Shown here: in pieces, positions 1 to 64,000 of the stretch
Layout: the number at the start of each line of letters is the position of its first letter
How positions within the stretch are numbered: the first letter of the stretch is position 1
Origin: Armatimonadetes bacterium Uphvl-Ar2
Lineage (GTDB): Bacteria; Armatimonadota; Fimbriimonadia; Fimbriimonadales; Fimbriimonadaceae
Direction: 5' to 3'
Assembly (NCBI GenBank): GCA_002162095.1
Contig: CP021424.1
Coordinates: 2,232,001-2,296,000 of the forward strand
Length of the DNA stretch: 64,000 bases
The notes under the pieces: model-generated
The model's database searches: none
What the model was told of the DNA's origin: nothing
What the model saw: the letters and a program-made list of their open reading frames with translations, nothing else
Program-made: the position numbers and the translations under genes

Positions 1-506
1 ACCACTTGCATGCCCAACTCCATGGCGCGGGAGAGTTGATCGTGCGCCTTCACCCCGCAATCGCAGGTGATCAGCACCTTGGTGCCGATTTTGTGGGCAG
101 CTTCGATGGCTAGTGGGTGGATGCCGTAGCCTTCCAGCGCACGGTTGGGCACGTGGGGCACGATCTTCGAGTTGGAGGAAATCCGCTTGGCGTAGCCTCG
201 CAGCCCCTTCAGCAAGATCGCCGCGCTTGTCACCCCGTCGGCGTCGTAGTCTCCGTGGATGTAAATCGTTTCGTGGTTGCGCAGCGCCGTCTCCACGATG
301 TCGGCCCCGGCGGCAAAGTCGGGCAACAGCTCGGGGTCGTGCAGGTGCGCTTCGTCGGGATAAAGAAAGGCTCGGGTGCGCTCCAGGTCTTGGTACTGGT
401 TCTGCACCAGCCAGGCCGCCACAACGGGAGAAACCCCGAAGGCCGCGACAATTCTTGCCTCAGCCCCGGGGTCTCGAACCGGCCATCGCCAGATCAGTTC
501 GGGCAC
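1..506 (-). CDS. recJ: RecJ single-stranded-DNA 5'-3' exonuclease (N-terminal part, runs off window)
   Basis: RecJ degrades single-stranded DNA 5' to 3' in recombination and mismatch repair. Only the first ~168 residues are inside the window. They include the DHH-family motif IHGDYDADGVTS followed by a conserved VPNR...GYG segment and an LITCDCG segment, which is the standard RecJ metal-binding order (motifs I-III). The start is taken as GTG at 506, seven bases after the nusG stop, because an N-terminus beginning PELIWRW and a lead-in to the DHH domain follow directly; no clear ribosome-binding site is visible, so coupling to nusG translation is likely. The gene is last in the visible secE-nusG-recJ string. 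The C-terminal DHHA1 and OB parts lie outside the window. Confidence 0.9.
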   Translation of the reverse strand, partial: MPELIWRWPVRDPGAEARIVAAFGVSPVVAAWLVQNQYQDLERTRAFLYPDEAHLHDPELLPDFAAGADIVETALRNHETIYIHGDYDADGVTSAAILLKGLRGYAKRISSNSKIVPHVPNRALEGYGIHPLAIEAAHKIGTKVLITCDCGVKAHDQLSRAMELGMQV

Positions 507-512
507 GGTGGA

Positions 513-1040
513 TTACTGCTTTTCGACGCCGGTGAAATCGAGCTCCACGGGCGTATCGCGGCCAAAGATGTTGATCATGACCTTGAGCTTCTCGCGTTCC
601 GCATTCACTTCTTCAATCTTGCCGGTGTAGTCCACAAACGGACCTTCCACCACGCGCACAATCTCGCCCTTGTTGAAGGCGATCTTGGGCACTTCCTGGC
701 TCACTTCCAGGTTCTTCATGATGCGCTTGACTTCGAAGTCTTCTAGCGGCACGGGCTTACCACCGCTTTGCAAGAATCCGGTCACGCCCGAAGTGCTCTT
801 GATGAGCTTGAAAACGTCGTCAGTGAGGTCCATCCGGACGAGGATGTAGCCAGGGAACAGCTTCTTTTGGATGACTGTGCGCTTGCCGTTGCGGTGGCTG
901 AGTTCCGGCTCCGTCGGGATCAGAATCTCAACGATAAACGTGTTCCACAGGCCTAGGGCGTCGCCCCGGCGCATGATGAGCTCGGACACCTTCTTCTCGT
1001 GCATCGAGAGGGTGTGCACGGCGTACCAGCGGAGCGCCAT
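513..1040 (-). CDS. nusG: Transcription elongation/antitermination factor NusG
   Basis: NusG binds RNA polymerase and couples it to Rho or to the ribosome. The 175-residue protein has the usual two-domain plan: an N-terminal NGN domain (about residues 1-110, starting with RWYAVHTLSMHEKKV and containing FPGYILVRM) and a C-terminal KOW domain (about 120-175, with FNKGEIVRVVEGPF and the closing RDTPVELDF). Its length is normal for a NusG without inserts. It lies 3 bases downstream of secE, the near-universal bacterial order, and is followed by recJ rather than by rplK, so the usual ribosomal-protein operon has been separated from it here. Confidence 0.97.
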   Translation of the reverse strand: MALRWYAVHTLSMHEKKVSELIMRRGDALGLWNTFIVEILIPTEPELSHRNGKRTVIQKKLFPGYILVRMDLTDDVFKLIKSTSGVTGFLQSGGKPVPLEDFEVKRIMKNLEVSQEVPKIAFNKGEIVRVVEGPFVDYTGKIEEVNAEREKLKVMINIFGRDTPVELDFTGVEKQ

Positions 1041-1043
1041 AGA

Positions 1044-1295
1044 TTAGGCCCCACCCCCAATGAGGATGCTGAGCACGATGCGGAATGCCTCGGAAAGCAA
1101 GAACAGCGTCACGGCCAGGATAGCGCACACGGCCAGCACGGTGCCGGTCATGCGCATGGTTTCCTTTTGGGTCGGCCAGGTCACGTGCTTCATTTCGCGC
1201 ATGACGTCTTGGAAAAACCCACTGATTCCGCGTGACTTTCGAATCCCATCAAGTGGACTTCCCGCACTGGCGGGCGTCTTCTTATCCGTACTCAT
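1044..1295 (-). CDS. secE: SecE preprotein translocase subunit
   Basis: SecE clamps the SecYEG channel that exports unfolded proteins across the inner membrane. The 83-residue product is the short, single-membrane-span bacterial form. It has an amphipathic cytoplasmic helix containing the family signature around KHVTWPTQKE (residues 37-46), then one hydrophobic helix of about 20 residues near the C-terminus. The mRNA has GGAAAG just before the ATG. It is directly upstream of nusG. The 112-base gap to greA holds a weak inverted repeat (1362-1367 with 1379-1384) but no convincing terminator. Confidence 0.95.
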   Translation of the reverse strand: MSTDKKTPASAGSPLDGIRKSRGISGFFQDVMREMKHVTWPTQKETMRMTGTVLAVCAILAVTLFLLSEAFRIVLSILIGGGA

Positions 1296-1407
1296 TTTCT
1301 TTCCGAGAGGTATTCACCCTGGCGGGCTTGCCTCAAAAGGGGGGAATTGAGCCAATTTACCCCCTCTGCCTGGGCAAAAGAGGGCACTTGGCTAGGTGAA
1401 CGAGAAA

Positions 1408-1905
1408 TCAGCGAGAAATCGCCGTGATTTGGTAGGTAATCGGTCCAACCGGAGCTTCGTAAGTGATGCTCTCGCCCGGCTTGGCTCCCATCAGCGCGGC
1501 GCCCAGCGGCGACTCCTCACTGATCTGATCCTCATCGGGGTTAGCCTCGATGGAGGCGACCATACGAAGCGTGAATTCGATGCCGCGCTCGTCGTCCTTC
1601 ACCGTCACGCGCGAACCGAGACCCACAAACTCCGTCGGAATCGTAGACTCATCCAGGAGCTCCGCATTCGAGAAAATCGTCTTGAGCTCGGCAATGCGGT
1701 TCTCCACAATCGCCTGCTCTTGCTTCACTTCGTCCAGCTCGTTGTTATCTTCGCTGAACTCGCCGTGATCCTTGCTGTCGCGAATACGCTGCGCAATCTC
1801 GTCTCGCTTGACTTTCGTCAAGTACTCCAACTCAGACTTGAGTCGGGTGTGCCCCTCCGGCGTCAGTTGTACAGGGGATGCCTGTCCTAATTCTAGTTCG
1901 TCCAT
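1408..1905 (-). CDS. greA: Transcription elongation factor GreA
   Basis: GreA rescues backtracked RNA polymerase by stimulating cleavage of the extruded transcript in the secondary channel. The 165-residue product has the N-terminal coiled coil with acidic tip (about residues 10-80, including GEFSEDNNELDEVKQEQ) and a C-terminal FKBP-like domain with the GAALMGAKPGE segment. The reading frame stays open 23 codons upstream, but I start at the ATG at 1905 because it is preceded by an AGGAAAG ribosome-binding site and the family N-terminus (LTPEGHTRLKSELEYL) follows. The gene stands alone, with a clear -10 box upstream. Confidence 0.95.
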   Translation of the reverse strand: MDELELGQASPVQLTPEGHTRLKSELEYLTKVKRDEIAQRIRDSKDHGEFSEDNNELDEVKQEQAIVENRIAELKTIFSNAELLDESTIPTEFVGLGSRVTVKDDERGIEFTLRMVASIEANPDEDQISEESPLGAALMGAKPGESITYEAPVGPITYQITAISR

Positions 1906-1932
1906 AGCTTTCCTGAATCTGTGAGACCCGGC

Positions 1933-1938
1933 ATTATA
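1933..1938 (-). promoter_or_regulatory. -10 box of the greA promoter
   Basis: On the minus strand this hexamer reads TATAAT, a perfect sigma-70-type -10 element, 27 bases upstream of the greA ATG. A convincing -35 box is not visible at 16-18 bp spacing. Unlike many genes in this window, greA therefore has a short leader and a Shine-Dalgarno sequence. Confidence 0.6.
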
Positions 1939-2071
1939 GCCCGAAGGCGACCGCTTGATGTCTAGGATTCTCAACGAATGTCGAGAGAAAAAGGTTTCGT
2001 GGTCACGGCCGTTACCGCCAAGTGGCGACCGGGGCTGCGCAATTCACCTTGGTATTCTAGTCGCAATCACC

Positions 2072-2782
2072 GTGAGATTCGCTGCCTGTTCTCGTTACGC
2101 CTGGTGGCTGTGCGCTTGTCTGAGCGCAGGCTCGGCCTTGGCCCAAACGAGCGAGCCGCTCGCGAATGCGCTGGAAGAACGCCGCCCCGCCATGTCGATC
2201 CTGGTGCGCAAGCACCAAATGGGCGCCGACATGGTACAGGTGACGATGCTAAAAGGGGATTACCCCACCGAGCTTCTGCGCCAGCAGATTGAGCTGATGC
2301 CTGCCTACGGCACCACGCCGCCGCGCGGGCTGGAGATCTTCGGCGGTGCCCCGGCCAAGACGTTGCGGCAGGCGATGTTTGCGGTGGATGGCCTGCTGAA
2401 GCCCGAAACGGGCGAAATCAACTTCGAGGCCATCGTCAAGCCGTTCCTGGGCTCGCCCGAGCCGTTCGTGGTGGACACGATGATTGTGGTGGTGGAAGGG
2501 ATGCCCGCCGTGCCCAACACCACACTGGTGGAGCACGCCACCGATACGGTTCTCCTCAAGGGCGTGCCGCTGGGCAATGATTCGATTGAGTACCGCATTT
2601 CCGTGGCCAGCCAAGACCCGGAGAAGGTGAAGATCCCCACGAAGTACCAGCCCGTGGGCAAGCCACAGACGCCAACCAAGGGGAGTTCGGGCAACAACCG
2701 ACAAATCATTCTCATCGGCATTGGCGTCGCGGGCGTCATTGCGGCGGGGGCGTTGGTATACTCCCTCACACGGCGGCGATAA
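2072..2782 (+). CDS. Exported protein with C-terminal membrane anchor, unknown function
   Basis: I do not recognise this family. The frame is open from 1955, but a start at the GTG at 2072 yields a typical signal peptide (hydrophobic stretch ending SAGSALA, cleavage before QTSEP), whereas the longer version puts an unlikely Arg-rich leader ahead of it. The mature part (about 210 residues) is predicted extracytoplasmic. A single hydrophobic helix (IILIGIGVAGVIAAGALVY) followed by SLTRRR sits at the very C-terminus, so the protein is probably anchored with most of its mass outside. It precedes the first pilT gene by 69 bases and may be cotranscribed with the pilus genes; a role in pili is only a guess. 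Confidence 0.7.
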   Translation: MRFAACSRYAWWLCACLSAGSALAQTSEPLANALEERRPAMSILVRKHQMGADMVQVTMLKGDYPTELLRQQIELMPAYGTTPPRGLEIFGGAPAKTLRQAMFAVDGLLKPETGEINFEAIVKPFLGSPEPFVVDTMIVVVEGMPAVPNTTLVEHATDTVLLKGVPLGNDSIEYRISVASQDPEKVKIPTKYQPVGKPQTPTKGSSGNNRQIILIGIGVAGVIAAGALVYSLTRRR

Positions 2783-2851
2783 CGACGCGCAAGGGACATT
2801 CTCTTCGGGTCGCGATCGCCGTTGGGTTGCCAAAGCCAACGGATTAGCGGA

Positions 2852-3928
2852 ATGTCCAAACTTAATTTCACGATTTACGACCTCGTCGAAAAGGGCTACG
2901 AGCTCGGTGCCTCTGACATCATGCTCAAGGCCAATGCCGTGCCTTACATGAAGCAGTACAGCTCCATGAACCCGCTTCCCGGAGATTGGGCGAAGCTCAC
3001 CGGCGAAGATGTGATGGAGTTGCTGAAGCCGGTCATGCTGGAGAAGCAGATCCGCAAGTTCGACGAAACCAACGAAATGGACCTCGCCTTCGTGGTGGAA
3101 GGGAAGTGCCGCGTTCGTACGAACATCTACCGCCAGCGCACTCACCCCGCGGCCGTTCTTCGTATCATTCCGCTCCGCATCCGCCAACTAGAAGAACTCG
3201 GGATGCCGGCCTCGCTCTCCGAAGTCACCAAGCACCGCCAAGGTCTGGTGCTGGTCACCGGTCCGACGGGTTCCGGGAAGACGACGACCCTGGCCGCCCT
3301 GCTGGACATCATCAACCGCGAGCGCAACGTTCACATCGTCACCATCGAAGACCCGCTGGAAATCGAGCACCCCGACCACCAGAGCTACGTGAGTCAACGC
3401 GAAGTCGGGATTGACACCGACGACTTCATCCCGGCCCTCCGCGCCGTGGTTCGTGAAGCGCCCGACGTCATCCTCATCGGTGAAATGCGCGACATCACCA
3501 CGATGCACACCGCGCTCACCGCCGGGGAAACCGGCCACTTGGTGTTCTCCACGGTTCACACCTCCAGCGCCTACGAAACGCTTGACCGTATCATCAACAT
3601 GTTCCCGCCGCACGAAAAGGGCTTCCTTTGTCAGCGGCTTGCCAACTCGCTGCGCGCCATCATCGCCCAAAAGCTGGTGCCGCGGGCCGACGGCCAGGGC
3701 CGCGTCGTGGTGCCGGAAATCCTGATCTGTACGCCTACCGTGAGCAAGGCCATTGAAGACGGCCACTTTGGTGACCTGTACCACCTGATGAACGAGGGCG
3801 GCTATTGGGGCATGCAGACGATGAACCAAGGCCTAGTGCGATATGTGAAGGCGGGCATCGTGGACGAACCCACCGCCATCCAATACGCAGGTATTGTTTC
3901 GGAATTGAAGCAGATGCTTCGCCGGTAG
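2852..3928 (+). CDS. pilT: PilT-type ATPase, paralogue 1
   Basis: PilT ATPases power type IV pilus retraction from a cytoplasmic hexameric ring. This 358-residue protein shows the full PilT/PilB-superfamily core: Walker A GPTGSGKTTT (about residues 138-147), the Asp box (VTIEDPLEIEH), Walker B with VILIGEMRD, and the His box around AGETGHLVFSTVHT. The N-terminal PAS-like domain is present. An ATG ten codons upstream is also in frame; I choose 2852 because the protein then begins MSKLNFTIYDLVEKG, like its paralogues. It is the first of three consecutive PilT paralogues and the most divergent of them (EMRDITTMHTAL rather than EMRDLETI.LAI). Which one is the main retraction motor cannot be told from sequence. 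Confidence 0.93.
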   Translation: MSKLNFTIYDLVEKGYELGASDIMLKANAVPYMKQYSSMNPLPGDWAKLTGEDVMELLKPVMLEKQIRKFDETNEMDLAFVVEGKCRVRTNIYRQRTHPAAVLRIIPLRIRQLEELGMPASLSEVTKHRQGLVLVTGPTGSGKTTTLAALLDIINRERNVHIVTIEDPLEIEHPDHQSYVSQREVGIDTDDFIPALRAVVREAPDVILIGEMRDITTMHTALTAGETGHLVFSTVHTSSAYETLDRIINMFPPHEKGFLCQRLANSLRAIIAQKLVPRADGQGRVVVPEILICTPTVSKAIEDGHFGDLYHLMNEGGYWGMQTMNQGLVRYVKAGIVDEPTAIQYAGIVSELKQMLRR

Positions 3929-3935
3929 GTCGTTT

Positions 3936-5039
3936 ATGTCAGCCGCTTATGATCGCTTAAAGTCGCTCCTGGAGCACGTGGTGGAGGTCGACGCGAGCGA
4001 CCTCCATATCAAAGTCAACAACCCGCCGATCCTCCGGGTGCGCGGCGATCTCAAGCGGCTGGACATGCCGGCCCTCAGCGAAAGCGAGGTCGAGGCCATG
4101 TTCGATGCGGTGCTCAACGACGAGCGCCGCGAGCGGCTCAACAACTTCAAGGAATGCGACCTCTCGTTCGCCATTCCGGGCTTGGCGCGGTTCCGTGTGA
4201 ACCTGTATTGGCAGCAAGGGCGTAAGGGCGGCGTATTCCGCTTGATTCCTTATCGCATCAAGACGATCGATGAAATCGGCTTGCCTGAGGTGACCAAGAA
4301 GCTGGCCCTGCTCCCACGCGGGCTCATCCTCGTCACGGGGCCGACCGGAAGCGGGAAATCCACCTCCCTCGCGGCGATGATCAATCACATCAACGAGCAC
4401 TCTACTCGCCACGTGATCACGATCGAAGACCCCATCGAGTACGTCCACCAAGACCGCAAGTGCATCGTGAACCAGCGCGAATTGGGCACGGACACTTCTA
4501 GCTTTGCCGAGGCCCTGCGCCACATCATGCGGCAGAACCCGGACGTAATCCTCGTCGGGGAAATGCGCGACCTGGAAACCATCCAGTTGGCCATCACGGC
4601 AGCGGAAACCGGGCACTTGGTGTTCAGCACGCTGCACACCGTGGATGCCGCGCAAACGATCGACCGCGTGGTGGACGTTTTTGACCCCGAACAACAGGAG
4701 CAGATCCGCACTCAGCTGGCGGTCACCCTGCAGGCGGTAGTCTCCCAGTCGTTGCTGCCGCGTTGCGACACCGAAGGACGTGTCGCCGCCTTCGAGGTCA
4801 TGGTCGTCACTCCGTCCATCCGCACAATGGTCCGCGACGGCAAGACGCACCAACTGGTGTCCGACATTCAAACCGGGGGCGAGCACGGGATGCAGACCCT
4901 CGATAACCACCTGCTCAAGTTGGTCGAGGAGAAGAAAGTGGACTACGAAGTGGCTCTATCCAAGAGCACCAACGTTCTCGAATTTGAGCGCCGAGCCTTG
5001 GCGCGCGGCATCGCCCCGGGAGCCTCGAGCAATGCCTGA
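3936..5039 (+). CDS. pilT: PilT-type ATPase, paralogue 2
   Basis: The 367-residue protein is a second type IV pilus retraction-type ATPase, seven bases after paralogue 1. It carries Walker A GPTGSGKSTS, the Asp box ITIEDPIEYVH, Walker B VILVGEMRDLETI and the His box AAETGHLVFSTLHT, all canonical for PilT. The N-terminal region starts with VEVDASDLHIKVNNPP, the typical PilT 'SDLH' segment. The pattern VGEMRDLETI is closest to classical PilT, so this or paralogue 3 is the likelier bona fide retraction motor. Its last codons overlap the start of paralogue 3 by eight bases, implying coupled translation. Confidence 0.95.
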   Translation: MSAAYDRLKSLLEHVVEVDASDLHIKVNNPPILRVRGDLKRLDMPALSESEVEAMFDAVLNDERRERLNNFKECDLSFAIPGLARFRVNLYWQQGRKGGVFRLIPYRIKTIDEIGLPEVTKKLALLPRGLILVTGPTGSGKSTSLAAMINHINEHSTRHVITIEDPIEYVHQDRKCIVNQRELGTDTSSFAEALRHIMRQNPDVILVGEMRDLETIQLAITAAETGHLVFSTLHTVDAAQTIDRVVDVFDPEQQEQIRTQLAVTLQAVVSQSLLPRCDTEGRVAAFEVMVVTPSIRTMVRDGKTHQLVSDIQTGGEHGMQTLDNHLLKLVEEKKVDYEVALSKSTNVLEFERRALARGIAPGASSNA

Positions 5040-6258
5040 CGTCTTAGGCCTCCTCACCCGGTGCGTCGAGCAAGACGGATCGGACCTCCACTTCAAGACC
5101 GACACGGGCAGCGTTTACCTGCGCAAGCACGGTGAACTGATTCACTGGGAAGATGTGCCGAAGTACGGAGCCGATGAGTTCATGGCGAACTTCACCAAGC
5201 ATCTCCGGCCGGAGCAAGTGGAGAAGTTCAACAAGACGCAAGAGCTGGACTTCTCGCTGGAAATCCCGACGGTGGCCCGTTTCCGAGGCAACCTGTATTG
5301 GCAGCGCGGCTTCCCGCAGGCCGTCTTCCGCGTCATTCCGTTCCACATCCAGAACATGGATGAGCTGAACCTGCCGCAAGCCTGCTACGACTTCATCGAG
5401 CGTCCGCGCGGCCTGGTGCTGGTCACCGGTCCGGCAGGGTCAGGGAAGTCCACCACGTTGGCGGCGATGATCGACAAGATCAACCGCACCCAGCCCGTTC
5501 ACATCATGACGGTGGAAGACCCCACCGAGTTTGTGCACGACGACCACATGGCGCTCATCAACCAGCGCGAACTGGATGTGGACACCCACAGCTTTGCCAA
5601 CGCGCTCAAGTACGTGCTGCGCCAAGACCCGGACGTGATCCTGGTCGGGGAAATGCGCGACCTGGAAACCATCCACCTTGCCATCACGGCGGCGGAAACC
5701 GGGCACCTTGTGTTCGCCACCCTGCACACCGTGGACGCGGTGCAAACGGTGGACCGCATCGTGGACGTGTTCCCCATGCACCAGCAGCAGCAGATCCGCA
5801 TGCAGCTCTCGGTGAACCTGCTGGGCGTGATTTCGCAGACACTGATCAAGCGAAAGGACGGCCGGGGCCGCATCGCCGCTTTTGAGGTGCTCAATGCCTC
5901 CAATGCCGTTCGCAACCTCATCCGCGAGAACAAGACGTACCAAATCAACTCCATCATCCAGACCGGCGCCAAGCAGAAGATGCAGACGCTGGACCAAAGC
6001 TTGGCCAAGTTGGTCGAGGCGGGTTTGGTGGACCAGATGGAAGCCCTGTTCCGTGCCAAGGACCGCGGCGAACTCGGTCGCTTGCTCCAACTGACCAATG
6101 TGGCCGGTGCCACCCAGGCCGGGGCACCCTCTACGGCTCCCCCGACGGCCCCGCCGACTTCGGCTCCGCCCGTGGCCCCGCCCGGCACGACCGATAGCCC
6201 TTCCGCGCCCCCGTCCACCAGCCCTCGCGGCGGTTGGCGGCCTGGCGGCGGCAGCTAA
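5032..6258 (+). CDS. pilT: PilT-type ATPase, paralogue 3, with Pro-rich tail
   Basis: This is the third consecutive PilT-type ATPase. The frame is open much further upstream, but that part is out-of-phase paralogue 2; the real start is the ATG at 5032, inside the end of paralogue 2, giving MPDVLGLLTRCVEQDGSDLH. The 408-residue product has Walker A GPAGSGKSTT (Ala replaces Thr), an Asp box MTVEDPTEFVH, Walker B VILVGEMRDLETI and the His box. It differs from its neighbours by a C-terminal extension of about 45 residues made mostly of Pro, Ala, Thr and Ser, ending RGGWRPGGGS, which looks disordered. metX follows after only 3 bases, so the two may share a transcript. Confidence 0.93.
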   Translation: MPDVLGLLTRCVEQDGSDLHFKTDTGSVYLRKHGELIHWEDVPKYGADEFMANFTKHLRPEQVEKFNKTQELDFSLEIPTVARFRGNLYWQRGFPQAVFRVIPFHIQNMDELNLPQACYDFIERPRGLVLVTGPAGSGKSTTLAAMIDKINRTQPVHIMTVEDPTEFVHDDHMALINQRELDVDTHSFANALKYVLRQDPDVILVGEMRDLETIHLAITAAETGHLVFATLHTVDAVQTVDRIVDVFPMHQQQQIRMQLSVNLLGVISQTLIKRKDGRGRIAAFEVLNASNAVRNLIRENKTYQINSIIQTGAKQKMQTLDQSLAKLVEAGLVDQMEALFRAKDRGELGRLLQLTNVAGATQAGAPSTAPPTAPPTSAPPVAPPGTTDSPSAPPSTSPRGGWRPGGGS

Positions 6259-6261
6259 CGC

Positions 6262-7335
6262 ATGACCCAGCCTCCGGACGACCTCTTCAAAGAGAACGAA
6301 CGCACCGCTCCTCAAGCCGAGGGGCGGTGTCACTTTGCATTAGGGGACCTCAAGCTCAAGTGCGGCGCCATCTTGCCCCAGGTGCAGGTGGCCTACGAGA
6401 CCTGGGGCACTTACAACGGGAACAATGCGATTGTGGTGTGCCACGCCCTCAGCGGCGATAGCCACTGCACTGGCTGGTGGGAAGCCCTTATCGGCCCGGG
6501 CAAGGCGATTGACACGGACCGGTACTACGTGATCGGCACCAACGCGCTGGGCGGCTGCCAAGGCACCACCGGCCCCTGGCAAGCCCACCCCGAAGACGGC
6601 CGCCGCTACGGTTCGCGGTTCCCGGAGATCTCGGTCGAAGACATGGTGGCGGCGCAGGCGCGTCTATGCGACCATTTGGGCGTAGATCGGCTCGCCGCAG
6701 TCATTGGGGGCAGCATGGGCGGCATGCAGGCCCTGGAATGGGCACGCCAGTTCCCGCAGCGGGTGCAACGGGTGTGGATGACGGCCAGTTGTGCCGCTCA
6801 CAACGCCCTGCAGATCGGATTCAACGAAACCGCCCGTCAGGCCATCACGCAGGATCCGGCATGGAACGGAGGCGACTACGAAGCGAACCAACCCCCCGCC
6901 GCGGGCCTGGCCGTGGCCCGCATGGTGGGGCACCTGAGCTACCTGAGCGAAGCGGCGTTCGAGCGCAAATTCGCCCGCGAGGAGAGGGAAGACGGGGTGT
7001 TCCAAGTGGCCAGCTACCTGCAATACCAGGGGCATAAGTTCATCCACCGTTTTGATCCGGCCTCGCTGGTGGTGCTGAGCCAGGCGATCGACCGGTACGA
7101 CGGACGGGACGTAAGCATGGTGCTGGCCGACGTGCTGCTGACGAGCTTTACCAGCGACTGGCTGTACCCCAGCCATCAAAGCGTGGCCCTGGCCGCCACC
7201 TTGCGCGAAGCCGGCGCTTACGCCGAGTGGCACGAGATAGACCTGCCGCACGGGCACGATTCCTTCCTGCTGGATGGGGTCCACCAGACCGAAATCGTGC
7301 GGGAGTTCTTGGCGAGGGACCCAAGGGAGTCCTGA
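6262..7335 (+). CDS. metX: Homoserine O-acyltransferase MetX
   Basis: MetX acylates L-homoserine with acetyl-CoA (or succinyl-CoA) as the first committed step of methionine synthesis. The 357-residue alpha/beta-hydrolase has the nucleophile elbow GGSMGGMQ (Ser near residue 154), the catalytic Asp in FTSDWLYP and the catalytic His in LPHGHDSFLL, the order expected for MetX. The NALGGCQGTTGP segment forms the conserved oxyanion region. Acetyl versus succinyl specificity cannot be settled by eye. It starts 3 bases after the pilT paralogue, an unexpected partner; no SAM riboswitch precedes it. The split metH and metF genes lie 30 kb away. Confidence 0.92.
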   Translation: MTQPPDDLFKENERTAPQAEGRCHFALGDLKLKCGAILPQVQVAYETWGTYNGNNAIVVCHALSGDSHCTGWWEALIGPGKAIDTDRYYVIGTNALGGCQGTTGPWQAHPEDGRRYGSRFPEISVEDMVAAQARLCDHLGVDRLAAVIGGSMGGMQALEWARQFPQRVQRVWMTASCAAHNALQIGFNETARQAITQDPAWNGGDYEANQPPAAGLAVARMVGHLSYLSEAAFERKFAREEREDGVFQVASYLQYQGHKFIHRFDPASLVVLSQAIDRYDGRDVSMVLADVLLTSFTSDWLYPSHQSVALAATLREAGAYAEWHEIDLPHGHDSFLLDGVHQTEIVREFLARDPRES

Positions 7336-7338
7336 AAC

Positions 7339-7360
7339 CTTGCGACTGCGAAGCCGCAAG
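7339..7360 (+). other. Hairpin between metX and the tRNA pair
   Basis: A 6-bp inverted repeat (CTTGCG / CGCAAG) begins four bases after the metX stop and precedes a TAATCT -10-like element at 7364-7369. It may end metX transcription, but there is no T-tract, so this is weak. Confidence 0.3.
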
Positions 7361-7380
7361 TGCTAATCTTTCATTCCCAC

Positions 7381-7457
<77 letters not shown>

Positions 7458-7461
7458 GTGT

Positions 7462-7537
7462 GCCGCGGTAGCTCAGTTGGTAGAGCAAAGCACTGAAAAT
7501 GCTTGGGTCGCCGGTTCGAGTCCGGCTTGCGGCACCA
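7462..7537 (+). tRNA. tRNA-Phe (GAA)
   Basis: The cloverleaf is complete: acceptor GCCGCGG/TTGCGGC with two G-T pairs, D arm GCTCAGTTGGTAGAGC, anticodon stem AAGCA/TGCTT around CTGAAAA with anticodon GAA, T-loop TTCGAGT, discriminator A and encoded CCA. A rho-independent terminator follows 11 bases later. Confidence 0.96.
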
Positions 7538-7548
7538 CTCTTTTCCCT

Positions 7549-7572
7549 CCTCGCTTTCGGGCGGGGTTTTTT
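7549..7572 (+). terminator. Rho-independent terminator of the tRNA-Asp/Phe transcript
   Basis: The stem CCTCGC/GCGGGG with loop TTTCGG is followed directly by six T residues. It lies just after tRNA-Phe and fits a classical intrinsic terminator. Confidence 0.8.
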
Positions 7573-7720
7573 GTTATTGCGACCTCGTTTTGTGGGCAAT
7601 GTTGCGATAACCGTGTTCGCAAATCACGTAACCGTTGGATGAATCTATCTCTCCGCAAAGCCGGCAGGAAAGGGCAGGCGTAACGACGCCGCAGGCCGGA
7701 GAAAACCGGGAAAAGGGGAT

Positions 7721-7797
7721 TGGTAGCGAAGGCCGGACTCGAACCGGCGACCTAACGGGTATGAACCGTTTGCTCTAACCAACTGAGCTACTTCGCC
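7721..7797 (-). tRNA. tRNA-Met (CAT), elongator type
   Basis: On the minus strand the acceptor stem is GGCGAAG/CTTCGCT with a first G-T pair, the D arm is GCTCAGTTGGTTAGAGC, the anticodon loop is TTCATAC (anticodon CAT), and an encoded CCA is at 7721-7723. The paired first position and the D-arm resemble elongator tRNA-Met; a lysidine-modified tRNA-Ile(CAT) cannot be fully excluded by eye. The 148 bases between this gene and the terminator at 7572 hold nothing I can support. Confidence 0.9.
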
Positions 7798-7891
7798 ACG
7801 CGCACTCCATTATGACTCGCCCCGCCACGGTGCGGCGGGCCTTCTTCTGCTGAAAATTCCCGGCGAGTTCACTCGTCTATACCCTCGGCAC

Positions 7892-10075
7892 ATGGTCACG
7901 GCACTCGTGTTTCTCCTGGCGCAGCGCGCGCCCACTGATATCCTGGATGGTTTTGCCCAGTCCCGGGATGTGCGTTCGCTCTCGCAAATGGCGCCGGACC
8001 TGGAAACCGGGCACTTCCGGTACATCGAAAAGACCGGCGCGTTCTCGGGCGGCAGGTTCGGGTGGCGAGTGCTTCCGCTCCAAGACCCTGCCCAGCCGAA
8101 CGTGCTGTACGCCGTGTTCAGCACGCCCCTTACCATCCAGGATTACGGCGAGCAGGTGTACCGCCTGGATGACGGCCTGCTGGCCGAGCACTTCCCCGAG
8201 GAAACCAACTTCGGCGTGCTGCCCAAGCACTACGAACTGAACCTCCGCGTGGAGCCCGAGCGATCCCGGGTGGTAGTGGACTGCAAGATTGACCTCGTCA
8301 CCTCCGGGGAGCGCAAACCGTCGTTCTTCATCCGTCTTTCTCCGCACTACAAGGTCACGGCCTTGAAATCGGCGAGTGGGGAAGCCATCCCCTTCACGCA
8401 GGCCGGCGGCGTGGTGTGCGCCCCCACCCCGGTAGGCATCACCACGTGGACGATCAGCTATGAGGGCCTGCCCGATCTCCCGCGCTTTGCCGGCACGGTG
8501 ACGAAGAAGGAGGCCATGCTGACGGACGACTACTTCTGGCCGTCCATTGGCCGCTACCCGGCCACCACGACCATGCACGCCGACATCCCGGCGAACTGGG
8601 AGGTCATCAGCAACGGCACTCGCACCGCCCAGACCACGGAGGGCGACCGCAAGAAGGCCACCTTCGTCAACAACCTCGCGATCAGCTATCTCAGCTTCTC
8701 GGCGGGCGAGTTCTCCATCACGCGCGAGGCTCCGGTGGCGGGGCAGATCATCCACGCCGTGATGGCCAACAACATGAGCGAGGAAGAGCGGAAGCTGCAG
8801 ATGGAAATGCAGAAGCCGGTCATCGAATTCTATGGCAAAACTTTCGGGCCGTGGCCGTACAAAGGGTGGGTGACGCTCAGCAGCGAGAGCTACGGCGGAG
8901 CGGCGCTGGAAGGCTACTCCTACGCCACCTACGCGCCCAACTGGCTGCCCGATAGCGACGCGCACGAGCCCTCGCACACCTACTTTGGCGGGGTGATCTC
9001 CAACACCTACCTGCGGTCGTTCTGGAACGAGAGCTTCGCTTCTTTCTGCGAAGGCTTTTACGAGCGCGAAGTCGAGATCGGCAATCGCGACGAGCGGCGG
9101 CTGGCGTTCGTCAGCAATCCGTTCCCCTCGCCCACCTGGAACAACGGCATCATCGTCGAATCCGGCGTGATGACGGGGGACCTCTCCGCTGACCTCGGTT
9201 ACGGCAAGGGCGCGGTGGTGCTGCAAATGCTGGAGCACGAAATGGGCACCGAAGCCTTTGTGGCCAGCGTGCGGCGCTGGCTGAGCGAGCACCCCAAGGG
9301 CACCCCGGGTGAGTGGGAGGACTACTTTGCCGTTCTCGGGCCGGAATACGAAACGTTCATCGATCAGTGGTTCCGCCGCCCGGGCTGGGCGCGGTTCCGC
9401 ATCGGCAATGTGCGCTACGAAGACGGACATCTCAAGGGCGACGTGACCTTCACGGGCACCCCGTACCGCATCGTGAGTGATCTCTTGGTCGAAACGCCGG
9501 GTGGGTCTCGCAACCTCGTCCGAGTCACGCTCAACCCGACCGGAAAGGAAGCCACCAGCGAATGGTCAGTGGCCTTGTCGGAGGAGCCCGTGCGCGGTGC
9601 CTTCGACCCCTACGAGCGAATCATGATGATGCGCAGTGCCACCGGCCCGGCGCAACTCTCGCGTGAACTCGGCCGCTTGCAGGCCGTGGTTCACCCGGAT
9701 GCCCAGGCGTGGGCCAATTCGGCGGATCTCGGCCGCACAACGGTCACCCCGGACTTCCCGGCGAACCCCGCCAACCGCGTGCTGGTGGGCCACCCTGACC
9801 AGTGGCCGCAGATGTTGCCGCTGTTGGAGCAAGCGGGCATGACGGTGAACGGCAACAATCTCACCTACAACGGCACGACGATTGACCTGACCAAGGGCGG
9901 GGCGGCGGCGATTGTGGCGGCCCCGGATGGCCAGCCCATCGTGCTCCTGCTCGGCCAAACCCGACGCCCGATGAAGACCGGTAAGGCCCGCATTGCGCTG
10001 TGCAATGAGTACGGGTTCTTCCTGCGGGGGCTCACCGAACCCCGGATGGAAGGCGAACTCGCCTTCCGCCTCTAA
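7892..10075 (+). CDS. M1-family-like metallopeptidase (gluzincin), secreted
   Basis: M1 aminopeptidase-like enzymes use a zinc HEXXH motif. This 727-residue protein has HEPSH at residues 358-362 and a downstream SFWNESFASF in which Glu380 matches the third zinc ligand, except that 17 rather than the usual 18 residues separate it from the motif. YGGAALEGYS sits where the GAMEN exopeptidase motif normally lies, so true aminopeptidase activity is uncertain. A short N-terminal hydrophobic stretch (MVTALVFLLAQ) suggests a minimal signal peptide. A -10-like TATACC ends 8 bases before the ATG with no Shine-Dalgarno. The C-terminal third (after about residue 480) has a beta-rich domain and an extension I do not recognise. 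Confidence 0.8.
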   Translation: MVTALVFLLAQRAPTDILDGFAQSRDVRSLSQMAPDLETGHFRYIEKTGAFSGGRFGWRVLPLQDPAQPNVLYAVFSTPLTIQDYGEQVYRLDDGLLAEHFPEETNFGVLPKHYELNLRVEPERSRVVVDCKIDLVTSGERKPSFFIRLSPHYKVTALKSASGEAIPFTQAGGVVCAPTPVGITTWTISYEGLPDLPRFAGTVTKKEAMLTDDYFWPSIGRYPATTTMHADIPANWEVISNGTRTAQTTEGDRKKATFVNNLAISYLSFSAGEFSITREAPVAGQIIHAVMANNMSEEERKLQMEMQKPVIEFYGKTFGPWPYKGWVTLSSESYGGAALEGYSYATYAPNWLPDSDAHEPSHTYFGGVISNTYLRSFWNESFASFCEGFYEREVEIGNRDERRLAFVSNPFPSPTWNNGIIVESGVMTGDLSADLGYGKGAVVLQMLEHEMGTEAFVASVRRWLSEHPKGTPGEWEDYFAVLGPEYETFIDQWFRRPGWARFRIGNVRYEDGHLKGDVTFTGTPYRIVSDLLVETPGGSRNLVRVTLNPTGKEATSEWSVALSEEPVRGAFDPYERIMMMRSATGPAQLSRELGRLQAVVHPDAQAWANSADLGRTTVTPDFPANPANRVLVGHPDQWPQMLPLLEQAGMTVNGNNLTYNGTTIDLTKGGAAAIVAAPDGQPIVLLLGQTRRPMKTGKARIALCNEYGFFLRGLTEPRMEGELAFRL

Positions 10076-10081
10076 TCCGGG

Positions 10082-11038
10082 TTAGTCCAGCGACACTCCC
10101 AGGGCCTCGACAATGCGTTCGAGGTCCTGGTCGCTGTAGAACTCAATGCGGATGTGGCCACCCTTCTTGCTCTTGTTCAGCTCCACACGGGCGCCAAGTC
10201 GCTCGGAAATCCCCTGTTGAATTGGTAGCCAGTTCGGGTCCAGCACGGTGGCGGTGGACTTCTTCTTGGGCTTGCTGGCGGCGTTCTGGCTGGCCAGTTC
10301 TTCCGCCCGGCGCACGCTGAGGTCCTCGCGCAAGATGCGGGAAAGCAACGTGAGCTGCGAGGTCTCGCCTTCCAGCATCAAGATGGCGCGGGCGTGGCCC
10401 TCACTGATCGCCCCTTTCTCCAGGGCTTCCAGGGCCAGCTTAGGCAGGCGCAGCACGCGCAGGGTGTTGGCCACGGCAGCGCGGGATTTGCCGACGCGTT
10501 CGGCAATCTGCTCTTGGGTCAGGCCGAAGTCTTGGGCGAGTTGCTGGTAGGCGCGGGCGCATTCCACCGCCCCGATGTCTTCGCGCTGGACATTCTCAAT
10601 CAGCGCCCACTCCAGGCTCTGTTGGGCGTCGCTGCGGCGCACCATCACGGGCACTTGGGTCAGTCCCGCGCGCTGGGCGGCGCGCCAGCGGCGCTCCCCG
10701 GCGATGATTTCGTACTTGCCCTCACCCACCAGGCGGGCCAGGATCGGCTGCAGTACCCCGTGTTCGCGAATGGAACGGGCGAGGTCTTCTAGGCTTTCTT
10801 CGTCAAAGTGGGAACGAGGCTGGCGCGGGTTGGGGTGCAGGCTGGCCACCGGCAGCAAGGACGGGGAAGTGCTGGCCGGGGCCGGAGTGGCCTCAGGGGC
10901 CGTCACTTTGGTCGCCTTGGTCTCCTTTGCCTCCTTCGCCTTGCTCTTCTTTGCCGAGGGGGTTGAAGTGGTCGGTGCCGGTTCCAGGCCCGCATCGCCT
11001 CTCAGTTGGGACAGTCCTCGACCTAATCCACGCCGCAT
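10082..11038 (-). CDS. parB: Chromosome partition protein ParB
   Basis: ParB is a CTP-dependent clamp that loads at parS and marks the origin region for segregation. The 318-residue protein has a basic N-terminus (MRRGLGRGL, the ParA-contact segment seen in many ParBs), a low-complexity Lys/Ala/Thr/Pro linker (about 25-62), the N-domain with LHPNPRQPR and the CTP-binding signature GERRWRAA, a helix-turn-helix region (LTQEQIAERVGKSRAAVANTLRVLRL) and a C-terminal dimerisation domain. The open frame extends 153 codons upstream, but that is antisense to the next gene; the ATG at 11038 is preceded 6 bases away by CATAAT. No parA adjoins it here, unlike the usual parAB pair. Confidence 0.93.
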   Translation of the reverse strand: MRRGLGRGLSQLRGDAGLEPAPTTSTPSAKKSKAKEAKETKATKVTAPEATPAPASTSPSLLPVASLHPNPRQPRSHFDEESLEDLARSIREHGVLQPILARLVGEGKYEIIAGERRWRAAQRAGLTQVPVMVRRSDAQQSLEWALIENVQREDIGAVECARAYQQLAQDFGLTQEQIAERVGKSRAAVANTLRVLRLPKLALEALEKGAISEGHARAILMLEGETSQLTLLSRILREDLSVRRAEELASQNAASKPKKKSTATVLDPNWLPIQQGISERLGARVELNKSKKGGHIRIEFYSDQDLERIVEALGVSLD

Positions 11039-11044
11039 TCTCTG

Positions 11045-11071
11045 ATTATGGTGCCTTCCGTTCGCTACAAT
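11045..11071. promoter_or_regulatory. Divergent promoters of parB and the SRPBCC gene
   Basis: Two -10-like hexamers face away from each other. CATAAT on the minus strand (11045-11050) ends 6 bases before the parB ATG, and TACAAT on the plus strand (11066-11071) ends 6 bases before the GTG at 11078. With initiation 6-8 bases after a -10 box, both transcripts would begin at or next to their start codons, so both are probably leaderless. Confidence 0.6.
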
Positions 11072-11077
11072 GGGGGC

Positions 11078-11551
11078 GTGACCACCGAGGAACTCGCCGG
11101 CCCCTTCACACTCCGGATCGCTGTGCGCGCCTCGGTGGACCAAGTCCGCCAGGCCTGGACGACCCCCGCCGGGCTCGAAGCCTTCTTCATCCGCCAAGCC
11201 GAAGGGGCGAGCGGTGAGAGCTACCAAGCGGGTGACCAGTACCGCTGGGAGTGGGCGCCGGGCATCGAAGACACCGGCACCGTGCACCGCTGCGACGAAT
11301 CCGCCTTTGAATTTGGCTGGTACGAAGACGAAGGCCAAGTGACGGTGCTGTGGGAAGAGGACGGCGACGAGACCATGGTCACACTTACCGAGATCATGAG
11401 CCGCCCCACCAACGCGGAGGTGCGCGCCTCCCGGCAGTTCGGTTGCGCCATGGGATGGACGTTCTTTTTGGCCAACCTCAAAGCCTGGCTTGAGCACGGC
11501 ATTGACCTGCGCGAAACCGACCCAAATCGAACGGAGGTCGTCAACTTCTGA
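11078..11551 (+). CDS. SRPBCC (AHSA1-like) ligand-binding domain protein
   Basis: The 157-residue protein has the START/SRPBCC helix-grip fold pattern seen in AHSA1-family proteins: an N-terminal strand (FTLRIAVRASVDQVRQAW), the TTPAGLEAFF segment typical of this family, alternating short strands, and a long C-terminal helix (AMGWTFFLANLKAWLEHG). Such proteins bind small hydrophobic ligands or act as stress-linked cochaperones; the ligand is unknown. An ATG at 11048 is in frame, but the GTG at 11078 sits 6 bases after TACAAT, so I take that as the start. rmlD follows after 26 bases on the same strand. Confidence 0.8.
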   Translation: MTTEELAGPFTLRIAVRASVDQVRQAWTTPAGLEAFFIRQAEGASGESYQAGDQYRWEWAPGIEDTGTVHRCDESAFEFGWYEDEGQVTVLWEEDGDETMVTLTEIMSRPTNAEVRASRQFGCAMGWTFFLANLKAWLEHGIDLRETDPNRTEVVNF

Positions 11552-11577
11552 GCCGCCTCCGCCCGCACAACGAGCCG

Positions 11578-12474
11578 GTGATCTCCGACACCCAGCGGTT
11601 GCTGGTGGTCGGGGGCGGCGGGATGCTAGGGCACGATGTGGTCCGCGCCGCCGAGGCGCTGGGCTACGAAGTCCTCACCCCGGGCCGCGTGGACCTAGAT
11701 CTGCGCGACGCCGCCGCGATGGACAAGCTCCGCCGCATGGGGCCGCTGTGGGTGAACGGCGTCATCAACTGCGCCGCTTACACCGCCGTGGACCGCGCCC
11801 AGGATGAGCCGATGGAGGCCTTTGCCATCAACGCCAAAGGCGCCGGCAGCCTGGCCGCCGTGTGCGCCGAAAACGTGTGGCCGTTCATCCACGTTTCTAC
11901 GGATTTCGTCTTTGACGGCAAGAAGACCACGCCCTACACCGAAGATGACCCGACGAACCCCCTGGGGGTCTACGGCAAAACCAAGCGCGCTGGCGAGGAA
12001 CTGGTGATGCAAATGAACCCGCAAGCGTACATCGCCCGGACGAGTTGGCTGTTCGGGGTGGATGGGCGATGCTTCCCGCGCACGATGATCGACGCCTGGC
12101 GGGCGGGGAAGACCCTGCGCGTGGTGGCCGACCAAGTGGGCACCCCCACCTATACCGGCGACCTGGCGCCCTTGCTGCTGCAGCTTCTCAATCTCCGCCC
12201 GGCCCCCGGCATCTACCACAACGCCGGACCGGACGTGATGAGCTGGCACCAGTTCGCAGAGCTCATCTTGGGCGTGTGGCAAAGCGTGACGGACGAACCC
12301 GGGGAGATCAACGTCGCCCCGATTGCGACCTCCGATTGGCCGACCCCGGCCGCACGGCCTGCATACAGCGCCCTCTCGACCGCGAAACTAGAAAGCCTCG
12401 GTCTCGCCCCCATGAGAGCGATGACCGAGGCCTTAACGGATTACTGCCGGGCTTACTCGGCAGCCTTGGGCTGA
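11578..12474 (+). CDS. rmlD: dTDP-4-dehydrorhamnose reductase-like (RmlD) SDR
   Basis: RmlD reduces dTDP-4-keto-L-rhamnose to dTDP-L-rhamnose for surface polysaccharides. The 298-residue extended SDR has the NADPH-binding VVGGGGMLGHDV loop at the N-terminus (a GGxGxxG variant), the INCAAYTAVDRAQDEP segment characteristic of RmlD, the HVSTDFVFDG motif with catalytic Thr/Ser, and the active-site YGKTK (YxxxK). It starts with GTG at 11578. The other rmlABC genes are not nearby, so the annotation rests on family motifs. Its 3' end overlaps the convergent YHS gene by 22 bases. Confidence 0.85.
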   Translation: MISDTQRLLVVGGGGMLGHDVVRAAEALGYEVLTPGRVDLDLRDAAAMDKLRRMGPLWVNGVINCAAYTAVDRAQDEPMEAFAINAKGAGSLAAVCAENVWPFIHVSTDFVFDGKKTTPYTEDDPTNPLGVYGKTKRAGEELVMQMNPQAYIARTSWLFGVDGRCFPRTMIDAWRAGKTLRVVADQVGTPTYTGDLAPLLLQLLNLRPAPGIYHNAGPDVMSWHQFAELILGVWQSVTDEPGEINVAPIATSDWPTPAARPAYSALSTAKLESLGLAPMRAMTEALTDYCRAYSAALG

Positions 12475-13031
12475 CGAACCACCGGAGCGGTGGCCTTGGC
12501 GGCCCAATCCTTGGCGTACTTGGCCGGATCCTTGCGGAGCGGCTCGTTGCAGCCGGCGCAGCACGTGTAGTAGCGCACGCCTTGGAAGTCCACATAAGCT
12601 GAAGCTTCGCCGTAGGAAGCCACCTTCTCACCCATCACCGGGCAGGTCATCACTTCCTTTTCCGGCATGGTCGCGAACTTGGCCGGGTTGGCCTTGAAGG
12701 TGTTGAAGTTCTCTTCCTTGGTGAACGAGTAGTTGATGCCCTTGTACGCCATGTGGAACTTGGCGCGGCGCATGTTCAGAAGGTCGCCCGTCACCGGGTC
12801 GAACAGGAACTGGCCCGCCAGTTGGCCGGCTTCCGCGCGCTCCTTGATGTACTTCATCGGCTCGCGCGTGAACTTGGGTTCACAGCCCGGGCAGCAGAAC
12901 ATGAACTTGGCGCCGTTCCACTCGACGGCCTTGGCGTTGGCCGGCAAAGCATCGCCCGGCACAACCGGACACACAAACTTCGGGCCCTCTTGGGGGGCCA
13001 TGGCCATTGCCGCAATCAAAGTAACCAGCAT
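12453..13031 (-). CDS. Exported YHS-repeat (metal-binding) protein
   Basis: YHS domains are small Cys-rich modules thought to bind metals. This 192-residue protein begins with a hydrophobic segment (MLVTLIAAMAMA), probably a short signal peptide, then a YHS unit with CPV...FMFCCPGCEPKF (about residues 20-60) and a C-terminal unit with CPVMG...YYTCCAGCNEPL (about 128-172). The middle (about 75-120, DPVTGD...YSFTKEENFNTFKANPAKFA) has the same spacing but no Cys, as if a third YHS unit lost its ligands. The frame is open 22 codons further upstream, but the ATG at 13031 has GAGG before it and a TATAAT box 15 bases away. Substrate metal is unknown. Confidence 0.78.
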   Translation of the reverse strand: MLVTLIAAMAMAPQEGPKFVCPVVPGDALPANAKAVEWNGAKFMFCCPGCEPKFTREPMKYIKERAEAGQLAGQFLFDPVTGDLLNMRRAKFHMAYKGINYSFTKEENFNTFKANPAKFATMPEKEVMTCPVMGEKVASYGEASAYVDFQGVRYYTCCAGCNEPLRKDPAKYAKDWAAKATAPVVRQPKAAE

Positions 13032-13059
13032 TTTGAACCTCGCTACATTATAGACTAAC

Positions 13060-13488
13060 GTGCAAATGACGCCCTCGGCACGCCCGGCCCGCCACAAAGC
13101 CTGGATGCTCTATCAGCTTTACTGCGTGGTGGCGTTTTTGCTTCACATGGTGCTGGCATGGGGGCTGTGGCGCGTCATTCAGGATCCCTACCCGGTGGGG
13201 CTCACCCTCTCGCCCAACGACATTGAGATCGCTCAGTACGCCGCCGAGACGCTCCGCAAGGGCTGTATTGTGCTGCTAGGCACCAGCCTGTTCTTTGGGG
13301 TCGGCTCGCTGGCCATTCTGCGGTTTCGCGACACCAAAGAGGCCTGGATCACGCACCTCATCAACTTGGCTTTGGGGGCGCTGACGTGCGTGCTGTTGCC
13401 ACTTGCCGTGCCCGTGGGCATGATGATGATGCGCGAGGATTTCAAGGAGTGGTTCATCCGCGCGCCCACCGCGCCGCCGGCGCCTTAG
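13060..13488 (+). CDS. Small integral membrane protein, unknown function
   Basis: The 142-residue product has about three predicted membrane helices (near residues 17-39, 66-86 and 95-120) and a basic N-terminus. I recognise no family. It starts with GTG at 13060; an ATG two codons later is an alternative. It is divergent from the YHS gene with only 28 bases between the starts; the segment CTACATTATAGACT there could serve as -10 for both directions. Its stop overlaps the end of the convergent acetyltransferase by three bases. Confidence 0.65.
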   Translation: MQMTPSARPARHKAWMLYQLYCVVAFLLHMVLAWGLWRVIQDPYPVGLTLSPNDIEIAQYAAETLRKGCIVLLGTSLFFGVGSLAILRFRDTKEAWITHLINLALGALTCVLLPLAVPVGMMMMREDFKEWFIRAPTAPPAP

Positions 13489-14645
13489 TAAAGTTCGCTG
13501 TGGTAAGTGAGGCCTGTGGGCATCAGGGCTTCAAGCGTGTCCAATGTGGTCGCGTCGGCTGTCACCAGTCCCATGCGGTGCATCTGCCGCCACCCCGGAT
13601 GACCGAAGTACGCCCCGCTGAATGTGGCGATGTCCACCTCCACCAAGGGCAGGTCGGTTCCGCCCGAATCTGCCACGCACTTTGACCCGCCTGGACCAAA
13701 CTCAACCCGCCACGGCCCCTCGTTTTCCGGCACGATCGGGTCCGCCACTCGCAGCCGGAAAGCACCCGATGAAACCGGCTTCAGGCAAGCGAGCGCCCCG
13801 GGCACGTCGTAAACGCGCACCATCGCCTCACGATCCACCTTGATGTCCACCTGGCCGTCGTGGAATCGACTCAGGAACGGGCAATCTGCGGGCTCGCACC
13901 ACTTCACTGAAGACTGGTTGATCGCCAAGGACCGGATGAACGCCAAGCCGCTTTCGTAGCCCGCCCGCGAGGACCACGCGAATTCGTTGACCTCTAAAAC
14001 TTCGTAAAAACCCTTCACCCGAGCGTAGACATAGGCCTCCGCGGGGTCGCCCAGCACTAACAGTTGCGAATCCTGGCTCGCCAGCATCCGCGCCCACCGG
14101 TCGGGGTGCCGGTCCACCGAAAGGGCATACGGGGCCACAAACGCGGCGTGGCAAGCGGCCAATCCATCGACATCTGCGGCTGTGGCCACCCGGGCGTCAA
14201 GCGTCTGAGCGAGCGAAGGCATCCGGTCAATTGGCACATGGAGCTCCATCCGGTGCGCCGCCCCGCTGGCGTAGCCTTGCTTGCGATAAAACTTGTCGCG
14301 GAAGGCGTAGAGGGCCCCCGCCACCATCCCTTGGGCGCGTTCGGCCCGGATTACCTCGGCCATCAGGCGCTGGCCGTAGCCGCCGTTGCGGTGGGTCGGG
14401 GCAATGCCCACGGTGGCTACTCCCGCCAGAGGCACAAACCCATGGGCGTGGCGCGCTCGGAGAGTCAAACAGTTGGTGACCCCCACGGGTTGGTCATCCA
14501 CCCGCGCGATGTAGCGGCGGCCCCCGCCGATGATATCGGCCAGGTGGTCGGATTCCTGGGGCGGTCGCCCGTCATAAACCCACGAGCGAACCCACAGGAA
14601 GTCGCTTTCGTCGCCGGGGCCACACTCCTGGAATCGCCAATTCAT
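13485..14645 (-). CDS. Eis-like GNAT N-acetyltransferase
   Basis: Eis-type proteins combine two GNAT domains with a C-terminal sterol-carrier-like domain and acetylate amines such as aminoglycosides or lysines. This 386-residue protein shows the first GNAT core, with acetyl-CoA binding VGIAPTHRNGGYGQRLM (consensus V.P..RG.G.G..L; Arg-Asn here) and the FYRKQGYASGAAHRMEL segment typical of Eis. The second half (about 150-280) fits the degenerate second GNAT, and the last ~100 residues the SCP2-like domain; the protein ends in a Tyr, close to the usual C-terminal catalytic carboxylate of the family. It lies 9 bases after the Lrp-type gene, which may control it. Confidence 0.82.
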   Translation of the reverse strand: MNWRFQECGPGDESDFLWVRSWVYDGRPPQESDHLADIIGGGRRYIARVDDQPVGVTNCLTLRARHAHGFVPLAGVATVGIAPTHRNGGYGQRLMAEVIRAERAQGMVAGALYAFRDKFYRKQGYASGAAHRMELHVPIDRMPSLAQTLDARVATAADVDGLAACHAAFVAPYALSVDRHPDRWARMLASQDSQLLVLGDPAEAYVYARVKGFYEVLEVNEFAWSSRAGYESGLAFIRSLAINQSSVKWCEPADCPFLSRFHDGQVDIKVDREAMVRVYDVPGALACLKPVSSGAFRLRVADPIVPENEGPWRVEFGPGGSKCVADSGGTDLPLVEVDIATFSGAYFGHPGWRQMHRMGLVTADATTLDTLEALMPTGLTYHSELY

Positions 14646-14654
14646 GCGAGGAGT

Positions 14655-15161
14655 TTAGACCGGGAGGTTCCGGGTTTCTTTATCCACGCCCAGCACAAAG
14701 CAGCTGTGAATCTTGCCAATGCCTTGCACCTGGCTGAGGTGCTGGTCAATGAAGTCGCGATACGCGTTCATGTCGGGCACCACAATCTTGAGCAAGAAAT
14801 CGTGCTCACCGCTGATGTGCAGGCACTCTTGGACTTGCTCGATGCTCGTCACGGCTTCGCGGAACCGCGAAATCGCTTGATCTTGGTGGAGCGACAAGCT
14901 GACCAAGGCAATCACCAGCAACCCGTAGCCCATTTCTTCCCGATTCAGCTGACAATGGAACCCATCAATCAGTCCGCTTTCCTCTAACTTGCGGATGCGC
15001 TGCAGGGTGGAAGGGGCCGACAACCCAATGCGGCGCGCCAACTCGGCATTCGAAATCCGTCCATCTTCCTGGAGATCGCGCAGAATTTGGCGATCTTTCT
15101 CGTCCAAGGCGACCCGGGGCTCTCCCCACTTAGGTCCTTTCGTCTGAACAACCGGTTGCAT
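14655..15161 (-). CDS. Lrp/AsnC-family transcriptional regulator
   Basis: The 168-residue protein has an N-terminal winged helix-turn-helix (LDEKDRQILRDLQEDGRISNAELARRIGLSAPS... about residues 19-65, LDxxDxxIL being the family hallmark) and a C-terminal RAM effector/oligomerisation domain (about 80-155, with VQECLHISGEHDFLLKIV). Such proteins are octameric or dimeric regulators that sense amino acids. It sits upstream of the Eis-like gene and divergent from pepF; the shared 36-base gap contains TACGAT/ATCGTA, usable as a -10 in both directions, so autoregulation and control of either neighbour are plausible. Confidence 0.92.
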   Translation of the reverse strand: MQPVVQTKGPKWGEPRVALDEKDRQILRDLQEDGRISNAELARRIGLSAPSTLQRIRKLEESGLIDGFHCQLNREEMGYGLLVIALVSLSLHQDQAISRFREAVTSIEQVQECLHISGEHDFLLKIVVPDMNAYRDFIDQHLSQVQGIGKIHSCFVLGVDKETRNLPV

Positions 15162-15197
15162 ATGACTCTCGCCTGCTATCGTAGCACTTAGGCAGTT

Positions 15198-16991
15198 ATG
15201 GCAAGCACCCTACCCCCTACCCATTTGCCCACATGGGATTTACAGTTTTTTTATTCAAGCTTTGATTCAGCCGAGCATCTGGCCGCGCGCCAAGACCTGG
15301 AAGCCCAGCTGACGGTGCTAGAAGCCCAACTGGACCAAGAAGGCATTGACGGCGGCGACGCGCTGCCGGCCGATGCCACGCAGGCTCATCGCGCCCGTTC
15401 GTTGGTCGATCGCCTGAACCACCTGATGACGAACATGACGCCCATGCGCGCCTACGCCTATGGCCGCTTGACCACGGACGCCGGCGACGAAGAGGCTCAG
15501 GCCGCCATCGGCTACCTCACCAAGCAGGGCATCCGGGCCAGCAAGATCGAAACCCGGTTCACGGCCTGGCTGGGCCGCTTTGATGTGGCGCAGCTCGTGG
15601 CCCACGACGCCGTGCTGCAAGATCACGCTTTTGCTCTGCACAAGCGGGCCACCGAGGCCAAGCACCAGATGACGATGGCCGAAGAAGCCCTGGCCGCCGA
15701 CCTCGGCGAAACCGGGGGTAGTGCCTGGTCTCGTCTTTACGGCAACTTCAGCAGCCAGATCGAAGTCGTGGTCAACGGCGATTCGATGCCGATGAGCGCG
15801 GTGCGCAACCTGGCTTACGATTCGGACCCGAACGTGCGCAAGGCGGGCTACGAAGCCGAACTGGCCGCGTGGTCGCGCAATGAAATCCCCATTGCCGCCG
15901 CCATCAACGCCATTAAGGGTGAAACTCTGCTCCTGGCCAAGCGACGAGGCTGGGGTCACCCGCTGGAATACGTCCTGTTTGACAACCACATGGACCGGGC
16001 GAGCCTGGACGCCATGATGAGCGCGGCCCAGAAGTCGTTCCCGGATTGGCGCCGCTACCTCCGCGCCAAGGCCAAGGCGCTGGGCCACGAAGGTGGACTG
16101 CCGTGGTACGACATGTTCGCTCCGCTTGGTGAAGAACGATCGTACGAATACGCCGAAGCCGAGCGCTTTGTGGAGGACATGTTCCGCCGCTACAGCGACA
16201 AGATGGGCGACCTCGCCCGCACCTCTTACGACGAGCGATGGACGGATGCCGGATCGAAGCGGGGCAAGCGCGACGGTGCGTTCTGCATGGGCGCCGGGCA
16301 AGGAAAGAGCCGCATCCTCATGAACTTCAAGCCCGCGTTTGGCAGCGTGGCCACCCTGGCCCACGAGCTCGGGCACGCCTATCACAACCAGTGCCTCGCC
16401 ACTCGCCACCCGCTGCAACGCGACACGCCCATGCCCTTGGCCGAAACCGCCAGCATCTTCTGCGAGACCATCATCAAACGGGCCGCGCTGCAAGAGACGG
16501 AGGGAGCCGCGAAGGTCGCCATCCTCGAAGCCTCGTTGCAGGGCGCGTGCCAAGTGGTGGTGGATATCACGAGCCGGTATCGGTTTGAAGAGTCGCTCTT
16601 CGCGGGCCGGGCCGAGCGCGACCTGAGCCCGCGCGAACTGTGCGACGCCATGCGCGCCGCCCAAGACAGCACCTACGGCGATGGCCTGAGCTGTGGTCAC
16701 CCCTACATGTGGGCGGTGAAGCCGCATTACTACAGCTATGGGGCGTATTACAACTTCCCGTACATGTTCGGGCTGCTGTTTGCACTTGGCCTGTACGACG
16801 TCTACACGCAGGACCCGGATGCCTTCCGCGATCGCTACGATGACTTGCTGGCCAGCACGGGGATGTTTGACGCGGCAACTTTGGCGCAACGCTTCGGCAT
16901 TGATATCCGCGACGAAGCCTTTTGGCAGCGCTCGCTCGGTGTCTTGGTCGAAGACATCGACGAGTTCGAACAACTGGTCACAAACGGTTGA
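15198..16991 (+). CDS. pepF: M3-family oligoendopeptidase (PepF-like)
   Basis: M3B oligoendopeptidases are cytosolic zinc enzymes that degrade short peptides. The 597-residue protein contains HELGHAYHN at residues 389-397 (HEXXH with both His ligands) and the family Glu in the downstream LAETASIFCET segment. The N-terminal helical region (about 1-200) and length fit PepF. No signal peptide is present. It starts at ATG 15198 with AGG a few bases before it. The last codons overlap the TTG start of the pseudouridine synthase gene (TTGA), opening a four-gene overlapping string. Confidence 0.93.
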   Translation: MASTLPPTHLPTWDLQFFYSSFDSAEHLAARQDLEAQLTVLEAQLDQEGIDGGDALPADATQAHRARSLVDRLNHLMTNMTPMRAYAYGRLTTDAGDEEAQAAIGYLTKQGIRASKIETRFTAWLGRFDVAQLVAHDAVLQDHAFALHKRATEAKHQMTMAEEALAADLGETGGSAWSRLYGNFSSQIEVVVNGDSMPMSAVRNLAYDSDPNVRKAGYEAELAAWSRNEIPIAAAINAIKGETLLLAKRRGWGHPLEYVLFDNHMDRASLDAMMSAAQKSFPDWRRYLRAKAKALGHEGGLPWYDMFAPLGEERSYEYAEAERFVEDMFRRYSDKMGDLARTSYDERWTDAGSKRGKRDGAFCMGAGQGKSRILMNFKPAFGSVATLAHELGHAYHNQCLATRHPLQRDTPMPLAETASIFCETIIKRAALQETEGAAKVAILEASLQGACQVVVDITSRYRFEESLFAGRAERDLSPRELCDAMRAAQDSTYGDGLSCGHPYMWAVKPHYYSYGAYYNFPYMFGLLFALGLYDVYTQDPDAFRDRYDDLLASTGMFDAATLAQRFGIDIRDEAFWQRSLGVLVEDIDEFEQLVTNG

Positions 16992-17896
16992 GACTCGACG
17001 TTACCGAACCCGGGCGGCTGGACAAGCTGATTGCCACTGCCCTGGACGGCGTGAGCCGAAGCCGCGTGAGCGAACTGATCGACGCCGGCCAGGTGCAGAT
17101 CAACGGTGTGGTCTGCACCAAGGGCTCGCAACGCGTGGCGGCAGGCAGCGTGGTGACGCTGGGCGAGATTCCGGAGCGCGAAGCCCCGGATCTCACCCCG
17201 GTGCCGATGGAGCTGGAGGTGGTCTATGAAGACGATCATCTGCTGGTGGTGAACAAGCCGCGCGGGCTCTCCGTGCACCCGTCGCCGGGTTCGAAGCGGC
17301 CCACGCTGGTGCATGGCCTGCTGGCCCGGGCGCACGCCTTGGCGCAGGGCTCCGCGCCGCACCGGCCGGGGCTGGTGCACCGCCTGGATAAGGACACCAC
17401 GGGGCTCATTCTCATTGCCAAGAACGACCGCGCCCATGCCCATCTGGCTGCGCAAATCCAGACCCGTACGGCCGGGCGTCGCTATCTGGCCATTGCCCGT
17501 GGCTGGCCTCCGCACGAGCGATTTACCATTGATGCGCCGCTGGCCAAGGACCCCAAGCGGCCGCTGGCGCGGGCGGTGCACCCGGATGGCAAGCCCGCCA
17601 TATCTCACGTCAAGCGGTTAGTCAGGTTGGACGAGGGTGCGCTGCTGGCGGTGAAGCTGGAAACGGGCCGTACGCACCAGATTCGCGTACATCTGGCTTC
17701 GGTGGGCTTCCCAGTGGTGGGTGACCCCCTCTACGCCCCGCCCCCGTTCGATCAGGGGTCGCTTCAGCTACACGCCGCTTACATGAGCTTCGCCCACCCC
17801 GTGACGGGCGATATGATAGAGCTGTACGCCGCGCCGCCCGAGGATTTTCGCATTCAAGGCCACGACGTACGGGAGCAGGTGGTGACATGGTCGTAA
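16988..17896 (+). CDS. rluD: RluA/RluD-family pseudouridine synthase
   Basis: RluD-type enzymes convert specific uridines of 23S rRNA to pseudouridine. The 302-residue protein has an N-terminal S4 RNA-binding domain (RLDKLIATALDGVSRSRV...LIDAGQVQINGV) and the catalytic domain with the HRLDKDTTGLILIAK motif, whose Asp (residue 134) is the nucleophile, plus the closing TGRTHQIRVHLASVGFPVVGD. I place the start at TTG 16988, which overlaps the pepF stop as TTGA and begins directly with LRLDVTEPGRLDKL; the longer open frame upstream lies inside pepF in another phase. It overlaps radC by 10 bases. Confidence 0.9.
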   Translation: MRLDVTEPGRLDKLIATALDGVSRSRVSELIDAGQVQINGVVCTKGSQRVAAGSVVTLGEIPEREAPDLTPVPMELEVVYEDDHLLVVNKPRGLSVHPSPGSKRPTLVHGLLARAHALAQGSAPHRPGLVHRLDKDTTGLILIAKNDRAHAHLAAQIQTRTAGRRYLAIARGWPPHERFTIDAPLAKDPKRPLARAVHPDGKPAISHVKRLVRLDEGALLAVKLETGRTHQIRVHLASVGFPVVGDPLYAPPPFDQGSLQLHAAYMSFAHPVTGDMIELYAAPPEDFRIQGHDVREQVVTWS

Positions 17897-18546
17897 GAGA
17901 AGGCACAGGTTGGGCGCGGTTACAGCGGGCGGGGGTGGCCTCGGGCACGCCCATTGACTTGCTGACGCTGGCGCTGTGTCGCGATCCGCAAGATCTGGAA
18001 GCCACCGAGCCCCACGCGGCGCACCTCTTGCGCCAATACCGCATGCGCCAACTGGGAGATGTGAGTACGGCTGAACTCCAAGAGCGAGTGGGAATGGATG
18101 CGTACGAATCGCTCCGCTTCTTGGCCACGTTAGAGCTTGGGCGCCGCGTGGGGGCGAGTTCGCACGGGGAAGTCAGCACCATCACGGGGGACAAGGACGC
18201 CTACGAGGCCGTGAAGCACATCGAGGATGCCAAGCAGGAGAAGGTCATCACCGTGCTGCTGGATACCAAGAACCACATCCTCGGCACCATCACGGTGCAT
18301 ATCGGCACACTGGATGCGAGCCTGATCGGCCCGCGCGAGGTGTTTCGCGACGCGGTGCGCGAAAATGCCGCTGCCCTTGTGGTGGCGCACAACCACCCCA
18401 GCGGCGACCCGACCCCCAGCCCAGAGGACATCGCCGTAACCAAGCGCTTGAATGAAGTCGGGGAGATCCTCGGGATTCGACTCCTTGATCACATCATCGT
18501 CGGCAAAGGGAAGTACGTGAGTCTGCGCAAGGAAGGCAAGTTTTGA
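17887..18546 (+). CDS. radC: RadC-family JAB/MPN protein
   Basis: RadC proteins carry a JAB1/MPN metalloprotease-like fold; despite the historical name, a DNA-repair role is unproven. The 219-residue protein has an N-terminal helical domain (about 1-90) and the JAMM signature HNHPSGDPTPSPED (H-x-H-x10-D) near residues 166-179 in the VVAHNHPSGDPTPS segment. It overlaps the rluD gene by 10 bases and its stop overlaps the TTG start of the translin gene. No prophage or restriction genes are close, which would be the other common setting for radC. Confidence 0.9.
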   Translation: MVVREGTGWARLQRAGVASGTPIDLLTLALCRDPQDLEATEPHAAHLLRQYRMRQLGDVSTAELQERVGMDAYESLRFLATLELGRRVGASSHGEVSTITGDKDAYEAVKHIEDAKQEKVITVLLDTKNHILGTITVHIGTLDASLIGPREVFRDAVRENAAALVVAHNHPSGDPTPSPEDIAVTKRLNEVGEILGIRLLDHIIVGKGKYVSLRKEGKF

Positions 18547-19151
18547 ACCCGATATGGGATGACCTGCGTGCTCGTTTGGACGCCGAACATGAGCAAAGGG
18601 AAGCCGCCCTGGCCGGTACGCGCCAGATTATCCAGGCGAGTTCGAAAGCCATCCGCGCTTGCCACCGCCAGGAGACCGACAAAGCCCATCAGCTTGCCGA
18701 CGAGGCCCGCCGAAGCGCTCTCCAGCTCCGGGAGGCCATGCAAGGTACGCCCCGCATGCTCTACGCGGGTTACTTGCAAGATGCGGAAAAGGAGATGGTG
18801 GAAGCCGTGCTGCTTCTCGCCATGATTGAGGGGCAGGCGTATCCCTCGGCGCAAGACCTGGGGGTCGAAGCCCACACCTACGCTCACGGCATCGCCGAGG
18901 CCGCCAGCGAACTCCGCCGCACGATTTTGGACCAACTGAGGGCCGACAACTACGCCGAAGCTCAGCGGCTGATGAGCGCGATGGAACTCGTTTACGACGA
19001 GCTAATTACGTTGGATTACCCGGATGGCCTCACGGGTGGATTGCGGCGAGCGACGGACGCGCTACGAGCTGTTTTGGAGCGCACCCGAGCCGACTTGACG
19101 ATGACAATCGTCCAAGACCGGCTCCGATCTGCGCTCCGAGTTGACGAATAG
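18543..19151 (+). CDS. Translin-family protein
   Basis: Translin and Trax are all-helical nucleic-acid-binding proteins, with RNase activity in Trax; prokaryotic members are mainly archaeal. The 202-residue product is nearly all helix and shows the family pattern: the AxxxxRQIIQASSKAIRACHRQE segment, MLYAGYLQDAEKEMVEAVLL, LPSAQDLGV-type linker (here YPSAQDLGV), and ALDYPD (here TLDYPDGLTGGLRRATD) followed by RTRADLT. The start is TTG at 18543, overlapping the radC stop as TTGA. It ends the pepF-rluD-radC string. The acidic residues in QDAEKEMVEA and MELVYDEL are candidates for a nuclease site but I cannot confirm that. Confidence 0.75.
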   Translation: MNPIWDDLRARLDAEHEQREAALAGTRQIIQASSKAIRACHRQETDKAHQLADEARRSALQLREAMQGTPRMLYAGYLQDAEKEMVEAVLLLAMIEGQAYPSAQDLGVEAHTYAHGIAEAASELRRTILDQLRADNYAEAQRLMSAMELVYDELITLDYPDGLTGGLRRATDALRAVLERTRADLTMTIVQDRLRSALRVDE

Positions 19152-19160
19152 CCCTGAGAC

Positions 19161-19319
19161 TTACTCGACGGCTTCGACGGCTTGCGGGCCATCGCCAGCC
19201 GGGCGTTCGGCGCCAGCGGTGGCACCAGCACCTTCGGCGGGGGCAGTTTCGCCTTGCGAGCAGCCGAAAACGAACGTGGCGGCCAAGATTGCGATCAGGG
19301 CCAGATTGAGGATCTTCAT
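19161..19319 (-). CDS. Tiny lipoprotein (52 residues), paralogue 1
   Basis: The frame encodes a short lipoprotein precursor: a basic start (MKILNLALI), a hydrophobic core and the lipobox FVFGC, so the mature peptide is only about 34 residues, rich in Ala, Gly, Glu and Pro. The tail reads RPAGDGPQAVEAVE. GGAG lies shortly before the ATG. A second gene 140 bases upstream on the same strand encodes a similar precursor with tail RPDGSGPAAIEAKE, so the two are tandem paralogues. Function is unknown; the acidic, probably unstructured tail would be membrane-tethered. Confidence 0.72.
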   Translation of the reverse strand: MKILNLALIAILAATFVFGCSQGETAPAEGAGATAGAERPAGDGPQAVEAVE

Positions 19320-19387
19320 GATGTACTCCAACCGAACCGCAAGGCCCGGATGTTCGCAAAGACGTTCTGCCTCTGCAAAAAGTCACA

Positions 19388-19435
19388 CCGAACCTTGAGT
19401 TCTGCCCGAAATGGTACGGTGGACCCAAGGTTCGG
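19388..19435. repeat. Perfect 10-bp inverted repeat between the lipoprotein genes
   Basis: CCGAACCTTG (19388-19397) and CAAGGTTCGG (19426-19435) are perfect inverted copies separated by 28 bases. The site lies in the 140-base gap between the two lipoprotein genes. It could be a paired operator or the base of an RNA stem; no T-tract supports a terminator. Confidence 0.6.
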
Positions 19436-19459
19436 CATAGGGACGAGTCTAGGTCTCAG

Positions 19460-19609
19460 TTATTCCTTGGCTTCAATGGCAGCCGGGCCGGAGCCGTCCG
19501 GGCGGCTCGCTTCCGGATTGGTATTGGCCTGGGGTTCCACTTCCTTCGTGCAACCAAACATGAAGGCGGCGGCGGCAAGCACCAGCAAGAACGAGAGGGT
19601 GAGTTTCAT
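19460..19609 (-). CDS. Tiny lipoprotein (49 residues), paralogue 2
   Basis: The precursor starts MKLTLSFLL, continues with an Ala-rich hydrophobic core and the lipobox FMFGC, then a 29-residue mature tail that is polar and acidic and ends RPDGSGPAAIEAKE. This C-terminal pattern (R-P-x-G-x-G-P-x-A-[VI]-E-A-x-E) is shared with the downstream tiny lipoprotein. The frame is open 35 codons further upstream, but the ATG at 19609 gives the signal peptide at the N-terminus. A strong inverted repeat separates it from the aldehyde dehydrogenase gene. Function unknown. Confidence 0.72.
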   Translation of the reverse strand: MKLTLSFLLVLAAAAFMFGCTKEVEPQANTNPEASRPDGSGPAAIEAKE

Positions 19610-19688
19610 TGTCTTTTCATCCGGCCTCGGGGATTCCGGAGCCCGGTACATCGTTGACGCGACCCCCGGCGATGAGGTGACACGAGTA

Positions 19689-19720
19689 GGGCTCATGGAT
19701 TCTTGCGAACCCATGAGCCC
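19689..19720 (-). terminator. Strong hairpin after the aldehyde dehydrogenase gene
   Basis: GGGCTCATGG and CCATGAGCCC form a perfect 10-bp stem with a 12-base loop, starting 26 bases beyond the dehydrogenase stop. There is no T-tract, so it may terminate weakly, stabilise the 3' end, or act in the downstream lipoprotein leader. Confidence 0.45.
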
Positions 19721-19746
19721 CGTTCTCCTTCTGGTCTAAGAGAGGA

Positions 19747-21282
19747 TCAGACCTTGGTGCCGAGACCCTGCGCCATCACGATCTCTTCGGCGTGATTTAC
19801 GGTGAAAGCCACGCGGTGGGTCAGGTATTCCAGCGCCGTTTCCGCGGCCGGGTTGCCGTTGCCGCTGCCCTTGACGCCGCCGAAGGGAAGGTGCACTTCC
19901 GCCCCGATGCTCGGCAGGTTCACGTATCCCAGGCCGTAGTCGGCGTGGTCGCGCACATAGCGCCACTTGCGGAAGTCTTCCGTGATCACCGCCATGCTCA
20001 GGCCGTATTCGGTGTCGTTGTAGACCCGCACCGCTTCTTCCAGGCCGTCCACGCCGATGATGGCGCAGTGCGGGCTAAAGGCTTCTTGGCGTAGGCAGAA
20101 CGTGTTCTCCTTGTACTGCGCAAAGCGGTAAACGAACGGCGACGCGAAGTTGCCATTCACGTGGTCCGGGCCGGTCAGCACCTGGCCGTCCAGCAGGATC
20201 TCGCCGCCTTCTTCCTTAGCCTTGGCGTTGTGGTGCTGCCACTTGGCCAGGCCGTCCGGGTTGATGAGCGGACCCATGAACACCGACGGGTCCATGCCAT
20301 CGCCCACGCGCACCCGCTTGGCGAGGTCGAGGAAGCGCTCGGTGAACTGCCCTTCGATCTTGCGGTCCACGATGATGCGGCCCGAGGACACGCACCGCTG
20401 ACCAGCCGTCTTGAAGGCGCTCAGTAGCGCCGCATTCACAGCGATGTCGAGGTTGGCGTCTTCCAGCACGATCACGGCGTTCTTGCCGCCCAGTTCGGTA
20501 GCGACGAACTTGTGGGCTTCGGCCGCCGCGCTTTGCTGAATCATCTTGCCAACCGCGCGGCTCCCCGTGAAGAGGATCACGTCCACGTCTTCGTGGCGGG
20601 CGAGGGCGTCGCCCGTGGTTTCACCGTCGCCGCTCACAAAGTTGATGACACCCTTGGGGAATCCGGCATCTTCGAACGCCTTGGCCAAGCGCCAGCCGCA
20701 GACCGGGGTCTCTTCACTCGTCTTGATGACGACCGTGTTGCCCGCCAGCAGCGCCGGCAAGGAACCCCAAAGCGGGATGGCTACCGGGAAGTTCCACGGC
20801 GTGATGATGCCCACCACGCCCTTGGGCTTGCGCAGGATGTAGGCGTCCTTGGCCGGTATTTCGCTGCTTAGCACGTGGCCCGTTGGCAGGCGGCCAAAGC
20901 CCGCCACGTACTGCGCGGTGTGCAGGGATTCCACCACGTCGGCGCGGCCTTCGTTGTAAGGCTTGCCGCACTCGGTGGTGACAAGGACGCTGAACTCTTC
21001 GAGGTCGCGCTTGAGCACCTGAGCCAGGTTGTCAATGAACTCGGCGCGCTGGACCCAGCTCAGCCGGCGCCAGGACGTGTAGGCGGCTCGGGCGGCCTTC
21101 ACCGCTTCGTTCACTTGGGCGCGGCTAGTCATCGGGGCCGTGCCGATCACATGGGTTCGGTTGGCGGGGTTGGTGCTGACGAACGTGCTGTCGCCATCCA
21201 CCCATTCGCCATTGATGTAGTTCTGGGCCTTGACGTCGCGCATCACCAGCGAAAGCAGATCAGGAGTCACCGTTGCACTCAT
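19747..21282 (-). CDS. NAD(P)-dependent aldehyde dehydrogenase
   Basis: The 511-residue protein is a classical ALDH that oxidises an aldehyde to the acid. It has the NAD-site TPWNFP with catalytic Asn, the general-base Glu (about residue 263) in VATELGGKN, and the nucleophilic Cys297 in AGQRCVSS, plus the C-terminal LPFGGVKGSGNG. These are intact, so it should be active. The substrate is not evident; the sequence resembles semialdehyde-type ALDHs rather than methylmalonate-semialdehyde ones. The open frame extends far upstream, but that is antisense to the next gene; I start at ATG 21282, which lies 7 bases after TAACCT. It is divergent from the exported protein at 21334. Confidence 0.88.
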   Translation of the reverse strand: MSATVTPDLLSLVMRDVKAQNYINGEWVDGDSTFVSTNPANRTHVIGTAPMTSRAQVNEAVKAARAAYTSWRRLSWVQRAEFIDNLAQVLKRDLEEFSVLVTTECGKPYNEGRADVVESLHTAQYVAGFGRLPTGHVLSSEIPAKDAYILRKPKGVVGIITPWNFPVAIPLWGSLPALLAGNTVVIKTSEETPVCGWRLAKAFEDAGFPKGVINFVSGDGETTGDALARHEDVDVILFTGSRAVGKMIQQSAAAEAHKFVATELGGKNAVIVLEDANLDIAVNAALLSAFKTAGQRCVSSGRIIVDRKIEGQFTERFLDLAKRVRVGDGMDPSVFMGPLINPDGLAKWQHHNAKAKEEGGEILLDGQVLTGPDHVNGNFASPFVYRFAQYKENTFCLRQEAFSPHCAIIGVDGLEEAVRVYNDTEYGLSMAVITEDFRKWRYVRDHADYGLGYVNLPSIGAEVHLPFGGVKGSGNGNPAAETALEYLTHRVAFTVNHAEEIVMAQGLGTKV

Positions 21283-21333
21283 AGCCGGGAGGTTACCAGG
21301 GGGTTCGGGCCCGAGCCGGGTAACTTTGAGGCC

Positions 21334-23112
21334 GTGCGTCAGGTTTGGTTGGGTTTGCTGGTGGCCATGGCGGGGTTGGCCTCGGCAGCCGATGTCATGC
21401 CCCAGGATGGCTGGGTGGTGGTGAACGAGGTTCTCACGCTCCGCATGCGCACCCGGCCGGAGGCGGCCACGGCGATTGCCCAACGGCTGCGACCCCTGCC
21501 TGATGCTTCGAAGTTTGTCGCCGAAAAGCGGGAGGAGGCGGTGGTCATCAGCAGTGGCCCGGTGGTCATCCTCACCGTCACCCCGGAAGAAGCCCGTGCG
21601 CAAAACAGCGACCCTATGGCTTTGGCCCAGATCTGGGCGCGCCGCCTGGAAGACGCCTTCGCCTTGCCCCCACTGAAGTCGAACACCCACGACGTCCTGC
21701 TGGCCATCGGCCAGACTACGGAAATCCCGCTGGTGGGGCGAGGCGCCCGCCAGGCGCAACTGGTAGCCGAACCTGCCGGAGCCCTGCGTATTGAGCGGCG
21801 CACCGGCATGGTGCGCATCACGGCCAGCGGCAAGGGGAACGTCAATCTCACCGCCAAGATTGGCAACGAGACCTGGTTTTGGCGCGTAAACGCCGCCCCC
21901 TGGGCGGTGAAGCAGAACACGCCCTTGCAGGCCCAGGTGACGGGCACCACCGCCCGCGCCGAAGTGGTGGCCGCCGCCGCTGCTGCCGCCGTGCAGAGCC
22001 GATTTGCCACCGAACCAGGCGCGATGATTCGACTTCGGGGCATTCGCACCGGGCCCCTCTCGGCCGGGAACTCTGGCCGAGCCCTAGTGGACGTGTTGGT
22101 GCATGGGGTTGGCCTCTACCCCTGGACGGGCACCGTGGAGGTGCGCATGCAGAACATCACGGCCCGCCGCGAAACCACAGAGCAACTTTGGTACAGCAAC
22201 GAGCCAGAAAACTTGCGCGACCCGCAAACGCTTTACAGCCGCTGGTTGACGACGGGCCGCCCCGCCCGCCTGCTGACCCACCAACGGAACCGGGGCACCG
22301 CGCCGCTGGTGTCGTCGGTGAAGCTAGTGAACTACGGCCAGACCACCGCCCGCGTGTCGCTTATTGCCGGCGACGGGGGCGTGGACCAGAACCCCACCTT
22401 GGCGGGGTACCGCGCAGGCGAGGCCTTTATGCCCGACTGGAAGGAAGGGGCCAGCCTCGTCTTGCAGATCCCGCCGGGAAGCTCGGTGCCGGTGCAAGTG
22501 CACGAGCTTGAGTACGGTGATACTTCCTCGGGCCTCTATGTCTTCCATATGCTTGAGGGTGCGCCCGACAGCGTGATGATGGTGCACGAGGCCGTGGCTC
22601 CGGCCAGCATGCCGCCGAAATGGCGAGAGGCATCCCGGGTGGAGCGGCCCTACACCATGGCGCGCCCGGAGACCATTCCGGTCGGCACGATCATCATGAA
22701 CCGCACCAACTCGCCGGTTTTCCCCGAGCCCAAGCGCGTGGAGACCTTCGACTACGAAGCCGGGGGGCGCATTACGTTCTTGCGCCTGGGGCAGCAAGCG
22801 GTGACGGGCAATGAAGGGGAAGCGCTGCTCGGCAATTTCGGCGTGGTTTACGAGCTCAACGGGACGATCAAGAACCCGACCGACCGCGTGGCCCCCACCG
22901 AGGTGGTGTTTGAGTCCAGCGCGGGCTACACCGGGGCGCTGATCTTTGTCAATGGCACTCTGATGAAGATCCCCTTGCTGCAGCCCAAGACCGAGCACCG
23001 GATGCGACTCTTCAACCTACAGCCGGGGCAAACCGTGCGTATGAACATGGTCACGATCCCGCTTTCCGGTGGCAGTTACCCGGCGACGATCACCATCCGA
23101 CCGGTGGAGTAA
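21334..23112 (+). CDS. Large exported protein, unknown function
   Basis: The 592-residue product begins with a signal peptide (VRQVWLGLLVAMAGLASA, cleavage before ADV). I recognise no domain. The first ~200 residues have a mixed pattern; the rest is rich in short beta strands with WFWRV-, LYPWTGTVEV- and PSSSV-type sandwich repeats, with no Cys, so a beta-sandwich periplasmic or surface protein is likely. An open frame extends upstream over the dehydrogenase gene, but the GTG at 21334 sits exactly 7 bases after TAACTT, giving a leaderless start. Its stop overlaps the ATG of the TPR gene (TAATG), so the two are probably translated together. Confidence 0.7.
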   Translation: MRQVWLGLLVAMAGLASAADVMPQDGWVVVNEVLTLRMRTRPEAATAIAQRLRPLPDASKFVAEKREEAVVISSGPVVILTVTPEEARAQNSDPMALAQIWARRLEDAFALPPLKSNTHDVLLAIGQTTEIPLVGRGARQAQLVAEPAGALRIERRTGMVRITASGKGNVNLTAKIGNETWFWRVNAAPWAVKQNTPLQAQVTGTTARAEVVAAAAAAAVQSRFATEPGAMIRLRGIRTGPLSAGNSGRALVDVLVHGVGLYPWTGTVEVRMQNITARRETTEQLWYSNEPENLRDPQTLYSRWLTTGRPARLLTHQRNRGTAPLVSSVKLVNYGQTTARVSLIAGDGGVDQNPTLAGYRAGEAFMPDWKEGASLVLQIPPGSSVPVQVHELEYGDTSSGLYVFHMLEGAPDSVMMVHEAVAPASMPPKWREASRVERPYTMARPETIPVGTIIMNRTNSPVFPEPKRVETFDYEAGGRITFLRLGQQAVTGNEGEALLGNFGVVYELNGTIKNPTDRVAPTEVVFESSAGYTGALIFVNGTLMKIPLLQPKTEHRMRLFNLQPGQTVRMNMVTIPLSGGSYPATITIRPVE

Positions 23113-24137
23113 TGACAAGAAACATGAGACCGGACCCCAAAGAAACCGAACGCGTCAAGAAGGCCGAGCAACTGCGCCGCAAAGGGCAGCGCGCGCTCAA
23201 TGACGGCGACTACGAGAAGGCGATCCTGGCGTTCCGCCATGCCCTGAAGCAGGGCGGCGACCCGGAGGTCTTGCTCACGGAACTGGGCGCAGCCTACGAA
23301 GCCGGCGGCATGGCTCCAGAAGCCTATAAGCAATACGCCCGGGCGCGGCAGTCGGTGGCCAGCGGGGAACTAGAAGCGGCCATGGCGAGCACGCTGAAGC
23401 AGCAGGGGCGCGGGCACGATGCCGTGCGGCACCTGCAGGAAGCCCGGCGCCTAGAGCCCGACGACCCCAACCTAGCCCTCCAACTGGCGGAAACCCTGCG
23501 CTCTATGGGCAGTCGCCGAGCCGCCTTCGCCGCGATTATGGAAGCCGTGGTTTTGGCCCCGGATGATGCGTTCTTCCACCAGTGGGCCGGGGAATTGGCC
23601 TACGAAATGGAGCGGTTCCCGGAGGCAGTTTCGAGCCTGCAGGCGGCCAGCGAACTCTCGCCGGGCGACCCGGAGATCTTTGGCATGGGAGCCCTGGCGA
23701 TGTGGGCGAATGCCCAACCGACGGAAGCCCTCCGCGCCGCCCAGATCGCCAGCGACTTGGACCCGCAATCGACATTCTTCCGCGCGATTGTGGCCGTGCT
23801 AGCTCACCACTCACCCGGGGCCACCCCGGCTGAGATGCCAAATCTGGACGAATACGACCTTGACCGGTTGAAGCGTTGGTTGCGCCCCATTGGCCTCGCC
23901 CTGCCACCCGCCCCTGAGTCCCCGAGGCCCCCGAAAGCCCCGAACTCCCCGAGCCCCCTCATGAATCCGATCCAAGTTGAAATCGTGGCGTGCAGCGCCG
24001 ATGACGCCGTAGAAGCCGCCCGCGGGGGAGCCTCTCGGCTCGAAATCTGTGGTGCCCTGGGCCAGGGTGGCCTGACCCCAGCGTGGGGCAGTGGCGCGCC
24101 ACTCGCGCCCAGGTGGATCTGCCCGCAATCGTCATGA
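23112..24137 (+). CDS. TPR-repeat protein running in frame into a CutC N-terminus
   Basis: Residues 1-260 are helical TPR-type repeats (for example ALNDGDYEKAILAFRHALKQGG, then further units with xxAxxxxxxAxxLxPDD spacing), normally protein-interaction scaffolds. No signal peptide is present. After a Pro/Ser-rich linker built from CCCCGA-like DNA repeats (about 23920-23958) the same frame continues, without a stop, into the ATG of cutC at 23961 and reads its first ~45 residues before ending at a frameshift. Either TPR and CutC are a real fusion, or the TPR stop was lost to another indel. The functional TPR part is 23112-23960. Confidence 0.7.
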   Translation: MTRNMRPDPKETERVKKAEQLRRKGQRALNDGDYEKAILAFRHALKQGGDPEVLLTELGAAYEAGGMAPEAYKQYARARQSVASGELEAAMASTLKQQGRGHDAVRHLQEARRLEPDDPNLALQLAETLRSMGSRRAAFAAIMEAVVLAPDDAFFHQWAGELAYEMERFPEAVSSLQAASELSPGDPEIFGMGALAMWANAQPTEALRAAQIASDLDPQSTFFRAIVAVLAHHSPGATPAEMPNLDEYDLDRLKRWLRPIGLALPPAPESPRPPKAPNSPSPLMNPIQVEIVACSADDAVEAARGGASRLEICGALGQGGLTPAWGSGAPLAPRWICPQSS

Positions 24138-24712
24138 TTCGCCCCCGAAGCGGCGGCTTTTGCTACACCGATCTCGAGTTCGACACGATGCTCCGCGACC
24201 TCGACGCCTTCCTTGAGGAAGGGGTGGATGGGTTCGTCACCGGATGCCTGACCGCTGATGGCAACCCGGACGCCAAGCGCAACGCGGAACTCGTCCGCCG
24301 CGCGCAAGGGAAGGTGGTGATGTGCCACCGTTGCTACGACGTGGTGCGGGACCCCCACGCAGCCCTGGAGAGCCTGATTGACTCCGGTTTCACGCGGGTT
24401 TTGACCTCGGGACGAAGCAACAGCGCCCTCGAAGGCGCCCCCGAAATCTGGCGCACCGTCGAGCAAGCGGCGGGGCGGATCGAAGTCGTCCCCGGGGGTG
24501 GAGTCCGCCCCGAAAATGCCGCCGAAGTGGTGCGTCTCACGGGCGTAAATGTCGTCCATCTCGCCCCGTTTGTGCGGAGGGAAGACACCTCTTGCCAGGC
24601 CAACTTGGACCTTTCGTTCGCCGGTTCGTTGGACCCCGCCGAAGGCCTTTTTGACCTCATTGATGCCGCCAGCGTGGCCGCCACGGTGCGCGCAGTCAAC
24701 CCCGCTTCGTAA
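23961..24712 (+). pseudogene. cutC: CutC-family protein, interrupted by one frameshift
   Basis: CutC proteins are TIM barrels linked to copper homeostasis, with uncertain activity. The N-terminal half (MNPIQVEIVACSADDAVEAA...LEICGALGQGGLTPAWG) is in one frame and the rest (VDLPAIVMIRPRSGGFCYT... to VVPGGGVRPENA) in another. Adding one G to the GGGG run at 24085-24088 joins them perfectly and gives 250 residues, the normal CutC length, with every motif in place. This looks like a homopolymer error, so the gene is probably intact in the organism. The TPR frame reads directly into it (see neighbouring entry). Confidence 0.78.
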
Positions 24713-24757
24713 GGGCAGTGTGAAATCAGATCGCCCCTCGGGCGTCTGACAGTCACT

Positions 24758-25852
24758 ATGACCAAGCGGTTATGGATGGTATCAACCACAGCGTTGCTGG
24801 CCACCTTGGCCACCGCCCAATGGGGCACGTCAACGACCGTCTCTGCCTACGGCGAAGGCACCTGGGAAACCGGTGGCCGCCGCTACGAAGTGGAGCGCAT
24901 GTCCGTTCGATTCGACGGCGGTAGCCGACTTCGCATCACCTGGGATGGTGACCGGAGCGACGCCTTTAACGCCGAGTACATCAGCTGTGGCAACAACCAG
25001 TACGAGATCGAAGTCCCGACCTCACCGCCTCTGCGCGGCACGTTGGATCTCGATTCGCGCGGCAACCTCTCCCGTCTCGATCTGCGCTCGTCCGGCAATA
25101 GCCGCCGGCAAAGCCTGACCTTCCGCGCGCAGCGCCCCATCAACGATGGTTGGGGCAACAATGGCGGCTGGGGCAACGACCCCTGGGGCAACCAAAACGG
25201 ATGGCTGCAACTGAACGAGCAAGTGCGAGGGCGCGGCACGTTCACCCACAACGGGCGCCGCAATGACCTGCAGGACGTGCGGGTGACCGCCGACCGCAAC
25301 GGGCGCATCACGTTGGCCTTCCAGGGCGGTGGCTACATTAACCTGCGGGGCGAATACGGCGAGCGCCGAGGCAATAGCGTGTCGTTCGAACTCTACGAAG
25401 GTTTGGGCCGCTACGACATGAGCGGTCGCGGCACGCTGGAGTTCGAAAACGACCAGCGCACCGTGCGGCGCATCTCGGTGAGCGGCACGGCGGATCGCCA
25501 GCAGTTCCGGCTTGATTTCTCGCGGGGCCTCGGCAACATCGACGAAACGATCTACGGGCGGGGTGAGTTCATTCTGGGCCGCGATGACTTCCCGTTCAGT
25601 TCGGCGCGGGTCGTGCTTTCCAGCAACGGGCGGTTCAGCGTCCGCACCGAGGGACGCCGCTACACCGAGTTCACGGGCACCTGGCGTGAAGAAGGCGACC
25701 AGTACGCACTGTTCGTCAATAGCGTCTCCGGCCGCCGACTTAGTAGTGGTCGCGGATGGGTGCAAGTCGACCGCTATTCCGGCCGCGTCATCAGCATCAA
25801 CCTCACCGGGGTGGCGGATGAACAGCGGTTCGAAATGAACATCAACTGGTAA
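24758..25852 (+). CDS. Secreted protein with three ~100-residue beta repeats
   Basis: The 364-residue protein has a signal peptide (MTKRLWMVSTTALLATLATAQ) and three internal repeats of roughly 95-110 residues. Each repeat starts with a G-x-G-T/E-[FW] turn and ends with a strand pair such as RRISVSGTADRQQFRLDF or VISINLTGVADEQRFEMNI. A Gly/Asn/Trp-rich spacer (about 130-149) separates repeats 1 and 2. The pattern suggests beta-sandwich or lipocalin-like units; I recognise no named family. A second, paralogous gene of the same architecture follows after a strong hairpin. Confidence 0.7.
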   Translation: MTKRLWMVSTTALLATLATAQWGTSTTVSAYGEGTWETGGRRYEVERMSVRFDGGSRLRITWDGDRSDAFNAEYISCGNNQYEIEVPTSPPLRGTLDLDSRGNLSRLDLRSSGNSRRQSLTFRAQRPINDGWGNNGGWGNDPWGNQNGWLQLNEQVRGRGTFTHNGRRNDLQDVRVTADRNGRITLAFQGGGYINLRGEYGERRGNSVSFELYEGLGRYDMSGRGTLEFENDQRTVRRISVSGTADRQQFRLDFSRGLGNIDETIYGRGEFILGRDDFPFSSARVVLSSNGRFSVRTEGRRYTEFTGTWREEGDQYALFVNSVSGRRLSSGRGWVQVDRYSGRVISINLTGVADEQRFEMNINW

Positions 25853-25869
25853 CCTGCATGACGAGAAGT

Positions 25870-25897
25870 GGGGCTTCTGCAACAATGCGGGAGCCCC
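25870..25897 (+). other. 12-bp hairpin between the two repeat-protein genes
   Basis: GGGGCTTCTGCA, loop ACAA, TGCGGGAGCCCC forms a continuous 12-bp stem (two G-T pairs) in the 70-base gap. There is no T-tract, so it may be a processing or attenuation element, or a factor-assisted terminator. Confidence 0.55.
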
Positions 25898-25922
25898 CCG
25901 ACCCCTGACATCGTCCAACACT

Positions 25923-27046
25923 ATGAGCAACATGAAGAAGCTCCTTGTTCTCGCCGCCGCGCTTGCGGCCTCCGCCCTGAGCTTTGGGCAGCATGCCTCC
26001 ACCACGGACGGCTCGGGCACGTATCAGAATCCTGATGGTAACGTCTCCATCCGACGGGCCACGGTGATCCTCAACGAGAACCGCCAACTCCAACTGACGC
26101 TGGAAGGCTCGCGCCGAGTGAGCCTGTTTGGCACCTGGAGCCGCAGCGAGAATGGCCGCTACGAAGTCTCGGTCAAGACCGCGCAGAACAACAGCACCCC
26201 CCGATGACGGGCCAAATTGACGTCGGCAACGGCACCTACGTCCGCCGCATCAACGTGGCGAGTGCCGAGGGCAACTTCCGCTGGAATATCTCCTTTGTGG
26301 GCACGCGGGAATCCACGGGTAACCCCACTAACCCCACGAATCCCACCAACCCCACCAACCCGAACCTGCCGGGAGCGCCGATTGACGTGCTCCGCTTTAC
26401 CGATGCTCCGCGCGGCAACGGCGATTGGCAGTATCTGGGTTCCCGCGCCAGCCTGAATCGCGTGACGGTGGACGCTCAGCGCGACGGCCGCATCTCGTTC
26501 GAGTTCCCAGGCATCAGCCGCTTCAAGATCGTGGCCCGCTACAGCCGCCTGCGCGGCGACACCTTGCCGGTGGAGATCTATGAAGGCTTCGGGGCGCGCG
26601 ACGTACGAGGTACGGGCGTGGTCAGCCTCACCCGCGACCACACCAAGGTGCTGCGACTGACGCTGAACGGCACGGCGGATGGCCAGCGGTTCAATATCAG
26701 CTTCATCCAAGGTCGCCTGGCGATCAACCAGAACGTGCAAGGGAGCGGAACCGCCGAAGTGGGCCGCAACAATCGGCAGCGCGTGTACGCCGCCCAGGTG
26801 ATTCTGGACCAGCAGGGCCTCTTCACTATTCGGGGTACGGACGGTAGCAACCTCCACGTCAACGGCACCTGGACCGAGGACCGCGCGGGCGTCATCACGC
26901 TGAGCGTGACGGACATCCGAGGCCGACGCGTCAGCTACGGCCGGGGGACTCTGAACCTGGATACGCGCACCGACCAAGTGCGCTCGTTCAGCCTTTCCGG
27001 GACCACCGACGGCGAGTCGTTCTTCTTCGACTTCACCGTCCGCTAA
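25923..27046 (+). pseudogene. Secreted three-repeat beta protein, paralogue, one frameshift
   Basis: The signal peptide (MKKLLVLAAALAASALSFG, with MSN before it) and first half-repeat are in one frame to about 26200; the rest, from MTGQIDVGNGTYV onward, is in another. Adding one C to the CCCCCC run at 26197-26202 restores a 374-residue protein with three repeats like the upstream gene, ending VRSFSLSGTTDGESFFFDF. An NPT-repeat linker (four NPT copies, about 26320-26360) separates repeats 1 and 2 where the paralogue has its Gly/Asn/Trp spacer. The frameshift is probably a sequencing artefact. Function unknown; a transcription terminator follows. Confidence 0.7.
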
Positions 27047-27060
27047 GGACTGACTAAAGA

Positions 27061-27099
27061 CAAAAAACCCCCGGAGCCGCAGGGCACCCGGGGTTTTTG
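27061..27099. terminator. Bidirectional rho-independent terminator
   Basis: An A-rich tract followed by CCCCCGG and, 12 bases later, CCCGGGG followed by TTTTTG forms a GC-rich stem flanked by A's and T's. It can stop the repeat-protein transcript on the plus strand and the convergent hexosaminidase transcript on the minus strand. Confidence 0.82.
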
Positions 27100-27114
27100 T
27101 TTTGCCGGACTGAG

Positions 27115-29097
27115 TTAGGCGCCCGAGCGAGTCGTGCTACGGTCAATCATCAGCACGCCCCGCGAATCGCTGCCGCCATCGGCTCGCACCCGCGCTCGCA
27201 GCGTCACCTTGGTGCCTCGCGGCAAGAACGGCAGATCGAACTTGTACGTGTTGTCCCGGCTGGTGCCGCCCGTCACGCCAAAGCGATCCGAACTGGCCAC
27301 CACTTGGGTGCCGTACAGCACTTCCACCGAACTGATCTCCAGTCGGTGCCCGCCTTCGGTGTACTGGAAGGTGATGGAGTACGGCCCGCTGGCCCCGATG
27401 CGCTCAGTGATGTCCCACTCACGAGTGATGATGGTTTCTCCGACTTCACCCGGCGCCCAGCCGGCCATCGGCTCGATTTCCGAACCATCCAGGCGGCGGT
27501 ACATGATGTCCCGCAAGTCCATACCCACCAGGTGGGTGTTCAGGCGCGCCAAGAAGCTCTCGTAGTTCTTGCGCTCCGCCGACGTCCATCCGGTCTCGGC
27601 AATGGCGTAGAGGCGCGGGAACGCCATGTATTCCACCTGCTTGGGGTGGGGCATGTATTCCGTCCACAGGTTGCCCTGCACGCCCAGGATGTGCTTGTGG
27701 AACTCGGGCTCCAGCGCCTCCGGGATCGGTTCGTATTCGTACACGCGCCACAAGGGGAGATATCCCCCAATCGCTCGGGGTTCACCGGCCGCGTCGCGAG
27801 TTTGGTAGTAGTCCAGGTAGCAGTGGCTAGTGGGAGACATCACCGCGTCGTTGCCTTGGCGTGCGGCTTCAATGGCTCCATTGGGGCCCAGCCAGGCCAT
27901 GACCGTCGCGTTCTGGGCGAGACCGCCTTCCAGGATTTCGCTCCAACCCACCATCCGGCGTCCCTTGCTGGTGATGTAGTCGTCAATCTGGCGGATGAAG
28001 TACGACTGCAGTTCGTGCTCGTCCTTCAGGTTGTTGGCGCGCATGATGGCCTGGGCTTCTTCGCTGGCCTTCCACTCATCCTTCGGGCACTCGTCCCCGC
28101 CGATGTGGATGAACTCCGAGGGGAAGAGCTCCATCACTTCGTCCAGCACGTCCTTCAGGAACTGAATCGTGGCCGGGCGCGGGCTAAACACCGTGCTGAT
28201 GACGCCCCATTGGGTGCCGACTTCTAGCTGCACATCCGGGCGGTTGCCCAGTTCCGGATAGGCGGCGATGGCGGCGCGAGCGTGACCCGGCATTTCGATT
28301 TCGGGCACCACGTTGATGTGCCGCTCGGCCGCGTAGGCGACGATCTCCTTGATCTCTTCTTGTGTATAGTAACCGCCGTACCACTCCGGACCCTTGAACA
28401 TGGTTTGGTAGCGGTAGCGATGCGGGTTTTCGTTGGCCAGTTCGTCCACGTTGCGGCGCCAAGCTCCCACTTCGGTCAGGCGCGGATACTTCTTGATCTC
28501 GATGCGCCAGCCCTGGTCTTCGGTCAGGTGCCAGTGGAACGAGTTGAGCTTCATTGCGGCCATTTCGTCCAGGAACTTCTTGATGAACTCCTTGGGCTGC
28601 ATGTGTCGGCAGGAGTCCAGCATCGCACCGCGCCAGGCAAAGCGGGGCGAGTCTTCAATCTCGATGGCCGGGATCGTCCACTCGCGGTTCACGGTTTGGG
28701 TGGCGTGGATGTCCGTCGGCAGCAGTTGCTTGAGCGACTGCAGGCCGTAGAACGCCCCCGAGGCAGCCGAGGCCCGAATCTGAACGCGGTCAGCGGTGAC
28801 GCTGAGCGTGTAGCCGTCCTTACCCAGTCTCGCGAGGCTCGGATCCAGACGAACGTCAATCGTGTTGGAGCCCGCGCGCCCGTCCAGGCGGAGGTCAAAT
28901 CCGAGGGCCGGTTCCATGCCTCGGCCGACCAATCGTCGAGTCGGTAAGGTCGCCTCATCCCCCGTCAGCCGAGTATTCGAACGCAAGACAAACGCGCCCG
29001 TCTTCCATTCGTACTTGGACGGCAAGGGAATGATGGGCGGCGGCGTGGAGGGTGCCGTTTGCGACAGGGTCACGGCCACCAAGAGAGAGCCAATCAT
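27115..29097 (-). CDS. GH20 beta-N-acetylhexosaminidase, exported
   Basis: GH20 enzymes remove terminal GlcNAc/GalNAc using the substrate acetamido group. The 660-residue protein has a short signal peptide (MIGSLLVAVTLSQT), an N-terminal GH20b-type domain (to about 145) and the catalytic TIM barrel with WHLTEDQGWRIEI and the Asp-Glu pair in FIHIGGDECPKDEW. A C-terminal beta domain (about 560-660) follows. A GTG six codons upstream is possible, but the ATG at 29097 lies 7 bases after TATTGT, so I prefer it. Neighbouring sugar-transport and SIS-isomerase genes support a role in amino-sugar use. Confidence 0.9.
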   Translation of the reverse strand: MIGSLLVAVTLSQTAPSTPPPIIPLPSKYEWKTGAFVLRSNTRLTGDEATLPTRRLVGRGMEPALGFDLRLDGRAGSNTIDVRLDPSLARLGKDGYTLSVTADRVQIRASAASGAFYGLQSLKQLLPTDIHATQTVNREWTIPAIEIEDSPRFAWRGAMLDSCRHMQPKEFIKKFLDEMAAMKLNSFHWHLTEDQGWRIEIKKYPRLTEVGAWRRNVDELANENPHRYRYQTMFKGPEWYGGYYTQEEIKEIVAYAAERHINVVPEIEMPGHARAAIAAYPELGNRPDVQLEVGTQWGVISTVFSPRPATIQFLKDVLDEVMELFPSEFIHIGGDECPKDEWKASEEAQAIMRANNLKDEHELQSYFIRQIDDYITSKGRRMVGWSEILEGGLAQNATVMAWLGPNGAIEAARQGNDAVMSPTSHCYLDYYQTRDAAGEPRAIGGYLPLWRVYEYEPIPEALEPEFHKHILGVQGNLWTEYMPHPKQVEYMAFPRLYAIAETGWTSAERKNYESFLARLNTHLVGMDLRDIMYRRLDGSEIEPMAGWAPGEVGETIITREWDITERIGASGPYSITFQYTEGGHRLEISSVEVLYGTQVVASSDRFGVTGGTSRDNTYKFDLPFLPRGTKVTLRARVRADGGSDSRGVLMIDRSTTRSGA

Positions 29098-29152
29098 CCC
29101 TCGCACAATACCCACAGATTCTTAACCGATGCCTTTGGCATAATGGTTCTTG

Positions 29153-29620
29153 ATGAATACCTTTGACGATGCCGTGCGGGAGTGGGTGTCCGGCGCGATG
29201 TCCTGCTACATCAGCGACCTCAGCGCCCTGACGCACGAGCAACTGGCTGCGAGCCCGGCGGGCCACGGCCGCGCCGCCTACGATTACTCCTATGAAGTGG
29301 CCGTGGTGAATGATCGCATCGCGCAGCGCATGAGCGGCATCGAGCCGGAACCCTGGCCGTTTGAAGGCTGGATGGTTTGCCCGGACGAATACCGCGACCC
29401 CGAGAAGATCAGCGCGCGCGTGGCGGATTCACTGGAAAAGATCCTGGCCGCCTGGGATGGCCTGAGTGCCGAAGACCGGATGAAGCCCATCGAAACCCAA
29501 AATGGCACTCAGTACCCCGTGGGGATGATGCACTTTGCCAGCATGCACACCATGTATCACGGGGGGCAACTCAACCTGGTGCAGGCCATGGCCGGCGACC
29601 TGGAAGTGCACTGGAGCTAA
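29153..29620 (+). CDS. DinB-like (YfiT/DUF1572-type) four-helix protein
   Basis: The 155-residue protein is predicted to be a four-helix bundle of the DinB/YfiT superfamily, many of which are thiol S-transferases with a His3 metal site. Candidate ligands are His in GHGRAAYDY (position about 37), and the two His of FASMHTMYHGGQLN near the C-terminus, the latter pattern (HxxxHxGQ) being characteristic. The start is ATG 29153, 8 bases after CATAAT. It is divergent from the hexosaminidase gene and has no operon partner, so its substrate is unknown. Confidence 0.78.
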   Translation: MNTFDDAVREWVSGAMSCYISDLSALTHEQLAASPAGHGRAAYDYSYEVAVVNDRIAQRMSGIEPEPWPFEGWMVCPDEYRDPEKISARVADSLEKILAAWDGLSAEDRMKPIETQNGTQYPVGMMHFASMHTMYHGGQLNLVQAMAGDLEVHWS

Positions 29621-29627
29621 CGCGCCC

Positions 29628-30614
29628 TTATTGGTGCTTAGCTTTAATCTGGGCGATCTCTTCGAGGGCGACCTCAAGGGATCGCCTTGACGTCTGCGGG
29701 GTCACCACGGTGGTGGGCTGGCCGGCTTCCAGGTGGTCGATGAAGTCTTTGAGCTCCACAAAGTAGCCGCCGAGGTCACTAATGTTGCCGCCGCCGCTGG
29801 TGGCCATCTTGGCGAATTCCACCACTTCGGGGCTCTGCCCGTCGCGGTAAATGGTGAGCGGGCCGCCTTCCATAATCGCCGCGCCGCGCTCAAACATCGC
29901 CCGGAACGTCATGCGGAAAGGCGTGTTCTGCGGCCACGACCAGCCGCCTTCAAGAATCGCGACCGTCTTGCCAAAGCGCATCGTGCTGATGCTGTAACCC
30001 ACGCCGCGCTCGTCCAGTTGACCGTCGGAGTGCATGGTGTCGGGGTCGCCCAGCAGGTAAAGGATGAAGTCGGTGTCGTGGATGCGCATGTCCAGCGCCC
30101 CGCCCCCGGCCTTGCTTTCGTCGGCTTGCCAATTCTCGCTGGCCCAACTGGGGAAGGCCCCGTAGCGAGTGAGGTTGATAACCTGGAGCGCGCCCAGCTC
30201 ACCGCTCTCCACCAGCCGCTTGAGATAGTCGTATTCGGGCCAGTAGCGGATGCAGTGGCCGACCATCAATTGCACGCCCGCATTTTCGCTGGCGGCGATC
30301 ATCGTATCGGCAGTGGCCACGTCGAGCGCCATCGGCTTCTCGCAAATCACATGGCAACCGAGTTCGGCGCCCTTGATCGTCGCGGCGGCGTGGTCCACGG
30401 TCGGCAAGCACACGTCCACCACGTTCGCGCCGGTGGCCTGCACGGCCTCATCGATCGTGGCAAACACCGGGCAACCAAAGTCCTTGGCGAAGGCCTCGGC
30501 CTTCTCGGCGCGGCGGTCAACGCAGCCCACCAGCTCGGCATTTTCTAGCAAGGCGTACACGTTTGCGTGCATCCGCCCCATAAACCCACAGCCCACCAAT
30601 ACGATCTTTTGCAC
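29628..30614 (-). CDS. Gfo/Idh/MocA-family NAD(P)-dependent sugar/inositol dehydrogenase
   Basis: The 328-residue protein has an N-terminal Rossmann fold with GCGFMGRMHANVY (GxGxxG), the family CEKPMALD motif with catalytic Lys (about residue 93), and a C-terminal alpha/beta domain with the AGGGALDMRIHDTDFILY segment, whose D and H fit the usual catalytic DxxxH. Members oxidise sugars or inositols. It starts with GTG at 30614, 7 bases after TAATGT. It is divergent from the sugar ABC importer genes, so it probably handles the imported sugar. Substrate cannot be read from sequence. Confidence 0.88.
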   Translation of the reverse strand: MQKIVLVGCGFMGRMHANVYALLENAELVGCVDRRAEKAEAFAKDFGCPVFATIDEAVQATGANVVDVCLPTVDHAAATIKGAELGCHVICEKPMALDVATADTMIAASENAGVQLMVGHCIRYWPEYDYLKRLVESGELGALQVINLTRYGAFPSWASENWQADESKAGGGALDMRIHDTDFILYLLGDPDTMHSDGQLDERGVGYSISTMRFGKTVAILEGGWSWPQNTPFRMTFRAMFERGAAIMEGGPLTIYRDGQSPEVVEFAKMATSGGGNISDLGGYFVELKDFIDHLEAGQPTTVVTPQTSRRSLEVALEEIAQIKAKHQ

Positions 30615-30693
30615 GGGGGTGACATTACCCGCAAGTCGCGTGAATCTCCCTCAGCCCTTGCATCCATGCGCCCGGATACGTCACGCTACAGGT

Positions 30694-32069
30694 ATGGGGC
30701 TCTCTCCGAAGGGTGGTCTGTGGTTAGGGGGCGTGTGCGCCCTCGCGTTGGCGTCTTGGACGATGATCGGGTGCGGCGGACCGGCCGGCACCACGGCGGA
30801 ACCGGAAACGGGAGGCGCCACATCCGCCCCGTGGGGACCGAAGTCAAGGGCGACATCGAAGTCCAAGCCTTTAAGGGTGGTTTTGGCATCGATTTCTATC
30901 AGAAGGCCGCCGACGAGTTCAACAAGAAGCACACCGACGCCAAGGTCACCGTGGATGGCGACCCGCGCGTGTGGGAGAAGCTGAAGCCGCGCCTGGTGGC
31001 CGGAGACCCGCCGGCGCTAATGTTCCCGGGCTGGGGCATGGACCACTGGTCGCTCATCACCGATGGCGCGCTGATGGAGCTGGACGCCGCCCTGGATAGC
31101 CCGGCGGAAGGCGCAGACGGCACCTGGCGCAGCACTTTTGAGCCCGGTCTGCTCAAGCTCGGCCAGCAAGAAGGGAAGACCTACGTGCTACCGTACTACT
31201 TTAACATCAACGGCTGGTGGTACGACAAGACGATCTTTGACGCCAACGGCTGGACCGCGCCCAAGAATTACGACGAACTCCTGGCCCTGTGCGAGAAGAT
31301 CAAGGCCAAGGGCATCGCCCCTATCACGTACCAAGGCAAGTACCCGTACTACATGGTTCACGGGATGCTGTTGCCCTGGGCGCACAGCGGGGGCGGCCCC
31401 GAAGTCATCCGCAAGATTCAGAACCTTGAGCCCGGCGCCTGGAAGGACCCGGCCGTGCTGAAGGCAGCGCAAATGATCGTGGAGCTCCGCGACAAAGGCT
31501 ACTTTGCCACTGGTGCAACGGCCCTCACTCACACCGAGAGCCAATCTGATCTCGTGGTCGGCAAGGCGGCGATGATCCCCTGCGGCACCTGGCTGTACAG
31601 CGAAATGAAGGAGCAACTCAAGCCCACCAACAAACTGACGATGTTCCTGCCGCCGCCGGTGGCCGGAGGCCAGGGTGACCCGTCGGCGATGATTGTGAGC
31701 ATCGAGCCCTGGATGGTGCCGTCGAAGTCACCGAACGCCAGCGGCGCCATTGCCTTCTTCAAGTACATGACCAGCCCCGAAAAGGCCCGGGAGTTTGTGG
31801 CCGAAAAGGGCTCGCTGATGGCCATCAAGGGTAGCGCCGAAGCCGTCAAGATCGAAGCGCTGAAGGAACCCGCCCGCCTCTTTGGCGAAAGCAAGGATGT
31901 GTGGTCCTGGCAGGTGCGCGATTGGTACAAGGCCATGCACACCGAAATTGAGAATGCGCTCACCGCGATGCTCAATGGCGAGCTGACGGCAGAACAGTTC
32001 TTGGATCGTTGCGAAGCGGCGGCCGAGGCGACCCGGAAGGATTCCGCGATCGTCAAGCACAAGGTTTGA
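30694..32069 (+). pseudogene. Sugar ABC transporter substrate-binding lipoprotein, one frameshift
   Basis: Family 1 (MalE/UgpB-like) binding proteins capture sugars for import. The signal peptide with lipobox MIGC (about residue 27) is read from ATG 30694, while the mature body (IEVQAFKGGFGIDFYQKAADEFN onward) is in another frame. Adding one base in the C or G runs at 30827-30836 joins them into 458 residues, a normal size. The body shows the PGWGMDHWSLITDGALMELD and LPYYFNINGWWYDKTIFDANG segments of sugar-binding proteins. Probably a sequencing error. The two permease genes follow with overlaps. Confidence 0.82.
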
Positions 32070-32965
32070 TGAAGGCATCTTCCTCGCCGTGGCTCTTTAG
32101 GCTGGGGTTTATCGCCCCGGCCTTTGTCCTGTATGTGGGCTTTGTCATTTGGCCGCTCATCCAAGCGTTCCAGATCTCGTTCTATCGCTGGCGAGGCACG
32201 AGCAACCGCGTCACCTGGGTGGGCATGGAGAACTACGAGAAACTCCGCACCGACCCGGTGCTGAGCGAGGCCCTGGGCAACAACCTCTTCATGATGTTTG
32301 TGGGCGGGGTGCTCATTGTCATCCTGGCTTTGCTAGTGGCCCATGCCCTGCAAAAGAGCACCCGTGTCAGCCAGTTTTTGGAGAGCATCTACCTGTTCCC
32401 GCAAGTGGTGAGCATGGTGGTGGTGGCGCTGCTGTGGCAGTTCATGTTCAACCCGCAGTTCGGTCCCGTGCCGCTGCTGCAGAAGGCGCTGGGGCTGGGC
32501 GAGTTCCAGTCCGGGTGGCTGGCCACGCCGAACGTGGCGCTGCCCGCCGTCACGGTGGCCTTTGCATGGTACGCGGTGGGGTTCTACGTGATGTTGTTCT
32601 CCGCCGGATTGCGGCAAATCCCCACCGAGATCACCGAGGCCAGTGAACTGGACGGCAGCACCGGCTGGCACCGCTTTACCAACGTGACTTGGCCCCTGCT
32701 GTGGTCGGTCAAGCGCACCGGCGTCACCTATCTGGTCATCACGGTGATGAACACCTTTGCCCTCGTCTATCTCATGACGAAGGGCCAACCTGACCGCAAG
32801 ACCGAAGTGGCGCTGACCTACCTCTACGAGCAGGCCTTCACCAATAGTGATTGGGGTTATGCGAGTGCCCTGGCGGTGGTCAATCTCTTCTTCGTGATGG
32901 CCGTCACGCTGCTGGTGATGTGGATCTTCCGACGTGACCCAACCGAGCGGAGGGCCCGCGCGTGA
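32069..32965 (+). CDS. Sugar ABC transporter permease (MalF-like)
   Basis: The 298-residue inner-membrane protein has six predicted helices and the EAA loop EITEASELDGSTGWHRFTNVTWP (consensus EAAxxDGA...F..I.LP) that docks to the ATPase. The start ATG overlaps the binding-protein stop by one base (TGATG). The permease pairs with the next gene. No ATPase gene is present in this locus, so a shared MsmX/UgpC-type ATPase elsewhere probably drives it. Confidence 0.92.
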   Translation: MKASSSPWLFRLGFIAPAFVLYVGFVIWPLIQAFQISFYRWRGTSNRVTWVGMENYEKLRTDPVLSEALGNNLFMMFVGGVLIVILALLVAHALQKSTRVSQFLESIYLFPQVVSMVVVALLWQFMFNPQFGPVPLLQKALGLGEFQSGWLATPNVALPAVTVAFAWYAVGFYVMLFSAGLRQIPTEITEASELDGSTGWHRFTNVTWPLLWSVKRTGVTYLVITVMNTFALVYLMTKGQPDRKTEVALTYLYEQAFTNSDWGYASALAVVNLFFVMAVTLLVMWIFRRDPTERRARA

Positions 32966-33777
32966 AGATCATCCGTCCCTTGTTCGTTTGGCTCTGCATC
33001 CTGGGTATCGGCTTGCCTCTGCTGTGGGTGTTGGTGTCCTCGCTGAAGGGAAGTCTCGAGGTCATCTCCGAGCCCTGGGGATTCCCGGCGCAGCCCAAGT
33101 GGAGCAACTACCGCACGGCCTGGGTGGACGCCAACGTGGGCACGGGGCTACTGAACAGCACCATCACCACGGTGGGCACGCTGCTCATTCTGCTCCCCAT
33201 CGGGGCGATGGCGGCCTATGTGTTGGCCCGGTCGCCGTTCCGGGGGAGCAAGGCCATCTTTGGCCTTTTCCTCAGCGGGATGATGTTTCCGGTCTTCCTC
33301 GTTATCGTGCCGCTGTTCATCCAGATGCGCACGCTCGGCCTCACCGATAGCCTGCCGGGCCTGATCTTGGTTTACGTGGCGTATTCGCTCTCGTTCACCA
33401 TCTTCGTGCTGTTCGGCTTCTTTGTCTCGATCCCGAAGGAGATGGACGAAGCGGCGATGCTGGATGGCTGTAGCCCTTCGCGGGCGTTCTGGCAGATCAT
33501 GATGCCGCTGGCGCGACCCGGCCTGATTGTGGCGGGGGTGTTTAACGCCATTGGCCTGTGGAACGAGTACGGTTTGGCCCTGGTCTTGGTGAATCGCAAG
33601 GAGTTTCGCACCTTGCCGCTGGCCGTGGCCGACCTCACCCAGACCCAGCAATATCAGGCCGACTACGGGGCGCTCTTTGCCGCCCTGGTGGTCGTTATGG
33701 CCCCCATGCTCATTGCGTACCTGTTCGTGAAAGATCGCCTGCGCGAAGCAATGCTGGCGGGCGCCGTCAAGGGCTAG
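32962..33777 (+). CDS. Sugar ABC transporter permease (MalG-like)
   Basis: This 271-residue protein is the second membrane subunit, with six predicted helices and an EAA loop EMDEAAMLDGCSPSRAFWQIMMPLARP. It starts with GTG overlapping the stop of the first permease (GTGA). The usual MalG-type LVSSLK...GFPAQPKWSNY region is present near the N-terminus. Its stop lies two bases from the convergent HD-GYP gene, which leaves no space for an ATPase gene. Confidence 0.92.
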   Translation: MKIIRPLFVWLCILGIGLPLLWVLVSSLKGSLEVISEPWGFPAQPKWSNYRTAWVDANVGTGLLNSTITTVGTLLILLPIGAMAAYVLARSPFRGSKAIFGLFLSGMMFPVFLVIVPLFIQMRTLGLTDSLPGLILVYVAYSLSFTIFVLFGFFVSIPKEMDEAAMLDGCSPSRAFWQIMMPLARPGLIVAGVFNAIGLWNEYGLALVLVNRKEFRTLPLAVADLTQTQQYQADYGALFAALVVVMAPMLIAYLFVKDRLREAMLAGAVKG

Positions 33778-33778
33778 C

Positions 33779-34840
33779 TTATGCGGCGCGCTGACCGAAA
33801 GATCCGCGCCCCAAAACTTCTAGCGCCACTTCAATCACGTCCGGGTCCCATTGGGTGCCTCGGCCTTCTCTCAGCAATTCCAGGGCGTGCAGGGCGTCCT
33901 GCGCTCTACGGTAAGGGCGTTGGCTGGTGAGGGCATCCCAGGTGTCGGCTACGGCCACAATGCGCGCGCCCAGGCTGATATCCTCACCGGCCAGCCGGTC
34001 GGGGTAGCCCATGCCGTCCCACCGCTCGTGGTGGTTGCGCACAATCTTGAGCTTGGCGTCGTGGTTCCAAATCGGGCGCAAAATCTGCTCCCCAATGAGG
34101 GGGTGCTGCTGCACTTCCCGAAACTCTTCAATCGTCAACGGCCCTTGCTTTTGCAGAACCGACTCCCGCACACCAATCTTGCCGATGTCGTGGAGCAGGG
34201 CGGCCTCGGAGATTTCCGCCACGAAGGCCTTGTCATCGCCGCTGATGATGCGGGCGATCTCAGTGGCAACATTGCTGACGCGTTCGCTGTGGTTGCGGGT
34301 GGATTCGTCCTTGACTTCCAGCGCCCGGTTAAGGGCCAGCAGGCTGGCTCGATAAGCCTGCGCTAGTTGCAGACTCTGCGCGGCCACCTTTTCCTCCAGG
34401 TGCGCTTGATGCTCTTGATTGGCGCGTCGGAGTTCTTCGCGCTCAAGAAGCACCGCCCGCTGGGCGGCGGCCTTGATCACCCGGGCGATCACGTCGCGCA
34501 CCGAAAACGGCTTCAAAACGTAGTCTGCGATCCCGTCCCGCAACATGTTGATGGCCAGTTGGGTGTCGCTCTCGGCCGTCATCATGATGACCATCAGGTT
34601 CGGATCCAGCGCCCGCAGTTGGGCCTGGAGCACATCGCCCTTCATGCCCGGCATGTTGTAGTCCGTAATGACGACCTCGGGCATGCGTGTGGTGACGAAC
34701 GTGAGGGCGTCCTCGGCGCAGGTGACGGTATGGGCCTCGAAGCCCGCCATGGCCAGTGCCTTCGTCAAAACATGGCCGACTTCGACCTCGTCATCAACAA
34801 CGAGAACCAGGGTCGGGGGGGCAGAAAGGTGAGTGCTCAT
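33779..34840 (-). CDS. Response regulator with HD-GYP (c-di-GMP phosphodiesterase) output
   Basis: HD-GYP domains hydrolyse cyclic di-GMP. The 353-residue protein has an N-terminal receiver (about 10-125; acidic pair DDE, phospho-acceptor Asp in VITDYNMPG, Lys in LKPFSV) and, after a coiled coil (about 130-165), an HD-GYP domain with HDIGK and HHERWDGMGYPDRLAGEDI, both catalytic signatures intact. It is the downstream partner of the histidine kinase, overlapping it as ATGA, so the pair likely tunes c-di-GMP and perhaps pilus use in response to an unknown signal. Confidence 0.93.
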   Translation of the reverse strand: MSTHLSAPPTLVLVVDDEVEVGHVLTKALAMAGFEAHTVTCAEDALTFVTTRMPEVVITDYNMPGMKGDVLQAQLRALDPNLMVIMMTAESDTQLAINMLRDGIADYVLKPFSVRDVIARVIKAAAQRAVLLEREELRRANQEHQAHLEEKVAAQSLQLAQAYRASLLALNRALEVKDESTRNHSERVSNVATEIARIISGDDKAFVAEISEAALLHDIGKIGVRESVLQKQGPLTIEEFREVQQHPLIGEQILRPIWNHDAKLKIVRNHHERWDGMGYPDRLAGEDISLGARIVAVADTWDALTSQRPYRRAQDALHALELLREGRGTQWDPDVIEVALEVLGRGSFGQRAA

Positions 34841-36570
34841 GCGGAAAAAGTGACGGAAGGGGCAGCTAGGTAGGGGAAGGTCACCCGGACTTGGGTGCCC
34901 TGCGGAGACGAATTCAGCGTGATCGTGCCGCCGTGGGCATCTGTGAGCTTGCGGCAGATGGCGAGACCAAGGCCGGTGCCGTCTTCGGCACCCTTGGTTG
35001 TGAAGTAGGGTTCAAAGACTTTCTCGCGAATGGCTTTCGGGATGCCCGGGCCATTGTCCGAGACCGTGTAGGCGACTTGATCCTCGCCGAGTTCAGCTTC
35101 CACCACTACGCGAGGGTGTCCATTGGCGGTGCGCGAAACGGCCTGCACGGCATTCACCATTAAGTTGATGAGCACCTGCTCAATTTCGGCTTCGCGGAGC
35201 CAGGCTGGGCCGGGGTTGCCTTTGGTTTTCATTTCGATCGCCACATCACTGGCCCCAAAACGGGCCATGAGCATCTCGGCGGCCGACTTCACGGGCGACC
35301 AAGGATTGACCAGCACGGCCGCATCTTGACCGGAGCGCGCGAACTTGCGAGTGCGATTGAGAATGCGAATGGCGCGGGTGATCAGGCTTTGAATGGATTC
35401 ACTGACCAATTGGATTTCGGGCTCGGGGTGGTCGGCCAGCAGCTCAGCGTGGGCGCGCAAGGCCGTCAATGGGTTATGAATCTCGTGGCAGATCTCGGCC
35501 GTCATTCCGCCCAGCAGCATCAAGCGATCCTGGTGGGGGGTGAGCATGGGGGCTGGTGTGCCGTCTTGATTCTCGACGGCGGGCGTATCGCCCAGCAACC
35601 CGACGACCACGGGGCGTCCGCCAAGTCCGGTGGGCACGCAAACCGGGTGATTCCACACCACGCGGGTCGTGCCGTCTTGCAAAAGTAATCGAATCGGCTT
35701 GGGCTTCGCATCGTGGCCCATGAGCAGATTGCCTTCGCTCGCTTCCACTCGGCCACGGTCCTCATCGTGCCAGCGCTCCAGCCAGTCTTGGTAGGCCAGC
35801 GCGCGCGGTTCATCCGGCAGTATTGCCGCATCCAGGCTACCCAGCAAGAAAACGGAACCACTTATGGGGTCGAGAATGCTAATCTCTCGCTGCTCTCGGA
35901 GGAGCCAGGCGTGGAGGTGTTGAAGAAGTTGGCCGTCTTGCCAGCCTTGAATCGCCCCGTCGTCGACCTCGGCGATTTGCCACCATTCGCCCTCGGGCGT
36001 GGCGTGCGCCAGGCCTCTCAGCCAGATCCCGCGCGGGGCGAAGTAAACCGGGTGGGGATGCTCGGCCTTGAGAATGGAGAGCAGGCTCTCCAGTTCGGTG
36101 GTTGATGACTGGGGCCAGCCCAGCAGGCGGCAAAGGGCGGCATTGGCCTGCGCCGGAGCCTGCGCCGAAGCCCGCCAGGCCAGGGCAAAGGGAAGCGCAT
36201 CGAAGTTCAGCGACTCCGACGCCGCGTGTTCAAGTCGCACGGCCACGTGGCCGTCGCAGGGGCTCGTTACAAGGGTGACCAGATGATCGGGTTGACGAAG
36301 GGTATGAACGTTGAGCTGGCCGGGGGCATACTTGAGGCGCGCCCATTCTGAGCACAACCAGGGCTGCTCTTCGGTGGCAATCCAGCGGAAGAGGGGCGTG
36401 CCAATCCGTTCGTCGGCAGGGCCAAAGCTCGACCAATCCCCCCACAATGTGAGAATGCAACCGTCCGCGCCGACCAGGCCGTAGGCACACTCTTGGCTCT
36501 GCGCAATGGCTTTCGCCACGCGCCCCAAATCGGCCTCTGCCCCCATGCCCGGTGGATTCGAATCCAACAC
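34837..36570 (-). CDS. Sensor histidine kinase, cytoplasmic, PAS-like sensor region
   Basis: The 577-residue protein has no clear membrane segments. Its first ~340 residues hold sensor-like regions (a PAS-type pattern around PKPIRLLLQDGTTRVVW) and the rest is the kinase core: H-box AEICHEIHNPLTAL with the phosphorylated His, N-box (ILINLMVNAVQAV-like), and G-boxes DNGPGIP and DGTGLGLAICRKLTDAHGG. It starts with GTG at 36570; an ATG at 36546 is an alternative. It is translated first and overlaps the HD-GYP regulator gene, a cognate two-component pair. Confidence 0.9.
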   Translation of the reverse strand: MLDSNPPGMGAEADLGRVAKAIAQSQECAYGLVGADGCILTLWGDWSSFGPADERIGTPLFRWIATEEQPWLCSEWARLKYAPGQLNVHTLRQPDHLVTLVTSPCDGHVAVRLEHAASESLNFDALPFALAWRASAQAPAQANAALCRLLGWPQSSTTELESLLSILKAEHPHPVYFAPRGIWLRGLAHATPEGEWWQIAEVDDGAIQGWQDGQLLQHLHAWLLREQREISILDPISGSVFLLGSLDAAILPDEPRALAYQDWLERWHDEDRGRVEASEGNLLMGHDAKPKPIRLLLQDGTTRVVWNHPVCVPTGLGGRPVVVGLLGDTPAVENQDGTPAPMLTPHQDRLMLLGGMTAEICHEIHNPLTALRAHAELLADHPEPEIQLVSESIQSLITRAIRILNRTRKFARSGQDAAVLVNPWSPVKSAAEMLMARFGASDVAIEMKTKGNPGPAWLREAEIEQVLINLMVNAVQAVSRTANGHPRVVVEAELGEDQVAYTVSDNGPGIPKAIREKVFEPYFTTKGAEDGTGLGLAICRKLTDAHGGTITLNSSPQGTQVRVTFPYLAAPSVTFSA

Positions 36571-36616
36571 CCAGGCAAAATTGTCGGTATCTGCCGGGTA
36601 AATCTAAAGTGATGCC

Positions 36617-38572
36617 TTAGACTCTTTCGTACTCGCGCCGGTCGAAAACGAGGTCATCCGCCACGCGCCACTGCTCCTTGGGCACCTGCGATTCCGGCCG
36701 GATCTTGCTGAAGTGGACAATGGCCGCATCCAGCCCGACTTCGCGGCATCGATCGAGGAAGACGCTGTTCAGCACCGCGCGGGCGACCGGCTTGAGACCG
36801 AAGCTCACGTTGCTGACGCCCAGAATGAAATGCGCCCGGGGGATGCGCGCCTTGAGCTCGCGGATGGCTTCGATGGTCGCTACGCCACTCGCGCGGAACT
36901 CTTCGTCGCCGCTGGCGAGGGTGAAGGTGAGGCAGTCAAAGAACACGTCGTGGTCGGGCAGGCCGTATTCGCGGGTCATGGCGATAATCCGTTCCCCAAT
37001 CGCGATCTTGTCCTCCACCGTCTTGGCCATGCCTTGCTCGTTGATGGTGAGTGCCACCACCGCCGCCCCGTATTTGCGGCACAGCTCCAGCACCCGGCGG
37101 GTGCGTGTTTCGCCGTCTTCAAAGTTGATCGAGTTGATGATCGGCTTGCCCGCCAGGCGGCGCAGCGCCACCTCCGCCACGTTCAATTCCGTGGTGTCGA
37201 TCATGATCGGCACCGTGACGTGCTGGTTGTAAAGCATCAGCAGCCGGTCCATGTCGCGGGCTTCGTCGCGCCCCACGTAGGCGGCGCACACGTCAATCAT
37301 GTGACTGCCTTCGCCCTCTTGCTCGCGGGCCATCTCCACCAGGCCATCCCAGTTTTCGGCGGCCAGCATTTCGCGGAACGCCTTGCTACCGTTGGCGTTG
37401 GTGCGCTCCCCGACGATGAGGAAACTGTTGTCCTGCTCAAAGGGCACGAACTGGTACAGGCTGCTGCACCCGCGCAGGGCAAAGGCATCGCTTTGCTCCG
37501 GTCGCTGAATCGAGAAATCGAAGGCAGGGAAGTGGCCTTGCACGCGCCGCCAGTGCACATCGGCAGTGTGGTTCGCCCCGTTCAGGGCCTTGGCGACGGC
37601 TTCAATGTGGGCGGGGGTGGTGCCGCAGCAACCTCCCGCCAGGGCCACACCGAATTCCTCCACAAACTGGCGGTGGTAGCGGGCGAGTTCGTCTGGTGTG
37701 AGCTTGTACATCGCTTGGCCGCGCTCCATCACGGGCAAGCCCGCGTTGGGCTGCACGCTCAATGGACGGGTGGAGTTCTGGGCCAGCGTGCGGATGTGCG
37801 GCATCATTTCCAGCGGGCCGGTGGCGCAGTTCATGCCGATTGCGACCACTTCCGGGAAGCACTCAATCATGTTGATGGCGGCGAGCATCTCCGAGCCCAG
37901 CAGCATCGTGCCGGTCTGCTCCATGGTCACCTGGACGATGACGGGCAGGCGCACGCCGGTGGCCTCCATGGCCTCGCAGGCGGCCACCAGGCCGGCCTTT
38001 ACCATCAGCAGGTCCTGAAGGGTTTCCAGCAGCAGCACGTCCACGCCTTCTTCGATGAGGCATCGGAAGGCGAGGGTGTAGGTTTCCACCAGGATGTCCC
38101 AGGTGGTTTGGCCAAGGCTGACGAGCTTGGTACCCGGGCCGAGCGCCCCCGCCACGTAGCGGCGTTTGCCATCTTTGGCCTCGGCGGAGCGGGCGGCAGC
38201 CACGGCAATGCGCCCGGCGGCGCGGGCGAGTTCTTCCACGATCTCCGGCGCATCGAATTCGGACATCACGATGCTAGTGGTGCCAAAGGTGTTGGTCTCC
38301 ACGATGTCGCTGCCGGCGGCGAAGTACGCCTCGTGGATGCCCTGGATGAGTTCCGGGCGCGTAAGACAAAGAAGCTCGTTGCAGCCTTCCAGTGGCACCG
38401 AACCGAGCCGCTCCCGCACGATGCTCAAGTTCGCGGAATCAAACGGCACCGCGTCCAGCGAGAAGTCGCTCAAAGGGGGCGCGGCGTTCTGGATTTGGGT
38501 GCCCATGGCCCCATCCCAAATCATCACGCGTTCTTGCAAAGTGGCCAAGAACTCGGTGCCGCGCGAAAACAT
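36617..38572 (-). CDS. metH: MetH N-terminal half: homocysteine- and methyltetrahydrofolate-binding domains
   Basis: The 651-residue protein corresponds to the first half of cobalamin-dependent methionine synthase. Residues 15-350 form the homocysteine-binding barrel, with zinc ligands Cys249 (GMNCATGP) and Cys315-Cys316 (GGCCGTTP). Residues 380-640 form the pterin-binding barrel (GERTNANGSKAFREML, IDTTELNVAEVALRR, INSINFEDGE). There is no cobalamin or activation domain; those are encoded by a separate gene on the opposite strand 0.9 kb away. It starts at ATG 38572, 6 bases after CATAAC, divergent from metF. Confidence 0.92.
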   Translation of the reverse strand: MFSRGTEFLATLQERVMIWDGAMGTQIQNAAPPLSDFSLDAVPFDSANLSIVRERLGSVPLEGCNELLCLTRPELIQGIHEAYFAAGSDIVETNTFGTTSIVMSEFDAPEIVEELARAAGRIAVAAARSAEAKDGKRRYVAGALGPGTKLVSLGQTTWDILVETYTLAFRCLIEEGVDVLLLETLQDLLMVKAGLVAACEAMEATGVRLPVIVQVTMEQTGTMLLGSEMLAAINMIECFPEVVAIGMNCATGPLEMMPHIRTLAQNSTRPLSVQPNAGLPVMERGQAMYKLTPDELARYHRQFVEEFGVALAGGCCGTTPAHIEAVAKALNGANHTADVHWRRVQGHFPAFDFSIQRPEQSDAFALRGCSSLYQFVPFEQDNSFLIVGERTNANGSKAFREMLAAENWDGLVEMAREQEGEGSHMIDVCAAYVGRDEARDMDRLLMLYNQHVTVPIMIDTTELNVAEVALRRLAGKPIINSINFEDGETRTRRVLELCRKYGAAVVALTINEQGMAKTVEDKIAIGERIIAMTREYGLPDHDVFFDCLTFTLASGDEEFRASGVATIEAIRELKARIPRAHFILGVSNVSFGLKPVARAVLNSVFLDRCREVGLDAAIVHFSKIRPESQVPKEQWRVADDLVFDRREYERV

Positions 38573-38578
38573 ATCTCG

Positions 38579-38627
38579 GTTATGGCCCCGTGGCGCACCG
38601 GACCGCTGGGACGCGCCTCGGTACACT
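38579..38627. promoter_or_regulatory. Divergent promoter region of metH (N half) and metF
   Basis: The 62 bases between the two start codons contain CATAAC for the minus strand (38579-38584, 6 bases from its ATG) and TACACT for the plus strand (38622-38627, 7 bases from the metF ATG). Both starts look leaderless. There is no room or sign of a cobalamin or SAM riboswitch. Confidence 0.5.
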
Positions 38628-38634
38628 CTCGGGA

Positions 38635-39504
38635 ATGCGCATTCGGCGGATGCTGGAAACCTCGGAACCGTGTTTCTCCTACGAGTTCTTTCCGCCGAAG
38701 ACCGAGGCCGGTCTCCGCAAGCTCTACGGAAGAATCGAACACCTCAGTGAGCTGAACCCTTCGTTTGTTAGTGTGACCTACGGGGCAGGTGGCGGGTCCC
38801 GCCAAAGAACCGTAGCGATGGCGCAGCACATCAAAAAGGAAATTGGGATCGAGGTCCTGGCCCATTTGACCTGCGTGGGTCACACCCGGGCGGAACTGGA
38901 AGAGCTTCTCGATGAACTCGTAGATGTCGGCGTGGAGAACATCCTGGCCTTGCGCGGCGATCGCCACGATGAAGTCTCCGAAGGCGAACTCCTCTACGCC
39001 CGCGAACTGGTGGCCCTGGCCCGCAAGCGACACCCCCACCTCTGCATTGGCGCGGCGTGCTACCCCGAAACCCATCTCGAATCCCCCAGCCCCGAGCACG
39101 ACCTCCGCTGGACCAAAGAGAAAGTGGATGCGGGCGTGGACTTCCTCATCACCCAGCTGTTCTTCCAGAACTCCAGCTACAGCAAGTTCGCGATGCAGGC
39201 CAACGCCCTGGGGATTGACGTCCCCATCGTGCCGGGGCTCATGCCCATCACCAACGTCAAGCAGATCGAGCGGTTTGCGCGGATGTGCGGGGCGCAAACG
39301 CCGGCCGTACTTTTCGATCGCCTGCGCAAGTGGGAGCACGATGAACAAGCCGTGATGGCCCTGGGCATGGAATGGGCGATCCAGCAGGGGCGTGAGCTGC
39401 TTAGCTTCGGGGTGCCCGGGCTGCATTTCTACACGTTGAACTCCTCCCTGGCCACGCGGGTGGTCCACACCAGCTTGGGAGGTCGCGGACGCTGGTCCGC
39501 CTAA
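38635..39504 (+). CDS. metF: 5,10-Methylenetetrahydrofolate reductase
   Basis: MetF makes 5-methyltetrahydrofolate, the methyl donor for methionine synthase. The 289-residue flavoprotein barrel has SYEFFPPKTEAG (catalytic Glu) at the N-terminus, SVTYGAGG, HLTCVGHT, NILALRGD and the FAD-site DFLITQLFF, with the C-terminal GVPGLHFYTLN. The longer open frame upstream is shadow sequence of metH; I take ATG 38635, 7 bases after TACACT. It is immediately followed by the cobalamin-binding half of MetH, so donor and acceptor steps are coupled in one operon. Confidence 0.94.
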   Translation: MRIRRMLETSEPCFSYEFFPPKTEAGLRKLYGRIEHLSELNPSFVSVTYGAGGGSRQRTVAMAQHIKKEIGIEVLAHLTCVGHTRAELEELLDELVDVGVENILALRGDRHDEVSEGELLYARELVALARKRHPHLCIGAACYPETHLESPSPEHDLRWTKEKVDAGVDFLITQLFFQNSSYSKFAMQANALGIDVPIVPGLMPITNVKQIERFARMCGAQTPAVLFDRLRKWEHDEQAVMALGMEWAIQQGRELLSFGVPGLHFYTLNSSLATRVVHTSLGGRGRWSA

Positions 39505-39513
39505 CGAAATCCT

Positions 39514-41169
39514 ATGCCTGAAGATCGCAACGTCACTTACGACCCGCTGGTCGCGTTTATGGCCCTGTTCGAGAACGTGCAGGCCGTGTCGTCGCAGCAG
39601 GACCCGTTTGAAGGGCTGGGCATCGAGGAGCGCCTGAAGCTCCACATCGTCAACGGCATCAAGAAGAAGCTTGACGGTCACCTCGCCGAGGCAATGGAAA
39701 CGTACACCCCGCTCCAGATCATCAACGACATTCTGCTGGACGGGATGAAGACCGTGGGCGAGCTCTTCGGGGCGGGCAAGATGCAGCTCCCGTTTGTGCT
39801 GCAAAGCGCCGAAGTGATGAAGACCGCGGTGGCCTACCTGGAACCGCACATGGAGAAGGTGGAGGGCAGCGAGAAGGGCTCGATTTTGCTGGCCACGGTG
39901 GCGGGCGACGTCCACGACATCGGCAAGAACCTGGTGGACATCATCCTCAGTAACAACGGTTACCGGGTGGAGAACATCGGCATCAAGCAGCCGATTCAAA
40001 CGATCCTGGAAGAAGCCCAGCGCCGCAACTGCGATGTGATTGGCCTGAGCGGTCTGCTGGTCAAGTCCACCTTGGTGATGCGCGACAACCTGCTGGAGAT
40101 GAACGCGCGGGGCCTCGCTCACATTCCGGTCATCTTGGGCGGCGCCGCTCTCACGCGGGCTTACGTGGAAGAAGACCTGCGCGCCCAGTACCACGGCAAC
40201 GTTTTTTATGCGCAGGATGCCTTTGAAGGCCTGCACTTGATGGGCGAGATCAAAGAAGGCAACACCGAGGACGCCACCCCGCGCGTGTCTCAGCGGGTGG
40301 TTTCGCACCGCTTACCGGACCGCGATCCTGAGCTTTATGTCTTTACCGGCGTACGGAGCGAGATTGAACCCGTGGCCCCGCCCACGCTCCCGTTCTACGG
40401 GGTGCAGAAGCGCACCAAGTTCGACATTTTCGAGCTCTACAAGTACATCAACCCCATTGCGCTTTGGCGGGGGCAGTGGCAGTTCAAGCGCCGCGCCGAC
40501 CAAACCAATGCCGAGTTCAATGCGTGGCTGGAGGAGAACGTCCGGCCGATCTACGAGCGCAAGCAACGCGAACTCGCCAATGTGATGAAGCCGGCGGTGA
40601 AGTGGGGTTACTTCTGGGCGCAGAGCGAAGGCAACGACCTCATTATCTACCATGAGGACCAGCGCACGGAGCGGGCAAGATTCCAGTTTCCGCGCCAGCG
40701 CGATGGCAAGCGGCAGTGCCTGGCGGACTTCTTCCAGCCCGTCTCCAGCGGCATCATGGATGTCGCGGCATTCCACATCGTCACCGTGGGCGGCGACGTG
40801 AGCGAGCACGAGCGCGCACTCTTTGCCAATGGTGATTACGCCGAGTACCTCTACACCCACGGCATGGGGGTGGAAACCGCCGAAGCCCTGGCCGAATACT
40901 GGCACCAGATGATCCGCCGGGAGATGGGGATTGACGACGCCGAACCCGAGGACATGCGGCTGCTCTTTAGCGCCAAGTACCACGGTTCGCGGTATTCATT
41001 TGGCTACCCCGCATGCCCGAACCTGGAAGATCAGCGCATCCTGATGGAGCTCCTCGAGCCGCAAGATATCGGGATCACGCTGAGCGAAGAGGACATGCTG
41101 GTGCCCGAGCAGAGCACCAGCGCGATCATCGTTCACCACCCCGAGGCGAAGTACTTCAACATCCGCTAA
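39514..41169 (+). CDS. metH: MetH C-terminal half: cobalamin-binding and AdoMet activation domains
   Basis: This 551-residue protein supplies what the divergent MetH half lacks. It has a helical cap (about 38-115), a cobalamin domain with the ligand His in DVHDIGKN (132-139) and the SGLLVKSTLVM and GGAALTRAYV loops, then the activation domain (about 280-551) ending with the AdoMet-binding segment SRYSFGYPACPN. Together with the minus-strand gene it would make a full-length two-chain methionine synthase. It is 9 bases after metF. Its stop overlaps the end of the convergent acylase gene. Confidence 0.92.
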   Translation: MPEDRNVTYDPLVAFMALFENVQAVSSQQDPFEGLGIEERLKLHIVNGIKKKLDGHLAEAMETYTPLQIINDILLDGMKTVGELFGAGKMQLPFVLQSAEVMKTAVAYLEPHMEKVEGSEKGSILLATVAGDVHDIGKNLVDIILSNNGYRVENIGIKQPIQTILEEAQRRNCDVIGLSGLLVKSTLVMRDNLLEMNARGLAHIPVILGGAALTRAYVEEDLRAQYHGNVFYAQDAFEGLHLMGEIKEGNTEDATPRVSQRVVSHRLPDRDPELYVFTGVRSEIEPVAPPTLPFYGVQKRTKFDIFELYKYINPIALWRGQWQFKRRADQTNAEFNAWLEENVRPIYERKQRELANVMKPAVKWGYFWAQSEGNDLIIYHEDQRTERARFQFPRQRDGKRQCLADFFQPVSSGIMDVAAFHIVTVGGDVSEHERALFANGDYAEYLYTHGMGVETAEALAEYWHQMIRREMGIDDAEPEDMRLLFSAKYHGSRYSFGYPACPNLEDQRILMELLEPQDIGITLSEEDMLVPEQSTSAIIVHHPEAKYFNIR

Positions 41170-43355
41170 GGGGTGTTGAGCGCCGAGGGCTTGAACTGCC
41201 AGTTCCGTACCAGCGGGGCTTGGTCGCGGGAATGTTCGCCGCTCTCGGCGTTACCCGGGCCGAGCACCGTCCCCGCCTGGATACCCTGCGCTCCGAATCG
41301 GATGATCTGGATGTAAGTGCCCCGGTTGATGTAGGGGATGGGTTCCTCGCCCGGGTAGCGGATGGCGCCCTGGGCGGTCGGGGCCAGCGTGTCGGCTTTG
41401 GCTTGCACGGCCAGGATCGCTTCGCGCACCACTCGCTCGCGCCGACGGGATGGCACCAATTCGAGGCTGCCCGCCCCTTGCAACTGCCGCAGAATCGTGG
41501 TCGGCTGCACCGCTTGCTGGAAGAAGCTGGGGTTCAGAAGCGTGCCCACGGCCGGGGAATAAAGGCGACGGCGCAGCTCGTTCACGACTTCGAGATAGAA
41601 GGCACTGTTCACATCCCCATTGCGCTGAGAGCCGTCGTAGGCGTTGATACGCTGCCGGGCCACGGCAAACTCAGGCGCATCGCCCATCGCCCGCAAGAAC
41701 AGCTCGCGGTACGAGCCGGAAGTGGCCGAATCCGCTTCGCTGATCGCCTTCGCCGCCCCGACCAGGTGCGCCACCGTCACCGGCTGGGTACCCAAGGCGT
41801 GAATGAGACTGTCATTGCGGAAGGCGCGGCCCCACACCGGCGTATCCATGTTCGGCCAGCCGGCAGCGGGCTTGTTGTTCCAGTTCACGATCAGCCCGGT
41901 CTTCGGGTTGAACGAGTGCGGCATCTCCTCGGAGCTCAAGAAGCCCTTCCACTCGGCTTTGGGGTCCAGCGGGAGGGGAAACCGGGCATCGTAGCCGGGA
42001 GCCCGGACCGGGAAGCGCCCGGCGTAGCGCCACCCAATATTGCGGGCATCGGCGGCAAAGACATTGAATGACAAGGGCAGGGTGCCCGCGGCCGCCAGTG
42101 CCGATTTGGCGTCGGTCGCGTGGGCGATATCCCAGAAGACTTCCAGCGCCTTGAGTTCATCGCCGTAGAACGCGCGGCGGACCGTCATCAGGTGCGTGCC
42201 CGCCTTGGTGCGCATGATGACCGGGCCGAGGTGGGTGCATTCGCGCACAAAGGGCACCGACTCTTGGCCCTTCACCTTGATCGTCTCGCGGATCTGCTCC
42301 AGCGGCCGGGTCTCGGTTCCGTACTTGTAGCCGCTTTCCCCGGCGGTGGCCCCGACGTACACGTCTTCCAGGTCCGCCACGCCGCTGGTCAGGCCCCAGG
42401 CATGCTTGGCGGTATGCCCGATCACCATCACCGGCGTGCCGGGAATGGTGATCCCTTGGATGGTGAGCTCGGGGGTGCGGATGCTGGCCTCGTAGACCGG
42501 TGAAGGCGTGGAGTGACCCATCTGGGGCGCGCTCAACAGGTGCACTGCGCCATCCGAGCGCTTGGCGCTGGCCACCACGGCGTACGAGCCCCAAGATTCC
42601 AACACGCCCTCACGGCGGGCGATGAGCCGGGATTCTTCTTCATGCACCGCCGAGATGGCGGGCACGAGTTCCAGTACGGGGATCGCGGGCAATTGCGCCA
42701 AATGGGCCTCTGAATCCGCCCGCGTGAACTTGGGCAGCCGCGCCACCCCGCGCCCTTTCGACAAGTCATCCTCCGCACTCACGGTGGGCGTGGAAAGCGG
42801 GTCATCCTGCCAAATCAGCTCGTCCAGCGCGTCGAATCGTTGGTTCCGCACCGGCTGGAGCTTGAGATACTCCATCAAGGCGAGCGACCGGAGTTCCCCC
42901 GCGCCCCCGGTACCGAACCGACGAGCCATCGAAACCCCAATGGCCACCGAATCCTCCAGCGTCCACGGTTCGGGGTCAAATCCCAAGGTCTCGTAGCCAT
43001 CGGGCATGGTTTGGTCGCGGTTCACACGGTCTATCACCTTGTTCACGCCGCGCACATAGCCCGCAAACATCTGCTGGAATTCGGGCGAAAGCCGGGCGGC
43101 CATCGCGCGCATTTCGGCGTCGGTGTAGCCTTGGCGGCGGGCTTCTTGGTCAGCGGCTAAGGCGCTCGGGCCTTGGATCTCGGCCATGCGGCCCCGGGCC
43201 AAACGGCGGGCCATTTCCATCTGCCACAGGCGGTCTTCGGCGTGCTTTTCGCCTAAGATTTCGAGGGCCGTGGGCAAATCGGTGGCGGAGATGGCGGGAA
43301 CTCCGTATGCATTGGTAGAGTTCAGGGCAACAGCCAAACCCAGCGACAACCACAT
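41166..43355 (-). CDS. Penicillin acylase/S45-family Ntn hydrolase
   Basis: S45 enzymes are exported, autoproteolytic N-terminal-nucleophile amidases acting on acyl-amides such as penicillins or acyl-homoserine lactones. The 729-residue protein starts with a weak hydrophobic leader (MWLSLGLAVALNSTNAYG) and has the alpha-subunit YGVPAISA region and HAEDRLWQMEMARR, then the spacer and the new N-terminal Ser expected in SWGSYAVVASAKRSDG (about 255), followed by LLSAPQMGHSTPSPVYEAS. The typical Asn of the beta-chain (NWNNKPAAGWP) is present. Substrate is unknown. Confidence 0.86.
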   Translation of the reverse strand: MWLSLGLAVALNSTNAYGVPAISATDLPTALEILGEKHAEDRLWQMEMARRLARGRMAEIQGPSALAADQEARRQGYTDAEMRAMAARLSPEFQQMFAGYVRGVNKVIDRVNRDQTMPDGYETLGFDPEPWTLEDSVAIGVSMARRFGTGGAGELRSLALMEYLKLQPVRNQRFDALDELIWQDDPLSTPTVSAEDDLSKGRGVARLPKFTRADSEAHLAQLPAIPVLELVPAISAVHEEESRLIARREGVLESWGSYAVVASAKRSDGAVHLLSAPQMGHSTPSPVYEASIRTPELTIQGITIPGTPVMVIGHTAKHAWGLTSGVADLEDVYVGATAGESGYKYGTETRPLEQIRETIKVKGQESVPFVRECTHLGPVIMRTKAGTHLMTVRRAFYGDELKALEVFWDIAHATDAKSALAAAGTLPLSFNVFAADARNIGWRYAGRFPVRAPGYDARFPLPLDPKAEWKGFLSSEEMPHSFNPKTGLIVNWNNKPAAGWPNMDTPVWGRAFRNDSLIHALGTQPVTVAHLVGAAKAISEADSATSGSYRELFLRAMGDAPEFAVARQRINAYDGSQRNGDVNSAFYLEVVNELRRRLYSPAVGTLLNPSFFQQAVQPTTILRQLQGAGSLELVPSRRRERVVREAILAVQAKADTLAPTAQGAIRYPGEEPIPYINRGTYIQIIRFGAQGIQAGTVLGPGNAESGEHSRDQAPLVRNWQFKPSALNTP

Positions 43356-43390
43356 GGTTTGAGTTTGGCCGATGAGCGCGGGAAAAACGG

Positions 43391-44944
43391 ATGAAATTTG
43401 GTGCCCGGTTTTTGAAAGTGAGCCGATCCGTTCCTCGCATGCCTCTCCCCGAAGAGCGCAAGCAAAGAGAGCAGCGCTCGGTCTCGGGCTACATTGCGTT
43501 TCTTTCCATCATCTATCTGCTCAACGTTTTCATTCCTGATGGATCGCTGGCCACCATGCTGTTCCTTTTGGCCAACGGGGTCGGGTTACTGGGTCAGGTG
43601 GTGTTGTCCGCGTTGTCTCGCTCTTTGCGGGTCACAGCCTCAATCGCTTTGATCCAGGGGATTTTTGTTGCCGTTTCCTTCTTGCCGGGCCGGGCGCTCT
43701 CAGCCGCCGTAATTACGGGGGCGGTTTCCACGGGCATCGTGGTCGGAACTCTGTTCTTCGTGGCGGGCACGGTCGGCGCTACGCTCATGGGGCTGGCCGA
43801 CATGCAACGCTGGGAAAGCCGGCGCAAGCGAATGAGTCGGCACCAGCGCATCGGAGTCTTGCTTGACCTCAAGGATCGGATCTCGGTTGCGAGCCTAAGA
43901 GGTGAACCGGACGCTCAGTCGAATTGGACCGATAAGATTGGCCGAAACCTGTTTGGTTGGGCGTTTGGCTTAGGTTTTGGCCTGGATGTCTCCTTTGTGA
44001 TCATCGCGAGCTTGCTTCTGCGGACGGGATATGCCATGTCGTCTCTCAATGAGCCCACCGTGGCCATTGTCTTCCTTTACTCCCTCTCATTCTTAGGGAT
44101 TTTTGGCGCGAATCTCCTTATCGGATACTGCAGCGGCCGATTCCCACGGATGCTGGCCGCAACCGTCCTTCTCACGGCTTCAGGTTCTTCGTTCATGATT
44201 TGGCCTGGTCACCCCACCTACCAATTGGCTCAGTTCGGCATGAACAGGGACATGTTTTGGCAGGGTGTGGGGATCTCCATGCTCATCAGCACGGTCGGCT
44301 GGCTGGCGGCTTACGTCCAACGGAAGACGGAACGCATTTGGAAGCTCCAGCGCGGTGATGCTTCCGTGCTGAATGAGGAGATCCAGCGACTTGAGAACTC
44401 GCTCCTCCGCGACCAATCCCGCAAGTGCGTGGTGGCCGTGGACGTGGTGGGCAGCACCCGCATGAAGGCCAACGCCGACATGCTGGTGAGCGAGTGGTGC
44501 TTCCGCGAATACCAACAGATCGTGACGCAGTGCGTGGAGGACGAAGGCGGGCAAGTGGTGAACACCGCCGGAGACGGGGTGGTGGCGAGCTTTGAAGACC
44601 CGGCCTGCGCCCTGGAGGCTGCCGCGGCCGTGCGCGACCGTTTGCTGGTGTTCAACGCCCGGGGCAACCGATTGAGCGAGCCGTTCCAAGTCCGCATCGG
44701 CATCGACTCCGCCGAAGTCCAAGGGAACCTGGCCGAAGTCCAATTCTCTCAGCTCATCGATACCGCCGCTCATATTGAGGCGATGACCCCGGCCGGCGCG
44801 ATCGGCGTGAGCCAGTCCTTTATGGCGCTCCTCCCCTCGGAGCGAGCCACCCAGCATGGCAATTCGGCGGACGGAAAGCCGATCTTCCTCATGCGAGAAA
44901 GCGGCTCGGCCCTGTGGGCCGAACCGCTTCCGACGTCCTCTTAA
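43391..44944 (+). CDS. Membrane-anchored class III adenylate/guanylate cyclase
   Basis: The 517-residue protein has an N-terminal membrane module of about six or more helices (roughly 30-320), a short coiled coil (VLNEEIQRLENSLLRDQ), and a C-terminal class III cyclase domain (about 335-510) with the metal-binding VVAVDVVGSTRMK (Asp) and NTAGDGVVASFEDP (GDG loop). The transition-state Asn/Arg positions are not obvious, so activity is uncertain. An ATG 16 codons downstream (43439) is another possible start. It is divergent from the acylase and convergent with a small membrane gene. Confidence 0.82.
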   Translation: MKFGARFLKVSRSVPRMPLPEERKQREQRSVSGYIAFLSIIYLLNVFIPDGSLATMLFLLANGVGLLGQVVLSALSRSLRVTASIALIQGIFVAVSFLPGRALSAAVITGAVSTGIVVGTLFFVAGTVGATLMGLADMQRWESRRKRMSRHQRIGVLLDLKDRISVASLRGEPDAQSNWTDKIGRNLFGWAFGLGFGLDVSFVIIASLLLRTGYAMSSLNEPTVAIVFLYSLSFLGIFGANLLIGYCSGRFPRMLAATVLLTASGSSFMIWPGHPTYQLAQFGMNRDMFWQGVGISMLISTVGWLAAYVQRKTERIWKLQRGDASVLNEEIQRLENSLLRDQSRKCVVAVDVVGSTRMKANADMLVSEWCFREYQQIVTQCVEDEGGQVVNTAGDGVVASFEDPACALEAAAAVRDRLLVFNARGNRLSEPFQVRIGIDSAEVQGNLAEVQFSQLIDTAAHIEAMTPAGAIGVSQSFMALLPSERATQHGNSADGKPIFLMRESGSALWAEPLPTSS

Positions 44945-44953
44945 GGCAGAGCC

Positions 44954-45160
44954 TTAGCGAAGGCTACGGTAGTTGTCTTCCAGGGCTTTGTTGCGAGTGG
45001 CGTACCGGTACACCACGTAGCCGATGCCCCCGACAATGGCAATGGGAATGATCATCGAAGCCGCCCAGCTCAAGAAGCTGATGACCTTGCCGATCACAAA
45101 CAGCCCGATGAGGACACCGATGATGCCCAAAACCACTTTGATTCCATTTCCCGTTTTCAC
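44954..45160 (-). CDS. Small two-helix membrane protein
   Basis: The 68-residue product has two hydrophobic helices (about 7-26 and 33-50) with short polar ends and a basic tail. I recognise no family. I place the start at GTG 45160 because it has a perfect GGAGG ribosome-binding site seven bases upstream and begins VKTGNGIKVVLGIIG; the open frame continues upstream without purpose. nadE is divergent from it. Nothing about its role can be inferred beyond membrane location. Confidence 0.62.
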   Translation of the reverse strand: MKTGNGIKVVLGIIGVLIGLFVIGKVISFLSWAASMIIPIAIVGGIGYVVYRYATRNKALEDNYRSLR

Positions 45161-45241
45161 TTTGGATCCTCCGCTTAGTGCAGGGGACGACCCGCCCGCC
45201 CCGGGGGTTGCACCCCTGGGACTTGTAGAATGAGGCCAGTC

Positions 45242-46105
45242 ATGCCCGTGCGCTTGATTCAGGCTCCGTCCCGCTACCAAGACCCCGATGCGCCCCTGGC
45301 GATCAACGCGGAGGCCGTGGCCCGGTGGTTGGTCGCCTTCGTGCGGGAGGAATACGTGGTGCGGCGGGGCATTCCCCGAGCGGTGCTTGGCCTCAGCGGC
45401 GGCGTGGACTCGGCGGTATCGGCCTACTTGGCGGCGCGGGCACTCGGGCCGGAGAACGTTTTCGCCATCCGGATGCCGTACTCGCTGAGTTCGCCCGAAT
45501 CCTTAGCCCACGCGCAACTGGTGGCAGATGACCTTGGCATTTCTTGCGAGACCATCGAGATCACGGCCATGGTGGATGGCTACCTGACCACTCAGCCGGA
45601 TGCCGACGCGACCCGCATCGGCAATGTGTGCGCCCGGTGCCGCGCCAACATTCTTTTTGACCAGAGCGCCAAGCGTGGAGCCCTGCCCATCGGCACGGGC
45701 AACAAGACGGAGCGCCTGTTTGGTTACTACACCTGGCACGCGGACGATTCTCCGCCCATTAACCCGCTGGGTGACCTCTACAAGACGCAGGTTTGGCAAC
45801 TGGCGGAGGCCCTGGGCGTGCCGAAGGAGATCATCCACAAGCCCCCCACCGCCGACCTGGTCAAGGGCCAGACCGACGAAGGCGATATCGGCATCAGCTA
45901 CCGCGATGCGGACCGCATTTTGATTCACCTGATTCGCGGCGTGAAGCCGGCCACCTTGATACGGCAGGGGTACCCCGAGGCCCAAGTGCGGCTTGTCGAG
46001 GCGCGTGTGGCCCGCACCCATTGGAAGCGGCACTTGCCCACGGTGGCGATGATGAGCGACTCGGCGATCCGGGAGTACTATCTCCGCCCGGTGGACTACA
46101 ATTGA
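45242..46105 (+). CDS. nadE: NH3-dependent NAD+ synthetase
   Basis: NadE amidates nicotinic-acid adenine dinucleotide to NAD+. The 287-residue protein has the P-loop-like [18 protein letters not shown] of the N-type ATP pyrophosphatases, the [20 protein letters not shown] segment, and the [12 protein letters not shown] and [13 protein letters not shown] motifs. It lacks a glutaminase domain, so it uses free ammonia. An in-frame ATG four codons earlier overlaps the -10 box TAGAAT (45226-45231), so 45242 is preferred. The acylphosphatase gene follows with a TTGA overlap. Confidence 0.94.
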
Positions 46106-46374
46106 GAGCCTATCGCTTCCTCGTTACGGGTCGGGTGCAGGGCGTGGGGTTCCGCGCCTACGTGCAGGCCGAAGCCCGGCGCATGGGCTATACGGGTTGG
46201 GTCCGAAACCGGCGGGATGGCAGCGTGGAAGCCGTGGTGGCGGGGCTGGATCCATCGCGCGCGGACTTCTTCCGGCAACGGCTGCAGCACGGCCCCGGGA
46301 TGCCCGAGCGCGTGCATTTTGAATCGGCCGAGGCGCCCGATACGGAAGACTTCCGCATCGAAAGCACGTACTGA
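46102..46374 (+). CDS. acyP: Acylphosphatase
   Basis: Acylphosphatase hydrolyses carboxyl-phosphate bonds such as those of acetyl phosphate and carbamoyl phosphate. The 90-residue protein contains the signature [10 protein letters not shown] with catalytic Arg and the [12 protein letters not shown] segment with the catalytic Asn. It has the normal length and fold order. Its TTG start overlaps the nadE stop (TTGA), as in two gene junctions at 17-18.5 kb, so it is probably made by reinitiation. Confidence 0.92.
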
Positions 46375-46379
46375 GCGGC

Positions 46380-47321
46380 TTATAAAGTCATCGTGACTTT
46401 GCTCAGGCCGACCGGACGGTCCGGGTCGAGCCCACGGGCGCGAGCGGCCAGGAGGGCCAGCCATTGCCCGTAAATCACATCCCACATGGGGGCGCTGGTG
46501 CCCTTGTCGCTCTGCGGAGCCTGCAGGATGAGCGTGCCGGTCTCCGCAAGGTTCTCAGGCGTTTCGCCGTAAACAATGGCGGCGGTGCCATGGGTGGCCA
46601 GCGCCTTGGGGCCGTGGGCGAAATCGGCGGTGCTGTAGGCCTTGCACGGCAGCAGGGCGCACTCCACCATTTTCAGCGCCGTTTCGTGGGCGGTGCAGAA
46701 GTTGTAGCCCCGGGCCAGCGAGAAGGAAAGCGAACTGCGGAGCAAAGCGCCCAGGTCGTGCTCGGCGGCGGCGCGGCAGCTTTCCACCCACTCGGCGGTG
46801 GGCGTCTGCGGGGCGTCCAGGTTGCCACCCGCCGCGCGCACAATCTCGTGCAGAGCCAGCAGGGAAGTGAGATAAGACTTGGTGGCGGCCACGGCGTGCT
46901 CGGTACCCGCATCCAGAAGGATCGTGTGCTCAGCCTCTTGGGTGAGCCGCGACCCGGCGGTGTTGGTGACGGCGAGCGTGAGATGGCCTTGGCGGCGTAG
47001 TTGCCCCAGCACCTCGCTCACGTCCGGCCCGGCCCCGCTCTGGCTGATGCCGATGACCAGGCTCTTGGGGTAGCGCAGGTTGGCGCCGTACTTGGTCACC
47101 ACGCTCGGCGCCGCCAGAACCACCGGGATGCCCAGGTGGATTTCGAACAAATACCGAGCGTAAAGGGCGGCGTTGTCGCTGCTTCCTCTAGCCACCAGCA
47201 CCACGAGTTCAAAGGGGGCTCCGGCTACGTAGGGCTGAGAGGCGGCAAAGTACTGAGGGGCCAGCCGGGCAAGCAACTCGCTCTGTTCTCGAATCTCTTG
47301 CTCCATGTGCAGGCCGGTCAT
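46380..47321 (-). CDS. SIS-domain sugar isomerase/deaminase (GlmS/AgaS/NagB-II type)
   Basis: SIS proteins isomerise or deaminate phosphosugars. This 313-residue protein has two SIS domains and no glutaminase domain, beginning MTGLHMEQEIREQSELLARL and showing VLVARGSSDNAALYARYLFE and SGAGPDVSEVLGQLRRQGH in the first and ARGYNFCTAHETALKMVE in the second, with the C-terminal LSKVTMTL of GlmS-like enzymes. It starts 7 bases after TACATT. With the hexosaminidase 17 kb upstream it may act on amino-sugar phosphate, but substrate is inferred only. Confidence 0.83.
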   Translation of the reverse strand: MTGLHMEQEIREQSELLARLAPQYFAASQPYVAGAPFELVVLVARGSSDNAALYARYLFEIHLGIPVVLAAPSVVTKYGANLRYPKSLVIGISQSGAGPDVSEVLGQLRRQGHLTLAVTNTAGSRLTQEAEHTILLDAGTEHAVAATKSYLTSLLALHEIVRAAGGNLDAPQTPTAEWVESCRAAAEHDLGALLRSSLSFSLARGYNFCTAHETALKMVECALLPCKAYSTADFAHGPKALATHGTAAIVYGETPENLAETGTLILQAPQSDKGTSAPMWDVIYGQWLALLAARARGLDPDRPVGLSKVTMTL

Positions 47322-47395
47322 GCGTTCAAATGTACCGTCTGGCCTCGGCCAAACGGGTACCGTGAGACGGTTGGCGATCCTGAATCGTCGGTAAC

Positions 47396-48457
47396 GTGAA
47401 CACCATGTGGGCGGCCGTTTTTTTCAGCGCGTTGGTTCAGCAAGAACCTGCGACCAAGGAGTATCGAGACAACGACCTGGGCTTGATCTTCCAATATCCG
47501 CAGGAGTGGCGGCTGACCAAGACGCGCCTGGGCGCCCAGTTTGAGTTCTTGACCTCGGAGGGAGCCACGGCGCGGGTCACAATCACGCGCACGCCGTTCC
47601 GCGAATCCAAGGATCAGTGGCAGAGCTACCAGCGCGATATCGAGGAAGCCGCTCGCCGCGAGGTTCTGGACCAGACGGAAGAAGAACTGCTCGGGGTTCC
47701 GCTGCTTCTCACCCGCACGCGCTACACCGGCCCGGACGGCATCTTCCGCCAGCTTAAGGGATTGCTCTACAGCCGCACCCGCCAAAAGCTGAACTTCATT
47801 CTGGAGGCCCCCGAATCCGCATTCCCTGGGGCCGAAACCTCTTGGCGCGGCACGTGGAGCAGTTTCCGCACCATCACCGGTGAGCTCCCGGTGGCCGAAG
47901 GAACGCCGGAAACCACCAACCCCACCAACCCGGCGCAAGAAGCCGAGCGCGAGGTCTACACCCTGACCGACCCAAAGGGCGAAGCGGCAGCCGCAGGCAG
48001 CAATCGCTTGCCGGAAACCCGCGTGGAAGTTCCCGGCCCGAGCGGCACCGAAACGATTGCCCTGCCCGAAGGCTGGACGGCCGAGCCCCGCGACGCGGTC
48101 ATTGTGCTGCGCCACCCGGCCGTACAAGGCACCACCGTGCTGACGCTTTCCCTGGGAGACAACGCCTTTGCCCGCCGCGTGATGAACAACCTGAACCGAG
48201 AAGCTCTCAAGCGCTTCGACACCGTGGCTTTGCGTAAGGAAGAGTCTATCACCGAGAACCAGAACGGGGCCCAAGTGCTTTCGGTGCTCCGCCAAGGGAC
48301 CTCGCCGGGCGGCAACCTCATCTTGCTCTCCGCCGTGGGCGGCCAGAGTTTTGGGGTGTGGTCGGTGCAATACGAAACCACGGACCCGCTCAAGTACGGC
48401 GAAGACAAGCCGCATCTCGATGCGTTGCTGGCCGTCCTGGCTCGTATTCGTTCGTGA
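47396..48457 (+). CDS. Exported protein, PsbP-like N-terminal pattern, unknown function
   Basis: The 353-residue protein begins with a hydrophobic stretch (VNTMWAAVFFSALVQ) and a domain starting YRDNDLGLIFQYPQEWRLTK, which is the usual pattern of the PsbP/Mog1-like fold of exported proteins. A Pro/Thr linker (ETTNPTNPAQEAE, about 175-190) leads to a similar second domain. Function unknown. The start is taken as GTG 47396; ATG at 47405 is possible. The tsaB gene overlaps its end (GTGA), forming an operon with tsaB and murB. Confidence 0.6.
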   Translation: MNTMWAAVFFSALVQQEPATKEYRDNDLGLIFQYPQEWRLTKTRLGAQFEFLTSEGATARVTITRTPFRESKDQWQSYQRDIEEAARREVLDQTEEELLGVPLLLTRTRYTGPDGIFRQLKGLLYSRTRQKLNFILEAPESAFPGAETSWRGTWSSFRTITGELPVAEGTPETTNPTNPAQEAEREVYTLTDPKGEAAAAGSNRLPETRVEVPGPSGTETIALPEGWTAEPRDAVIVLRHPAVQGTTVLTLSLGDNAFARRVMNNLNREALKRFDTVALRKEESITENQNGAQVLSVLRQGTSPGGNLILLSAVGGQSFGVWSVQYETTDPLKYGEDKPHLDALLAVLARIRS

Positions 48458-49011
48458 AGTTAGCTTTGTCCACCTCCAGCCCGGTGGTGAGCGTCGCCCT
48501 CTGGGACGACAACGGGCACTTGGTGATGGCGCGCCAGCGCCGGGCGGATCGCTCGGCGAGTGCCGCCACCGCCGAATTGGTGGAAGAAGCTCTGGCCGCC
48601 TGCGGCAAGACCCTCGCCGACGTGACGACCTGGGCGGTGGACGTGGGTCCGGGCGGGTTCACCAGTGTGCGCGTAGGCGTAACCATGGCCAAAACCTGGG
48701 CCTGGGCCACGGGGGCTCCCCTCGCCTCGGTGTCGTCGTTTGATCTGATGCCCGGAGACGTAAACTACGTGCCGGGGCGACGGGGCACGGTGCTCTTGCG
48801 CCAAAACGGGGAAGTGGAAGCTGTGTCATTGCCTCCGGTAGGCGCGGTGGGCTACGGTGCCCCCGACCGAGAGGACATCTTCCCGCTGGCCGAGCGTGTG
48901 GACTGGGCCGCGCTTTCGTTGGGATCGCCGCTCCCCGTGGTGCCGGATTACGTCAATCCGCCCCGTATTTCGTTGCCCAAGGATCCGCGTGTGCTCGGGG
49001 GGCAACCATGA
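48454..49011 (+). CDS. tsaB: tRNA threonylcarbamoyladenosine protein TsaB
   Basis: TsaB is the inactive ASKHA-fold partner of TsaD, which makes t6A at position 37 of tRNAs reading ANN codons. The 185-residue protein has the N-terminal LALSTSSPVVSVAL strand pair and the family GPGGFTSVRVGVTMAKTWAWATGAPLASVSSF segment near residue 70-100. It is somewhat short, as expected for a TsaB. The GTG start overlaps the preceding stop (GTGA) and the murB start overlaps its stop (ATGA). TsaD and TsaE are not in the window. Confidence 0.86.
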   Translation: MKLALSTSSPVVSVALWDDNGHLVMARQRRADRSASAATAELVEEALAACGKTLADVTTWAVDVGPGGFTSVRVGVTMAKTWAWATGAPLASVSSFDLMPGDVNYVPGRRGTVLLRQNGEVEAVSLPPVGAVGYGAPDREDIFPLAERVDWAALSLGSPLPVVPDYVNPPRISLPKDPRVLGGQP

Positions 49012-49991
49012 CCCTGGCCCAACTCGGTGCCCGTTCGCAAGTCTCGCTGCGCACTTACACCACGCTGAAGGCCGGCGGTAAAGCGGAGTGGTTCGCTGTG
49101 GCCCGCAACGTGGATGAACTGGCGCAAGCGGCCGTGCTGGCCCACCAAGAAGGTCTGCGGTGCCACCCGCTGGGATGGGGGAGCAACCTGCTGCCCAGCG
49201 ACCATGGCGTTCCGGGCCTGTGCGTCGCCAACCACGCCCGCAACATTGAATTCACGGGCGACGGGGGCCTGCTCGTGGACACAGGCGCGGCCTACCAAGA
49301 CCTCTTCCTCGCCGCTACCCAGCGTGGATGGGGAGGCTTGGAATATGCCGTGGGGATCCCCGGCACGGTGGGCGGCGCACTGGTGAGCAACGCGGGGGCC
49401 TACCGCAGCAACATCAGCGAGATTGTCACCGAAGTGGAGGTCGTCCACGACGGTGAGCGCCGATGGGAGCCGGCTTCGTTCCTTGAGTTTCGCTACCGCG
49501 ACTCCATCCTTCGCCGCCCGAACCCCCCGGCCATCACGGTGCTCCGCATCCGCTGCCAGCTCAAGGCACGCCCAGCTCTGGACATCTACAACGACGCACG
49601 GGAATACCAACGCCAGCGCATCGGCAAGCAACCTCCCATGGCGAGCGCGGGGAGCTTCTTTAAGAACGTGGAAGACAAGGCCCTGGCGGAGAGTCTGGAG
49701 ACCCTTCCGGCCGGGCTCAAAGCGGCCGGGGTTGTACCGGCGGGCTATCTCATCGAGCATGTCGGCCTCAAAGGCGCCCGCTATCAAGGCGCGATGCTGG
49801 GGGCGCGCCACGCCAATTTCTTGCTGAATGTGGGCAAGGCCAGCGCGAGTTCACTCCGCCGCTTGGCCGAGCACGCCCAGGCTCTCGTGCACGAGCGCTT
49901 TGGTGTGATGCTGGAACCCGAAGTGCTTTACTTCGGGGACTGGAGCCACTGGGAGCCGATGGGCCGGCTCAATCTCGACGCCGCGAACTAG
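49008..49991 (+). CDS. murB: UDP-N-acetylenolpyruvoylglucosamine reductase
   Basis: MurB reduces UDP-GlcNAc-enolpyruvate to UDP-MurNAc for peptidoglycan. The 327-residue FAD protein has the GWGSNLLPSDHG and GIPGTVGGALVSNAGAYRSNISEIV FAD-binding segments, YRDSIL with catalytic Tyr region, and the active-site ASAGSFFKN (Ser). It ends with a GVMLEPEVLYFGDW tail typical of type I/II MurBs. The ATG overlaps the tsaB stop (ATGA). Its own stop overlaps the 3' end of the convergent J-like gene by four bases. Confidence 0.94.
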   Translation: MTLAQLGARSQVSLRTYTTLKAGGKAEWFAVARNVDELAQAAVLAHQEGLRCHPLGWGSNLLPSDHGVPGLCVANHARNIEFTGDGGLLVDTGAAYQDLFLAATQRGWGGLEYAVGIPGTVGGALVSNAGAYRSNISEIVTEVEVVHDGERRWEPASFLEFRYRDSILRRPNPPAITVLRIRCQLKARPALDIYNDAREYQRQRIGKQPPMASAGSFFKNVEDKALAESLETLPAGLKAAGVVPAGYLIEHVGLKGARYQGAMLGARHANFLLNVGKASASSLRRLAEHAQALVHERFGVMLEPEVLYFGDWSHWEPMGRLNLDAAN

Positions 49992-50431
49992 TCGATCTCA
50001 AGCGAACTGAACCGCTTTTCGACTTCGCTGGCATGGCGAGAAAGGAATTTGAACGCCCAGTCCACCCGCGCTCGCAGGGCGGCGGCCACATTGCTTTCCG
50101 GCGAACCTTCAGGAAACTTGCCCGGTCGGCTTCGCTTTTCAAGCTTTTCGTAAGCCTTGCGGATGGTGGGGAAGTCGGCATCCGGCTCTACGCCGAGGAT
50201 GGCCCGCGCCTGGCGGTCCAGTTCTTCCTCGGAGAGGGCCGACCCGCGCGCCGCAGCCGGCGTGCTGGCACTTGGTACGGCGGGCGGGGAAGCGGGCGGC
50301 TGGCCACCCGGCGTGGCCGTGGCTTCGTTGAGCTCGTCCCGCGCCAGTTGCTTCTCGATCTCCTTGACGCGCTCCCATTCACGGCCGATGTACGACCGGA
50401 GCACATTTACCACTCGTTGCGCGTCTTTCAT
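49988..50431 (-). CDS. J-domain-like protein lacking HPD
   Basis: The 147-residue protein has an N-terminal helical part (about 1-40), a Pro/Ala-rich linker (41-65) and a C-terminal segment whose helix order resembles a DnaJ domain: ARAILGVEPDADFPTIRKAYEKLEK, then a loop with P, then a helix ending AFKFLSRH. The loop reads RSRPGKFPEGSPE where J-domains have HPD, so DnaK stimulation is not expected. It starts at ATG 50431, 6 bases after TACAAT with no Shine-Dalgarno. Its partner is unknown. Confidence 0.58.
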   Translation of the reverse strand: MKDAQRVVNVLRSYIGREWERVKEIEKQLARDELNEATATPGGQPPASPPAVPSASTPAAARGSALSEEELDRQARAILGVEPDADFPTIRKAYEKLEKRSRPGKFPEGSPESNVAAALRARVDWAFKFLSRHASEVEKRFSSLEID

Positions 50432-50449
50432 GCCTCTATTGTAGTGGGT

Positions 50450-51322
50450 TTAGAACCGGATCGTCATCCCGAATCCGCCTTGGAGGGCCAATCCTCCCTC
50501 CAGGCGGGTGAAAACCCGATAGATGATGCCGCTTTCGGCGGGGGCGTCCACTTCAATTGTGAAGATGGCGTTGCGCTGATCCCAGCGGCGATGAAAGCCC
50601 ATGGTGATGCCCCAATTGGCCACCGGCGGCCCCGCGCGAAGGGAGACATCGGTGAGGGCGTAGCTGCGCTGCCCGAAACTAGGGTTGAGGAAAAGCACGT
50701 GCTCGGCGGTGCCTTGCATACCACCGTAGCGAAAGCTCACATCCCCGCCCAGGAGCAAATCATGCCCCGCTCCGAGCTGGACCTCACTGGGGTCCCGTTC
50801 GATAAACGGCTGGGAGGTGGGCTGCATGCCCAAGTTCGTCCCCGTCATGAGCGAGACTCCCAACTCCTCGCCGATACGAATCCCGGCCCCCGTGGCCCGG
50901 CCTCGTCCTTCATCAAAGGCGTAGACCGAAGCATTGACACCAAAGGCGAGGCGCGTATCGTAACGACCGCCCCACAGGCTCTCGTTGACCACGCGGCGCT
51001 GACCAAACGGCATACGCTGGCGGCCCAGGCGCCACTCACCCCGCCGCTCGATAAAGGCTTCGTCAATGAGTTCGCGGTCTACCTCTCCTGGTAGGCGGGC
51101 CAGCCGCTGGGCAAATCGCACCCGAGTCCCGTTCGGCAGTACCCCGCGCAGGCCTACCAAGCTACTCTGGTAGCGCTGGTCAAACCACTCGAAACTCGTC
51201 CGCTCGGAGGTGGCAATCACGGTCGGGCGAATCTCCAGGAACGGGGCAATGTCAGCGTTCTGAGCAAGGGCGGAGGTGGCCAAAACCACCCCCACCAAAC
51301 TCGCGGCTTTGCGAGCGATCAT
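50450..51322 (-). CDS. Outer-membrane beta-barrel protein
   Basis: The 290-residue protein has a signal peptide (MIARKAASLVGVVLATSALA, cleavage before QNAD) and a series of amphipathic strands with aromatic girdles, ending in GFGMTIRF, the C-terminal Phe signature recognised by the BAM complex. Roughly 12-14 strands seem possible. It suggests the organism is diderm. The ATG overlaps the hisS stop (ATGA), so it is the last gene of the aldolase-hisS-barrel string. Ligand unknown. Confidence 0.75.
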   Translation of the reverse strand: MIARKAASLVGVVLATSALAQNADIAPFLEIRPTVIATSERTSFEWFDQRYQSSLVGLRGVLPNGTRVRFAQRLARLPGEVDRELIDEAFIERRGEWRLGRQRMPFGQRRVVNESLWGGRYDTRLAFGVNASVYAFDEGRGRATGAGIRIGEELGVSLMTGTNLGMQPTSQPFIERDPSEVQLGAGHDLLLGGDVSFRYGGMQGTAEHVLFLNPSFGQRSYALTDVSLRAGPPVANWGITMGFHRRWDQRNAIFTIEVDAPAESGIIYRVFTRLEGGLALQGGFGMTIRF

Positions 51323-52584
51323 GCGCCCACCGTGGCCGCGATGTCACTCTGCGGGACCTGTCGTTGCTCACCGGTTGCCAAGTTCTTGATGGTGGCCTGC
51401 CCGGCCGCCAGTTCGTCGGTGCCCAAGATCACCGCCCACTGCGCTCGCATCCGGTCGGCTTGCTTCATTTGGCCCTTCAGATTCTTGCCTTCCACATCGT
51501 ATTGAACGCTGAGGCCCGCCTTGCGCAACGCCCGGCACAAGGTTCGCACGGTGGGCCACGCATCCTCGGTGGCCGCCACCACAAAGGCGTTCAGCCCCGG
51601 CATCGGCGGCAGGTCGCCTTGGGCTTCTAGCACGATGTAGGCACGCTCCACGCCCATCCCGACGCCCACGCCGGGGGTCGCGGGGCCGCCCACTTCCTTC
51701 ACCAGGTTGTCGTAGCGTCCGCCTCCGCACAGGGCCCCTTGGGCGCCCAGCAGAGTGCTGTGGACTTCGAACACCGTGTCGGTGTAGTAATCCAGACCGC
51801 GCACGATCTCGGGGCGGAGTTCGTAGCCCACCCCGGCTTCGGTCAAAAGCGCTTGCAAGGTGTCAAAGTGAGCGCGGCTGGCATCCTCCAGGTGGTCGGT
51901 CACCACCGGCGCCCCAGCCATGAATTCGTTCACCTTCGGGTCCTTTTGGTCGAACAAGCGCAAGGGATTCCGGTCGGCCAGCATCTTGATCTCCTCCGAT
52001 TGATCCGGCAACCAAGGCGCGAGATAGGTGGCCAAAGCCTCCCGGAACCGCGCCCGAGATTCGGCGCGGCCAATGCAGTTCAGCAGCACCACCGTGTCAC
52101 GCAGGCCGATGGCCCGGTAGAACTCAATGGTCGCCTCAATGATCTCCGCGTCCGCATCCGGCTGGCCACTCCCAAAGAGCTCCAGACCGAACTGGTGCGC
52201 CTGTCGGTAGCGCCCCTTCTGGGGTCGCTCGTACCGGAAGATGGCAGTTTGGTAACAGAGGCGCGTCACGCCCCCTTGGGCGCCCAGCTTGGCGTCCAGG
52301 TAGGCGCGCACGGCCGGGGCGGTGCCCTCAGGCTTCAGGGTTACCGAGCGGTCACCTTTGTCCGTGAACGAATACATCTGTTTGTTCACCACCTCGCTGG
52401 TGTCGCCGCTGGTGCGGCTGAACAGTTCGGTGTGCTCAAACATCGGGGTGCGGACCTCGCCGTAGCCGTAGCGGGCCATCACGGCAAAGAAATGATCTTC
52501 AAGCCGATGCAAAACATCGCTTCGAAACGTGGCATTTTCGTTCGGGGTGGCGTCGTAGGTTCCGCGCGGGGCTTGAGTAATCAT
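51319..52584 (-). CDS. hisS: Histidyl-tRNA synthetase
   Basis: HisRS charges tRNA-His. The 421-residue class II synthetase has motif 1 region (GYGEVRTPMFEHTELFSRTSGD), motif 2 (RYERPQKGRYRQAHQFGLELFG), the His-binding GLDYYTDTVFEV and ALCGGGRYDNLVKEVGG, and motif 3 (GVGVGMGVERAYIVL), then the C-terminal anticodon domain. The start is ATG 52584 (MITQAPRGTYD); the extended frame upstream is shadow. Both ends overlap neighbours: the aldolase stop at its start and the barrel start at its stop. Confidence 0.96.
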   Translation of the reverse strand: MITQAPRGTYDATPNENATFRSDVLHRLEDHFFAVMARYGYGEVRTPMFEHTELFSRTSGDTSEVVNKQMYSFTDKGDRSVTLKPEGTAPAVRAYLDAKLGAQGGVTRLCYQTAIFRYERPQKGRYRQAHQFGLELFGSGQPDADAEIIEATIEFYRAIGLRDTVVLLNCIGRAESRARFREALATYLAPWLPDQSEEIKMLADRNPLRLFDQKDPKVNEFMAGAPVVTDHLEDASRAHFDTLQALLTEAGVGYELRPEIVRGLDYYTDTVFEVHSTLLGAQGALCGGGRYDNLVKEVGGPATPGVGVGMGVERAYIVLEAQGDLPPMPGLNAFVVAATEDAWPTVRTLCRALRKAGLSVQYDVEGKNLKGQMKQADRMRAQWAVILGTDELAAGQATIKNLATGEQRQVPQSDIAATVGA

Positions 52585-53228
52585 AGGTTTCCGTTTAAGT
52601 ATTGTTGGGCGAGAGGCGCCAAGACGTCGTCGGGCAGTGGCTTGGCCCCGCCTAACTGGTTCGCGACGAGAAGAACTTGGGCGACCCGTTCCAGGGTCTC
52701 CATCCGGTGGCAAGCGTCCGCCACGGAAGCTCCCAAAACGGTTGCTCCGTGGTGGGCCAGCAAGAAAGTCTTGTGACCGGCCACATAAGGCTCCAAAGCC
52801 TGCCCCAAGGCCGGGGTGCCCGTAAGCCCGAACGGCACGTGCGCTACCGGCCCCAGCACCATCACGGCTTCGGGCATGACGTTGGCCGGAATCGGCTCAT
52901 CCGCCACGGCATAGGAGGTCGCGACGGGGGGGTGCGCGTGAATCACGGCCTGCACATCGGGGCGATGGCGGTAGATCACCGCGTGGTGCTCCCATTCCGA
53001 AGAAGGCCGCCCCGTTGGGTTCGCGTCGGCCAGGGTGCCATCCAGGCGCAGCAGGATAACGTCTTGTACGCACAAATGGCCCTTCGATCGTCCACTGGAT
53101 GTGATCAAAAAGTGCCCGTCATCCCAGCGGGCCGAGAGGTTGCCTTCGGTCGCGCCCACGAGGTTTCGTTCCCACAATCGGCGGCCGTATTCCACCAACT
53201 CTTGAGCAAGTTCCTCCCTCCGCGACAT
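52581..53228 (-). CDS. Class II aldolase/adducin-family protein
   Basis: The 215-residue zinc aldolase-like protein resembles L-fuculose-1-phosphate aldolase. It has GNLSARW (substrate phosphate loop), SSEWEHHAVIYRHRPDVQAVIHAHPP with Glu and the zinc His pair (HAH), and a further His in LLAHHGATVLG. These features are intact. The substrate could be a sugar or methylthioribulose phosphate. TAAAAATACGCTCC precedes its ATG, giving a leaderless-like start 7-8 bases after a -10. It is cotranscribed with hisS through an ATGA overlap. Confidence 0.86.
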   Translation of the reverse strand: MSRREELAQELVEYGRRLWERNLVGATEGNLSARWDDGHFLITSSGRSKGHLCVQDVILLRLDGTLADANPTGRPSSEWEHHAVIYRHRPDVQAVIHAHPPVATSYAVADEPIPANVMPEAVMVLGPVAHVPFGLTGTPALGQALEPYVAGHKTFLLAHHGATVLGASVADACHRMETLERVAQVLLVANQLGGAKPLPDDVLAPLAQQYLNGNL

Positions 53229-53292
53229 GGAGCGTATTTTTACACACCTGAACCTTGGGCACTGGCTGATAGGCTTGGGTTAGAATCACACG

Positions 53293-56200
53293 ATGCGTGC
53301 AATGACGTTGGGCGTGCTCGCCCTCATGACCGTTGGGGCTATGGCGCAACTTGCCCCGCCTTCTGAGGACTCGATTCTGGGTGCTCGCAGTCTGGCTCTC
53401 AGCCCGGACGGAACGCGCCTTGCGTTTAGCTACCGGGGCGACATTTGGGTGGTGCCCAGCACGGGTGGCCGCGCCATTCCGGTGACGACTCACGTCGAGA
53501 TGGACGACAACCCGGTGTGGTCGCCGGATGGCAAGTGGATCGCCTTCAACAGCAACCGCGAAGGCGGCACCGACATCTACGTGGTGCCCAGTGATGGGGG
53601 GCGCACCAAGCGCCTGACGTGGTACCCCGGGGGCGACCTGGCCACCGACTGGTCGCCCGACGGCAAGCACCTGCTGTTCCGCGCCAACCGCGAAGGCATT
53701 GACAACGGCCTTTACCGCCTCGATGTGAACACGGGCCGGTTCGTGGAGTTCTATCGCGACTTCATGTCCGTGGGCTCGCCCAAGATCAGCGGCGATGGTC
53801 AATACGTGGCGTTCAACCGCTTTGGCTTCCCGAATGCTCGCCCGCGCTACCAAGGTTCGGCAGCCTCGCAGCTCTGGGTGCACGACACCCGCAGCGGCCA
53901 GTCCAAGGCTCTGCGCAATAACGGCTTCCAGCACCTGTGGCAGGCGTTCGGGCCGAACTCGTCGCTGTACTGCATCACCGTGACCGAACTCACGCCCAGC
54001 AGCTACCGCCTGGGCGAAACCCCGGCCCCCTACGTGGACAATGCGGCCAAGACCCCGAACGTCTACCGCGTGGACATGAACGGCCGAGCCGACCGCCTGA
54101 CCAACTTTGTGGGTGCGGCGGTGCGCTACCTCACGGTGGCCCGGGCAACGGCTTGATGGCCTTTGAACGGGACGGTGTGGTGTATCGCATGCGAGCCGGC
54201 GAGGAGCCCCAAACGCTCAACATCGTGGCCGTAGTGGACGACAAGACCACCCGCTACCAGCGCCAAGCCGTCACAGCCGCCAACCAGGGCGCGCTGAGCC
54301 CCGATGGCGAAACCTACGTCTTTGTGGCCAACAACGAGCTCTGGATGGTGAAGACCAAGCAGGGAAGCCGCCCCAATGACCGCGTGGCCGTGCAACTGAC
54401 CGACTGGCCGGGCCTGGACCGCGAGCCGATTTTTGGCACCGACAACAAGGTGGTCTATTTCACCAGCGACCGGGACGACTCCGAAGCGCTGTACGAAATG
54501 AACCTGGACACCAAGGAAGTGCGCCGGGTTTCGCAGGCTCAGCGCGACGTGCTAGAGCTCCACACCACCCCCGACGGCAAGGCCATCACCTATTGGCAAA
54601 CCGGCAAGGACGGCGGTCTGTTCCGCCTCGATCTGGCTACGAAGGCCGTGACCAAGGTCTTCGACTTCCCGCGCCAGCACCGCTTCGAAACTGATCCGGC
54701 CTACGCCTGGTCGCCGGATATGAAGTGGTTTGCCTACAGCAAGGGCACGCAGGGCTTTGCCAACACCAACGTGTACCTGCGCAACATGACCACGGGCGAA
54801 GAAACCAACGTGACCCGCCTGGCCAGCAACCACGACGCGCCGGTGTTCTCGTCGGATGGCAAGTATCTGCTGTTCAACGCGGATCGCGGCCAGCCGGGCC
54901 TCTATATCCTGCCGCTGGTGCCACCCGAAAACCGACCCGAGGACTACGACCGCGAATACAAGGCGCCGGAAGGCGTGCCCAATGTGGATGTGGACCTGGT
55001 CAACATCCATCGCCGGGTGGAGCGACTACGGGCCGAAGGGGCCGCAACCTCCGCTTCGATAAGAAGGACGGGTTCGTACTTTACATCAATGGCGGGGATA
55101 TCGTTCGCGCCAACCTCAAAGGCGACCGCTTTGAGCGGCTGACCGGCGGCGGCGGCGTGGGTTCCTTCGAGTTCACCCCCGATGGCGACCACCTGGTTTA
55201 CGTCGAAGGCGGCAACCTCCGCAAGATGAACCTGCGCGCCAACAACCGGCCTGTGGCCACCACGCCGTTCACGGCCGAGTGGGTGCGCGACGTGGTGGGC
55301 GAGCGCCAGGCTGCGTTCAGCCAGTTCTGGCGGGAATACAACCGGTCGTTCTACGATCCGTTCTTCCACCGCCGCGACTGGTACGCCATCCGCAAGCGCT
55401 ACGAGCCGCTGCTGGATTCGGTGGGTCACCCCAACGAATTCGCTACGGTTCTGAACCAGATGGTGGGCGAACTAGAAGCCTCGCACGCCGAGGTCAGCTC
55501 CGCCCCCAGCGGTCCGCCGAGCTTCAGCGTGGCTCACCTGGGCTTTGAGATTGACTGGCGCCACACCGGCAAGGGCCTCAAGGTCGGCCGCGTGATCGAT
55601 GGCTCGCCGGGGTCGTTTGCGCGCACCAAGATCAATCCGGGCGAGTTCGTCATGGAGATCGACGGCGTGGCCGTGGAAGCCAACGAAGCCCTGTGGACGG
55701 ACGTGCTGCAAGGCAAGGCCGGCCGCGACATCACCCTGACGGTGAACAGCACCGAGAGCCTGGAAGGCGCCCGCAAGGTCACCTACCGAGCCATGAATGC
55801 CGGACAGTTCCGCGGATTGCTCTACGAGCACCAGGTGAACGAGCGCCGCCGCATGGTGGATGAACTCAGCAACGGGCAACTGGCTTACGTGCACATCAGC
55901 GGCATGGGCGGGGCGCAACTCGCCCGGTTCAACCTCGAAGTCTGGGAGTACCTGCAAGGCAAGAAGGGCGTGATTGTGGACGTGCGGTGGAACGGTGGCG
56001 GCAACATCAGCGATGACCTCATCGACCTGATCGAGCGCAAGCCGAACTACTACACGGTGCAACGCGACCGACCGGCCTTCACCTCACCCGACTACAGCTG
56101 GGATAAGCCGACGGCCGTCCTCGCTGCCGAAACGAGCTTCAGCAACGCGGAAATGTTCCCCTACAGCATGAGCGCGCGCAAGCTCGCCACGTTTGTGGGT

Positions 56201-56425
56201 CAGCGCACGCCGGGCTACGTCATCTGGACGTGGGGTCTTGGTCTGGTGGATGGCACCGGGGCGCGCATGCCAAGTGCGGGCGTCTACCGCATGGACGGAC
56301 GACCGCTGGAGAACGACGGCATCGAACCGGACATCGAAGTGGCCTGGAGCAACGAGCAGTACATGGCCGGCGAGGACCCGCAATTGAAGCGGGCCGTGCA
56401 GGAAGTGCTGAAGAAGATCCGCTAA
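53293..56425 (+). pseudogene. Tricorn-type protease (S41), two apparent frameshifts
   Basis: Tricorn proteases are large oligomeric serine peptidases. Three pieces in different frames make one protein: a signal-like N-terminus (MRAMTLGVLALMTVGAMAQ) and beta-propeller repeats (LSPDGTRLAFSYRGDIW), a second propeller, and a C-terminal part with the tricorn core, PDZ domain (HLGFEIDWR...) and S41 domain, whose nucleophilic Ser is in ETSFSNAEMF. Adding one base at the CCCGGG of 54140-54145 and one at the GGGG of 55038-55041 restores 1044 residues, the expected length. It begins 6 bases after TAGAAT. Probably intact in vivo. Confidence 0.85.
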
Positions 56426-56438
56426 GCCAAGCGACCAA

Positions 56439-58534
56439 CTACGCGGCGGTCTGGGCCAGCGACTGAATTTGGGAAACAAATTCGACGTCGGCCTGGGCCG
56501 CCACTTCGTTATAAGCCACCACCGGGAGGGCCGGCAGGTGCCGATCCAGCAAGCGCCGCATGGCCAGCCGCAGGGCCGCCCCGCAGAGCAGCACGGGCGT
56601 ATGGCCTTCATCCTGCGCACGGATGTAGCTTTGCTCTAGCTCTTCCAAGAACTGGCGCTGCCGTTCGGGCTCGATGGCAATGACCGGGCCGGCCGTGGTC
56701 TGCTGGATGGATTCCTGCAGAACGCGTTCGGTGGCCGCGCTGAGCGTGATGCACGTGAGCTTGAGGTCTTGGTTGCTGAACTGCCGCGTGATGGTGCGGC
56801 TGATGGCCGCGCGCACGAGTTCGCCCAGTTGGTCGGTGTCCTTGACCCGGCTGCCGTAGTCGGCCACCGTTTCCAAAATCGTAACGAGGTCCCGGATGGG
56901 GATACGCTCGCGCAGCAAGTGCTGCAGCACTTTTTGCACGTCGCCCAGGGGCAGGGCTTCGGCGCCTAGGGCCGTCACCACGGCCTCGTGGGTCTGCTTC
57001 AGGTTGTCCAGCAGGCGTTGCACGTCCTGGCGGGTCAGCAGTTCGGCGGCGTACGTCTTCACCACTTCGCCCAGGTGCGTGGCCAGGGCCGCGGGGGTTC
57101 CACCACGGTGCAGCCTTGCTGTTCGGCGGCGCCGCGTTGGCCTTCGTCAATCCACAGGGCATCCAGGCCGAAGACGGGGTCCTTGGCGGCGGTACCGGTG
57201 ATGCCGGAGATCGGATAGCCCGGCAGAATGCAAAGGAGTTCATCCGGGAAGCAGCGCGCCCGCGCCACTTCTTCGCCGCGCACCTTGATGACGTATTCGT
57301 TGGGGTCCAGCATCGCGTTGTCGCGGATGCGGACGCTGGGCATCACAAAGCCCATGTCAGTAGCCAATTGGGCGCGGCTGGTGGCAATGCGCTCGGGGAG
57401 GTCGCCACCCACGCGGGCATCGGCCAACTTAGTAAGGCTGTAGCCCACCTCGATTTCCAGGGCATCCACGCTCAGCAGCGGCAGCACCGCATCCGGGCTG
57501 CCCGGGGGCGGACCCTGCGGCTCTTCCGGCTTCGGGATGTCTTCTTCCTTGACCTTGGGCGTCAAGAGGGCAGAAATGATGTCGGGGTTGTTCTTGGAGA
57601 ACTGACTCAGCGCGGCCATGAGCCCGGCGATGAGCAAGAAGATAATGGTGGGGAAGCCCGGCACAAAGGCGAAGATCGCCATGGCGACGGCCGTGGCCAT
57701 GAAAACGCGCGGACGACTGAGAACCTGCCCAAACACCGTGCCGCCCATGCCCGATTCTTGGCCATTTCGAGTGACGAGCAAACCAGCGGAGGTGCTGACG
57801 AGTAAGGCGGGGATTTGCGAGACCAGACCCTCACCCACGGTGAGAATCGCGTACTGCTGCGCCACTTCGCCGATGCTGCCCTGGCCGTTCACCATGCCCA
57901 TCACAATCCCGCCGAGGAGGTTGACCACGACGATGAGGATGCTGGCGATGGCGTCGCCTTTTACAAACTTGCTGGCACCATCCATGGAGCCGTAGAAGTC
58001 GGCTTCTTGCTTGATGGCTTTGCGGCGCGCGCGGGCCTGGGCTTCGTCAATCAGGCCGGCGGCGAGGTCGGCGTCAATCGCCATCTGCTTACCCGGCATG
58101 GCGTCCAAGGTGAAGCGGGCGACGACTTCGGAGACGCGCGTGGCACCATTGGTGATGACCACAAACTGCACGATCATCAGGATGAGGAACGCCACAAACC
58201 CGACGACAATATTGCCGCCGAGAACGAAGTTGCCGAAGGTGGTGATGACCTGGCCACCTTCGCCGGTGCCCAAAATGAGCTTGACCGCGACAATACTAAG
58301 CGCGAGCCGGAAGAGCGTGGTGATGAGCAGGAGCGAGGGGAAAACGCTGAACTGCAGTGGCTCGTCCACGTTCACGGCGGTGAGGAGGATGAGGATGGAG
58401 GCCCCGATGGCCATGACCAGCCCGAGGTCCAGGATGAAGTGGGGCAGAGGCATGATCAACATGCCCACCACGAGCAGAAGCCCGAAGCCGACCATGAGGT
58501 CGGTGTGACGCAGCATCTTGGTGAAGGTGTTCAT
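56439..58534 (-). pseudogene. flhA: Flagellar export apparatus protein FlhA, one apparent frameshift
   Basis: FlhA is the inner-membrane gate of flagellar type III export. The N-terminal part (MNTFTKMLRHTDLMVGFG..., about eight helices, with the FHIPEP-like region around RFTLDAMPGKQMAID) reads to about 57090, and the C-terminal domain (GEVVKTYAAELLTRQDVQRLLDNL...) continues in another frame. Adding one C to the C run (57093-57097, G's on the plus strand) restores VVEPPAALATHLGEVV and a 698-residue protein of normal length. The start is ATG 58534, with a TTG two codons earlier. No other flagellar genes are in the window. Confidence 0.86.
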
Positions 58535-58631
58535 GCCCAATCAGGCACACGTGGTGCCTATCGGATGTATCGGCAATTCTGCGGGGGTTCCTCAGTCCCG
58601 TCTTGCACGGTGGGTCCGGGCCGGTGCCGGG

Positions 58632-58637
58632 TATAAC
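58632..58637 (+). promoter_or_regulatory. -10-like element before tRNA-Arg
   Basis: TATAAC ends 12 bases before the first base of the tRNA gene. A matching -35 box at standard spacing is not apparent, so the call is tentative. Confidence 0.4.
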
Positions 58638-58649
58638 GTCGTTTCGCGC

Positions 58650-58725
58650 GCGCTCGTAGCTCAGTGGATAGAGCATCAGCTTGCGGAGCTGGGGGTCGGA
58701 GGTTCGAGTCCTCTCGAGCGCGCCA
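58650..58725 (+). tRNA. tRNA-Arg (GCG)
   Basis: The cloverleaf is perfect: acceptor GCGCTCG/CGAGCGC, D arm GCTC...GAGC, anticodon stem TCAGC/GCTGG around the loop TTGCGGA (anticodon GCG), T arm GGAGG/CCTCT with TTCGAGT, discriminator G and encoded CCA. Bacteria usually decode CGN with tRNA-Arg(ACG), modified to ICG by TadA; a GCG anticodon is uncommon. Its 3' half is repeated 2.9 kb downstream, marking it as an integration site. Confidence 0.96.
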
Positions 58726-58726
58726 A
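58686..58726 (+). repeat. 41-bp direct repeat, copy 1 (att-like, in tRNA-Arg 3' half)
   Basis: This copy begins at the end of the anticodon loop (GAGCTGGGGGT...) and runs through the CCA plus one base (...GCGCGCCAA). It is identical over 41 bp to 61623-61663. It is the typical location and length of an attachment site of a tRNA-targeting integrase. Confidence 0.88.
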
Positions 58727-58995
58727 TCTCAGTCTAGTCCTTCCCCGTTCCGTTCCGGGCACATGGCTGACACCTTGACCAGCAGCTGCTGGCCGTTCCT
58801 CGCGTTGCGTTTTCGCGGAGGCGGAACACACCTTCTTCGACCCTCAATCGTCTGAATCGATGAGCGCCCTTGACTAGGACCCTCTTAAAGGGTGCCCACG
58901 GAGTTGAAGGAAGGTAGATTTTGGGGACGAACCTGTTGAATTCATTAAATGGGCCATTAGACCCACTGGGGGGCAATAGGTCTTATCATGCAGTT

Positions 58996-60369
58996 ATGAG
59001 GCACCTCCTCATCCTGCTTTGGGCGGCTTGCTTCTGCCTTTCCCTGTCCCAAACCACCCCCGGCGGTGGAGGAGGTGGAGGTGGTGGCGGCACCAACCAG
59101 AATCCAGCTGAGGACGACTTCGATGGTTACACTGAGATACCGACGGGCGATGAAGTTAACGGCCAACCATTTGCGTGGATCAAGGTAAATGTTTCCACTC
59201 CGGGCGTTGACTCGGTAGAGGACTATATTAGCGGAACCAATACTGCCGTATCCTGCCAAGCCGTTGTTGTTCCCAATGCCGCATGGCCAGGGACCCAAAC
59301 CGAGATTGAAGGATATACGTTGATGAATGTCCAGATCACCGTTGGCGGCCAAAGTATCGTAAACCAATCATGGGACCTGAATGGCGTCTGCAATGAGGGA
59401 TATCTCAACATGCCGCCGAACTTCACTTTTGCCAGCACCCACTTTGATCACGGTTCGGAATGCGAGATAAAGCTACAAGGCCAGTTCCAGGCTTATAAGA
59501 TAGAAGGCGGCATCCGAGTACCGGTAGGGTCGCTGATGACGCACTATGCCCGACTGAAGCCAAAGGTGCATAACAAAGTCGTGGGGTGGCGAACTCATGT
59601 GATGTATGATCCTGACAGCCAGTCTGGGAGTGGCATCCCTTGGCCAGAGCCTGACAATACCTACATCGGCGCTGTTGTCAATACTCTTAAAGCAGCATTT
59701 GCAACGTCTAAGTATGATGTATCTCTCGTAGATTTGGGAGTGGTGCAAAGGAGCACGTTGTTAGATCGTTACCAAGATATCACGGCGATCATTCCCAACA
59801 CTCATGGCGGCACTGGCGGCTTGTACGACTCGGACGGTTGGGCTGCATCCAATGACCGCCTTACTTGGAATCAACAATCTGCCGCGATAAACTCTAGTGG
59901 CGCCAGAGGAAGCGACAACGAGTTACCCAAGACACATATGCATTTTGCGTACGCATGTTCTGCAGGTAGCGGTCCATTTTACGCTCGTAACGCCCTGGAA
60001 ACAATGGAGACGGGAGGAGCATTTTGCGGCTTCGCAGATCCCATATGGTCCAGATGCAAAACTGCTGAAGGCCATGAAGTTAGCTTAGCTCTTCATGCAT
60101 CAGAAATTGCGAATAGGTTGCTGAGCGGATACTCCCTTGGGGAAGGCGTAATAAAGGCAAATGAACTTTACAAGACTGGATGGAAATATCCTCATCCGAC
60201 AGATCCAAACCAGCATATCTGGGAGGAAAGGCTCATGTTGGTACATGGTGATGCTCTGTCTACATTAACTTGGGTTTATCTGAATCAAGTCGAGAGAGCA
60301 GCCGTGCAATCAACGCCGAATCCTTTTTATACTGACTGGAAGCGCATTCGCTGGGCTGGCGGCAACTAG
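58996..60369 (+). CDS. Secreted caspase-like (clan CD) protein with poly-Gly linker
   Basis: The 457-residue product has a signal peptide (MRHLLILLWAACFCLSLSQ), a run of ten Gly (23-32), a beta-rich middle (about 45-185) and a C-terminal part resembling clan CD (C25/CHAT-like) peptidases: His270 in NTHGGTGG, Cys321 in FAYACSAGSG 51 residues later, then SGYSLGEGVIKA and MLVHGDALSTL, which fit the LGEA and GDP segments of C25-like proteins. Residues outside these motifs are unfamiliar. It starts 6 bases after TATCAT, so a leaderless mRNA is likely. The gene is the first of the islet and is followed after 14 bases by the exported paralogue. Confidence 0.65.
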   Translation: MRHLLILLWAACFCLSLSQTTPGGGGGGGGGGTNQNPAEDDFDGYTEIPTGDEVNGQPFAWIKVNVSTPGVDSVEDYISGTNTAVSCQAVVVPNAAWPGTQTEIEGYTLMNVQITVGGQSIVNQSWDLNGVCNEGYLNMPPNFTFASTHFDHGSECEIKLQGQFQAYKIEGGIRVPVGSLMTHYARLKPKVHNKVVGWRTHVMYDPDSQSGSGIPWPEPDNTYIGAVVNTLKAAFATSKYDVSLVDLGVVQRSTLLDRYQDITAIIPNTHGGTGGLYDSDGWAASNDRLTWNQQSAAINSSGARGSDNELPKTHMHFAYACSAGSGPFYARNALETMETGGAFCGFADPIWSRCKTAEGHEVSLALHASEIANRLLSGYSLGEGVIKANELYKTGWKYPHPTDPNQHIWEERLMLVHGDALSTLTWVYLNQVERAAVQSTPNPFYTDWKRIRWAGGN

Positions 60370-60383
60370 GGTACTCAAAAACG

Positions 60384-61559
60384 ATGCTGATATCACTCAC
60401 AATGTTTGTCTGTGGGACTTCGCTACAAGCGCAATCACCGTTTGCCATCGTCCGAGGTCGGGTGCATCCTTCTCAGATTGAGAAATTCGATCGATTGCCG
60501 ATCGAAGAGCTTTTCGTGAAGGCTGGTTTTTCTTCAAGGCAGACAATGCCCAAGCTGTTCGAAAATCTTCGTAATGGGGAAGGACAAGTAAGTGTCTCGC
60601 AGGGACTGACAGGCCGATTGCCTGATCGGCTCATCAGTGTGTCAATCAGGGACAAAGGCGGTTCGTCATCGCTGATAATCGTTTTCGACTCCGCGTCAGG
60701 AAGGCCGAGTACATGGCAATTCGAAAAGGATGTTGCGGACCCGTGGAAAGTGGATGGTTGGCAAGGAACTGAGTCTAACATACGCCGAATTGCTGACGCG
60801 TTTGTGCACTCCAACTTTAGAGCAGATGCGGGACTTGAGTTTCTGACTATGATTCCCAAGGATCGCCAATACAGTGAAAGCATTACAAGGAGGAGTTGGT
60901 TCATTCCTTATCAATGGAAGCTGGACGGCCGCTACGTTGGTGGCAGTCAGGTGGCATCCGTCGTTGTGGATGGCGATAGTGGTGCAATACTAGGTTACTC
61001 AGCAACACTAGGGGATGTGCAAAGGAGACCATTGTGGCCAGGCGAAGTAGGTCAAAGCAGGTCTTACTTGGCTCAGCGGCTTGTCACTCGATACGGCAAT
61101 GGCTTCTATGGACTTGGTCAGGGAAACTTGATCTATTCGCCAAGAGAGGGTGATCGTTGGACTCTCGTGGCGAAATGGGAACTCCAGTGCACCGAATATG
61201 ACCAGTTGGGAAGGCGCAAAGCATTTATTCAGATCATCATGGATCCGGAAAGCAAGGCCGTCTTGCATGAAGACCGATCTGTAGGTGGCTTTGGTCCGAG
61301 TTCGCCCGTTCCCGGCTATCAGATTGCTGGAGAGTGGGAGGCTGGCGAAGCCAAGGGCCAAATCAAGGCCACCGACCGCAAAGCCACCCAGGGAGGCGTG
61401 CAACGCACGCTCACCAGCGGCAATCGGCTCCTCGTCGGCACGTTCTTCGCCGCCGAACGGCTCCTGGAAGTCAAGGGCGTCTTCTTTGAGGTGGACCCCG
61501 CGCTCAGCAAGGCCTTGGCGATAGCCCAGCCTCCTGCATCCTTAAACTATGGCCAGTAG
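60384..61559 (+). CDS. Secreted protein, islet paralogue 1, unknown function
   Basis: The 391-residue protein has a signal peptide (MLISLTMFVCGTSLQAQ, cleavage before SPF) and no recognised domain. A segment with DGRYVGGSQVASVVVDGDSGAILGY looks like PepSY/YcdB-type beta structure, but this is weak. It is colinear along its whole length with the protein at 61890, roughly 45% similar by eye in the first 330 residues but about 90% identical at the DNA level over the last ~160 bases, which are also much richer in GC. It is probably an operon partner of the caspase-like gene. Confidence 0.68.
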   Translation: MLISLTMFVCGTSLQAQSPFAIVRGRVHPSQIEKFDRLPIEELFVKAGFSSRQTMPKLFENLRNGEGQVSVSQGLTGRLPDRLISVSIRDKGGSSSLIIVFDSASGRPSTWQFEKDVADPWKVDGWQGTESNIRRIADAFVHSNFRADAGLEFLTMIPKDRQYSESITRRSWFIPYQWKLDGRYVGGSQVASVVVDGDSGAILGYSATLGDVQRRPLWPGEVGQSRSYLAQRLVTRYGNGFYGLGQGNLIYSPREGDRWTLVAKWELQCTEYDQLGRRKAFIQIIMDPESKAVLHEDRSVGGFGPSSPVPGYQIAGEWEAGEAKGQIKATDRKATQGGVQRTLTSGNRLLVGTFFAAERLLEVKGVFFEVDPALSKALAIAQPPASLNYGQ

Positions 61560-61889
61560 AGCGAGCGAGGTCACGACGCGCGGAGGAAGACTAGAATCCA
61601 GCCACCACGTCCGAGTTCAAATGAGCTGGGGGTCGGAGGTTCGAGTCCTCTCGAGCGCGCCAAGATCCGATTCGAGTCCTGGATCATTTTCGCACTCTAA
61701 GCCTCGACTGAGGACTGACTCGCTCCGGTGGTTTCACCCGTCAATACGAAGGGGAACGGATTCCATGTCTAAGTTTCACTGCTTTGTGGAGGCAGCTAAC
61801 CGGCTTTACTCACATCAAGTTAGGCTAGTCTACAGTCGTATCCACTTGCTGAGTGATCCCCATGATCTTTGCGGCTCGGAGCAGATTCT
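61560..61889. other. Intergenic region carrying the right repeat
   Basis: These 330 bases hold the second 41-bp repeat copy (61623-61663) and otherwise nothing I can support. The open frame through it uses the tRNA fragment and is not a gene. A ribosome-binding site (GGAG at 61878-61881) belongs to the next gene. Confidence 0.7.
61623..61663 (+). repeat. 41-bp direct repeat, copy 2 (att-like)
   Basis: Identical to 58686-58726, the 3' half of tRNA-Arg, but without the 5' half, so it cannot encode a tRNA. It fits the far attachment site of an integrated element. The low-GC region continues past it into the next gene. Confidence 0.88.
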
Positions 61890-63044
61890 GTGACTTTGAT
61901 GACCATCTTGGGCTTGGCGGTCAGCACAACTGACCTGTCCGCACAAACGCCATACCAAATCGTTCGAGAGCGAGTGCACCCCTCACAGCTGGCGACATTC
62001 GATGGATTGCCGCTCGAATCACTCTTCAAAAAAGCCGGATTTTCATCTTCTGAATCCATGCCTCGACTTTTTGAGAGACTTAAGCAGGGCGAGGGTTCGG
62101 TAAGTGTTCGTCAGAGTCGTAACGAAGCATCCTTAGATCGAGTTGTTTTTGTCTCCGTTTATGGACATCTGGGCTCGACCCAGCTCAACATGGCATTTGA
62201 TTCGGAAACCGGATATCTGACCTCATGGGACTTTACTCCGCCAACCACTGACCCTTGGAAGCGTAATGGTTGGAACAGGAGCGAGGCGCAAGCCCGCGAC
62301 ATCGCGAGTGCCTTTGCGAACTCGAATTTTCCCTTGAGCTCAACTTTGCGGATTCGATCCACGATTCCCAAGGTCCAGCCGATTGACGAGAGTGTGTCGA
62401 GAAGCACATGGCTTTTTGCACTTGACTGGGAGCTTGATGGACGTCATGTGGGGGGCATGCAGACGGCATCGGCCGAGGTTGAAGAGTCGAGTGGCGCCCT
62501 GTTGTCCTATCACGGGATCGTTGGAGAAATCCAACGTCGGCCCTTGCTTCCGAACGAACTTGAGGAAAGTCGGACGTACTTGGTTCAGAGACTTGTGGAC
62601 CGATTTGGCAACGGGTCCTACACACTAGGTACGCGCAATCTGATCTATGCGCCTATGGGAGATAGGTGGATGTTTGTACCCAAGTGGGAGCTTCTGTGCA
62701 CCGAGCTAAATCACCTTGGTCGACGAAGTGCGATAATTCAGATCGTCATGGACCCTGACACTAGGGAAGTGACCCATGAGGTCCGGGGCGACGCTGGCGG
62801 ATTTGGTGAAGCCCGTGACCAGAATGTCGAAGCAATTCCCAAAGTCTGGAAGCATGGTGACGTCGAAGGCCAGGTCAGAACCACCGACCGCAAGGCCATC
62901 GAAGGGGGCGTGCAACGCACCCTCACCAGCGGTAATCGGCTCCTCGTCGGCACGTTCTACGCCGCCGAACGGCTCCTGGAGGTCAAGGGAGTCTTCTTTG
63001 AAGTTGACCCCGCCCTCAGCGAAGCCTTGGCGAAAGCCCAGTAG
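61890..63044 (+). CDS. Secreted protein, islet paralogue 2, unknown function
   Basis: The 384-residue protein has a signal peptide (VTLMTILGLAVSTTDLSAQ) and the same architecture as the islet paralogue at 60384. Shared blocks are RVHPSQ, LPLESLFKKAGFSS, DPWKRNGW, GRHVGG and a highly conserved tail (TSGNRLLVGTFYAAERLLEV). I choose GTG 61890 because GGAG lies eight bases upstream; TTG 61869 and ATG 61899 are alternatives. It sits just outside the right repeat; AT-rich DNA extends through its first 80% and GC-rich DNA through its last 20%. Function unknown. Confidence 0.68.
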   Translation: MTLMTILGLAVSTTDLSAQTPYQIVRERVHPSQLATFDGLPLESLFKKAGFSSSESMPRLFERLKQGEGSVSVRQSRNEASLDRVVFVSVYGHLGSTQLNMAFDSETGYLTSWDFTPPTTDPWKRNGWNRSEAQARDIASAFANSNFPLSSTLRIRSTIPKVQPIDESVSRSTWLFALDWELDGRHVGGMQTASAEVEESSGALLSYHGIVGEIQRRPLLPNELEESRTYLVQRLVDRFGNGSYTLGTRNLIYAPMGDRWMFVPKWELLCTELNHLGRRSAIIQIVMDPDTREVTHEVRGDAGGFGEARDQNVEAIPKVWKHGDVEGQVRTTDRKAIEGGVQRTLTSGNRLLVGTFYAAERLLEVKGVFFEVDPALSEALAKAQ

Positions 63045-63071
63045 CCAAGGACGAGAAGCCCCGATGCCCGG

Positions 63072-63077
63072 TATAGT
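63072..63077 (+). promoter_or_regulatory. -10 box of the VOC gene (leaderless)
   Basis: TATAGT ends 6 bases before the ATG at 63084, with GCCCGC between and no Shine-Dalgarno. The transcript would begin at about the start codon. Confidence 0.6.
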
Positions 63078-63083
63078 GCCCGC

Positions 63084-63488
63084 ATGGAAATGATTCCGCC
63101 GGGCCGCCTGGGATGGCTCGACCTCACTGTCGATGCGGCCCCCGAAGTGCGTGATTTCTACTCGCGCGTCATTGGCTGGAAGCCCGAAGGCGTGGAGATG
63201 GACGGCTACGACGACTTCAACATGCTGGATGACACGGGCGAGCCCGCGGCGGGCATCTGCCACCGCAAGGGCATGAACGCGGGCATCCCGCCCGTCTGGA
63301 TCCCTTACTTCATCGTGGAAGACATCGAAACGGCCACCAAGCAAGCGGTGCGCAACGGCGGGGAAGAAGTCGAACTCCGCCGCGAAGAAGACGGCACGCT
63401 GGTGCTCTCGATCTTGAAGGACCCGGCGGGTGCCGTGTTCGCCCTCTTCCAAAGCGAAGAGATGGACGACGAAGAAGACGAAGACTAA
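63084..63488 (+). CDS. VOC-superfamily (glyoxalase-like) protein
   Basis: VOC proteins are metal-dependent lyases, dioxygenases or binding proteins built from paired beta-alpha-beta modules. The 134-residue protein shows both modules: LGWLDLTVDAAPEVRDFYSRVIGWKPEG with the FYxxxxGW pattern and the second half with YFIVEDIETATKQAVRNGGEE and ILKDPAGAVFALFQ. The C-terminus is an acidic run (EEMDDEEDED). Metal ligands are not obvious enough to assign a reaction. It starts leaderless. Confidence 0.83.
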   Translation: MEMIPPGRLGWLDLTVDAAPEVRDFYSRVIGWKPEGVEMDGYDDFNMLDDTGEPAAGICHRKGMNAGIPPVWIPYFIVEDIETATKQAVRNGGEEVELRREEDGTLVLSILKDPAGAVFALFQSEEMDDEEDED

Positions 63489-64000
63489 CTAGTCGTTCTT
63501 AGGTCGGCCGGCGCGGCTGAAGGGCAACCAGATGATCTCGCACCGGCCGACAATCTTTTCGCGGGGCACCAGACCCCAGGCGCGGCTGTCGTAGCTGCCG
63601 TTGCGGTTGTCACCCATCATCATGTAGTAGCCGGGCGGGATGGCCGCTGCGGGCAACGCCATCAGGCGCTTCATTTCGGCGGGGTCGCTAATCTGGTAGG
63701 TCGGCGCGGTGAGCGGGCTTGCATTGGCAAAGTCGCCCATGATGGTGAGCGGAATGTACTTGCCGTTGTCGTTCACCAACTTGTAATCCGGGAGCGGATA
63801 GTCGCCGTAGTTGGCCTTGGGCACGGGCTGCGTCGCCATTTGGGTGGTGCGCATTTCGTAAGGCTCGTCTACGGCCACGCCGTTGCGATAAAGCTTGGAG
63901 TCGCGGACTTCGATCACTTCGCCCGGCACACCCACGCACCGTTTGATGTAGTCCGCGTTGGGGGTGCGCTCATCCACGCCGGCGGCGGGCGGCGAAAACA
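63489..64000 (-). CDS. lepB: Signal peptidase I (C-terminal part, N-terminus outside window)
   Basis: LepB cleaves signal peptides on the outer face of the inner membrane. The visible ~170 residues include the catalytic-Lys segment DYIKRCVGVPGEVIEV, the SKLYRNGVAVDEPY region and the conserved MMGDNRNGSYDSRAWGLVPREKIVGR, ending FSRAGRPKND. The catalytic Ser and membrane helix lie beyond the window edge; the frame is open up to base 64000 with no start, so the GTG at 63977 is not the true start. It is convergent with the VOC gene (adjacent stops). Confidence 0.92.
   Translation of the reverse strand, partial: FSPPAAGVDERTPNADYIKRCVGVPGEVIEVRDSKLYRNGVAVDEPYEMRTTQMATQPVPKANYGDYPLPDYKLVNDNGKYIPLTIMGDFANASPLTAPTYQISDPAEMKRLMALPAAAIPPGYYMMMGDNRNGSYDSRAWGLVPREKIVGRCEIIWLPFSRAGRPKND

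Follow-up and report, generated by a model that had tools for sequence, protein, structure and literature searches.

Methionine synthase MetH appears to be divided between its folate and Cap domains into two genes across the Fimbriimonadaceae

In the stretch of DNA analysed here (the window, 64,000 nucleotides of the Armatimonadetes bacterium Uphvl-Ar2 genome), methionine synthase (MetH) appears as two genes on opposite strands around metF. The gene contents, first proposed from the letters of the window alone, were upheld by profile searches. The minus-strand gene (the N half, 36617–38626, 669 aa from a GTG at 38626, identified by its ORF and its Pfam and TIGR02082 matches) holds only the homocysteine (Hcy) and folate (Fol) barrels: on that strand, PF02574, the homocysteine S-methyltransferase domain with its GMNC and GGCC cysteine motifs, lies at 37583–38524 (aa 35–348) and PF00809, the pterin-binding folate domain, at 36713–37411 (aa 406–638). 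Its start is probably the ATG at 38572 (giving about 651 aa) and not the GTG, because most relatives align from about ORF residue 24–26. The plus-strand gene (the C half, 39514–41169, 551 aa, also matched by TIGR02082) holds only the Cap domain (PF02607, 39625–39843, aa 38–110), the cobalamin-binding domain (Cob; PF02310 with DVHDIGKN, 39880–40230, aa 123–239) and the activation domain (Act; PF02965 with RYSFGYPACP, 40537–41163, aa 342–550), all on the plus strand. Between the halves, and alongside the C half as had been read, lies metF, specifying 5,10-methylenetetrahydrofolate reductase (38635–39504, plus strand, 289 aa from an ATG at 38635); PF02219 matched it at 1.6e-88 and TIGR00676 above its cut-off. 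The C half begins 9 bases past the metF stop. The presumed starts of the N half and metF diverge from a 62-bp gap (38573–38634), possibly a two-way promoter region; a promoter scan of 38480–38720 predicted none. At its other end, the C half is overlapped on the opposite strand by an ORF (window positions 41166–43355, minus strand) that by eye resembles a protein of the penicillin-acylase type.

The two products were compared with TIGR02082 (metH), a model of the whole MetH chain with a cut-off of 1010.85 bits. The N half matches model positions 1–612 of 1182 and the C half positions 611–1182, and all five domains (Hcy, Fol, Cap, Cob and Act) were found in the window genome. The scores, 624.5 bits for the N half and 543.7 for the C half, both fall below the cut-off, so neither qualifies as a single-chain MetH; annotation with the whole-chain model would overlook methionine synthesis in the Fimbriimonadaceae for this reason. 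The fused Thermus-type MetH (8SSC, 8G3H) has the same five domains in the same order, belongs to the same sequence lineage and is covered along its whole length by the two halves, the N half aligning to chain residues 6–597 of the T. thermophilus structure 8SSC and the C half to residues 596–1149. It is, however, one chain with a covalent Fol:Cap linker (Linker II), while the Fimbriimonadaceae pair is two chains.

Judged from these alignments, the cut falls in the disordered Linker II. In fused relatives the chain continues through a short linker, for instance LIFDERREGYDPL. In the split proteins, N halves stop no more than a few residues from ...DLVFDRREF and C halves open with a Met and a short leader ahead of YDPL; the few exceptions are two contig-cut ends and one C half in which the script missed the motif. 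Each split half has its own start and stop, and the ends abut the linker of the fused relatives. Among named records outside the family that match the C half, a count that leaves out two family members (L046 and L054), both halves stand in one frame in 66 of 67. The lone exception is a Phycisphaeraceae MAG (L047:4070–7701), whose N and C parts occupy two overlapping frames, the change falling at this linker, probably through a frame break. In the T. thermophilus enzyme, Linker II (Lys649–Asp657 in that paper's numbering) is described as unmodelled, with no density, and is proposed to be key to MetH domain movements; the same structural work treats the Hcy-Fol and Cap-Cob-Act pieces as separately expressible (PMC10567725). 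A cryo-EM account of human MTR describes the same two pieces as independent, and reports for a thermophilic MetH of the same sequence lineage that the linker responds to a folate-sensing loop (PMC13376404). The same division, at almost the same point, was made in excised MetH constructs from the laboratory: N-terminal Hcy:Fol (1Q7M, 3BOL, 4CCZ) and C-terminal Cap:Cob:Act (1K7Y, 3BUL, 8SSD). Those are man-made, whereas the Fimbriimonadaceae cut is natural and inherited.

The sequence-only reading had proposed a survey of related genomes for the same split, and both halves were found in 69 of 85 Fimbriimonadaceae genomes, the nearest named loci including those of Fimbriimonadaceae bacterium ACE_ARM5 and ACE_ARM1. 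The PF02574 match of the N half was present in 74 of the 85, and PF02965 in an ORF too short for a fused MetH (≤920 aa) in 73. An N half without a PF02965 C half was seen in five genomes (G017, G026, G043, G044 and G084, the last holding a cut-off piece of the C half), and a C half without a complete N half in four (G002, G030, G032 and G074, with N-half pieces in the latter three). Genomes with one half alone are mostly incomplete assemblies, though not all (G017 is 97% complete). No clear half was found in five genomes (G014, G041, G049, G059 and G060); G059 and G060 are 97%-complete genomes of 1.5 Mb with both halves missing. The 16 genomes lacking the full pair are 68 to 97% complete. A short protein with PF01717 is encoded by 7 of the 85. 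A fused MetH was found in the family only in G050 and, cut by a contig end, in G051, both of one genus. Across the phylum, going by the best-scoring matches listed, some TIGR02082 match occurs in 285 of 291 genomes and exceeds the cut-off in 78, all outside the Fimbriimonadaceae except G050 and G051; in the same order, a fused MetH is found in families f2 (G150, G151, G153, G154 and G156), f3 (G173) and f4 (G176). Those best-scoring matches include one solo Hcy-Fol protein, in G184 (L173:2895–4757), with no C half nearby and beside that genome's own fused metH. The Fol:Cap cut is thus a family-wide trait of the Fimbriimonadaceae and no local oddity.

Gene order is far less uniform. Both halves lie on one contig in 21 of the 69 genomes and on different contigs in 48, in two of which (G046 and G047) the contig break is at the split locus itself. 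Divergent halves with metF between them were found in eight genomes of five genera, 2.0–4.2 kb apart by domain, and divergent halves without an intervening metF in three (8.2–13.1 kb apart); in another ten one-contig genomes a distance of 48 kb to 1.86 Mb separates the halves. The 11 pairs whose halves lie within 14 kb of each other are all divergent. The emphasis first laid on opposite strands and an intervening metF therefore has to be shifted: the cut itself is family-wide, but the divergent N half–metF–C half arrangement is one of several orders, shared by those eight genomes while the halves are dispersed in most. On the joint tree, the linked state requires five changes by parsimony, at least three of them forced by starred branches. 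This fits an ancestral divergent linkage that was lost repeatedly, in a count by which parsimony alone cannot separate gain from loss.

These surveys bear on whether the split could be an assembly or sequencing artefact, an inversion or a frameshift, of a single fused metH. Public data do hold such breaks, since the Phycisphaeraceae MAG resembles a frame break in the linker. However, the same cut recurs in 69 of the 85 family genomes, many pairs lie on separate contigs or hundreds of kilobases apart in single-contig genomes, and each half carries its own start and stop; an assembly inversion between the halves, a concern raised at the outset, is opposed by the same divergent layout in other genomes of several genera. 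An artefact is therefore scarcely credible.

The origin of the split was addressed with two quick maximum-likelihood trees, one with 77 rows for the N part and one with 76 rows for the C part, with SH-aLRT support and no bootstraps. In both, the 46 split sequences form one clade at SH-aLRT 100, nested within the MetH phylogeny and adjoining the fused MetH of family f2 and then that of f4. Since each half is one clade nested beside the fused MetH of sister families, the simplest reading is that a single ancient fission of a fused metH took place in the family ancestor. Separate acquisition of the two halves would agree with their being unlinked in most genomes, but the split clade neighbours the same fused families, f2 and f4, in both trees, and on either side of the cut the linker ends correspond to the linker of fused MetH; this makes it very improbable. 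The fused MetH of G050 (L182; G050:C68) groups with the distant lineage to which the outgroups G087 and G129 belong, and it shares about 31% identity with the window halves; on these grounds it appears to have replaced the split pair rather than to be a survivor.

If metH and metF had once been divergent, a single inversion of the segment carrying the N half and metF would yield the observed order exactly. As an origin of the locus this was set aside, the sister families lacking that starting order: no classical metF was found near fused metH in them, and an inversion origin is unproven. PF02219 matched in 9 of 11 sampled outgroup genomes, weakly (E 1e-30 to 1e-35) and in open frames of at least 602 aa. 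Within the Fimbriimonadaceae, a classical metF is present in 36 of 85 genomes, and in most of the others PF02219 matches weakly, in open frames of about 600 aa. The sole such frame tested, L224:789–2591 of G007, is a YitJ-like homocysteine methyltransferase-MTHFR fusion, and the outgroups show the same pattern of weak match and long frame.

The key residues, said in the sequence-only reading to be intact, are so throughout the sampled pairs. None of the 46 split pairs departs from the two cysteine motifs, DVHDIGKN, SGLLVKST or the GYPACP core; in the activation motif, the R is present in all 46 and the Y of RY in 43. The zinc-cysteine, DxHxxG and Act RxxxGY motifs of MetH are intact. A comparison of the 46 pairs with 26 fused relatives gave 178 columns conserved in both groups for the N half and 199 for the C half, and split-specific substitutions (a residue in ≥90% of split sequences with a different residue in ≥75% of fused ones) numbered zero in the N half and one in the C half. 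With so few, it seems from the alignments that the linker alone had to change upon splitting.

The window genome is one contig of 2.63 Mb, 99.66% complete, in which PF02574 and PF02965 each match once, both at the split locus. A fused metH copy elsewhere is thereby ruled out, and with it the full-length gene that could have made either half redundant. Profile searches of the genome found no PF01717 (MetE-type) domain, hence no MetE backup, and no MttB-family protein. Because there is no other PF02574 or PF02965 match and no PF01717, the split pair is the window genome's only recognisable methionine synthase. The reported absence of a B12 riboswitch at the locus also held: the RNA-family scan of the window gave four tRNAs only, and the genome's single cobalamin riboswitch (33.4 bits against a gathering score of 31.5) lies far from the locus.

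It is conceivable that one half alone serves as the methionine synthase and the other has a different job, for example if Hcy-Fol used free methylcobalamin or paired with a different corrinoid protein, or if other methyltransferases were served by the C half. A shared subunit of this kind is described in Ruegeria, in which a three-part methionine synthase and betaine demethylation use one corrinoid protein (PMC12478193); a solo Hcy-Fol protein does stand beside a fused metH in G184, and the YitJ-like fusion, judged from the one tested, also occurs in many family members. On the other hand, the window genome has neither an MttB-type partner nor a second homocysteine methyltransferase domain, all 46 pairs checked have an intact activation domain, and the halves are retained together across the family. 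Such a division of labour is thus improbable. Since the halves are complete and complementary, are sole copies, are retained together family-wide and have invariant motifs, the best reading is that they very likely form a two-chain cobalamin-dependent methionine synthase, derived from an ancestral fused metH broken in Linker II and acting untethered. A two-chain enzyme had already been thought likely from the window alone. We infer from sequence that the chains associate, are active and are expressed together; co-expression is not assured, because in most genomes the two genes are far apart or on separate contigs.

In such a two-chain enzyme, a fused metH would have broken inside the Fol:Cap linker in the ancestor of the family. 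Methyltetrahydrofolate and, with zinc, homocysteine would bind to the Hcy-Fol half, while cobalamin would be carried and reactivated by the Cap-Cob-Act half. As part of a separate chain, the Cob domain would visit the same three sites as it does in fused MetH, namely the Fol and Hcy barrels and its own Act domain, and metF, presumably in the same transcription unit as the C half at this locus, would supply methyltetrahydrofolate. A bolder version, tentative and rather unlikely, is a fully untethered MetH in which Cap-Cob-Act would be a freely exchanging, self-reactivating methylcobalamin carrier, in transient contact with Hcy-Fol and also serving the YitJ-like fusion where that is present. If true, Linker II would be dispensable for all three methyl transfers.

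Split MetH proteins were already known, as the sequence-only reading had noted for a separate reactivation domain. GapMind describes two-part enzymes in Burkholderia phytofirmans (Hcy / Fol-Cap-Cob-Act) and Bacteroides thetaiotaomicron (Hcy-Fol-Cap-Cob / Act) (PMC7311316). In these, likewise, two proteins jointly cover the fused enzyme, but they are cut at Hcy:Fol or Cob:Act, while the Fimbriimonadaceae cut is at neither and parts Fol from Cap. The three-part synthase of Phaeobacter inhibens and the Ruegeria MtgCDE also keep the corrinoid subunit separate from the homocysteine and pterin modules; as described in PMC5764234 and PMC12478193, they are three chains without PF02965 and, by their authors' phylogeny, not derived from classical MetH. 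The Fimbriimonadaceae halves, in contrast, are two chains that nest inside MetH and keep Act, in a genome with no MttB-family protein. The open-licence papers searched yielded known splits and structural work, and among them we found neither a Fol:Cap cut nor a paper on a Fimbriimonas methionine synthase; Fol:Cap is a third cut place beside the published Hcy:Fol and Cob:Act splits. Structural work has yet to settle how MetH moves one cobalamin among three active sites; a role in orchestrating this shuttling has been proposed for the flexible Fol:Cap linker (PMC10567725). A family apparently living without the covalent Fol:Cap link offers natural two-chain enzymes for direct tests of the linker's role.

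Two C halves of the family depart from the usual form. That of L054 (6001–7664; Armatimonadetes bacterium Uphvl-Ar1) lies in two frames with a break near the end of Cob, which is either a sequencing error or a further split. The C half of G053 (L149:1914–4271) carries an in-frame Y1/IS200-like transposase domain (PF01797) between Cob and Act, and all three of its MetH domains are still open despite the insert.

Follow-up and report, generated by a model that had tools for sequence, protein, structure and literature searches.

How did a short, AT-rich tract of exported cargo, free of any integrase, come to lie directly behind a tRNA-Arg gene? The window, i.e. the whole stretch of DNA analysed, comprises 64,000 nucleotides of contig CP021424.1 from Armatimonadetes bacterium Uphvl-Ar2, whose genome is referred to as G000. 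A preliminary description had delimited an islet of 2.9 kb by a perfect repeat of the tRNA 3' half and had regarded it as a non-autonomous cargo unit, possibly from a family that spreads in trans. The features of the locus, in window positions, are listed below.

58650–58725, + strand: intact tRNA-Arg(gcg), the attachment gene (ARAGORN)
58686–58726, + strand: 41-bp repeat copy 1, attL-like (from sequence and the end of G001 homology at 58726)
58727–63066, no strand: strain-specific tract in full (4,340 bp, against 82 bp in G001)
58753–58780, + strand: terminal-repeat relic from an IS481-family insertion sequence that targets tRNAs, 27 bp past the tRNA
58996–60369, + strand: gene A, secreted caspase-like protein of 456–457 residues (signal peptide; clan-CD-like)
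60384–61559, + strand: gene B1, exported protein of no known family, 391 residues (signal peptide)
61366–61529, + strand: 3' tail of B1 (DNA identity with the B2 tail about 91%)
61623–61663, + strand: 41-bp repeat copy 2, attR-like or a joint between two tandem cassettes
61664–61690, + strand: terminator-like hairpin followed by TTTT (GATCC...GGATC-ATTTT), read by eye from the sequence
61899–63044, + strand: gene B2, exported tandem paralogue of B1, outside the interval first reported and inside the strain-specific tract

Repeat, empty site and composition

The attachment gene is the single full Arg-GCG tRNA of G000 and belongs to a tRNA that is strongly conserved throughout the family. Repeat copy 1 begins with the last two nucleotides of the anticodon loop and ends 1 nt beyond the tRNA, and it recurs at 61623–61663 with 41 of 41 positions identical, as had been described. 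Further copies of the 41-mer were absent from the window at up to three mismatches, none was expected by chance (100 shuffles), and IMG/VR contained no match. The genome-wide search that had been proposed located the tRNA-Arg(GCG) 3' end exactly twice in G000, compared with once in G001, a genome of the same genus. In integron cassette arrays without an integrase (CALIN), attC sites separate the cassettes; the repeats here were identified as tRNA 3' ends by sequence. The RF00005 model does not reveal tRNA fragments. The cassette of A and B1 is accordingly framed by att-like direct repeats, one of them within the target gene, while none was seen at the outer end of the B2 cassette. The hairpin at 61664–61690 is unlike the terminator-like hairpin of the G001 tRNA.

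Both flanks are 96–97% identical between G000 and G001, which has an empty site between them. Homology ends together with the repeat, at 58726, and restarts at 63067. An islet of 2.9 kb only was ruled out by this comparison, which extends the strain-specific DNA to 63066. The DNA between the repeats (about 2.9 kb) has a GC content of 0.525, whereas equal windows over the 58.7 kb to the left of the islet average 0.631 (sd 0.014, minimum 0.586); the tetranucleotide usage of this DNA (0.460) lies beyond the background maximum (0.332). The reported AT-richness thus held relative to the left, but not as a property confined to the interval, as the AT-rich tract continues through 61664–63066, where GC (0.542) is below all 573 equal windows to the left. 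This second segment carries B2 and is absent from G001; it may be a gain in G000 or a loss in G001, as synteny of the flank does not extend to G002. Together, these data support 58727–63066 as tRNA-targeted foreign cargo without an integrase. The earlier notion of a non-autonomous cargo unit stands in these respects, except that the 2.9 kb appear to constitute one of two tandem cassettes.

Cargo genes

Only two genes lie between the repeat copies, one for a secreted caspase-like and one for a further exported protein, and PF00589 (integrase) had no match in the window, in agreement with the preliminary description. Gene A matched neither a Pfam family nor the sequences of solved structures. 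Residues T269-H270-G271 and C321 are invariant in 10 homologues, i.e. a His-Gly motif followed by a Cys in the pattern of a catalytic dyad. The structure model has a pLDDT of 65.8, and Foldseek retrieved SAVED-CHAT (E = 1e-7), caspase-11 (E = 5e-5; TMt 0.55) and gingipain R (E = 2.4e-3) with a probability of about 1.0. The modelled fold is of the caspase/CHAT type, and gene A is predicted to encode a clan CD cysteine-protease-like protein.

B1 and B2 share 54% amino-acid identity, and their DNA is about 55–60% identical outside the tails. The B1 tail is GC-rich (GC3 0.78 vs 0.50). Relatives of B were found in none of the 85 family and 291 phylum genomes, GTDB contigs, IMG/VR, plasmids or phages searched, with the degenerate-pattern scans reaching close relatives only; the A–B1 pair likewise did not recur in the genomes searched. 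One marginal match of 54 residues was noticed in G071. The predicted structure of B (pLDDT 41.8) was too low for use, and the single match to the sequences of solved structures was at chance level (E = 0.72). Given that A and both B copies are exported, the cargo probably acts at or outside the cell surface.

Integrases, the IS481 relic and similar islets

Neither integrase nor transfer genes were found within the islet, nor any integrase remnant. The suggested search for a tRNA-Arg-targeting integrase returned none downstream of the approximately 55 tRNA-Arg(GCG) genes of the family, with a scan that is blind to serine and very divergent integrases, and one in G103, a genome of another genus, directly behind tRNA-Arg(CCT). 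The two phage-type integrases of G000 itself adjoin tRNA-Asn 3' fragments, not tRNA-Arg, and were rejected as helpers on account of this placement.

The IS481 relic is missing from the empty site of G001. G029 has a complete IS481-family copy (NF033577, 229.7 bits) whose terminal repeats the relic matches, although the islet keeps one end only. As the complete copy has the same ends, the motif behind the tRNA was rejected as a set of integrase arm sites. The exact pattern of the ends was absent from the GTDB contigs, which may lack close relatives. Members of this clade are located about 10 bp behind tRNA 3' ends, and no paper was found on such a target preference.

A second, independent integrase-free islet, which is also AT-rich, spans 2.6 kb at tRNA-Arg(GCG) of G103, where it carries an RHS tip and two small exported genes. 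Its repeat is at least 45 bp long and extends from the anticodon loop, exactly from TTGCGGA, to beyond the CCA. The related genome G102 has a clean empty site, with the two flanks contiguous at 89–92% identity, so that both islets have an empty counterpart in a close relative. The repeats of G000, of both islands of G103 and of the tRNA-Asn integrase elements begin in the anticodon loop, like the att sites of tyrosine integrases.

Behind tRNA-Arg(CCT) of G000 lies a row of tRNA 3' fragments that delimit cassettes of 0.6–1.8 kb with one or two genes each. The joints are degenerate (89%); at one of them, 12 bp past the CCA (CTATTTTGAACC) are also present in the element of G103 that carries an integrase at tRNA-Arg(CCT). 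The duplication of tRNA-Arg(CCG) in the same genome takes in about 97 bp upstream of the tRNA. Apart from B1/B2, islets and integrase-bearing elements have no ends in common at E 0.01.

Origin of the islet and known counterparts

Our preferred reading, to which we give somewhat better than even credence, is that the islet consists of two small tandem cassettes resembling cis-mobilizable elements (CIMEs), which arose by site-specific integration and lost their integrase by deletion. A site-specific, most likely tyrosine, recombinase would have integrated circular DNA, which carried a tRNA-Arg 3' half, at the tRNA gene, and exchange inside the anticodon loop would have restored a complete tRNA, with a second 3' half remaining at the far end. 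The first, older cassette would be B2, whose outer att copy has since been lost, and the second would be A plus B1, inserted between the tRNA and B2 and thereby leaving the perfect copy at 61623. The recombinase gene would have disappeared, most simply by deletion after integration, an event that may be marked by the IS481 relic, which occupies the usual integrase position directly behind the tRNA. Integrase-bearing elements of like layout exist in the family (one at tRNA-Arg(CCT) of G103, two at tRNA-Asn of G000), and the accretion row at tRNA-Arg(CCT) of G000 and the relatedness of the B1 and B2 cassettes point in the same direction. Against this model, the islet holds no integrase remnant, so we infer the loss, and no parent element occurs at the approximately 55 tRNA-Arg(GCG) loci, though one would be expected somewhere. 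Two copies of B with near-identical tails are not demanded by the model.

Alternatively, and with a smaller though appreciable chance, the cassette never had an integrase and moved in trans, with tRNA 3' ends serving as exchangeable joints that accumulate in rows. The same tRNA holds unrelated, integrase-free cargos of like size (2.6 and 2.9 kb) in two genera, and the tRNA-Arg(CCT) row, the 12 bp shared with G103 and the lack of integrase-bearing elements at the tRNA-Arg(GCG) loci would fit as well. However, no tRNA-Arg(GCG)-specific integrase is known in G000 or the family, no islets other than the B1/B2 cassettes have common cargo or ends, and the degenerate tRNA-Arg(CCT) joints are not fresh. 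The idea of a family spreading in trans found no direct evidence: the A–B1 pair is unique and the integrases of G000 lie at tRNA-Asn. Integrase loss by deletion accounts for the anatomy equally well or better.

A broader proposal, which we consider doubtful, is that a trans-acting recombinase of the family shuffles cassettes of one or two genes at tRNA-Arg genes through their 3' halves. The tRNA loci would then operate as integron-like capture platforms, with the tRNA-Arg(GCG) and tRNA-Arg(CCT) rows of G000 as products and the tRNA-homing IS481 clade adding turnover. If such a recombinase were found, the cassette rows would represent a second integron-like capture route; otherwise, they would be CIME-like relics.

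Uptake of foreign linear or circular DNA followed by a RecA-dependent crossover in the tRNA 3' half, with the tRNA as mere homology, is improbable. The strong conservation of tRNA-Arg(GCG) in the family would favour it, and the upstream DNA included in the tRNA-Arg(CCG) duplication fits homologous recombination at that locus. At tRNA-Arg(GCG), though, the start of the repeat lies within the anticodon loop in each of two genera, and the 5' half is never included; homologous recombination would not keep to such a point, and 41–45 bp are short for RecA. It is highly improbable that a resident unit of tRNA 3' half plus B was duplicated in tandem, that the B copies then diverged and that A was inserted later. 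B1 and B2 do flank the second tRNA 3' copy in tandem, but B occurs neither in G001 nor in any other phylum genome searched. The non-functional tRNA 3' copy has stayed perfect despite the divergence of the B genes in DNA, which makes the repeat younger than the B1/B2 split. An assembly duplication of the tRNA half, for which no supporting evidence was found, can practically be dismissed given the single-contig genome, the restriction of the repeat to 41 bp, the unique and differing flanks, the foreign composition in between and the independent G103 equivalent with its precise empty site.

The islet represents an already known type of gene-capture site, of which it is a good example, and not a new system. 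As in CIMEs (Pavlovic 2004; PMC5704250), attL/attR-like repeats are kept, integration and transfer genes are lacking, and the target gene's 3' end bears a tandem stack of units. In contrast to CIMEs, no parent ICE or IME is known at tRNA-Arg(GCG), the units are very small (1.4 and 2.9 kb), and any mobility is putative. The ssrA islands of Dehalococcoides likewise lie in a row, delimited by the RNA gene that they target and by direct repeats of its 3' end; some of the units have no integration module and have been proposed as CIMEs (PMC3146451). They differ in having a serine recombinase, a tmRNA gene as target and a 20-bp repeat, whereas the present repeats start in the anticodon loop, span 41 to at least 45 bp and come with no recombinase found. 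Tycheposons are also cargo-bearing and tRNA-bounded, but encompass 4–200 kb and encode a tyrosine recombinase (as summarised in PMC10872708), of which the islet has none of its own. The additive flexible genomic islands of Ca. Methylopumilus (PMC10872708) are similar in being small, variable, strain-specific insertions, mostly of unknown function, between tRNA 3'-end repeats; they use 20-mers from the 3' end of tRNA-Lys and differ in phylum, tRNA and repeat length.

At strain level, the locus exemplifies how a tRNA gene captures small cargo. Because empty sites are documented in two genera, insertion, stacking and integrase loss can be told apart and tested. The tRNA-Arg(CCT) row, the tRNA-Asn integrase elements and the IS481 clade suggest that, in this family, small gene units are captured at tRNA genes in general.

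Structure and true extent of the tRNA-Arg(GCG) islet

The preliminary description had placed a 2.9-kb islet between two copies of the 3' part of tRNA-Arg. The second copy was confirmed: positions 61623–61663 exactly reproduce the last 40 bases of the tRNA plus one following base (0 mismatches), and shuffled windows contained no second 41-bp copy. The 2,896 bp between the copies have a GC content of 0.525, compared with 0.631 (sd 0.014) for the leftward remainder of the window, and their tetranucleotide profile lies beyond the range of equal-size windows. The two-gene content also stood, as only A and B1, which matched no Pfam family, were found between the repeats, with no integrase, transposase or replication gene; PF00589 had no match anywhere in the window. 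The features are as follows:

58650–58725: tRNA-Arg(gcg), intact
58753–58780: relic of an IS481-family end, a 28-bp motif 27 bp behind tRNA-Arg(gcg), present as a single degenerate end in G000, the genome holding the window
58996–60369: gene A, with a signal peptide (by eye)
60384–61559: gene B1, with a signal peptide (by eye)

An empty site, proposed earlier as a comparison, was found in the same-genus genome G001, which is 96% identical to G000 as far as 58726, where the repeat ends on its 3' side; identity resumes at 63067, at 97%. Just 82 bp lie between these flanks in G001, including a hairpin resembling the terminator of this tRNA. The DNA present in G000 but not in G001 is therefore 58727–63066. 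The part to the right of the second repeat (61664–63066), absent from G001, is likewise AT-rich (GC 0.542, with all 573 equal leftward windows higher) and carries B2, 54% identical to B1; thus, the foreign DNA extends past the right-hand repeat, previously taken as the islet border.

The direct repeat identifies A-B1 as a gain. The B2 tract may be either a gain by G000 or a loss by G001. In the simplest order, B2 would have arrived first, with A-B1 then inserting between the tRNA and B2. A simple tandem duplication as the origin of both B genes and the repeat is spoken against by their relative ages: B1 and B2 are only ~55–60% identical in DNA except over the last ~165 bp, and, judged by divergence, the still-perfect 41-bp copy shows itself to be younger than their split. 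The tails (61366–61529 and 62878–63041) reach ~91% identity and share the high GC content of host genes, the GC3 of the B1 tail being 0.78 versus 0.50 in the remainder of B1 (host genes, 0.77–0.84). Either gene conversion within the tandem pair or a constraint on the end of the cassette would account for these tails.

The cargo is interpreted as a set of exported proteins that probably includes a protease. Gene A has relatives of 20–26% identity in several family genomes, with Thr-His-Gly and Cys321 invariant throughout, and its AlphaFold model (pLDDT 65.8) matches SAVED-CHAT, caspases and gingipain R, in line with the caspase-like assignment made earlier. The searches made returned no B relatives outside the islet locus, and the B structure model was unusable.

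Equivalent loci, recombinase and placement

Among the 85 family genomes searched for repeat copies, a nearby second tRNA-Arg(GCG) 3' end was clear in G000 and in G103, from another genus; G062 and G069 show two inexact matches, at remote sites. In G103, the repeat begins exactly at the anticodon loop and continues beyond CCA, and 2.6 kb of AT-rich DNA lie between the copies (L123:6580–9190; L-handles denote extracted sequence stretches). This DNA carries a detached RHS-core tip (TIGR03696, 81.8 bits), with an NlpC/P60- or CHAP-like end, alongside two small exported genes; the set may represent an effector tip and the matching immunity gene. The flanks are joined in G102, a relative of G103 (92% and 89% identity), so the same tRNA took up different, equally small, integrase-free cargo in a separate lineage.

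The repeats of tRNA-Arg(GCG), of tRNA-Arg(CCT) in G103 and of tRNA-Asn start at the anticodon loop or within it, which is the site of strand exchange for the tyrosine integrases of elements that target tRNAs. PF00589 is represented in G000 by four proteins: two are Xer-sized, and the two phage-type ones both adjoin tRNA-Asn 3' fragments. The family thus has integrase-bearing elements of such layout. The search for a tRNA-Arg integrase yielded one at tRNA-Arg(CCT) of G103 but, with a profile grown from the G000 and G103 integrases, none 1–15 kb behind ~55 tRNA-Arg(GCG) genes. Spread in trans, as a cassette system at tRNA-Arg genes, would be new if true; argued only from missing integrases and similar sizes, it is improbable.

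The islet is instead a well-documented further case of an already described kind. It fits the definition of a cis-mobilizable element (CIME), in which integration and transfer genes are lost, att sites are kept and tandem accretion occurs (PMC5704250), descent from an integrase-bearing parent (ICE/IME) and present mobility being putative. At ssrA in Dehalococcoides, islands likewise form rows bounded by 3' repeats of the RNA gene, and some of them lack integration genes (PMC3146451); the small additive islands of Methylopumilus, with recurring tRNA-Lys 3' repeats (PMC10872708), are comparable.

An IS481-family element at tRNA 3' ends

In other genera, too, the 28-bp motif follows tRNA genes, frequently as a pair with 25-bp spacing, and a phylum search placed it in 25 of the 85 family genomes (control near zero). 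A complete copy in G029 (L198:1385–2775) is a ~1.3-kb IS481-family element that immediately follows tRNA-Val and scores 229.7 bits with NF033577 (cut-off, 224). Among 50 motif loci (L194–L243), the motif starts 16–70 bp after an intact tRNA in 25 and after a tRNA 3' fragment in three more; the ends of this IS481-family element lie ~10 bp past the CCA of many different tRNA genes (Arg, Val, Met, Lys, His, Thr, Phe, Trp and Ala). By its sequence context, the element is an insertion sequence targeting tRNA 3' ends; full-text literature searches found no paper describing such an element. Since the G000 relic occupies the position of the integrase in the G103 tRNA-Arg(CCT) element, an integrase once present behind tRNA-Arg(gcg) may have been lost in a deletion associated with the IS.

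Other tRNA-bounded DNA in G000 and G103

The neighbourhoods of the G000 tRNA genes were searched for tRNA 3' fragments. Downstream of tRNA-Arg(CCT) (L175:101–3534 = G000:C1:1493143–1496576), three further 3' ends, 0.6–1.8 kb apart, enclose glyoxalase-like, methyltransferase and two hydrolase genes, followed by a second full tRNA copy; the locus spans 3.4 kb, versus 0.95 kb in G001. One joint has 12 bp past CCA in common with the integrase-bearing G103 element, a hint, not proof, that these joints may be of common descent. tRNA-Arg(CCG) has a second full, identical gene 5.3 kb further on (L165:101–5562 = G000:C1:326033–331494), compared with one tRNA in G001. This repeat takes in ~97 bp upstream of the tRNA, and TetR-like, SDR-like, hydrolase-like and dehydrogenase-like genes (by eye) lie between the copies. 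Fragments also occur behind tRNA-Ala(CGC) and tRNA-Glu; in G001, each Arg and Ala tRNA 3' end is single-copy.

The tRNA-Ala(CGC) locus of G000 (L163:196–3704) carries DUF2199, SUKH, SAP-domain and TIR-domain genes, with a 37-bp tRNA 3' fragment inside, and differs in gene order from G001; it resembles a spot for toxin-immunity or defence genes. At tRNA-Asn (G000:C1:463894–510092; L150, L080, L081), two more 3' copies of 46–47 bp each have a phage-type integrase beside them, one adjoining a gene that weakly matches the filamentous-phage replication protein G2P. G001 shares the initial 8 kb downstream of this tRNA with G000. In G103 (C3:200189–270733; L188–L190), the integrase immediately follows tRNA-Arg(CCT), with further 3' copies 52 and 71 kb downstream; the region consists of large elements arranged in tandem, whose right ends resemble each other. 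A short motif, TTTTGAACCTAA, recurs in either orientation near tRNA 3' ends and tRNA fragments in L080, L150, L155, L187, L189, L190, L175 and L203.
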